This document shows, piece after piece, positions 1 through 28,829 of a stretch of 28,829 nt of DNA. Under the pieces are notes generated by a model. That model worked only from the letters and a program-made list of their open reading frames with translations. It made no database searches and was not told where the DNA came from. The stretch is from a virus, in IMG/VR virus record IMGVR_UViG_3300020475_000516, positions 1 through 28,829 of that record. One strand, 5' to 3'. Each line of letters begins with the position of its first letter. The stretch's first letter is position 1. Both the position numbers and the translations under genes were made by a program.

Positions 1-2203
1 CACCAATAGCTTTATAAGTTTTATTAGCGGTAAGTCCCTCGCCGGGATCATTTAAGCTGGTTGCTTTTACCCAACCCTCTCTTCTATATAAACCAGGTTT
101 ACCTTGAGAAGGATTATACTCTGTACCTATTTGTTCGCTAATACTTAAAGTTAAATTTCTTCCTACCCAGTCTATAACAGGAGCATCTATCGCGTCTCCT
201 TCAGTTCGATAAGGAACATAAACTGTTGACCCTTCAAATTCATTAGCTGAATCTAAAGATGATAATATTACATCAGATTGTCTACCATAATAATCTGCTA
301 ATACAAAACCTACTTGATAAGTTCTATTTTGTTTAACATTAGAAAAAGGATATTCTGTAGAATAATCCGATGTTTGATAATTTCTTTCTGTCCAATTAGC
401 TGTGTATTCAATTGACTCAGGTGGAGTCATACCTTGAACATAGTTTCCATAAACCACTCTATTTGATATAAGTTCTTGACTTAAAGCTTTAATAGGTACT
501 TTATCATATACTCTTACTGTTTGATCTTCTGGTAAAGTTTTATAAGGTTTGTTAGAAGTATATTGATAATTATAAAATATTTTATCTATTAATCCATTTA
601 TATCATCATCATAATTTACTATATCTAATTGAGAATCTTGTATATCAGATACATTAATAGTGTCTAAAACTTTTATAGATTCAGCATCAGATTCTTTATA
701 TAATATATCTATTTCCTTTACTTTAAATTGAGATAGTAAATTGTTTGTTGCGCTAGATTTAACTACAACACCATCAGTCTTAGGCAATGGAATATTTAAA
801 GCTATACTATCAATATCGTTTTCAAACCATTCTAATATAGTACTTGTATACGCATCATTTTCATCTTGATAATAATTGTTTCTAACACTTCCTGATTCAA
901 CAGGAGTGTTCATTTGACCTAATCCAAACTGCCCTTGTTGTTTAGGTATAAACATTATTTGACTAAAAGGTGCTATTAAAGAATATTCATTATTAATAAA
1001 TCTAAACCTATAACTAAACCTTACAAATCTATCATCTAAATAATTAGTATCACCATCAAAACTAGAATCATAATTAGGATTTACACCAAAAGCTATTTGG
1101 TCTCCATTAGTAAAACCATGAGCTTGATCAAATTCAATATAAAATTGATTATCTGGTGGTGGTGCGCCTTGACCTACCACTCTAACAGCTGATTTTTTTA
1201 TCCTTAAACTTGCTGGAGACGCGGCAGGATTTGTTAAATTTTCAACTAAATCTCCATTTCTAGGAAAACCACCAAAATTCCAATCATCAAATCTAGCTTG
1301 AGTAGTTACATCTGCTGGAAGAAAAGGCACGTTAGTGTTTCCACCCCATGTTTGTACAGAGTAATTAGAAACATATCTGTCTGATCTATTTTCCATAGAT
1401 GTTCTACTAAAATCTATCAAAATACCAGCTGCTAACGCTCCGGGTAATATAGCTGGACTTACTTCAAACTCTGTATTACTTATAACTTTAGTAACTCGAA
1501 CAGGTGGTAGTACGTTTTGAATAGGAAAATTAAGAACTTCTGTTTTATCATTAGGTGTTACTATATCACCTACTTTAATATTGTCATTACCAACTGTTAT
1601 TTCAATTAATGTATCACTACCTGTAGAAACTGTAGTTACGGTTTGTCTTTCTAAAGGTATTATAGGATCAAAAGGATAATACTGTGCTACTGATATTTGA
1701 TTTTCTTCTTGATAAAAAGTATTATCATTAGCAGCTAAACTAACATCTATTCTTCTAGGTTGATTAAAGTTATCAGTAAAAAATAATAATGTATCTACTA
1801 AATTAGTTTGATGTATAGGAAATTCTTTGTTAAAATTTAAAAAATGACCACTTACTAATGTTTGTGGACCTGTCGCGGTTGTTAAATTAAAGGAAGCAAT
1901 TAGACATGTGTTAGCATTAGTTGCTCTAGATGAAGTATCTGTATCGCTAAAATTAGTAGCAAAAACATATAGAGTATTTGTTATCTCATCTACAAACTTA
2001 CCTATAATACTCATATTAGAACCTGTTACTCCAGTTCCAACAATTATATTTCCTTCTACATTTTCAAATTCACCAACAGTTGAACCTGCTGATCTACTTA
2101 TTAATAGATTAATAGCTTCTCTGTATTCACCTTCTGGTAAAATACGGGCATCAATGTCTTGGTTCATTCTACCTTTTAAAAAGGTATTTTTAACTTCTGC
2201 CAT
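1..2203 (-). CDS. Large tail nozzle/muzzle-like structural protein, C-terminus cut by window edge
   Basis: I translated this reading frame by hand. It is open from the ATG at 2201-2203 to base 1 with no stop, giving about 734 residues and an unknown remainder. The N-terminus reads MAEVKNTFLKGRMNQD, followed by a D-A-R-x-L-P-x-G-E-Y-R-x-A-x-N pattern. I associate that signature with large tail proteins of marine and crAss-like podoviruses. The rest is rich in Asn, Thr, Tyr and beta-type sequence, without membrane segments. It follows two smaller neck-type genes with a 3-nt gap, the place of the nozzle protein (T7 gp12 position) after the adaptor. Being a large virion protein is well supported; the nozzle or muzzle role is inference from size, order and the N-terminal signature. 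A long tail fibre is the main alternative. Confidence 0.6.
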   Translation of the reverse strand, partial: MAEVKNTFLKGRMNQDIDARILPEGEYREAINLLISRSAGSTVGEFENVEGNIIVGTGVTGSNMSIIGKFVDEITNTLYVFATNFSDTDTSSRATNANTCLIASFNLTTATGPQTLVSGHFLNFNKEFPIHQTNLVDTLLFFTDNFNQPRRIDVSLAANDNTFYQEENQISVAQYYPFDPIIPLERQTVTTVSTGSDTLIEITVGNDNIKVGDIVTPNDKTEVLNFPIQNVLPPVRVTKVISNTEFEVSPAILPGALAAGILIDFSRTSMENRSDRYVSNYSVQTWGGNTNVPFLPADVTTQARFDDWNFGGFPRNGDLVENLTNPAASPASLRIKKSAVRVVGQGAPPPDNQFYIEFDQAHGFTNGDQIAFGVNPNYDSSFDGDTNYLDDRFVRFSYRFRFINNEYSLIAPFSQIMFIPKQQGQFGLGQMNTPVESGSVRNNYYQDENDAYTSTILEWFENDIDSIALNIPLPKTDGVVVKSSATNNLLSQFKVKEIDILYKESDAESIKVLDTINVSDIQDSQLDIVNYDDDINGLIDKIFYNYQYTSNKPYKTLPEDQTVRVYDKVPIKALSQELISNRVVYGNYVQGMTPPESIEYTANWTERNYQTSDYSTEYPFSNVKQNRTYQVGFVLADYYGRQSDVILSSLDSANEFEGSTVYVPYRTEGDAIDAPVIDWVGRNLTLSISEQIGTEYNPSQGKPGLYRREGWVKATSLNDPGEGLTANKTYKAIG

Positions 2204-2206
2204 GTA

Positions 2207-3442
2207 TTAACGTTTTATCCATTTAGATTTACCTCTCATTACTTGAGCTATTTCATCTAACTTAATATTAGATAATCTTATTTTAGCGTTACGCAATGCA
2301 GCGTATCTTTGTTTTTTATATTGCGGTGCAATTGCTACCGTACTAGTTCTTGTAGATAGTATAGAATATAGCAAATGTTGATACATAGCTTCTTCAGCTA
2401 ACTTAGGTATTCTACTATCTAAATCATAAGCTAAACCATCTGATATATATTCTATTATCACTAGTTGTCCTTTTAAATTACTGGAAAAAGATATTTTACC
2501 TTCTCGCTCATTCATATTAAACCATCCGTTAGTTTGAGCGTATTGTGGTTCCATACCATATAATTCACCATAGTTATAATACCAAAATCCTCCATAACCC
2601 CAGTCATATCCCCACCAATCAGCACCTTGATTAAATAAAGAATTATTAAAGTTTTGGTTTATTAAATTAGTATTAGCTCTTTTCCATCTTTCTTCTGTAA
2701 TGGAAGTACCTTCTGTATTTTCACCAAAGTTATCTTGAGTTGGTTGTCCAAGATTATCTTGTAAAGGCATTTCATAAGGTGAGTCAGTCAAGTTGTTTGT
2801 AGGATATAATATATGTTGTACTCCTAAAGCATCTATCCTAGATATTCTAACATAGTTGACATAATCTTGTGGTAAAGCTAAACTTAAATTATGTGGAACT
2901 GTTAACTCTTGAGATTTAATACTTTTCAATGTATCATAACTAAATTCTTGCAAACCTCTTTTAGTATGAAATATTACATCAGTTCTATCTACTCTAGGTA
3001 TTATTTTATCCTGACCTACATAAGCAACCATAAAGTTATTAACTAAATCTTTAACTGTTATATAAGCGTATCCTCCATAGTTTTGCTCTACGGTCATACC
3101 GTAAGCATCTTTATTTCCATAGTTACCACCTGTCAATGTTTTTAATTGACAAACTAATGTTTCTCCTTGTGGTAAAGCAGCATTTAATTTAACAATGTTA
3201 TCTTCTACCGTGTATTGTAAAACGTATTCTGTATAAGTTAAACCAGTTGGACTACTGTAAAGTTTAAAATTGTTTTTAGCATAATCTATACCCGCTGGAT
3301 CATAATCACCAAATACTAAATCAGTGTCAAATGTAAATGTAAAATCACTTTGACCGGCTGGATCAGATACTGTAAAACCCTGCGCGCCCGCGTAATATTG
3401 TTGATTAGTCTCGGTTATTAAACCACCATTTGGTTGTGCCAT
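2207..3442 (-). CDS. Putative neck/ring (head-tail connector) protein, 411 aa
   Basis: The protein has a Tyr/Gly/Asn-rich beta-strand N-terminal half. A middle part around IIPRVDRTDVIFHTKRGLQE and LPQDYVNYVRI looks like a neck-protein core. An aromatic W/Y/G-rich insert of roughly 30 residues (WWGYDWGYGGFWYYNYG) lies near residue 280. A basic helical C-terminus with many Arg/Lys ends in KSKWIKR. The start MAQPNGG follows an A-rich leader (AAAAC before ATG) without Shine-Dalgarno. It is 3 nt from each neighbour, between the 230-aa adaptor candidate and the large nozzle-like protein, so all three are probably co-translated parts of the portal-proximal tail. The ring role is inferred from context. 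The aromatic insert is unusual and could be an exposed contact surface. Confidence 0.45.
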   Translation of the reverse strand: MAQPNGGLITETNQQYYAGAQGFTVSDPAGQSDFTFTFDTDLVFGDYDPAGIDYAKNNFKLYSSPTGLTYTEYVLQYTVEDNIVKLNAALPQGETLVCQLKTLTGGNYGNKDAYGMTVEQNYGGYAYITVKDLVNNFMVAYVGQDKIIPRVDRTDVIFHTKRGLQEFSYDTLKSIKSQELTVPHNLSLALPQDYVNYVRISRIDALGVQHILYPTNNLTDSPYEMPLQDNLGQPTQDNFGENTEGTSITEERWKRANTNLINQNFNNSLFNQGADWWGYDWGYGGFWYYNYGELYGMEPQYAQTNGWFNMNEREGKISFSSNLKGQLVIIEYISDGLAYDLDSRIPKLAEEAMYQHLLYSILSTRTSTVAIAPQYKKQRYAALRNAKIRLSNIKLDEIAQVMRGKSKWIKR

Positions 3443-3445
3443 GTT

Positions 3446-4138
3446 TTATGATTTTGCGTTTTGTTCTTCTGTAGCTACCGCTTGGCCAGCTACTTGTATT
3501 ATTGTAGGATCATTAATTATAACACCAGCATAAGCTAATATTCTCATTATTATATTAGTTTGTTCTGAAGGTGCTAATTCAAAAGCTGTAGACGCAGGAG
3601 GTGCTTGATATTCAAATTGACCTAAAGAACCCACACCATATTGCCAAACAACATCTGAAGGTGTTTTTAAATATGATACAGTTATATTATCATTTATATT
3701 TGTAGGGTAAATGTATAACTTGTCATCTTCATATAAGTATATGGGAAAGTGCTCAGTTGGTTGAGTTAACGGGGAAAGTAATATTTGTGTTAACTCATTT
3801 CTTTGTGAGTATTGAGTAAGCTCTGTACCTTTATAAAATACGCTACCTAATCTATAAATATCAGTAGGTACCAAAGTAAATTCAGGTCCTACAAATGCTG
3901 TAGTTCCTGTTCTTTGAAAAAACTGTAGTTTTTGTTGTATATTTTTTACTCTGTTTGAGTATTCAGTATCGTTTTGAGGAACACGATATTGTTGATTCAA
4001 GCTTTCAAAGTAAGTTTCAAATATATCTAGTTGCACTTGAGTAGCCACTTTATTGAACTCATCAGGTGTCATATATCCTCTTTGTTGTTGATTTAATATT
4101 AACAACACAGTTTTATATACAGTGTTTACGTTTACCAT
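3446..4138 (-). CDS. Putative adaptor / tail stabilization ring protein, 230 aa
   Basis: An N-terminal helical part contains QQRGYMTPDEFNKVA. A beta-rich middle follows with DIYRLGSVFYKGTELTQ, DDKLYIYPTNINDNITVSYL and KTPSDVVWQ. A C-terminal helix reads SEQTNIIMRILAYAGVIIND. Helix, beta sandwich, then helix at about 200-230 residues fits the portal-binding adaptor family (T7 gp11/P22 gp4 type). The gene comes after capsid and portal genes and just before a larger neck protein, as adaptors do. No motif proves the assignment. The upstream gap to the 271-aa gene holds a GC-rich hairpin, which may change its expression relative to the capsid genes. Confidence 0.5.
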   Translation of the reverse strand: MVNVNTVYKTVLLILNQQQRGYMTPDEFNKVATQVQLDIFETYFESLNQQYRVPQNDTEYSNRVKNIQQKLQFFQRTGTTAFVGPEFTLVPTDIYRLGSVFYKGTELTQYSQRNELTQILLSPLTQPTEHFPIYLYEDDKLYIYPTNINDNITVSYLKTPSDVVWQYGVGSLGQFEYQAPPASTAFELAPSEQTNIIMRILAYAGVIINDPTIIQVAGQAVATEEQNAKS

Positions 4139-4160
4139 TATATTTTTATTGTTTAATATA

Positions 4161-4180
4161 GAGGCGGACGAATCCGCCCC
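4161..4180 (-). terminator. Intercistronic GC-rich hairpin (terminator or RNA-processing element)
   Basis: On the minus strand GGCGGA-TTCG-TCCGCC forms a perfect 6-bp stem around a four-base loop (stem bases 4163-4168 and 4173-4178). A G-T wobble plus a G-C pair extend it to 8 bp. It lies in the 51-nt gap after the 271-aa gene. The sequence after it (TCTATATTAAAC) has no T-run, so it is not a textbook intrinsic terminator. A stability or partial-termination element is equally possible. Confidence 0.55.
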
Positions 4181-4189
4181 TTATATTTA

Positions 4190-5005
4190 TTATAGTCTTT
4201 TTTCAATAGACTTATACACTTCAACTCCTTCATCGGTTTTAAACCATGATGCTAAAGCTGAATATGGATTTTCATCAAATGGAACAGCCATTAATTTTCT
4301 GTCATTACTTCCCCAATGGAAAGATCTTTGATCAGAAGATAATTTAATAATATCAAGCTCTACAGCGTTAATACCAAAATTTCTAAGCTGAACATTATCA
4401 TCTTTTGCAAGAGCTAAAAATAATTGAGGATTTTTCTTAGCAAGTAATAATAAATCTCTTTTTAATTCTTTAGATGATAAAGATGAAACCTTAGAACCAA
4501 TCTCTACTCTTACTATAGCTTCTGCATGATCAATATCCATATTTTTAGCAGCATTTAATGCTTCTATTTCAAACTCTATGTCTTGTAATTGATCTTGAGC
4601 TACTCTTTGAGGGACATGCTCTATATACTTCTTATCACGCATTGGGTGATATAAAGAAAGCAACTGTTGTAAACCAATATTTTCTTTAGGCACGGATAAT
4701 ATTCCATCTCTAAAAATAATATGACCCATTGTTACTTCTCCTTTTTGTTCATCAACAAACGGTGAACTCATATTCGTAGCATATCTAAGCTCTCTTTGAG
4801 TATTTTTATTTGTATCAAACCATAGTAAAGGATGTCTTCTCGTGTGTTTACTAGGTATAGTAAATGTAAGCGGTTCTTTATTTCCTCTTAATAGATAAGT
4901 TCTATCTTTTATTTCCCAGCTATTTTTTTTAACTGGTTTTTCTTTGACAGGAGCAGGAGCTGTTACAACTTCTTCAACCTGTTCTTCTTTTTTCTTTTTT
5001 GTCAT
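4190..5005 (-). CDS. Conserved-looking virion or head-associated protein of unknown function, 271 aa
   Basis: I do not recognise the family. The first 30 residues are a charged low-complexity tail (MTKKKKEEQVEEVV, then Pro/Lys). A compact domain follows with beta-type segments (DRTYLLRGNKEPLTFTIPSK, LLWFDTNKNTQRELRY) and a helical part (residues about 125-205) containing KELKRDLLLLAKKNPQLFLALA. The C-terminal part has FHWGSNDRKLMAVPFDENPY. It follows the major capsid gene, and hairpins flank it on both sides, so it may be expressed as its own RNA segment. Head decoration, head completion or a connector role are all possible. No enzyme motif is visible. Confidence 0.75.
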   Translation of the reverse strand: MTKKKKEEQVEEVVTAPAPVKEKPVKKNSWEIKDRTYLLRGNKEPLTFTIPSKHTRRHPLLWFDTNKNTQRELRYATNMSSPFVDEQKGEVTMGHIIFRDGILSVPKENIGLQQLLSLYHPMRDKKYIEHVPQRVAQDQLQDIEFEIEALNAAKNMDIDHAEAIVRVEIGSKVSSLSSKELKRDLLLLAKKNPQLFLALAKDDNVQLRNFGINAVELDIIKLSSDQRSFHWGSNDRKLMAVPFDENPYSALASWFKTDEGVEVYKSIEKRL

Positions 5006-5038
5006 AATATAATATAATTAAATAAGTTAAAGGTAGTT

Positions 5039-5072
5039 GGGCGTCTTTTTGAGCGTTTGCTTTTTGACGCCC
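5039..5072 (-). terminator. Hairpin directly downstream of the major capsid gene
   Basis: GGGCGTC (5039-5045) and GACGCCC (5066-5072) form a perfect 7-bp stem. The 20-nt A/T-rich loop, AAAAAGCAAACGCTCAAAAA on the minus strand, contains a small AGC/GCT inner stem. It lies 16 nt past the capsid stop, in an 82-nt gap. No T-run follows, so it is either a non-canonical terminator or a 3' stabiliser of capsid mRNA. Confidence 0.55.
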
Positions 5073-5087
5073 TTTCCCTTATAATAG

Positions 5088-6545
5088 TTATACTCCTTGG
5101 AATAAAACAAAGTTGTTAGCAGCTTGAGTTACTAAACATCTTTCTGATAGGAAGTTAACCTCCATAGCATCAAGATCTGAAGTATATGCTCCACCTGCAG
5201 AACCTGTTAACCAAGACTTCATTCTTCGGTCATCACTTTGAGAAGCTCTATATCTTACGTGTAAGAAAGGTCTTCTAATGTTTGTACCTAAAGTTTGATC
5301 GTAAACTGTTGTAGTACCTGCTGGTATTAATACACCTTCGATAGAAGCAGGACCAGTCATACCACCACGCGTAGAAGCGTCGTTTAAGTATTTCCAGTCT
5401 GTTTTATAGAAGTCGTATGAACCTCTTCTGAAACCACTAAAACCTAAGTTTAAAGCCATTTCTTCTGAGTTTTCAAATAATCCATAAGCAGTACCACCTG
5501 CAGCACCTGAAGAAATGTTAGCTAACATATCATCAAATTCTAAAGCAGTTTCTCTATTTAAGAAAAGCATGTTCTCTTCAATAGCACCTTGAGTATCTAA
5601 GTTTCTAAGAATCTCGTCAAAATCTCCAATACCTGTAGCTGTAGAGAAACCAACTTGTACATTACCTCTATCTTGGATAGCAGCAAATAAACCTTGAGAA
5701 CCAATAGCTCCTGATGCACCAGCAGCAACCGCAGAACCTCCTGCAGTTAATTCTGATTCAACGCACATCATTTCTAAATAGTCTTCAAATCTAAGTCTAG
5801 TTTCTGATTCAGCTTTTAGATACCATAAGTATCCTCCTGTTCCATCTTCTGTAGCAACTTCTACCCAACCAATTTGAGCCATATCAGAACCATTAACAAC
5901 ATATTTGTTTCTAATGATGATAGGGTTATTTTGGAATTGAGTAAATGCAGGGTCAACACTAATGTATTGTCCGTTTGCAAGAGTTGAAGTAGCACCAGCT
6001 CCTGGTACAAAGTTAGGAGTAACTGATCCTTTTCCATATTCAGCACCGTAAACAAATACTTTTACATTACCTACTAAACCAGCAGCTGCAATTGTAGCAG
6101 CAGTATAAGGTTCAACAGTAATAGTATTAGCACCTGGATCAGATACAGATACTAACGCTTTTACTTCTGCACCAAAGTCGTCCATAATTACTACGGTCGC
6201 TCTAGCAGAAACAACGTTGTTAATATCAGCAGCAGCAGTAGGGTTAACGTTAATTACGTTACCAGCTACAGTACAGCCATCATATGCAATATGTAATCTA
6301 TTTTGTTCAGACCAGATTACTTGGTCACTTGTCATAGGAAGTTCAGCACCAACCATTCTTAAGAATCCAGATAGAGTTCTGTTACCATATCTCTCAACTT
6401 CTTGTTCGTAGATTTCCGGTAAATACTGCTGTGCAAAATCCGCAAAGTTAGCAGCTCCAGCGTCTGTCCACTGTAAATAGTTAGACTGTAAAACCTCCTG
6501 TCTTTGTGATGGTACAATAGTACCAAATTGTGGGGTTAAAGCCAT
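5088..6545 (-). CDS. Major capsid protein (HK97-fold type), 485 aa
   Basis: This should be the main shell protein of the icosahedral head. It directly follows the scaffold and portal genes. At 485 residues it fits the 450-500 aa capsid proteins of crAss-like and related phages. It has a helical N-terminus (LPEIYEQEVERYGNRTLSGFLRMVG), then beta-rich Ala/Gly/Val/Thr sequence, and a helix with ETRLRFEDYLEMMCVESEL. The C-terminal segment runs FLHVRYRASQSDDRRMKSWL to LSERCLVTQAANNFVLFQ. I recognise this ending (LSxRxLVTxAANNF) as typical of capsid proteins in this phage group. No N-terminal protease domain or prohead-cleavage site is evident. The leader is A-rich with no Shine-Dalgarno. Gene order supports the call strongly; the exact family is from memory. 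Confidence 0.85.
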   Translation of the reverse strand: MALTPQFGTIVPSQRQEVLQSNYLQWTDAGAANFADFAQQYLPEIYEQEVERYGNRTLSGFLRMVGAELPMTSDQVIWSEQNRLHIAYDGCTVAGNVINVNPTAAADINNVVSARATVVIMDDFGAEVKALVSVSDPGANTITVEPYTAATIAAAGLVGNVKVFVYGAEYGKGSVTPNFVPGAGATSTLANGQYISVDPAFTQFQNNPIIIRNKYVVNGSDMAQIGWVEVATEDGTGGYLWYLKAESETRLRFEDYLEMMCVESELTAGGSAVAAGASGAIGSQGLFAAIQDRGNVQVGFSTATGIGDFDEILRNLDTQGAIEENMLFLNRETALEFDDMLANISSGAAGGTAYGLFENSEEMALNLGFSGFRRGSYDFYKTDWKYLNDASTRGGMTGPASIEGVLIPAGTTTVYDQTLGTNIRRPFLHVRYRASQSDDRRMKSWLTGSAGGAYTSDLDAMEVNFLSERCLVTQAANNFVLFQGV

Positions 6546-6556
6546 TTTTATTAATT

Positions 6557-7759
6557 TTAATTGTTAAAACTTTTCTTTTTAATTCTAAGTTTAGACGAAT
6601 CCGTTCCACTGACAGCTTTGACTTTAAAACCTTTTACAAATACGTCCCCACCGGCAACTTGCCTCGGCGCATTTATAGTTGGGTTCTTAGAGCCGTCCAC
6701 AACCTGTTTAATACCATCAGCTTTACCTTGCTCATAAAAATGAGTGGCAAGTTGATCTGCATTCATAGCTGTGTACATAGCTTTATGATAACCACTAGTA
6801 TCAACCATGTTACCCTTTTCATCAAGATAAGGATTAACAAAGTTATTAATATTAGATTGTTTATCACTAACAGCGTTTGGATTCTTAACATTATATCTAA
6901 ATTTTTGGTCTCCTACTTTAAAATCAAAACCTTTGAAATCTTCAGAAAACAATTTTTTAGTATTGTCTTTAAATCTTTTGTGCTGTTCTTCAACGACTTG
7001 TTGTTCGTCTTTATATCTATTGAAAAATTCCGTAGCTTTAGCTTGATCATCATTAACTACATTGCGGGTCTTAATAGACTCATAATATTGTTCTTTTAAT
7101 TTATCTAAATGGCTACGAGCTTCTGCAATAGCTTCTTTTTTAGCGAGTTGTTTTTTCTTGATGTCTCGCTCTTCATCAACCTCCTCATCATAATCAAAAG
7201 TGTCTTCCAGCATGAAAGATACTTCATCGTTATTAAGATGAGGTTTAGTATTTTTATAGTACTCCCTTAGCAATACATTTTCATCTATATTTGTATAATC
7301 TCTATTTAACCTAACATAGTCTTCCAATGTTCCACCAGTTTCATTCATAAAATCAACTAGTTTATTTAAATTTTCGGGAACCTTTATTTCTTCTTTTAAT
7401 TGTTTAACAGGTGTTTCTTCTTTATTAACTTCTTCAACACGCTCAATGATTGATTCTGGTTGTTCATCTGTATTGATGACCCGTATTTGTTCGTCCATTT
7501 CTGGGCTATCTCCGGGTGATTTTTCCACAGGAACATCCTCTGTTTTTCGCTCTTGAAGGGCATCTTGTTCTTTTTTATCTGTTAAATCAACTTTTACAAC
7601 TGAAGGTATAACTTCTCCTTGAGCTTCCGGTTTAGTTAAATCTACTTTAACTGGTTCGCTCTGGTTCATACCTAAGTTTTTAGTTTTTTGTTTAGGTTTA
7701 GACTTCATTTTAAAGTCACCTTCTTGTTTGACCTCTACGGCCGCTTTTTTTTCTGCCAT
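6557..7759 (-). CDS. Putative scaffolding protein, 400 aa
   Basis: A highly charged, mostly helical or disordered protein between portal and capsid, where scaffolding proteins normally sit. Residues about 1-145 are low-complexity K/E/V/P sequence with a repeated VKVDLT element. A segment with GGTLEDYVRLNRDYTNIDE and VSFMLEDTFDYDEEVDEERD then leads into a Lys/Glu coiled coil (residues about 195-285). A C-terminal part contains GYHKAMYTAMNADQLATHFY and a basic tail ending KLRIKKKSFNN, which could bind capsid subunits. The family assignment rests on composition, position and the LEDYV/LED pattern that I associate with phage scaffolds. The gap to the capsid gene is 11 nt. Confidence 0.7.
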   Translation of the reverse strand: MAEKKAAVEVKQEGDFKMKSKPKQKTKNLGMNQSEPVKVDLTKPEAQGEVIPSVVKVDLTDKKEQDALQERKTEDVPVEKSPGDSPEMDEQIRVINTDEQPESIIERVEEVNKEETPVKQLKEEIKVPENLNKLVDFMNETGGTLEDYVRLNRDYTNIDENVLLREYYKNTKPHLNNDEVSFMLEDTFDYDEEVDEERDIKKKQLAKKEAIAEARSHLDKLKEQYYESIKTRNVVNDDQAKATEFFNRYKDEQQVVEEQHKRFKDNTKKLFSEDFKGFDFKVGDQKFRYNVKNPNAVSDKQSNINNFVNPYLDEKGNMVDTSGYHKAMYTAMNADQLATHFYEQGKADGIKQVVDGSKNPTINAPRQVAGGDVFVKGFKVKAVSGTDSSKLRIKKKSFNN

Positions 7760-7776
7760 AATAAAATATTATATAA

Positions 7777-10170
7777 TTAATTAATATCCGCGGTACCAGT
7801 ATACTGACCCGGGCTTTCTAGTTCAAAATTTACAGGTAATCCATTAGAATTTCTTTGTTCAATCATTCTGCTTTGTTGAGTACCCTCTATTTTTGTTCTT
7901 TTGTCTTTGCGATCTTCTATCGCAGCTTCTTTAGCTTTCATTGCTTCAACTTCCATTTTCTTTAATTCTAAATCAAATTGATGTTGAACCTGCATTTCTT
8001 GTTGTTTAATTTGAGAAGCAGTTTGTAATCTTTGTATTTCCATTTGATTCTTAGCTTGTTCAAACTGTACATTAGAAGCGGTTAAAGCTTGTTGTTTTTG
8101 CATTTCAGCTTGAGCTTGTCTTTCACTAGCTTCTGCGTTTGCATTAGCTTGTGCTTGTATATTAGCTTGCTGAGCTTCTTGCATTTGTTTTTGCTTCTGC
8201 TTTCTTTTTTGCTTAAGCATTTGATTAGCAAGTTTTAAATTTTTAACCTGCCTAATATCAATAGCATCTTCTAAATCTACACCACCTTGTTGAAGAGACA
8301 TTTGTATGTTTTGTTCTAACATAGCTTTTTCTTCTTCTTCTGGTTCTAATTCTAAAAATATACCAAAATCATGTAATGAAAGATTTTGTATTTCACTTAA
8401 CGTTCCTACATTATAGGTGGATATAGAATTTTTAAGAGAATTTAATGTTAAAGGATCCTGTAAAGAATCTGCAATTTTAAGAGAAATATTCTCACATGTT
8501 CTTAATGTTAACCATAAACTAGCAGTTAAAATATGTCTTGTTGCAGTATTAGAAGCATTAGCAGCCATTTTTTGTAAACCTACTAATGTGTCTTTTTCAG
8601 GCAAACTACCATCTCTAGCTTCATTTAATCCGGTCACATCTCTTATTAACTGTAAATAGTATTGATAAGTTTGTATTAAACTTTGTATTTTAGCTCCACC
8701 ACTACCGGTTTGTAATTCTTGTATAGGTACTTTACCAGGATTCATGTCACCTTCTTGGGTTAAAGATCTACCTACAATACTACCAGTTTGGAAATACATG
8801 TTTAACGCTTCTGCTGGATTATAATTAGTACCATTACCTAAGTCAACCTCAGCAAGTCCATCCATATCTAAAAATACACCATCAGGTACCATTCTAGCAA
8901 TAACTTGTTGTAATTTTAAATGAGTTATTTGAATCATATCAGCAAAACCAGTTACTCTACTTACTAAGCTTTCAATTCTTCCTTTGTACATTCGAGGCGC
9001 GCATATAGTATAACTCATTTCTACTTTAGTAGTATCCGAAAAAGGTCTTGTCATGTTTTCAGACATTTTCCATTCTATAAGTTGGTTGTTACCTATAATT
9101 TTCGCTCCTTGATATAGTACTTCTATTTTTCTAGAAACAGTTTCAAAATTATCGCTGTCTGGTGGGTTAAACTGATCATCTTTAACTAACGCTTTTTGCA
9201 AGCCTTGATCTGTTTGTTTTATTTTAAACACCTGTGTGTTATATGTTTTATATTCAAAAAATAAAACCTGAACAGTGTTAGGATCGTAAGTTTGCCAACC
9301 ATACATGGTTTGAGAACTATATCCTTGAGTGTCTTGTATTTTGCTTAATTCTGCTTCTGCTAAACCAGGGAATCTTTTTGCAATTTCAGGAATAGTCATC
9401 GCTTTTACTTCACCTACATAATAAATATCTTCAAAGTTTGGATCTTCTGTGTATGAATATATTAAATAAGCTGGATCTACATAATCTACTGTTACTCCAT
9501 TTGCTTTATTCCAACTAGTTTTCACAGCACCAATACCTAATGTAACTAAATCTTGATTAAATCTTTTCTTTATATTATCAAATCTGTTTTTACTAAGCTC
9601 ATTGTTTATAACTTCTTCTTCAGCTATTTCTATAGACTGTTTATAAGAGAGTTGCATATGCAAGTCTAGCTCTTCTTCTGATTCAGGAAGTTTTGTTTTA
9701 TCAGTTTGGTATTCATCAAGACCTAGTGTGTTCTGTAAATTATCAAGATAAGGTTTAGCCGCCATATCTTGTAGTATAGCTGTAGCGTAATCAGTTCGTT
9801 TTTTTAAAGCAACTGGATCTTGAGCAAAAGCTTTTATTTCATAATCTTTATTAGATAATCCATTAACCACAATGTCAACAAACTTTGCTATAATAGGAAC
9901 TGGTTTCCAGTCTAAATTAAGATAGGACAAATCACCATTAATAGATAATTCATCTTTATATTTTTGAACTGGTTGTTCTCCTTTAGCATATAGTCTTCTT
10001 TGGTGAAACAAATTATAAGATAATGCAAAACGTGTGCCATTACCTCCTTGTCTCCACCATTCTGTTTCAATAGCTTGAGCAACTTTTCTACCGTATTCCG
10101 GAGTAGCTTTTTCCGCATCAGGAACTGTCTGACTAGGAAAAGTACTAGAGTAGTTTGTTGTAATATTCAT
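7777..10170 (-). CDS. Portal protein, 797 aa
   Basis: The portal forms the dodecameric ring at one head vertex through which TerL packages DNA. The gene directly abuts terL (the terL stop codon starts on the next base) and precedes scaffold and capsid. At 797 residues it matches the large portals of crAss-like phages. Portal-like features include an N-terminal helical region, VEMSYTICAPRMYKGRIESL, a long core helix around YYLQLIRDVTGLNEARDGSL, and the following helix with LVGLQKMAANASNTATRHIL. Residues about 650-760 are an extreme Gln/Ala/Lys/Glu coiled-coil tail (for example KQRKQKQKQMQEAQQ), probably the barrel helix reaching into the head. The start is the ATG in GAATATTACA-rich context without Shine-Dalgarno. 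Confidence 0.8.
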   Translation of the reverse strand: MNITTNYSSTFPSQTVPDAEKATPEYGRKVAQAIETEWWRQGGNGTRFALSYNLFHQRRLYAKGEQPVQKYKDELSINGDLSYLNLDWKPVPIIAKFVDIVVNGLSNKDYEIKAFAQDPVALKKRTDYATAILQDMAAKPYLDNLQNTLGLDEYQTDKTKLPESEEELDLHMQLSYKQSIEIAEEEVINNELSKNRFDNIKKRFNQDLVTLGIGAVKTSWNKANGVTVDYVDPAYLIYSYTEDPNFEDIYYVGEVKAMTIPEIAKRFPGLAEAELSKIQDTQGYSSQTMYGWQTYDPNTVQVLFFEYKTYNTQVFKIKQTDQGLQKALVKDDQFNPPDSDNFETVSRKIEVLYQGAKIIGNNQLIEWKMSENMTRPFSDTTKVEMSYTICAPRMYKGRIESLVSRVTGFADMIQITHLKLQQVIARMVPDGVFLDMDGLAEVDLGNGTNYNPAEALNMYFQTGSIVGRSLTQEGDMNPGKVPIQELQTGSGGAKIQSLIQTYQYYLQLIRDVTGLNEARDGSLPEKDTLVGLQKMAANASNTATRHILTASLWLTLRTCENISLKIADSLQDPLTLNSLKNSISTYNVGTLSEIQNLSLHDFGIFLELEPEEEEKAMLEQNIQMSLQQGGVDLEDAIDIRQVKNLKLANQMLKQKRKQKQKQMQEAQQANIQAQANANAEASERQAQAEMQKQQALTASNVQFEQAKNQMEIQRLQTASQIKQQEMQVQHQFDLELKKMEVEAMKAKEAAIEDRKDKRTKIEGTQQSRMIEQRNSNGLPVNFELESPGQYTGTADIN

Positions 10171-12381
10171 TTATTTAATTATTTTTGAAACTATACCGCT
10201 GTTGTTATATTTCTTTATACCTAACTCTATAGGTTCTCTTTTTCTTCTACTTACTGGTGCGTATCTATTTTTATTGCAAGCCATTAAAGCTAGTCCAGAA
10301 CTAATAGATGCATCATGAGTAGTTCTATTATTTATATCAAATTTTGCCCAATCTTCTAATGTTCTTTGAAAATAAACATCTCCATAAGAATCTCCATTAA
10401 AACCAACCATAGTTTCTATGTAAGATTCTATAGCCGCAGCGTGAGCTTGTTTTATGTCTTCACTTGAATTAGGTATTCCACCTATTTCTTTTTCTGTAAC
10501 AGATAATTTATTCCAAATTTTATCTGGTCTATTCATAGCAAAACCTCTATATCCTCTTCTTTTAAAATGATATAAAAGTCTTGGTTTATTGTTTTCCGCT
10601 AGTATTGGCATTCCATAAAATACACACGCCATTAAAACATCTTCAAAAAATATCTCTGCTGTTTGAGGTCTAGCTATATATTCTAGAAAAAAATGATTTG
10701 CTGGAGCATCTTCCATGCTAAACTTTGTAAGTCCATGAAGAGAACCATTAGAACCTCTTTTATCTACTGTTCCTGATATATCATATGGGTCACATCCAAA
10801 TGCTCCAATATGTTCATTTCCAGGATATTTAACACCGTTTTTTTCAATATATCTATTTTGTATAATAGAATTAGGAACCCAAGTAATAAAAAACCTGCCT
10901 TGATTGCTGGGGTAAAACATAACCCTACTATCTTTAATCCCACTTTCCCATTGAAAATTACCCTGTGTTACTAATTTTTTACCATTTATATCTTCATTAT
11001 AATCAATTTGTTGATATATTTTTGTTAAATTAAACAAAGAAGATTTAGATTCATCTCTAAACGCGTGCTTAGTTGTTCTTGGAAATTGTCTATAAAATTC
11101 ATTTAACGCATCGGCATCATCTTTTAAACCATCTACTTCATTTTGCCAATAATCAATTACACCTAAATATATTTCTTCTCCTTGTGGTCCTTGAACAGTT
11201 TGTTTTGGTGTGTCGAATACAGGTATGCCATAAGAATCGATGTATCCTTCGTAGTTCCATTCCATAGGTATGAACAAACTATATAGTCCCGAACGAGTCT
11301 GTCCGTTGGCGTTTCTTTTCGTGATGTCTGAATCATCATATAATTTTTTAAAATTTCTACCTCCTTTATCTAAAGCATTTGAAGTAGAACCCATCATACA
11401 TTTACCAATAATTCTACTACCTAATCTTAATGTTGTTTTAGTAACTCGCCAATTATTTAAAATATTATTAGGTCTTTCCCATTTTCCAGATTCATCATGA
11501 ACTAATAACTTTAATTTTTCACCATCATAACTATTGTCCCCTGTATTTTTCCAATCAATAGTTGTATCAAGACCTTGTAGTTCTGTAGAAGCTTCATTAG
11601 TTATAAGTTTACGTCTAGTTAATTTAGTAGCGGGAACTCTATAAGCTAATTCCGTTTTAGGTCTATCCATACCGTCTTGAATAGGTTTAAAAAAGAAAGG
11701 ATAGTTGACTGAAATAGGAACAACTTTATCTGTAAACATTGTTTTAGCGTCAGGTCCTGATTTAGATAATATACCATATCTTGAATCTGAATTTAATGTA
11801 GCTAAATTAACTGTTTCACCTGAAGCCATAAATGAAAAACCAGAACGTCTGTTTTTTAAATAACACATCCCATAGGATCTAACATCTGCTTTACAAGCTT
11901 CCCAAAATATAAAAAATAATCTATTTGCTTCTCTAAAATCAGGTTTACCTACATCAATTTTACTCCACTGTAAATACATATAATGACTACCGGTTAAGTA
12001 CGTAGGTTCATCTTTGTTGTAAAACCAAAACCCGTTTTCTCTACGATTAAACTCTATATCTATATAATCATACCATGTTTCTTTAAAGTCTAAAGGATAA
12101 TCTTCCCAATCAAATATAGTTTTTATACGTTTTAACTCTTTTGGTAACGGTGTATATTCCCATTTATTTTCTTTAAAACTAACTACATCTTCTTTTAAAG
12201 GTAATGCTATTTTTAAACCTTGTATTTCATATATTTCACCTATTTTTCCTGTTTTACTTATAACAACTACATCGTGTTCTTTATTGTAACCGTACTTCCA
12301 CTTGTTGTATCGGTTTTGTTGTTTAAGTACTTTAGGTTTTATATGATCTTTTAATACTTTATATAACTCTTGCTTATACAT
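10171..12381 (-). CDS. terL: Terminase large subunit (packaging ATPase/nuclease), 736 aa
   Basis: TerL pumps DNA into the prohead and cuts concatemers. The order of motifs fits. A P-loop-like NRRSGFSFMASGE sits near residue 175; it departs from the canonical GxxxxGKS, with Arg/Lys before the loop instead. Walker B LLVHDE lies near residue 292 and the coupling motif MMGSTSN near 330. The RNase H-like nuclease domain shows an acidic GCDPYD near residue 530, PILAENNK near 600, and a late Asp in DASISSGLALM near 690. The large size fits crAss-like terminases. The start overlaps the stop of the upstream 92-aa gene by one base (TAATG), which implies translational coupling. The next gene is portal, with zero spacing. 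Confidence 0.85.
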   Translation of the reverse strand: MYKQELYKVLKDHIKPKVLKQQNRYNKWKYGYNKEHDVVVISKTGKIGEIYEIQGLKIALPLKEDVVSFKENKWEYTPLPKELKRIKTIFDWEDYPLDFKETWYDYIDIEFNRRENGFWFYNKDEPTYLTGSHYMYLQWSKIDVGKPDFREANRLFFIFWEACKADVRSYGMCYLKNRRSGFSFMASGETVNLATLNSDSRYGILSKSGPDAKTMFTDKVVPISVNYPFFFKPIQDGMDRPKTELAYRVPATKLTRRKLITNEASTELQGLDTTIDWKNTGDNSYDGEKLKLLVHDESGKWERPNNILNNWRVTKTTLRLGSRIIGKCMMGSTSNALDKGGRNFKKLYDDSDITKRNANGQTRSGLYSLFIPMEWNYEGYIDSYGIPVFDTPKQTVQGPQGEEIYLGVIDYWQNEVDGLKDDADALNEFYRQFPRTTKHAFRDESKSSLFNLTKIYQQIDYNEDINGKKLVTQGNFQWESGIKDSRVMFYPSNQGRFFITWVPNSIIQNRYIEKNGVKYPGNEHIGAFGCDPYDISGTVDKRGSNGSLHGLTKFSMEDAPANHFFLEYIARPQTAEIFFEDVLMACVFYGMPILAENNKPRLLYHFKRRGYRGFAMNRPDKIWNKLSVTEKEIGGIPNSSEDIKQAHAAAIESYIETMVGFNGDSYGDVYFQRTLEDWAKFDINNRTTHDASISSGLALMACNKNRYAPVSRRKREPIELGIKKYNNSGIVSKIIK

Positions 12382-12659
12382 TACTTAGATCTTCCTTCTG
12401 CAAAACCTTTAAATTCTTTAGGTTTTTTTGTTTCTTCTTCTACCTTTCCTTCTATAATGTTTTCTTCTTCGTTTATTTTTGAAAGGATTTCAAACGCGTC
12501 AAATATAGCTAATTTTTTAGTGGCAGCTGCATTTTTTAATCTATCAGCTGAAATGTCTGGTCCAAAATCTATTATTGGTTCTTTAGCTACTTTTATTAAT
12601 TCATCAACAGCTACGTGTCCAGCTTGGATTATATTCCTTTTGATTTTTTTTACTTCCAT
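12381..12659 (-). CDS. Small conserved phage protein upstream of terL; possible small terminase
   Basis: A 92-aa protein with a basic N-terminus (MEVKKIKRNIIQ). A helical AGHVAVDELIKVAKEP segment is followed by a second helix, SADRLKNAAATKKLAIFDAFEIL, and an acidic linker. The C-terminus reads KEFKGFAEGRSK. Its stop overlaps the terL ATG by one base, so the two are coupled. Position, small size and helical nature suggest a TerS-like DNA-recognition subunit, but no clear helix-turn-helix can be read, so this stays a hypothesis. Its 5' end overlaps the 201-aa gene by 56 nt. I keep this start because MEVKK begins the natural basic helix. Confidence 0.7.
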   Translation of the reverse strand: MEVKKIKRNIIQAGHVAVDELIKVAKEPIIDFGPDISADRLKNAAATKKLAIFDAFEILSKINEEENIIEGKVEEETKKPKEFKGFAEGRSK

Positions 12660-13209
12660 ATTTAATTACAATATCATTAGATTTCATGCAGTAAAGCAGT
12701 TCATTATCTACAACAAACTCCCATTCAGCTCCTGGTTTAAAACCTACTACATCATTTAAAGCAATATTATGTGCTTCTAATGAGTTATTAGTATATTTTA
12801 GTATACCAATATAAGGAACTGTTTTTTTATGCTTTAAAACATCATTATTTTCTATAGGTTTTATAAAACATCTATCACCAAAAGTATGCCATTTGTTATT
12901 TTTTTTATATAAATATATTTGATCTAAAGATACAAAATATAAATTATCTTTAAAATAACTTCTACTGTTTTTCTTCTCACCCTGCATATCATAAAAGTTT
13001 CTAAAAATGTTTTGATGAACTATAATTGTATCACCTATTTTTATACTTGTTTTAAAAGCTGCAGGTAAAGAAACAACTTTAGCTTTTCTATTCACAAATT
13101 TCCAAGATTCAATTTTATTATTTAAAATCAAATCTTTATCACCTACTTTAGTTTTATTATTATATGTTCCACCTATTGGTTGTACAATAAAATCATATAA
13201 ACTTTTCAT
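12604..13209 (-). CDS. Candidate tandem (double) GroES-like co-chaperonin, 201 aa
   Basis: Two halves each align by eye with GroES. Half 1 (residues about 3-102) has YDFIVQPIGG (the DRVIVKP strand) and KVGDKDLILNN (mobile-loop position). It continues with RKAKVVSLPA (the GEVLAVG strand), SIKIGDTIIVHQ (the VKVGDIVIF strand), and ends LYFVSLDQIYLY (the VLIMSESDILAI strand). Half 2 (residues about 110-185) has GDRCFIKPIE, YIGILKYTNN, IALNDVVGFKPGAEWEFVVD and LLYCMKSNDIVIKYG. A GroES domain is 90-100 residues, so 201 residues suits a doublet like chloroplast Cpn20. The phage also encodes groEL and a canonical groES 7-9 kb away. The overall fold is my inference from strand patterns. Its role could be chaperonin capping or a structural GroES-fold protein. 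It overlaps both neighbours (1 and 56 nt). Confidence 0.5.
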   Translation of the reverse strand: MKSLYDFIVQPIGGTYNNKTKVGDKDLILNNKIESWKFVNRKAKVVSLPAAFKTSIKIGDTIIVHQNIFRNFYDMQGEKKNSRSYFKDNLYFVSLDQIYLYKKNNKWHTFGDRCFIKPIENNDVLKHKKTVPYIGILKYTNNSLEAHNIALNDVVGFKPGAEWEFVVDNELLYCMKSNDIVIKYGSKKNQKEYNPSWTRSC

Positions 13210-13436
13210 TAATACTCAAGATCGTATTCTACTGCTATTGCCATTTGTGAATTAAATTTTTTCCATGGCAAAACCTCACTTCTCTTTTTAATATGTATAT
13301 TATAAGAGTTGTCAATAGGCTCAAATAAAATATGAGAAATTATATGACCTCCATAAACCTCTTGACCTACTGAATAATGCATTGCATCGTTTTTATAATC
13401 CGATCCAATACTAATCTTACGTATTACATTATTCAT
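13209..13436 (-). CDS. Small hypothetical protein, 75 aa
   Basis: I do not recognise this protein. It is beta-rich (SVGQEVYGGHIISHILFEPI, YNIHIKKRSEVLPW) with no membrane segment or Cys cluster. It is locked into its neighbours: its start overlaps the end of the 81-aa gene by 8 nt, and its stop overlaps the start of the double GroES-like gene by one base (TAATG). It is therefore part of the same translational unit that leads into terL. Confidence 0.7.
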   Translation of the reverse strand: MNNVIRKISIGSDYKNDAMHYSVGQEVYGGHIISHILFEPIDNSYNIHIKKRSEVLPWKKFNSQMAIAVEYDLEY

Positions 13437-13674
13437 TTGTGTCAGGCTTATGTTCAGTATAAGTACCGTCTTCTAGATTAATATCTATAGCACCATACTT
13501 ATCTTCTAAATCATTTTTTAATTTCCCTTGATCTTGATTTACACCCGCTAACTCATGAAGCAACGCGTGTTTTTCTGTTTCTGCAACTCCTACTTTGTGT
13601 AATAATTGCGCTATTGTGTTTTGCAGAGTTAATATATTGTCTAACTCTTCTTTGGTTATTGCTTTTTTACTCAT
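13429..13674 (-). CDS. Small acidic coiled-coil protein, 81 aa
   Basis: Residues about 5-65 form one long predicted helix (KEELDNILTLQNTIAQLLHK, TEKHALLHELAGVNQDQGKL), then an acidic tail ending HKPDTNE. Such short coiled-coil proteins are common near the packaging genes of marine phages, but I know no function. It is the first gene after an intercistronic hairpin, so it may begin the terminase-proximal RNA segment. The leader is TTAAATTAAATTTAATATA with no Shine-Dalgarno. Confidence 0.7.
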   Translation of the reverse strand: MSKKAITKEELDNILTLQNTIAQLLHKVGVAETEKHALLHELAGVNQDQGKLKNDLEDKYGAIDINLEDGTYTEHKPDTNE

Positions 13675-13691
13675 TATATTAAATTTAATTT

Positions 13692-13727
13692 AACATTTTG
13701 GGGTACCATAAAGATACCCCTTATGTT
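13692..13727 (-). terminator. Two-tier intercistronic hairpin upstream of the terminase group
   Basis: GGGGTA (13700-13705) pairs with TACCCC (13715-13720) around a 9-nt loop. Outer arms AACAT (13692-13696) and ATGTT (13723-13727) also pair, separated from the inner stem by small A-rich bulges. It occupies the 54-nt gap after the 115-aa gene. On the minus strand AAAATGTT follows rather than a T-run. It could act as a partial terminator, RNase site or stabiliser. Confidence 0.5.
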
Positions 13728-13728
13728 G

Positions 13729-14076
13729 TTATATTCCAAATAATCCTCCGCTTATATATATCGGATCATTATTATTGTCTCTACTAAATCCCACATTGGT
13801 TTTTACACCTCCTGGATTAGCAGTCATTAATCTTGCCCACCTGTCATTTAACGTTTTGTTAGAAATTGTCGGGGCTGTTCCACTTCCATCAACTGTAGTG
13901 TCTAATGATAAATTTACATTAGTACCGCTTGTTCCAAACGTATCATTCATTACTAATCGATACGTGGTGTTATCCACTGCGTAAGCAAACTTTATATCAT
14001 CTTTGTCTATAACAAATTTTCCTTCTTCAGATGGCTGTGAACTATTTACAACTTCAAATTCTAAATATTGTGCCAT
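13729..14076 (-). CDS. Structural-looking protein of unknown function, 115 aa
   Basis: A beta-rich, Thr/Asn/Ser-rich small protein (FVIDKDDIKFAYAVDNTTYR, VNLSLDTTVDG). A single helix in its last third reads LNDRWARLMTANPGGVKT. That helix followed by (A/S)NPG and a beta strand also occurs in the next two upstream genes and in the 741-aa protein, so the group may share a virion domain. No enzyme motif is visible. It could be a small head or tail subunit. It ends just before the two-tier hairpin and has an AAAACATG start context. Confidence 0.75.
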   Translation of the reverse strand: MAQYLEFEVVNSSQPSEEGKFVIDKDDIKFAYAVDNTTYRLVMNDTFGTSGTNVNLSLDTTVDGSGTAPTISNKTLNDRWARLMTANPGGVKTNVGFSRDNNNDPIYISGGLFGI

Positions 14077-14094
14077 GTTTTAAAGTATTAATTG

Positions 14095-14967
14095 TTATGC
14101 TTCTGGTTCACCACCACCACCGGCTGATGTTTCAACTGCGTGTATATCACTCCATCTAAATGGATAGGTAGTCGTGTCATTTTTTTGGAAAACAGCTGTG
14201 CTTTCATCAAATGAGCTAATAATAGGAGAAGGTACTCCAATACCACCAAATCTTAATTTAAAACCTCCATAAGTTACAGGTCCACTTCCATCATCATAAG
14301 TAAAGTCTTTTACTTCACCTAGAACAACATCTGTTATTGGTGCTCCTGGATTAGCTACTAAATAATCACTTACTTTTGCTTCTAACCATCTACTTATTAA
14401 TTCAGTTACAGAAGTAACAGTTCCAATATTAGAATTAAATACACCAAAATAAGCTCTAATTGCTTCATCAGTCCATTCATATTGAATTCCATTTATTGGT
14501 TCAACAGGAGTTGTAATATTATTTGCGCCATTACCCTCACCAAGTTGACAGTTATAACCATTAGTGTTATTTAATACCCATGATTTAAAAGGAATTGTTA
14601 ATGCTCTAATACCTGCTGCCGTTGATTCTGTAATAAATGGTTCACCAGAACCACCTAAATTGTTAACAGGTACGTCGGATACTACGTTTAACTCTAAATA
14701 TCCTTGATTTTTTACTCCTAATACTACTCTGTAGCTTAAGCACATGTTACAGTTTTCGCATTCACCTCCTCCAAGATTTACTACTTCAGGAATATAAGAG
14801 TATATAGACATTACATCATCCTTATTAACCGTTAGTGTTCTTGTGTTTTCTATACCGTAGTACATTTCAGTAGATTCTAGTATCTCACCTTTTCCTGTAT
14901 CTAGGAAGACTTCTTTTGCTTGAGAAGTTGTGTTAAAACCTCTAAAATTTAAATATTCTATGTTCAT
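14095..14967 (-). CDS. Virion-type protein with CxxCxxC cluster, 290 aa
   Basis: I do not recognise this protein. It is beta-rich with a Cys cluster ECENCNMC near residue 80 and a lone Cys near 140, which could bind a metal or form disulfides. Near residue 200 it has SRWLEAKVSDYLVANPGAPI, the shared helix-(A/S)NPG motif. The C-terminal part contains GGFKLRFGGIGVPSPI and ends in a Gly/Glu tail. No membrane segment is visible. It lies among structural-type genes with 18-21-nt gaps and an AAAACATG start context. A head-decoration or tail-associated component is the likely class, but this is context only. Confidence 0.75.
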   Translation of the reverse strand: MNIEYLNFRGFNTTSQAKEVFLDTGKGEILESTEMYYGIENTRTLTVNKDDVMSIYSYIPEVVNLGGGECENCNMCLSYRVVLGVKNQGYLELNVVSDVPVNNLGGSGEPFITESTAAGIRALTIPFKSWVLNNTNGYNCQLGEGNGANNITTPVEPINGIQYEWTDEAIRAYFGVFNSNIGTVTSVTELISRWLEAKVSDYLVANPGAPITDVVLGEVKDFTYDDGSGPVTYGGFKLRFGGIGVPSPIISSFDESTAVFQKNDTTTYPFRWSDIHAVETSAGGGGEPEA

Positions 14968-14988
14968 TGTTTTATGTTATTATGTTGT

Positions 14989-16113
14989 TTATTTACCTTT
15001 TATTGGTCCCGATGAAAAACCTTCACAGCATTTACTATCTATAGTGCTACTTGTAAAAGCAGGGCGTCCGTTAAATTGTTCTAAAATATTAACTCCATCA
15101 CTAAAAAGTTGTGCTGGATTAAGATTTATTTCTTGAGCAAGATAACCATCTTGATTAAGTGCATCCGCAGCATTATGTGATTTATCATATAATGCACTAG
15201 AAAGTCCCCATGTCTCCGCAAGAGTAGGATACGATTGTATAGCATCTACTGTGTCTGCGTCTGAAACACCTTGTCCTCTGTTAGTTATTACAGCGCATGT
15301 AACTACTAGTTTATTTTTACCATTTACAAATTCTTGACCTAATTCTGGATATAACTGAGTTTCTAATACTATATCATTTGGATCTAATCCTTCAGCAGCA
15401 AGAGTTGCAGCATCTTTACACTGCCATTTCCCAGCATTTAAATTTTCTTTAGTTTTTCCAAAATCTAATAAAGTTTCTTTAGCTCCAGGATTTGAAACTA
15501 AAGCTTTTTGTAATTTATCTTGTAAAAATTTTTGTACTTGATTATATCCTTGGTCTCCTACGATAGCCACGCCGTCGTTAATTTTCATTTCATATGCTGA
15601 ATTGTTTTCTTTAAAAAGATCTGATAGAAAAGGATATGTATACCAAACTCTAGCAGGTGTTGCGCCTCCTTTTGCATCAGCATTTTCCCACACTACTTCT
15701 TGAGAAATTCTTAACCATAAAGACCCGTTGTATTCTAAATAGTTATCCGCGTCGTCTCCGCCTGGGGCACTAGCAACAGTTGATTGCCATAATGTTTTAC
15801 TTACATTTAAAGGAATTTGCATCCAAAAACCAGCGTCGTCCTGCGATGTAGGTGCTATACCAAAATATAAATCTAACCATTTACTCAGTTGATTTTCTAC
15901 TATGTTTTCTAATTTAATTGGAATCCCGGTGACGGGACTGGATGAATCCTCATTGCTAAAATATAAAGAACCTGTTGAAGTTCCTAAAAACTCTTGAGGA
16001 ATTCTTAAAGTTTTCATAATTTTACTATAAGAACCTACTTGGTTACCTTCAGGAGATTCAATTTCTGTGACTACTCTTTGTACCACAGGAATTTTTAAAT
16101 ATCTACTTGCCAT
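14989..16113 (-). CDS. Virion-type protein of unknown function, 374 aa
   Basis: I do not recognise the family. The N-terminus (MASRYLKIPVVQRVVTEIES) is beta-rich. It is followed by VENQLSKWLDLYFGIAP and, near residue 190, VQKFLQDKLQKALVSNPGAK, a copy of the helix-(A/S)NPG motif of the next two downstream proteins. A later beta segment reads NKLVVTCAVITNRGQGVSDA. The C-terminus carries CCEGFSSGPIKGK. No signal peptide, membrane helix or catalytic motif is visible. The size and the motif shared with two adjacent genes suggest paralogous virion subunits expressed together. It precedes them in the transcript, 23 nt after the holin candidate. Confidence 0.75.
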   Translation of the reverse strand: MASRYLKIPVVQRVVTEIESPEGNQVGSYSKIMKTLRIPQEFLGTSTGSLYFSNEDSSSPVTGIPIKLENIVENQLSKWLDLYFGIAPTSQDDAGFWMQIPLNVSKTLWQSTVASAPGGDDADNYLEYNGSLWLRISQEVVWENADAKGGATPARVWYTYPFLSDLFKENNSAYEMKINDGVAIVGDQGYNQVQKFLQDKLQKALVSNPGAKETLLDFGKTKENLNAGKWQCKDAATLAAEGLDPNDIVLETQLYPELGQEFVNGKNKLVVTCAVITNRGQGVSDADTVDAIQSYPTLAETWGLSSALYDKSHNAADALNQDGYLAQEINLNPAQLFSDGVNILEQFNGRPAFTSSTIDSKCCEGFSSGPIKGK

Positions 16114-16136
16114 AATTATTGTTATTGTTGTTGTTA

Positions 16137-16607
16137 TTATTTATTATTACTTATACTTTTAAATTTTTCCGCACCTCGTGAGCCAAAATAGGCTACATAA
16201 ACAGTGACTAATAAAGTTTTCAATAATTCTACCCAGCCAGTATCTACTGTGAAGGTCCATTGAAAACTATCTAATATTATTAAAATTACCATAGAAATTG
16301 TAAGAAATATTAAAGATATTGGGCGTGTATTTTTACTTAACCATGAATCTGATTTCATGTCGCTTTCCCATCTTTTTGATACTTCTTGCATTTCTATTAT
16401 GTCCATTTCTAAAAGCTTCATAGCTTTTTCTTTATCTTCTGGTTGTAATACAGTATCAGGTTCTTTTTGTATTAAGTTTTTAACCATACCTAAAACACCT
16501 TGATCTGGTAATACATCACCAACAGTACCTAAAATTCCAGGTGCTGCTTTTGATAAAAAAGCTCCTACTTTAGTTTCAGAAAATTTTTTTTTATTTTTTG
16601 TTGCCAT
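16137..16607 (-). CDS. Putative holin (GTA_holin_3TM-like), 156 aa
   Basis: Holins collect in the inner membrane and open it at a set time to start lysis. Residues 1-80 are amphipathic and include GAFLSKAAPGILGTVGDVLP. Then come the charged SDMKSDSWLSKNTRP stretch, a hydrophobic segment at 97-115 (ISLIFLTISMVILIILDSF), and a second at about 126-142 (WVELLKTLLVTVYVAYFGS). It ends GSRGAEKFKS. The pattern SDMxSDSWLSKNxRP...DS...YFGSRGxEK is the one I know from the 3TM holin family. Two membrane segments are evident; the third would lie in the weaker N-terminal part. No endolysin is seen in this window. The ATG lies inside the end of the upstream 58-aa gene (17-nt overlap). Confidence 0.65.
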   Translation of the reverse strand: MATKNKKKFSETKVGAFLSKAAPGILGTVGDVLPDQGVLGMVKNLIQKEPDTVLQPEDKEKAMKLLEMDIIEMQEVSKRWESDMKSDSWLSKNTRPISLIFLTISMVILIILDSFQWTFTVDTGWVELLKTLLVTVYVAYFGSRGAEKFKSISNNK

Positions 16608-16767
16608 AGGGAAACATTTTATTTAAAGCGTTTCTTCTTTCATTACAACCACAAGGTTTGTCTACTTTTTCAGATATTACATCTACTACCTTTTTAATTC
16701 CAGTAGCAGTTGTAAATTTATGTATTGTATCTCCCAAGCCTTTAGATTCATTACTTTTATTATTCAT
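16591..16767 (-). CDS. Small CGC-motif protein, 58 aa
   Basis: Translated by hand from the ATG at 16765-16767 to TAA at 16591-16593. It begins MNNKSNESKGLGDTIHKFTT and contains GIKKVVDVISEKV. A C-terminal motif reads KPCGCNERRNALNKMFPYGN. The CGCxxRRxxLNxxFPY ending is one I recall from small proteins of Bacteroidetes-infecting phages, which supports reality despite the length. The Cys pair could hold a metal or act in redox. It overlaps the holin candidate by 17 nt, so the two are translationally coupled. Its start lies at the edge of the ATTTA repeat. Confidence 0.65.
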   Translation of the reverse strand: MNNKSNESKGLGDTIHKFTTATGIKKVVDVISEKVDKPCGCNERRNALNKMFPYGNKK

Positions 16768-16785
16768 TTAATTTAATTTAATTTA
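16766..16785. repeat. Tandem ATTTA leader repeat (4 copies)
   Basis: Four head-to-tail ATTTA units fill the gap between the HExxH gene and the 58-aa gene, abutting its ATG. On the minus strand this is a TTAAA-type leader. The same unit precedes groEL. It may act as an A-rich ribosome-loading leader in a host without Shine-Dalgarno use. Confidence 0.6.
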
Positions 16786-17094
16786 TTTTGATTTACTATA
16801 AGCTTCTGCTTCCCATGGTAATGCAGAATCTCCTTCATGCATTTTACTTCTAGAGTAAGTTTTTCCTTTCCAATATACATTTTCATTATCATAATCTAAA
16901 TCACCTCTACGCATTTGATCTATATGAACTTTTTCATGTTCTACAACATCAGGTATTTCTGAAGCACATAAATCTTTATTAATAATAATAGTTCCATTAT
17001 TATTAGCTTTACCCATTGTGCCTTCTTCCATTGGAGTGTGATACACTGGTATTGGGTCATATGTATACGGTGGTTTTCCTAATTTAAATGCCAT
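16783..17094 (-). CDS. Small HExxH metalloprotease-like protein, 103 aa
   Basis: A gluzincin-like zinc motif HEKVH lies at residues 53-57 (DVVEHEKVHIDQMRRG). Acidic residues 38-44 positions later, in LPWEAEAYSK (E95 and E97), could be the third zinc ligand. The N-terminus has KPPYTYDPIPVYHTPMEE, then a GTIIINKDL strand before the active helix, the usual edge-strand and helix order of minimal metallopeptidases. At 103 residues it is a minimal fold. No signal peptide is seen, so it should act in the cytoplasm or virion. It directly follows (2-nt gap) a run of S-P-x-K proteins, which are possible substrates; that link is inference. The fold could also be a non-catalytic structural zinc protein. 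Confidence 0.6.
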   Translation of the reverse strand: MAFKLGKPPYTYDPIPVYHTPMEEGTMGKANNNGTIIINKDLCASEIPDVVEHEKVHIDQMRRGDLDYDNENVYWKGKTYSRSKMHEGDSALPWEAEAYSKSK

Positions 17095-17096
17095 TG

Positions 17097-17657
17097 TTAA
17101 ACTTTTTCTTTTGGTTGTACTTTTGCAAAAGTTTCTTGAGCGTGATCACGCGCATCAGCTAATAGATTTTTACCGCTCAAAGCGCCTTCTACTTTACCTA
17201 ATGCTTTCATACTTTTATATGCTTTACTTCCTCTTTGAACAAATTGAGTACCTTTTTTAGCTAGATTAGCAGCGGCAAATGCGTCTCCAGCGCCTGGCAC
17301 TGAAGAAAGACCATAAAGAACTGCGTTTTTACCATGTTGTTTAGCAGCGTCTTTATCTCCTGTTGCTAAAGCATGCAAACTTCTTCCACCAGATATAGCA
17401 GTATTAAGTATATCAATACCTGCTCCAATCGGACCTGGTGCAAAACCACCAACTGTAAGAACATCTTGAAATCTATCCAACCAACCTCTAGAGCTTTCAT
17501 TTTTAGAACTAGGTTTGCCTAGCTGCACATCAGAAGCTATATTATTTAGCTGTATAACTTGATCTGCTGGTGGTGTTTCTTGTTTTTCATCTCCCATTAC
17601 CCTTTTTCCAAATGCAAGTGGGGAGTTATGCCTACCTGGTTTTAAATAAAAAGGCAT
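17097..17657 (-). CDS. SPL-tagged protein with hydrophobic Gly/Ala-rich middle, 186 aa
   Basis: The N-terminus MPFYLKPGRHNSPLAFGK carries the SPL tag. A polar linker follows. Residues about 65-150 are Gly/Ala-rich amphipathic helices (GGFAPGPIGAGIDILNTAIS, VLYGLSSVPGAGDAFAAANL). This GxIPGxG / VPGAGDA pattern resembles the linker or pre-toxin domains that precede toxins in secreted proteins, and also membrane-active phage internal proteins. No toxin domain follows; the C-terminus is basic and polar. A virion internal protein that interacts with membrane during DNA entry is possible. The 5' neighbour abuts with zero spacing. Confidence 0.65.
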   Translation of the reverse strand: MPFYLKPGRHNSPLAFGKRVMGDEKQETPPADQVIQLNNIASDVQLGKPSSKNESSRGWLDRFQDVLTVGGFAPGPIGAGIDILNTAISGGRSLHALATGDKDAAKQHGKNAVLYGLSSVPGAGDAFAAANLAKKGTQFVQRGSKAYKSMKALGKVEGALSGKNLLADARDHAQETFAKVQPKEKV

Positions 17658-18191
17658 TTAGCTCATTTTCTTGTCACCAGAAAACTTGTGATTGTGAAAA
17701 TGTCTTTCCATTCCTTCAGACTCATGTCTACGATCAACAAGCGCTTGGCTTTTGTGACCATGCTTTCCACCTAAAGCGTCATCAAGTCTAGCGTTGTAAC
17801 CTTGATCTTTTAAAGGTGAAACCATTTTTGCCATAGATCCATCTTTTTCATCTTTATTGTAATGCATTGCTGATTGAAGTTCTACAGGTAATTTTTTTTC
17901 TTGCGCATCACTTAAGTGAGCCTTTACAGGCGAACTAAATCTTTGTGTAGCGTGCTTAGACATCCAAGACATACCTCTTCCACCAGTCATATCTTTAGTA
18001 AGTGGCATATCTGTTAACTCTCTAGAATCAGCATATCCCTTATTTTGATTTTTAGCTGGAGAATTGCTGGCTAGCATTCTATTACTAGAACCTTCTTCTT
18101 CTCTTTTTTTCTTATCATCTTCAAAGATTTTATCTTTGTCATCTCTGATTTGAATTCTTTCTTCAGCCATGTCTTTATCGTAATCTGCCAT
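17658..18191 (-). CDS. Charged disordered protein with three S-P-x-K motifs, 177 aa
   Basis: A hydrophilic protein with an acidic/basic mixed N-terminus (MADYDKDMAEERIQIRDDKD) and His/Asp/Lys-rich C-terminus ending HFHNHKFSGDKKMS. It holds three copies of the tag: NSPAKN near residue 44, SSPVKA near 87 and VSPLKD near 125. It has no hydrophobic core and is probably largely disordered. The repeated tag makes it the centre of the tagged-protein cluster; it could be a cargo, scaffold or processing substrate. The start is ATG after AAAATTAAAATT with no Shine-Dalgarno. Confidence 0.65.
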   Translation of the reverse strand: MADYDKDMAEERIQIRDDKDKIFEDDKKKREEEGSSNRMLASNSPAKNQNKGYADSRELTDMPLTKDMTGGRGMSWMSKHATQRFSSPVKAHLSDAQEKKLPVELQSAMHYNKDEKDGSMAKMVSPLKDQGYNARLDDALGGKHGHKSQALVDRRHESEGMERHFHNHKFSGDKKMS

Positions 18192-18209
18192 AATTTTAAT
18201 TTTTATATG

Positions 18210-18470
18210 TTATTTTTTCTTTTTTGTATATTTGCAACGCGTGTTTAACGCTGGTGTACCATCATCATCATATCCATCATCTCCAGCAAATCTTTGCGGA
18301 TCTTGACTTTCATAATCTGGTTCTGGTTCGTTTATTTGAGGAAGAATATCAGAGTTTTTTATTGACTCTTCCTGTTGTTTTTTGCTTTTAGCATCTAATT
18401 CTTCCATAGTAAAAGTCTTTTCTTTTAATGGACTTTTAGCACTAAATGTTTTTTGGAATGGTGAACTCAT
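18210..18470 (-). CDS. Small SPLK-tagged protein, 86 aa (paralogue of upstream gene at N-terminus)
   Basis: The first 15 residues, MSSPFQKTFSAKSPL, match the next upstream gene at 14 of 15 positions. The rest is unrelated: helix MEELDAKSKKQQEE, then acidic Asp/Gly/Pro-rich EPEPDYESQDPQRF, a GDDGYDDDG stretch and a basic tail with one Cys ending KYTKKKK. A conserved tag on a variable body suggests a targeting or processing signal. The start overlaps the upstream stop by one base (TAATG). Confidence 0.65.
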   Translation of the reverse strand: MSSPFQKTFSAKSPLKEKTFTMEELDAKSKKQQEESIKNSDILPQINEPEPDYESQDPQRFAGDDGYDDDGTPALNTRCKYTKKKK

Positions 18471-18709
18471 TATTTCTCTTGATTTTTATTTTTATTTTTT
18501 ACTTGCATTTTATCAAACTCGTCTGGATCTATATAACCATGCTTATCAACGTGGGCACTATAAGCTTTGTCATATTTATTAGTTATATCTAAAGCAAACT
18601 CATCTGGAACAGACGCTACTTTATGAATTTCTTTATCGTATCCACTACCTGTTGTATTAGTGTTTAATGGCGACTTAGCGCTAAACGCTTTTTGAAATGG
18701 TGAACTCAT
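18470..18709 (-). CDS. Small SPL-tagged protein, 79 aa
   Basis: It begins MSSPFQKAFSAKSPLNTN, the same N-terminal tag as the following gene, and then diverges: SGYDKEIHKVASVPDEFALD, a Lys/Tyr/Asp-rich YDKAYSAHVDKHGYIDPDEF, and a basic Asn/Lys tail. The middle is acidic-basic and may fold as a short helix. No known domain is recognised. It is coupled to the next gene (1-nt overlap) and separated by 3 nt from the previous one. Confidence 0.65.
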   Translation of the reverse strand: MSSPFQKAFSAKSPLNTNTTGSGYDKEIHKVASVPDEFALDITNKYDKAYSAHVDKHGYIDPDEFDKMQVKNKNKNQEK

Positions 18710-18712
18710 AGT

Positions 18713-18913
18713 TTAACTATTAGCGTGGTAAGCTGCTAAAACTTTATCTGCTTCTTCTTTGCTTGCAAATCCGTCTCTCCAAATACCACCTTTTTTATTA
18801 TTTAGGATAACAAATTTACCCCCTCTTTTTACTACACAACCTGAACCTCCTTCAGATTTTGCACATCCTTTGCCACTTGCTAAAAATGGACTTCCATACT
18901 GTATATAAGTCAT
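18713..18913 (-). CDS. Small Cys/Gly-rich protein with SPF motif, 66 aa
   Basis: The N-terminus MTYIQYGSPFLASGKGCAKS contains an SPF element related to the tags of its neighbours. Two Cys residues (GKGCAK and SGCVVKRG) follow. The rest, GKFVILNNKKGGIWRDGFAS, then a helix EEADKVLAAYHANS, resembles a short beta-hairpin plus helix domain. The helix ending is like that of small phage proteins with an ASKEEADKVLAAYHA pattern, but no function is known to me. Confidence 0.65.
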   Translation of the reverse strand: MTYIQYGSPFLASGKGCAKSEGGSGCVVKRGGKFVILNNKKGGIWRDGFASKEEADKVLAAYHANS

Positions 18914-18925
18914 AATTCTTAATTT

Positions 18926-19519
18926 TTATTGTTGTACTTTAAAAGCAAAAACTTCTGGGGTTTCTGGTCCAGCTCCTACTACCTCTAAGACTTTTACTAC
19001 TTGTAAATCTAAAACACTAGGTCCTACAGGCATAGGTAAAATTAAGAGATCGTTATTCACTGTTAAAACCGTCATTGTTCCACCAGAAGTAGTGTATAAA
19101 CTATATCCTTCACTGTTACCTGCTCCAGTTGGACCTGCTGGTCCTACACCTGTTCCTAATGTGGGGTTGTAATTTCCTCTATATATTTCTGCAACAAAAT
19201 CGCCAATTGGTATTGCTGCTGGAGGACTACATATATCAAATAAAACTATAGTATTTGTTGATACATCTATATACTCTATTTGAAAAATATATTCATCACC
19301 TGTAGCTACATTTGTACCGTATATAACATCACCACCACCTACGTTATTTTCAATTAATAATTGTGTTGTAGCAGGAGGAAGACTTGTTATAATAGGTTGT
19401 GGACCAGCGTTGTTATAAACACCAGTTAGACCTAAATCTAATTCTTGAACCACACCTGGTTGAGGAATATTTATTACAGTACAAGGTCTTACTTTTATTG
19501 CTCCGTTGTATATTGCCAT
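18926..19519 (-). CDS. Beta-rich structural-type protein with short collagen-like stretch, 197 aa
   Basis: The protein is mostly beta-type with many Val/Ile/Thr/Gly (MAIYNGAIKVRPCTVINIPQ, IENNVGGGDVIYGTNVATGD). A short GVGPAGPTGAG collagen-like tract lies near residue 130. After it come Ser/Tyr/Thr and hydrophobic strands (LTVNNDLLILPMPVGPSVLD). This is typical of appendage or decoration proteins that carry a short collagen-like linker. No tag motif or catalytic residue is seen. It sits between tagged genes, which suggests it is another virion component. The start is in AAAAAT-ATG context. Confidence 0.7.
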   Translation of the reverse strand: MAIYNGAIKVRPCTVINIPQPGVVQELDLGLTGVYNNAGPQPIITSLPPATTQLLIENNVGGGDVIYGTNVATGDEYIFQIEYIDVSTNTIVLFDICSPPAAIPIGDFVAEIYRGNYNPTLGTGVGPAGPTGAGNSEGYSLYTTSGGTMTVLTVNNDLLILPMPVGPSVLDLQVVKVLEVVGAGPETPEVFAFKVQQ

Positions 19520-19542
19520 TTTTATATTTTTATTTATTAATA

Positions 19543-19755
19543 TTATTTTTTAGCACACTCTGTAATAGGCATTCCCTTGTAAGAAAGAGGCGCTTTTAAT
19601 ACATGCATTCCATGAGGTCCTCTACTTGAACCTTTAGCATGAGGTCTACCTACTTGATCTAGTGGTCCGTCCCATATATGTGATTCACCTACTATACCAA
19701 CTTTAGTACCTGGCTTTAATTTTTCCATTCCTGGATCGTATTTTTTATTATGCAT
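19543..19755 (-). CDS. Small basic Gly/His-rich hypothetical protein, 70 aa
   Basis: I do not recognise this protein. It is basic and glycine/histidine-rich: EKLKPGTKVGIVGESHIWDG, GRPHAKGSSRGPHGMHVLKA, ending ITECAKK. An APLSYK element near the C-terminus is only loosely like the SPLK tag, so I do not count it. A KxGTKVGIVGES element suggests a small beta barrel. It lies among the small tagged genes. Confidence 0.65.
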   Translation of the reverse strand: MHNKKYDPGMEKLKPGTKVGIVGESHIWDGPLDQVGRPHAKGSSRGPHGMHVLKAPLSYKGMPITECAKK

Positions 19756-19765
19756 AGTTATTGTT

Positions 19766-20143
19766 TTAAATTATTTTGTTTCTTTCTTCAGGTGTGTTAA
19801 ATATTTGATTAGCATTATTAACCATTCCTTTTGAAAAACCAGTTTCATTATACGCTCCAGGCTGTATATTACCTGTCATGGTTGTTTCCATAGGATTTAA
19901 TATTCTTTGATCTAATTCATTTATTCTTTGAGCTTCAAAATTAGTAGTATCCATTTGCTCACCTTGATGCATAGTAGCTTCATGGTTTGAAATAGAGTTA
20001 TTATTTTTAGAAGCGGTCATCATTAAATTTGCAATACCAGCTAAACCACCAGTTCTACCAGTTAAAGTAGCGTTACCGGATCCACCAGTTCCAAATGCAG
20101 CAGAACCTGCTGCTCCTAATAATTTTAATGGACTTTTATTCAT
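19766..20143 (-). CDS. SPLK-tagged glycine/alanine-rich protein, 125 aa
   Basis: It begins MNKSPLKLLGAAGSAAFGTG, so the tag is at residues 3-7 (KSPLK) and is followed by a Gly/Ala low-complexity hydrophobic stretch of about 35 residues. The remainder is Met/Asn/Gln-rich and polar (MDTTNFEAQRINELDQRILN, MNPMETT-like). This tag-plus-hydrophobic design resembles the 186-aa protein further along. The start overlaps the winged-helix-like gene by 4 nt (ATGA), so it is coupled to the groEL-groES-regulator set. Confidence 0.65.
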   Translation of the reverse strand: MNKSPLKLLGAAGSAAFGTGGSGNATLTGRTGGLAGIANLMMTASKNNNSISNHEATMHQGEQMDTTNFEAQRINELDQRILNPMETTMTGNIQPGAYNETGFSKGMVNNANQIFNTPEERNKII

Positions 20144-20580
20144 CTGTTTTTATTTACATTTTTAATGGAAGTTTGTAAAACTTTATCTATATAAGTTTCA
20201 CCTTTCATTATTTTATTTCTTCTAGTACTAGTAGGTATATCTTCTTCATTTAACATAATTCTATAAATTCTTTGTATTAATTGTTTACCTTTAAATGAAA
20301 TTTTATATATATTAAATTTTTGAGTAGTTCTATTTCTATGTCGCCAAACCACTATCCAATCATTTTGTATAAGTTTATTCCAGCGCCTATTATCCCAACT
20401 ATAAGAATAACTGCCTAGTTCAAAATCTTTTTTACTAAACAAATCTATACAATCAAGATATATTAATAGTTCTAAATCAGCGTCATTCAAGCCGTTGTTT
20501 TTACAAGCCCATTTGCGTATTATACGGTAATGTTGCAGCAGTTTCAGATTTTTTACATCTGACGCCTCTAGCTTTTTCAT
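20140..20580 (-). CDS. Putative winged-helix (MarR-like) DNA-binding protein, 146 aa
   Basis: Residues about 12-50 form three short helices (LLQHYRIIRKWACKN, DADLELLIYLDCIDLFSK). Residues 60-72 (YSWDNRRWNKLIQNDW) look like a recognition helix. IVVWRHRNRTTQKFNIYKIS forms a plausible two-stranded wing near 76-96, and a final amphipathic helix (GKQLIQRIYRIML) follows. This is the MarR-type winged-helix order; the helices match by eye only. It could be a late-gene regulator or a virion DNA-binding protein. Its start overlaps groES by 4 nt (ATGA) and its stop overlaps the SPLK gene by 4 nt, so its level tracks the chaperonin genes. Confidence 0.55.
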   Translation of the reverse strand: MKKLEASDVKNLKLLQHYRIIRKWACKNNGLNDADLELLIYLDCIDLFSKKDFELGSYSYSWDNRRWNKLIQNDWIVVWRHRNRTTQKFNIYKISFKGKQLIQRIYRIMLNEEDIPTSTRRNKIMKGETYIDKVLQTSIKNVNKNR

Positions 20581-20837
20581 AAAACAACGACGACATCCCT
20601 GTCTTTTATAACATAGTACTTTTCATTTTTTAATTCAATGAAATGACCAGCATGTCTATCATAAAATATTTTATCATTTTTTTTAACACCTAAAACTTCT
20701 TCACCTACAGAAATAACTACAGCTTCAACATATCTAATATCGCTTCTATCATTTTTACTTAATAGTAAACCACCTTCAGATTTAGTAATATTTTCCTCTA
20801 TTTTTTGTATAATTAAATTTTTACCTACTGCTTTCAT
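20577..20837 (-). CDS. groES: Phage GroES-type co-chaperonin, 86 aa
   Basis: Reads as GroES: the start KAVGKNLIIQKIEENI gives the first strand, EGGLLLSK is the mobile loop (GGIVL in E. coli) that contacts GroEL, VVISVGEEVLGVKKNDKIFY matches GEVLAVG and VKVGDIVIF, and the end reads YYVIKDRDVVVV. At 86 residues it is slightly short of the 97-residue family norm. I choose the ATG at 20835-20837; a TTG one codon upstream is less likely. It starts inside the end of groEL, overlapping by 17 nt, so groEL is upstream. This is the reverse of the usual bacterial groES-groEL order. It caps the GroEL chamber in the cytoplasm while phage proteins fold. Confidence 0.8.
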   Translation of the reverse strand: MKAVGKNLIIQKIEENITKSEGGLLLSKNDRSDIRYVEAVVISVGEEVLGVKKNDKIFYDRHAGHFIELKNEKYYVIKDRDVVVVL

Positions 20838-22362
20838 CAATTCTAATATTATTAATTACACAATCAGTGGATAATATAGTAGTTGCTACAGAAGCCGCAT
20901 TAGTCAAAGCGCTTTTTGTTACCAATAATGGATCAATTATGCCTTCGTTTACCATGTGTACCATATTTCCTGTAACTACATTTATTCCATAACCTTCTTT
21001 TTTAGGAACGTTAGGAGTTATGCCAGCGTTTTCAAGTATTGTTTTAAATGGGTATAATATAGATTTTAATAATATCTCTTCGCCAATGTTTTTTTCATTA
21101 ATACTTGTTGCGGCATTTAATAATGCAATTCCACCACCAGAAACTATACCTTCTTTAATCGCGGCTTTAGTAGCGCATATAGCATCTTCTACTCTATCTT
21201 GTTTTTCTTTTAATTCAATATCTGAATTAGCGCCTACTTTTACTATAGCTACTTTAGCAGATAGTCTAGCTAATCTTTGCTCATAACCTATAACTTGATG
21301 TGGTTTTAATTTTGTAGTTAATTTTTCTTTTATATTAGAAATTATATCTTCTACTTCACTATTTACATCATTTACTTGAATTATAGTTTGATCATTACCG
21401 GTAGTTGTTTTTAAACATTCACCTAAATAATCTATTTGTATTGAATTTAAATCATCACCTAAATCCTCATTTATAATTTGAGCATTAGTAAGAATAGCTA
21501 AATCTTCTAGTATTTCTTTACGTCTTAATCCAAAGGCTGGTGGATCAACAACATTTATTTTTATATTACCTTTTATCTTGTTCATTACAAGAGCAGATAA
21601 AACAGGCGCTTCTACTTGTCCTATTATAAATAAAGCTTTATTTGCTTTTATAACATGTTCTAGTATTCCTTGTATTTGTCTTATAGAATCAATTTTAGAA
21701 TCAACTATTAAGACAAGAGGTTTATCTAATTCACATGTAGACGCTTCTTTATTTGTTATAAAGTTTTGGTTTAACAAACCTTTGTCATACTCTACGCCTT
21801 CAACAATTTCTATTTTTGTTTCACCTAATGAAGATGGTTCCATTATTACAACACCAGTTTTACCTACAGCTGTAAATGCTTCTTCAATTAAACTACCTAA
21901 TTTTTTATCATTATTTGTTGATATTGTAGCAATTTCTTTTATTTTGTCTTCTACTGGAACCGATACGTTATTTAAATAATTTATAACTTTATCTACAGCT
22001 GATAAAATACCTTCTTTAATTAATCTAGCATTTGTTTTATCTAATTTAGCATAAGCTTCCTTTAATATAGCGTGTGCAAGAATTGTTGCTGTGGTTGTAC
22101 CATCTCCAGCTTCTTTAACTGTTTTACGCGCTGCTTCTTTTATAAGTCTAGCGCCAATATTTTCTACAGGATTTAATAAGGTAATTGAATCTGCTACAGT
22201 AACACCATCTTTGGTTATTATGGGATTACCTTGCATGTCTTCAAGAATAACACATTTGCCGCTAGCTCCTAAAGTAGAGCTAACAGCTTTTGTGAGTTTT
22301 TCTATACCTTTAAATACCTGGTCTCTAGCTTCATCGCCAAAGTTCAGATTTTTTACTATCAT
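20821..22362 (-). CDS. groEL: Phage-encoded GroEL-type chaperonin (60 kDa family), 513 aa
   Basis: Clear group I chaperonin, about 35 residues shorter than E. coli GroEL (548). Hallmarks: ITKDGVTVA with D52, GDGTTTATILA with D87 (same numbering as E. coli), RVEDAICATKAAIKEG holding the catalytic D398 equivalent, and VSGGGIALLN. The apical domain runs roughly from EYDKGLLNQNFI to the INEDLGDDL region. Departures: TLGPKG becomes TLGASG at the phosphate loop, and the SPYF substrate/GroES surface becomes NQNF (Y199L, S201N, Y203N by alignment). The C-terminal GGM tail is missing. Folding of capsid or other phage proteins, as with T4 gp31-GroEL, is the likely job. Preceded by a TTAAA repeat leader; overlaps groES. 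Clearly intact. Confidence 0.9.
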   Translation of the reverse strand: MIVKNLNFGDEARDQVFKGIEKLTKAVSSTLGASGKCVILEDMQGNPIITKDGVTVADSITLLNPVENIGARLIKEAARKTVKEAGDGTTTATILAHAILKEAYAKLDKTNARLIKEGILSAVDKVINYLNNVSVPVEDKIKEIATISTNNDKKLGSLIEEAFTAVGKTGVVIMEPSSLGETKIEIVEGVEYDKGLLNQNFITNKEASTCELDKPLVLIVDSKIDSIRQIQGILEHVIKANKALFIIGQVEAPVLSALVMNKIKGNIKINVVDPPAFGLRRKEILEDLAILTNAQIINEDLGDDLNSIQIDYLGECLKTTTGNDQTIIQVNDVNSEVEDIISNIKEKLTTKLKPHQVIGYEQRLARLSAKVAIVKVGANSDIELKEKQDRVEDAICATKAAIKEGIVSGGGIALLNAATSINEKNIGEEILLKSILYPFKTILENAGITPNVPKKEGYGINVVTGNMVHMVNEGIIDPLLVTKSALTNAASVATTILSTDCVINNIRIDESSR

Positions 22363-22385
22363 TTAATTTAATTTAATTTAATTTA
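22361..22385. repeat. Tandem ATTTA leader repeat before groEL (5 copies)
   Basis: Five ATTTA units begin at the groEL start codon and fill almost the whole 24-nt gap to the previous gene's stop. On the minus strand they form a run of TTAAA ending in AATG. The same unit (4 copies) precedes the 58-aa gene. It is either slippage-prone filler or an A-rich translation leader. Confidence 0.65.
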
Positions 22386-22386
22386 A

Positions 22387-22674
22387 TTATTCAAAGGTTT
22401 TAACGACTTTTGGACCTTTTAAGAAATCTACTTTTTTCGCATAATGTTCTACTGATCCATCAATAGCTTGCTCTGCGCCTTCCATAGTTTCTCTTCTTGT
22501 CACGTCGTTCCAAGTATCTTCATTTGGATCTTGGTATTCAGTTTGATAAAAACCGTTAGGTAATTGGGTTATTCTCCAGTTCTTTTTTTCTGAAAGATGT
22601 TTCCAAAGGTTAATGGTTTCTTCTGTAATTTGTGGTTGACTATTCCACGTTTTAGTCTGGTAATAAAACGTCAT
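22387..22674 (-). CDS. Small conserved-looking hypothetical protein, 95 aa
   Basis: I do not recognise a function. The sequence has an orderly folded look: MTFYYQTKTWNSQPQI, a helix ETINLWKHLSEKKNWR, a strand ITQLPNGFYQTEYQDP, and a helix MEGAEQAIDGSVEHYAKKVD ending FLKGPKVVKTFE. A KxWRIxQLPNGFYQTEY pattern is one I have met in small phage proteins without a known role. It immediately precedes groEL, which could point to co-expression. Confidence 0.7.
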   Translation of the reverse strand: MTFYYQTKTWNSQPQITEETINLWKHLSEKKNWRITQLPNGFYQTEYQDPNEDTWNDVTRRETMEGAEQAIDGSVEHYAKKVDFLKGPKVVKTFE

Positions 22675-22707
22675 AATGTTTGGTTTTAAGTTTATATTTG
22701 GTTTATT

Positions 22708-22725
22708 GCTCTACCCGAGCAGGGT
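22708..22725 (-). other. Possible alternative hairpins in a 54-nt gap
   Basis: ACCC (22713-22716) can pair with GGGT (22722-22725), while GCTC (22708-22711) can pair with GAGC (22717-22720). The two 4-bp stems are mutually exclusive. They lie just after the 216-aa gene's stop. The stems are short and may be chance. Confidence 0.25.
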
Positions 22726-22728
22726 GTA

Positions 22729-23379
22729 TTATTGTGCCATTGCTTCTTTCATTGCTTCTTCATCAGGGAAATCTCCACCGCCAGGTCCTTCTGGCACTTC
22801 ACCTCCTGGTGTAACTAGTGCTGATTCTGTATTTTGAGGCACTGATAAAAATATTCCTACTTTAGGTATAAAACTGTGTACAGCTTGAGTACCTTGTTTT
22901 CCTTTTCTCATTGTTTCTATCAAATCATTTTCTAATTGTATAGCTGCTCTTTCTTGTGCATATACTACTTGTTGCCAATAATCAGCTGAGTCTACATCCA
23001 ATCCGTCTACACTATATCCCCAAAATGTAACACCTTTTTCAATTATTTGAATTTTAGCTTGTTGATCTTCATTAGTAAATTCTGGCCATATATTAAAATT
23101 TAAAATTAATGGTGGTCCAGGTTGAGTAAACTCAATTGTAAGAGTAGGGGTTACTATTTGTGTTATATCAAAATTACCGTTTGCGTCTATTGGAACACCA
23201 GTATTTATAGTTCTAAATATAGTAGAAACACTATTGCAATTTAATAAGTTTAAATATTGAGGAGCTACTGTTTCTTCTGCTCTATTTACTAAATCCCACA
23301 GGTTTGCTAGTTCAGCATTTAAGTCAACTGCGAAATTGTTATTGAATTCCTCGACAAAATGTCCTTCGTGTTCTGGCAT
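22729..23379 (-). CDS. Hypothetical virion-type protein, 216 aa
   Basis: Starts MPEHEGHFVEEFNNNFAVDL, with a helix ELANLWDLVNRAEETVAPQY, then beta-rich segments (NFDITQIVTPTLTIEFTQPG) and a helical part ANLQ-like KIQIIEKGVTFWGYSVDG. The C-terminal half has helix WQQVVYAQERAAIQLENDLI and a Pro/Gly/Glu-rich tail. No catalytic motif or membrane segment is seen. It follows the presumed appendage genes and precedes a chaperonin, so it may be a minor virion protein. Confidence 0.7.
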   Translation of the reverse strand: MPEHEGHFVEEFNNNFAVDLNAELANLWDLVNRAEETVAPQYLNLLNCNSVSTIFRTINTGVPIDANGNFDITQIVTPTLTIEFTQPGPPLILNFNIWPEFTNEDQQAKIQIIEKGVTFWGYSVDGLDVDSADYWQQVVYAQERAAIQLENDLIETMRKGKQGTQAVHSFIPKVGIFLSVPQNTESALVTPGGEVPEGPGGGDFPDEEAMKEAMAQ

Positions 23380-23415
23380 ATCTTTAATTTTTAAGTTTTA
23401 ATTTTATATTTATAA

Positions 23416-23751
23416 TTATCCTAGCATTTCTTCACCTAGTCCACATGGTGTGTCTTCAGATGAAAAATCAGGTCCAGTTAAATCTGTGAAAAATAAACCA
23501 TTTTCTGCGCTTATTGGGTATAACCACGGATCTGAATCTGGAGCACAATTATATGGAAATTTCCAAAAAGGACTAGTTTGATAATTAGATCCATTAGGAT
23601 TTCCATCAGCTAAAATACCAAACATAGATCTAGCTTGGTTAACTAAAGCTTGTGCTTGAGTATTTGCAGCTAATATTTCTTCAGCGCTTGGTGCTGGTAA
23701 ACCTACTACCTGCTCTGCTTGATTATATATTTTTAAATATGTGTGTTTCAT
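23416..23751 (-). CDS. Hypothetical protein, 111 aa
   Basis: An N-terminal helix region KHTYLKIYNQAEQVVG, then APSAEEILAANTQAQALVNQ, followed by Pro/Asn/Asp-rich beta-type sequence (KFPYNCAPDSDPWLYPISAE) with two Cys residues, ending EEMLG. I recognise no family. The 36-nt gap to the next gene is plain A/T-rich with no obvious element. Probably a small virion-associated protein by context. Confidence 0.65.
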   Translation of the reverse strand: MKHTYLKIYNQAEQVVGLPAPSAEEILAANTQAQALVNQARSMFGILADGNPNGSNYQTSPFWKFPYNCAPDSDPWLYPISAENGLFFTDLTGPDFSSEDTPCGLGEEMLG

Positions 23752-23763
23752 TTTTATTTATTT

Positions 23764-25989
23764 TTAACTACAGTTACCTGTTAAATTTTGTTGTATTATT
23801 GGAGCAACTTCCCAACTATAAGGTGCACTCATACTTTGAGTCATACCTACACCTCTTATTCTATATGCATTTGGTACTGCTTGATCTTGAGGACCTTGAC
23901 TCCAATTTGTGGTAGTAGAATCCATACTTCCAGCACCAAAAGCTCTATGAGTAAACCCAGCAGCTAAAAGCTTTGGATCTGTTTCTTCTAATAATATTGG
24001 AATTGTTACTACATCAACAGCTGTATTTCTACTATCCCACGGTGGAGGACCACTTTCGTTTACATAATTTTCATTAGTCATTAAAGGTAGTAAACCAGAT
24101 GCGGTTGTAGTAGCAGGACTATATAATGTCCAATCAGTAGAATCTTTAGGTCCGTTATTTCTTTGCCATATTCTTACATTAGCACTTCTAAGTTCATTTA
24201 TAAAACCAAATATTTCTTCACCTTGTGGAATAATTCCTGCTTGTTGGAGTTTTACAAATGTATTTGTTACACCACCGGAACCACCATAATTCTGTCTAAA
24301 AGTTTGACCCCAAGTACTTCCTTGAATTCTCCATAATGGTCTCATGTTTATACCTTTTATAGTTATCCAAGCGTTACCACCTGATATACCCGAGTCTGGA
24401 GCTCCGTTTCTCCAAAATATTGGATTAGTATCTCCTATGTATGTACTATCTGGATTTGTTGTACCAGCTAATTTTGATTGTGAAAGAGTTTCATCTAATC
24501 TATATAAACCACCTTCAGCTGCGTCTACTACAGTAGGAACACCATTCATTATTAAAAATTCTGGATTTGGATCTCCCATGTCAAGATTATATGTTCCAGC
24601 TGGAATTGTTAAAACATTCATGTTAATACCTGAAATTCCTAGTTGTGGAATGAATATACCCTCGCCATGAACTATTTGATTTATGCTGAAAGGATACACA
24701 CTTGTTTTACCAAATGTAGGATTTATAACAGGTGTTGCATTGTAATCTGCTTCAGTAGGATTACCATCTTGACCACCTATAGAAATAATTGATGGAACAA
24801 CTATATCTTGAGCATAAGTATTTGTATCAACTTCATCACAAAAACGACTACCTATGTCATTTTCATATCCTGAAATTTGTGTTCCGTTGCCATTACTAGC
24901 AGTAGGCCAAGTAACACCAAGTCCAGTTTGTCTTATTCTAAAATCTGAGCTATTATAATAATCACCAGCGCTTAACGATACACCTGCAATATCTGGGGCG
25001 GTTGCTGTAGGCCAAACACCTCCTGTACCAATACCACAACACCCAGGATTACTAATAGCGTATGCTTGACCACCGTTAGGAGTAGCTAAAAGAGTTCCAA
25101 TCGATGGATCATTTGGATTCATCAGGTCTGGAGTATAAGAAGTTCTATCAGATGTAAAGATTTGTTGTATATTAGCTTCGCATATAGTATAACCACCTAT
25201 TGCTCCTCTAAAAACGTTAACTAATACACTTCCAGGATTACTAGCTATTGCATTTCTAAATGCAGCTGGTGATGAACCAGAACCTTCAGCAGCACATGGT
25301 TGATCACAACCAGCATCTGCTTGATTAGCGCATTGTTCAGCGGCTATCCATTGAAATAAAATATAATTACCGTCTATTAAAGGTTCTAAATTTAATGTTT
25401 TATCTGTTTCGTTCCAAATAGTTTTAAAAATATTTGTATGAACTGGCGGAGTGGCATTAATTGTTAAATCAGATGCAACAACACATTCTACTGAATCTGC
25501 AATTGCAGGAACAGCTTCACACGGATCATCTCCTTCAGGAACTAAATAAGCCATAACAGTAGGTAAAGAAGACTCTGCACTAAATACATAACCAGGCTTC
25601 AGCATTGGCGCATAATCATTTAATGTTATATCACTAGTAGCATGAACTACACCTGATAAAATAGAATTCATCCATTTCGTGAAAACATCTAAAATATCTA
25701 AATGAGTATCTCCAAATGAAATTTTTATATCTCCATTTACAAAATCAGTACTAGACAACGTATATAAATCTGTCTTATATCCTCCAGGTTGGCTAGGATC
25801 CTCTATACAAGTTTTAACATCTCCTTGCGTGTAATAATAGCTTTGATCTACTCGAGGTATTTCTAATGGAGTTGATCCCACTTGAAAATAAACTATATTT
25901 AGTGAATTTCCCTCTCTAAAGATATTTTTAATACTATCTAGTTGTATTGGTTTTAAAACACCATCAGGTTGTCTAATATATCCGTACAT
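23764..25989 (-). CDS. Large Cys-containing appendage/tail-type protein, 741 aa
   Basis: A 741-aa beta-rich protein beginning MYGYIRQPDGVLKPIQLDSI. It is rich in Gly, Thr, Asn and Pro with many Cys (for example GCDQPCAAEG and SNPGCCGIG), unusual for an intracellular protein and suited to disulfides or metal in an exposed virion protein. Near residue 250 it has SPAAFRNAIASNPGSVLVNV, the helix-(A/S)NPG motif shared with three other proteins here. The C-terminal half has GDPNPEFLIMNGVPTVV and ends SWEVAPIIQQNLTGNCS. It follows fibre-type genes and precedes small genes. A receptor-binding or fibre role is likely but unproven. No peptidase, lyase or glycosidase motif could be read. Confidence 0.7.
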   Translation of the reverse strand: MYGYIRQPDGVLKPIQLDSIKNIFREGNSLNIVYFQVGSTPLEIPRVDQSYYYTQGDVKTCIEDPSQPGGYKTDLYTLSSTDFVNGDIKISFGDTHLDILDVFTKWMNSILSGVVHATSDITLNDYAPMLKPGYVFSAESSLPTVMAYLVPEGDDPCEAVPAIADSVECVVASDLTINATPPVHTNIFKTIWNETDKTLNLEPLIDGNYILFQWIAAEQCANQADAGCDQPCAAEGSGSSPAAFRNAIASNPGSVLVNVFRGAIGGYTICEANIQQIFTSDRTSYTPDLMNPNDPSIGTLLATPNGGQAYAISNPGCCGIGTGGVWPTATAPDIAGVSLSAGDYYNSSDFRIRQTGLGVTWPTASNGNGTQISGYENDIGSRFCDEVDTNTYAQDIVVPSIISIGGQDGNPTEADYNATPVINPTFGKTSVYPFSINQIVHGEGIFIPQLGISGINMNVLTIPAGTYNLDMGDPNPEFLIMNGVPTVVDAAEGGLYRLDETLSQSKLAGTTNPDSTYIGDTNPIFWRNGAPDSGISGGNAWITIKGINMRPLWRIQGSTWGQTFRQNYGGSGGVTNTFVKLQQAGIIPQGEEIFGFINELRSANVRIWQRNNGPKDSTDWTLYSPATTTASGLLPLMTNENYVNESGPPPWDSRNTAVDVVTIPILLEETDPKLLAAGFTHRAFGAGSMDSTTTNWSQGPQDQAVPNAYRIRGVGMTQSMSAPYSWEVAPIIQQNLTGNCS

Positions 25990-25993
25990 ATTA

Positions 25994-26431
25994 TTATTTT
26001 TTAAAATTTAATGTTTTTATTCTTAAAATTCTACCGCCGTCTTTTAAATATTTTTCAAATTTATAATATAATTTGTTGTATTCATCTAAATAAATAAATT
26101 TAGCCCAAACATCAAGTATTATTATATCAAATTGTTTAGGGTTAAAATTATATTCATAAGCACAGCCTTGAATTACGTTCCAATCTTGCGATGGATCGTT
26201 ATATTTTTTTATTATTTCTGGGTATTTTTCTAAAATTGTAGTAGTTTTTACATTTCTAGACTGATTTCTTGGGCCGTAAGCGCTACCCATACCGACGTAT
26301 AAAACGTCTCCGTGAAAGTTTTCAATATCCCAATTTGATTTTTTAAAATATCTTTCACATATTTCATCCCACTTTTCACGATGATATGGTAGCTTGCTAC
26401 TACCACCATCTTCCCTTATATTATTACTCAT
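25994..26431 (-). CDS. Small SAM-dependent methyltransferase-like protein, 145 aa
   Basis: The middle resembles a class I Rossmann methyltransferase: motif I VLYVGMGSAYG (residues 43-53), an acidic strand end TTILEKYPEI (66-73), WNVIQGCAYEY (85-94), and FDIIILDVW (101-109) followed by a helix and KDGGRILRIK. It resembles the spermidine-synthase/methyltransferase fold in outline. At 145 residues it is short; a full domain usually has about 180-220, so the C-terminal strands are missing or condensed. It could methylate virion, host surface or small-molecule targets, or be an inactive fold. It sits between the large appendage protein (4-nt gap) and a small gene near the fibre genes. A truncated version of a longer ancestor is possible. 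Confidence 0.5.
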   Translation of the reverse strand: MSNNIREDGGSSKLPYHREKWDEICERYFKKSNWDIENFHGDVLYVGMGSAYGPRNQSRNVKTTTILEKYPEIIKKYNDPSQDWNVIQGCAYEYNFNPKQFDIIILDVWAKFIYLDEYNKLYYKFEKYLKDGGRILRIKTLNFKK

Positions 26432-26448
26432 TAAATTAAATTTTTACA

Positions 26449-26637
26449 CTATTTTGGCGCTTCGTTGTTTTCTATCATAGTTTTTAAAGCTAAAACAGCT
26501 TCTTCATCTGTTTGAAAAGCAGACGTTTTATAATATACAACTTCACTAGCATTTATATTTTTATTTTCATTACCAGAAACATTACATATTATAACATCTG
26601 GATCAAAAGATTCTTTTATTGTTACTTCTACTGCCAT
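26449..26637 (-). CDS. Small acidic hypothetical protein, 62 aa
   Basis: Begins MAVEVTIKESFDPDVIICNV, a beta-type strand, then SGNENKNINASEVVYYKTSA and a C-terminal helix QTDEEAVLALKTMIENNEAP. No known family is recognised. Its stop is 17 nt before the methyltransferase-like gene and its start is 2 nt after the fibre gene. Probably a small virion or assembly factor; this is context only. Confidence 0.65.
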   Translation of the reverse strand: MAVEVTIKESFDPDVIICNVSGNENKNINASEVVYYKTSAFQTDEEAVLALKTMIENNEAPK

Positions 26638-26639
26638 AA

Positions 26640-28109
26640 TTAACTCATTCTTATTTGTACTACACTTCCATTTCTGTATAATTCACCTAAACCTACCCCA
26701 CCTGCAGCTGCTGCTACATCATCTGCATAACTAGCAGAATTATATAAAGCTGGGTGATATACTCCTGATGTTGAGGCGGTAGGTGTATAATATTCTACAC
26801 TATTTTTTTTGTTTTCTGGACCTGCGCCTATAAATTCTCCAGTAGCTATAATAACTCTTGGTCCTGTAGTACCGCTTCTATTTGGACCTAATATAGACAT
26901 AGTTGTTCTAGTTCCAATAACAACAGTTTCGTTACCCCCGCCCAATGTCCAGCCATATGAACCGGTTATATCATTTGAAAATCCAATAGCAAGTCCTTTA
27001 TCAATATCTAATGAATTATCATATCCTATTGAAAGATTCATTAACCCGCCAGAGCTTACACCTCCAGTAAAACTAGATGAATTGTTTCTACCAAAAGTGT
27101 ACGTACCTGTTGTACCCATTGTGTTTTCTCTACCAATAGCTGCTCCAGTATTTCCTTCTAAACTATTTTGAGTTCCTAAAGCAATACTATAAGCTCCATT
27201 ATTAATTTGTGAATTTTGATGACCAATTTGAATATTTTGAGTTCCAGTAGTATCGTTTCCTTCTCCAATGTTTATTTGTCCATTACTTCCACTTGCTGTG
27301 CCAAAGCTATTTCCTATAAATACACCATCAGATCCTCCAGCTGCAGCAAGAGCGCTTACACCTAATACAATATTTGGAGTTGCTTCAGAATTTGTAGCAT
27401 CAAATATAGGTGCTGAGCTAGTTTCTTCTATAACGTTACCGCTAGCATCGACAGCTAAGTTGTATGTCGATGTCCCAGTTTTTGTACCTGAACCATAATC
27501 ACTGAATACTACATTTTCTCCTACTGTTAAATCTTCTCCTATACTTAAATTTGTACCAATAATAGCGTCGTTGGCTACATCTAAGTTTGCTAACGGTGAT
27601 GTTGTTCCTAAACCAACAAAACCAAAAGCATCTACAAATATATTCGTACCTAATGTACCTGAATCCGATGCATTTTGTATATGTAAGTCTTGACCAGATG
27701 GGTTAATAGTACTATCTGTTGTAAATATTCTAGCTCCTACTAATTCTGTACCTAAATCATCAACTCCTTTAAAATCTAAATTAACACTACCAGCACTAGG
27801 ACCTGCTCCATTTGGTTTTAAAACAAAATCAACTTCACTTTGTACGTCTGTAGTATTATCAAAAAGTTTACTATCACCAGCTATACTATTTGGACCATCA
27901 GTCCATTTCATTATATAATTAGTAGTTCCTGTACCACTCACTGTTCCTGCTGGTGGAGGACTAGGTGGTACTAAAGGTAGGATCTGATTAACTAAGTCAC
28001 CAAAAGATAATGACTTTGTTGGATTATTATCTTGATCCATTTTACTAATAATAAATCTATCATTAGTATCTAAAGATGTTATTTTAGGGTAAGAGTATAT
28101 TATTGCCAT
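26640..28109 (-). CDS. Tail-fibre candidate with YadA-like beta-roll repeats, 489 aa
   Basis: The N-terminus MAIIYSYPKITSLDTNDRFI matches the next upstream gene's start and may anchor the fibre to the virion. A proline hinge (PLVPPSPPPAG) follows near residue 50. Residues about 245-405 hold repeated short units with an I-x-x-G/A-I-G core, such as INIGEGN, IQIGHQN, IALGTQN, AIGREN, TFGRNN, SIGYDN and AIGFSN, mostly about 14-16 residues apart. This is the left-handed beta-roll pattern of YadA-type adhesin heads, which are trimeric. A phage fibre with this fold would bind the host surface. The C-terminal 80 residues are variable-looking. Repeat spacing was judged by eye. Confidence 0.6.
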   Translation of the reverse strand: MAIIYSYPKITSLDTNDRFIISKMDQDNNPTKSLSFGDLVNQILPLVPPSPPPAGTVSGTGTTNYIMKWTDGPNSIAGDSKLFDNTTDVQSEVDFVLKPNGAGPSAGSVNLDFKGVDDLGTELVGARIFTTDSTINPSGQDLHIQNASDSGTLGTNIFVDAFGFVGLGTTSPLANLDVANDAIIGTNLSIGEDLTVGENVVFSDYGSGTKTGTSTYNLAVDASGNVIEETSSAPIFDATNSEATPNIVLGVSALAAAGGSDGVFIGNSFGTASGSNGQINIGEGNDTTGTQNIQIGHQNSQINNGAYSIALGTQNSLEGNTGAAIGRENTMGTTGTYTFGRNNSSSFTGGVSSGGLMNLSIGYDNSLDIDKGLAIGFSNDITGSYGWTLGGGNETVVIGTRTTMSILGPNRSGTTGPRVIIATGEFIGAGPENKKNSVEYYTPTASTSGVYHPALYNSASYADDVAAAAGGVGLGELYRNGSVVQIRMS

Positions 28110-28126
28110 ATGCTGTCTTTATGCTA

Positions 28127-28396
28127 TTATATAACTATCATTACTATTCCAGCTACATTTAGTGGTGCCGCGCCAGTACCATCGGTTTGGTATAATTGAC
28201 CAGCAACTAAGCCCTGAGCTAAAGCGTCTGCATTGTCTACTGCTTTAGGAATACCTGCTACTCCTACTTCTACAACTTGTCTTATTGTAAAGTTCTTAGT
28301 AGGGTTTATATTTGACCCTTGTGTTTGTAGTTTTGTACCAACCACATAATCGTCTACGTCTGGCGTAGCTAAAGGGTATGAAGAAATTATTGCCAT
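28127..28396 (-). CDS. Short SYP-type N-terminal anchor protein, 89 aa
   Basis: I choose the ATG at 28394-28396 (MAIISSYPLATPDVDDYVVG) over an ATG seven codons upstream. It gives the same MAII-SYP start as the following fibre gene and follows a clean A-rich leader. The rest, KNFTIRQVVEVGVAGIPKAV, LAQGLVAGQLYQTDGTGAAP, then LNVAGIVMIV, resembles the N-terminal module of the fibre followed by a short stalk or a truncated fibre. It is likely the first gene of the leftward late transcript. It could be a paralogous short fibre or a remnant after duplication. Confidence 0.6.
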   Translation of the reverse strand: MAIISSYPLATPDVDDYVVGTKLQTQGSNINPTKNFTIRQVVEVGVAGIPKAVDNADALAQGLVAGQLYQTDGTGAAPLNVAGIVMIVI

Positions 28397-28501
28397 ATTT
28401 TTAGTTTTAGTGTACATAGAATATACTTACAGGAAAATAGGTAAATTTACTTTATTGCGTGTGATAGTTATATCTATTATATAATACCTTACTCCTATCT
28501 A

Positions 28502-28524
28502 GATATTATACGTAGTATAATATC
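28502..28524. promoter_or_regulatory. Perfect 10-bp inverted repeat, candidate operator
   Basis: GATATTATAC (28502-28511), spacer GTA, GTATAATATC (28515-28524): the arms are exact reverse complements. There is no T-run after it in either direction, so it does not fit an intrinsic terminator. Its near-palindromic form with a 3-bp spacer suits a dimeric repressor or activator site. It lies about 105 nt upstream of the first leftward gene. Confidence 0.5.
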
Positions 28525-28671
28525 ATTAAGGGAGAGAGCTTCTAAAAAAAAGCATAACATATTCAGAGACTTGGCGTTCCCCCCCTCTTATTTTTTCGCA
28601 TTTACCCTCGAAAATTCAACTTTTTTGCCCGGGTTCCACCAAAATAGCCACATTTTAATTTTTATATATAC

Positions 28672-28691
28672 AACTTTCATATTCGAAAGTT
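28672..28691. promoter_or_regulatory. 7-bp inverted repeat, possible operator or RNA hairpin
   Basis: AACTTTC (28672-28678) and GAAAGTT (28685-28691) are perfect arms around ATATTC. It lies about 38 nt before the possible rightward start at 28729, a position suited to controlling that gene. Confidence 0.4.
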
Positions 28692-28728
28692 AATACTAAG
28701 TTATATTGATAATATAATAAACAAAACA

Positions 28729-28829
28729 ATGCAATTAATAACTAATAAATATCAAACACAATTAATATCATCACTCATTATTAATAATTTACATTATAAC
28801 TTTATAATATTAAATAACAAATTAATATT
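28729..28829 (+). CDS. Possible divergent gene, N-terminal fragment only
   Basis: The only rightward candidate. ATG at 28729-28731 opens 33 codons to the window edge without a stop (MQLITNKYQTQLISSLIINN...). The leader AATAAACAAAACA is A-rich, like the starts of the supported genes. AT-rich DNA makes a chance open frame of this length quite possible, so support is weak. If real, it would mark the start of an early or regulatory module transcribed away from the late block. Confidence 0.25.
   Translation, partial: MQLITNKYQTQLISSLIINNLHYNFIILNNKLI

Follow-up and report, generated by a model that had tools for sequence, protein, structure and literature searches.

Two neighbouring genes that share almost all of their first 15 residues but have different bodies raise a simple question: what keeps the beginning of a protein constant when the rest does not stay the same? 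The genes lie in IMG/VR virus record IMGVR_UViG_3300020475_000516, positions 1 to 28,829; throughout, the window means this whole stretch of 28,829 nucleotides. A sequence-only reading of the window had proposed that the arrangement is more than simple gene duplication with drift, implying that the N-terminus is under selection or that a tag has been recruited to new bodies again and again. Here we find that the 15-residue start is one form of a shorter motif, so that the phenomenon is broader than that reading had seen; the motif is enriched on the strand that carries the large terminase gene (TerL), is constrained at the protein level, occurs on unrelated bodies, has been exchanged on some of them, and is bound to one phage clade. 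We give about an even chance to the reading that the tag is a movable docking peptide by which accessory proteins are taken into the virion as cargo, in analogy to the capsid targeting sequence of T4. A summary of the features discussed in the window is available in Table 1.

Table 1. Features of the window in and around the cluster of tagged genes.
Feature	Position	Strand	Remarks
Head module	5088..12381	-	PHROGs; transcribed after the cluster; same order in relatives
Virion structural protein, taken as major capsid protein	5088-6545	-	PHROG
Scaffold-like	6557-7759	-	by position only
Portal	7777-10170	-	PHROG
TerL	10171-12381	-	PHROG
Holin-like (PHROG lysis)	16137..16607	-	phrog_3427, E 6.5e-20; other side of the cluster
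HExxHxxQ...E mini-metallopeptidase, 103 aa	16783..17094	-	leader MAFKLGKPPY
Gene starting MPFYLKPGRHNSPLAFGKR	17097..17657	-	
Neighbour with three internal SP[AVL] motifs	17658..18191	-	SNSPAKNQNKGY, SSPVKA, VSPLKD
Tagged gene A, 86 aa	18210..18470	-	tag MSSPFQKTFSAKSPL encoded at 18426-18470
Tagged gene B, 79 aa	18470..18709	-	tag MSSPFQKAFSAKSPL encoded at 18665-18709
Leader MTYIQYGSPFLAS with GKGCAKSEGG body	18713..18913	-	
Gene starting MNKSPLK	19766..20143	-	relatives start MKKSPLN or MKNSPLK
Phage GroES-like	20577-20840	-	Pfam Cpn10; upstream of the cluster
Phage GroEL-like	20821-22362	-	Pfam Cpn60; upstream of the cluster

The translations of the two open reading frames bear out the earlier description: the frames overlap by one base, and their starts (together MSSPFQK[TA]FSAKSPL) agree at 14 of 15 residues. 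At the DNA level the two 45-nt starts differ synonymously at codons 5 (TTC/TTT), 10 (AGT/AGC), 12 (AAA/AAG), and 13 (AGT/TCG), and by amino acid at codon 8 (ACA/GCG); because of the four synonymous differences, the starts are not a fresh DNA copy of one another. The bodies fall into separate families at blastp E≤1e-3, so the view that they are unalike holds at that threshold; by eye, however, the body of gene B (HKVASVPDEFALD) resembles another tagged family (HKVASVNDKYAVD) below the E-value cut, and a few of the different bodies may therefore be very distant relatives. Conservation across the full length, the opposite of what the sequence-only reading proposed, is confined to the closest relatives of gene A, at 50-97% identity (97, 97, 95, and 50% in L003-L006). 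Gene A has no Pfam, PHROG, or NCBIfam match, and gene B has no Pfam or PHROG match and one NCBIfam line at E 0.018, far below the cut-off; for the window's small genes as a whole, almost nothing matched in the three collections.

Copies of the tag are found well beyond this locus. A degenerate DNA pattern for P-F-Q-K-x-F-S-A-K-S-P-L matched 20 stretches in the 2.9 million viral contigs of IMG/VR; all 23 matches lie three codons after an in-frame ATG, 20 of the 23 frames have no earlier ATG, and the ORFs have very different lengths and bodies. A slightly looser pattern, run on 257 Gb of bacterial and archaeal contigs, found one stretch, outside any predicted ORF. With close variants included, 30 distinct first-tag sequences form 12 body families (single linkage, blastp E≤1e-3); in the larger set described below the number is 11. 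Local duplication alone is thus ruled out by the 20 stretches and the many body families—a recent duplication without copies elsewhere does not describe these data. Further genes starting in the same way, which the sequence-only reading had suggested looking for, number in the dozens and have many bodies.

A second tag, M..F[ST]SPFMAKSPL, was first noticed in relatives and gave 49 matches in 44 stretches, with an in-frame ATG no more than 30 codons upstream in 41. Of the eight without such an ATG, L178 lies outside any ORF and the seven others represent four distinct fused proteins; L187, one of the 41 (ATG 3 codons upstream), is internal to a longer ORF on a contig where TerL has no match, and is probably due to chance. 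Both tags and their close variants amount to 70 distinct proteins in 27 body families, which supports the idea of repeated recruitment to new bodies. The core common to the two tags is F-x-x-K-S-P-L, spaced as SPF-x6-K-SPL in the window and SPF-x2-K-SPL in the second form. A 23-aa tag query (tblastn) had no match in 50,697 named-phage records, a weak result since the query is short; among the open-access papers searched, no listed title or abstract opening describes the tag, and a full-text search for letter strings gave no paper.

The tags belong to a more general motif, since shorter [SN]P[LF] starts such as MKKSPLN, MYTQYSSPFF, MNSPFYK, and MAYIQ..SPFL are common. In the cluster upstream of the head module, 59 of 332 genes carry [SN]P[LFM] in their first 30 residues, against 5.9±2.4 after shuffling (maximum 14 in 1000 shuffles); for other genes on the same strand the count is 14 of 473, and for later windows 30 of 935. 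This set includes contigs that were picked for bearing the tag. In 23 contigs picked only by TerL, the motif is found in 22 of 252 cluster genes and in 10 of the contigs. Shuffles gave 4.5±2.0 (maximum 13), later windows 20 of 737, and the reversed motif 2. Six long contigs of 59.6-69.4 kb were counted by strand: G042, G034, G023, G031, and G021, which come from the scan for the second tag, and G008, which was found by TerL. The motif occurs in 39 of 288 genes on the TerL strand (~4.7 expected by shuffling) and in 2 of 191 on the other (~2.5 expected); all six bear the second tag, so the strand contrast is the informative part of this count. One of the 39, a conserved G021 gene at 25645 that follows the capsid gene, is probably a chance match. 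The sister contig G014 has the motif in 1 of 49 genes on the TerL strand and 0 of 40 on the other. A chance origin of the tag is ruled out by the bacterial and archaeal scan, the spacing to ATG, and the shuffles of TerL-picked contigs. We also considered phage-specific dialects of the tag, suggested by NNPLSRKTSPL in G008/L038; leaders are no more alike within genomes than between them (difference 0.05, matched or exceeded in 886 of 2000 permutations, for 63 proteins in 14 contigs), which does not support the idea.

Selection on the N-terminus, one of the two readings originally offered, is supported by the substitution pattern. Tag and body have equal synonymous divergence (pS 0.36 and 0.35) but differ in pN/pS (0.28 and 0.51, respectively), as estimated from 67 non-independent within-family pairs at 50-97% identity. 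Codons 10 and 12-15 of the tag vary synonymously across families, including switches of serine between AGY and TCN. Codons 2-3 are another matter: they read AGT TCA in 12 of 12 body families, where codon usage would lead one to expect 0.28 and 0.25, and this invariant pair may mark a recombination joint, some other DNA-level signal, or an effect on translation start. In the window AGT TCA lies at 18462-18467 and 18701-18706. Constraint on the peptide is also seen in a family with a GKFTA domain: its leaders vary in length, and SP[LFM] is present in those of 47 of 47 distinct proteins (shuffled 2.2, maximum 8); these 47 come from the best 80 of 369 relatives as ranked by a tag-bearing query, and in an earlier set of 14 rows L141 was without SP[LFM]. 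Loci with the GKFTA domain include L007, L013, and L016, among others, and L113-L117.

Bodies can be followed from one leader to another. The TPWSKY body occurs under both tags—starting MSSPFQKTFSAKSPL in L007 and MNNRFTSPFMAKSPL in L023—with 56% identity over the 75 residues after the tag; in a second family with both tags, the members are linked by no more than partial similarity (E 3e-5 to 8e-4). Bodies of the DUF6321 family carry differing tags in L070 and L160 and none in G019, G014, and L112, and the untagged G019 body is 87% identical to that of L070. In the four distinct fused proteins (loci L013, L177, L020, L014, L022, L023, and L189; e.g., L013:4952, L023:940, and L189:9421), an upstream domain (TKDSLQ...F[FY]SPK) is followed by an internal tag, FSTPFMAKSPLK, and then by three different bodies; in L174 the second tag stands at residue 51 of an ORF, before the body known from L023. 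The GNHKK family has an internal RSPLKKNSPLEGSY, and by eye its homologues that stand alone, in L015 and L017, start with MKSPLNSY or MKKTNSPFQMKSPLNSY. The tag is portable, given the 27 body families, the swapped and untagged bodies, and the fused proteins with their three bodies.

The phages concerned belong to one clade. The window portal matches PHROG portal families, with Pfam P22_portal below the cut-off, and has 87 relatives among named records (best 48.8% identity), 86 of them phages of Flavobacterium, Cellulophaga, Tenacibaculum, and Maribacter and one a Manatee Spring record. In the record of Maribacter phage Panino (PP540027, L030), an annotated tmRNA at 358-690 overlaps tRNA genes. 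TerL has relatives in at least 600 stretches; among 26 records checked for the 44 second-tag stretches, TerL was found in 23 and the capsid protein in 22. Among 38 distinct IMG/VR contigs (window included) whose sequence upstream of TerL is 7 kb or more, and many of which were picked for the tag, the cluster motif is present in 25 and absent in 13; L014 (a contig in its own right, though listed as a copy of G017), other loci marked as copies, and the duplicates L004, L019, and L025 are left out of this count. Nine of the 13 motif-less contigs have 9-14 cluster genes. The motif is thus not essential, being absent in 13 of these 38 contigs and 13 of the 23 picked by TerL. In six named relatives it occurs in 0 of 47 cluster genes, two of these phages offering only 0 and 3 genes. 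In one named relative, L027, a gene begins MKSPFYFIAK; by eye it is homologous to the MKSLYDFIV gene next to TerL, and here the motif is probably due to chance.

In the window itself, 5 of the 16 cluster genes have [SN]P[LFM] in their first 30 residues. Leaders around the two tagged genes are variable: the GKGCAKSEGG body starts by eye with MAYIQNNPLSRHSSPLLAN in L033 and MGYTQFSSPFLKA in G023, both differing from the window's leader, and homologues of the gene starting MPFYLKPGRHNSPLAFGKR have NSPFAIG in G015/L005 and no motif in G001 (KPGKHNQQ). A short conserved, tagless protein of the form GLGDxIxKFTxATGIKKxVD...PCGC, encoded at 16591-16767 (-), is found in many cluster contigs. Terminator-like sites number 9, against 4.2±2.0 in shuffles, and a promoter scan gave 48 sites with no excess over shuffles (53.0±6.5). 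The scaffold-like protein and its relatives have a conserved N-terminal KQEGDFKIKSKPK that resembles leaders of the MAFKMKSPF type; there is no clean co-variation (tagged G008 has EGGDMKISK, tagless G014 GGNFKIK), and the likeness is a lead that may reflect chance or a real link to a receptor of the tag.

The mini-metallopeptidase that adjoins the tag cluster, here as in many contigs of the clade, has a leader of its own. H53, E54, H57, and E95 are invariant in 43 sequences, of which only E95 is independent evidence, the rows having been pre-selected for HExxHxxQ. An AF2 model (pLDDT 85) retrieved abylysin, selecase, and IrrE in Foldseek (best E-value 0.04, probability 1.0). With HExxH and a downstream glutamate in place, the 103-aa protein has a predicted fold that fits minigluzincins and IrrE-like peptidases (abylysin, selecase, PprI), from which it differs by an added N-terminal MAFKLxxPPY leader. 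Its relatives start M[ASG][FY] in 55 of 58 cases and have P[FY] within the first 12 residues in 51 of 58; a G014 homologue has no such leader. The case for it as a carrier of the same tag is weakened by the rarity of [SN]P[LFM] in those 12 residues (3 of 58), most sequences having a related-looking NPPY form.

One tagged body connects the cluster to crAss-like phages. A profile-to-profile comparison with hhalign pairs the tagged GKFTA body with a domain found in crAss-like proteins (probability 98.7%), and the match in cr128_1 sits in a protein with the Pfam crAss_CARG1 domain (E 1.6e-66). The crAss-side GKFTA profile finds residues 373-423 of phi-crAss001 cargo protein 1, gp45, at E 0.0035, and a search with a single crAss-like domain finds gp45 at E 0.048. 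The tagged proteins' own profile reaches gp45 in the PDB at E 0.12, below titin at E 0.028, which we take as a chance match. The AF2 model of a GKFTA protein has a low-confidence leader and a body of three helices (pLDDT ~85); the three-helix model gave no useful fold match in the PDB, and in BFVD the fold matches include the compact domain of cargo protein 1 at E 0.012 to 0.29. Weaker matches are a crAss-like PolyVal ADP-ribosyltransferase and a Thermus phage P74-26 protein, both by fold at E ~0.3, and one in a virus listed under Methanofastidiosa. According to PMC10172136, mass spectrometry and cryo-EM place gp45 in the virion. What is shared with cargo protein 1 of the Crassvirales is only this separate GKFTA domain and not the PF25725 (crAss_CARG1) domain, for which Pfam had no match in one GKFTA protein, in the two tagged genes of the window, or in further genes of the cluster. 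In five crAss-like records the GKFTA domain is part of a larger protein (four) or a short protein (one, cr50_1, between the portal and capsid genes), none with an SP tag; the link to crAss-like phages is therefore one of a cargo-type body, not of tag-driven loading. Among the large late proteins of G001, a relative of the window, one has a further crAss element, the muzzle C-terminal domain PF25729 (L119:12564-14159, E 2.3e-10), which suggests a crAss-like tail tip in the clade.

A known system with a comparable arrangement is that of the T4 internal proteins. Ip1-3 are described as homologous in nothing but an N-terminal leader, by which they are packaged (PMC12373910), and the leader as taking Ip proteins into the scaffolding core and able to carry foreign proteins (PMC3012670). 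The T4 proteins resemble the tagged proteins of this clade: both are small, diverse, several per genome, and share a short N-terminal leader. Unrelated small proteins under one short leader are indeed what we observe, in 27 body families and two tag forms. In contrast to T4, the clade has a portal of the P22/PHROG type and a motif that can be internal; the likeness described here is one of arrangement. Peptidase_S78 was found in none of 8 clade contigs, with 4 of 14 control genomes matched; the search for Peptidase_S77 matched no control genome and is uninformative. The T4 leader is removed by cleavage; unlike in T4, no cleavage site is evident in the tagged proteins. Extracellular contractile injection systems likewise use a short disordered N-terminus to load unrelated cargo into a phage-derived particle, although the machine is different and the likeness is by description only. 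By analogy, the clade's tag looks like the T4 solution reached with another peptide.

Under the preferred reading, a short peptide that is predicted to be disordered and built on [SN]P[LF] would head small, fast-changing proteins made late in infection, as strand and position suggest. During head assembly the motif would bind some part of the clade's virion (the scaffold, the portal, the lumen of the capsid, or a protein inside the virion), and in this way the tagged proteins would enter the particle and be injected along with the DNA. As effectors the bodies could be exchanged for one another, a domain of crAss-like cargo protein 1 among them, and only the tag would have to stay constant. A bolder version, to which we would give slightly under an even chance, is a general cargo code in a widespread, uncultured clade: one swappable peptide would be sufficient to load any small protein, the tag DNA would serve as a shuffling joint, and each tagged phage would inject ~5-8 interchangeable proteins, including the domain shared with crAss-like phages.

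The motif could instead act inside the infected cell, bringing accessory proteins made late to some partner of phage or host origin, such as the phage chaperonin, the lysis machinery, the replication complex, or a site on the membrane. Such a role would suit a cluster that lies between phage GroEL/GroES and holin-like genes, a motif that can be internal in fused genes, and the large presumed internal proteins of G001 (237, 471, and 3177 aa), which have no tag at their start; it sits poorly with the scarcity of the motif on the other strand (2 of 191 genes), with its tracking of one capsid and terminase clade, and with a tagged body that is a cargo-protein domain. The six named relatives, five of which infect flavobacteria, show no motif in their 47 cluster genes, which makes a host partner in particular less likely. 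We regard docking inside the cell as unlikely.

The two remaining alternatives concern how the pattern arose. If the conserved start were mainly a DNA-level recombination joint for exchanging bodies, the peptide being incidental, the identical AGT TCA in all 12 body families would follow naturally, as would the fused proteins with one upstream domain and tag before three bodies; yet DNA identity would not yield the synonymous variation and AGY/TCN switches at codons 10 and 12-15, and SP[LFM] is kept in 47 of 47 leaders that differ in length and sequence. As the sole cause a joint is largely refuted and highly improbable, with a possible second role for the first codons. Ordinary paralogy—duplicated genes whose disordered bodies diverged past recognition under a conserved N-terminus, without swapping—has to contend with the well-conserved DUF6321 and TPWSKY bodies, which bear different tags or none, and with fused proteins that switch body after the same tag, as drift cannot do. 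It draws on bodies of separate families that look distantly alike by eye (HKVASV), on several that look low-complexity, and on the both-tag family joined only by partial similarity. Refuted for the DUF6321 and TPWSKY families, it may hold for part of the 27, and as a general account we consider it improbable.

If loading into the virion is the correct reading, the tag would be a label, readable from sequence, for the injected accessory proteins of a large clade, and some of its 'dark' late genes would become predictable cargo, though not all of the TerL-relative stretches will be tagged. T4 internal proteins counter host restriction, and the clade would offer an independent parallel to them in phages whose named relatives have mostly flavobacterial hosts. 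The tag would also be a short peptide with which proteins of choice could be put into a podovirus-like particle. Even without a destination in the virion, a peptide that is held constant while its bodies change is a clear example of modular evolution in proteins, and suggests one conserved partner.
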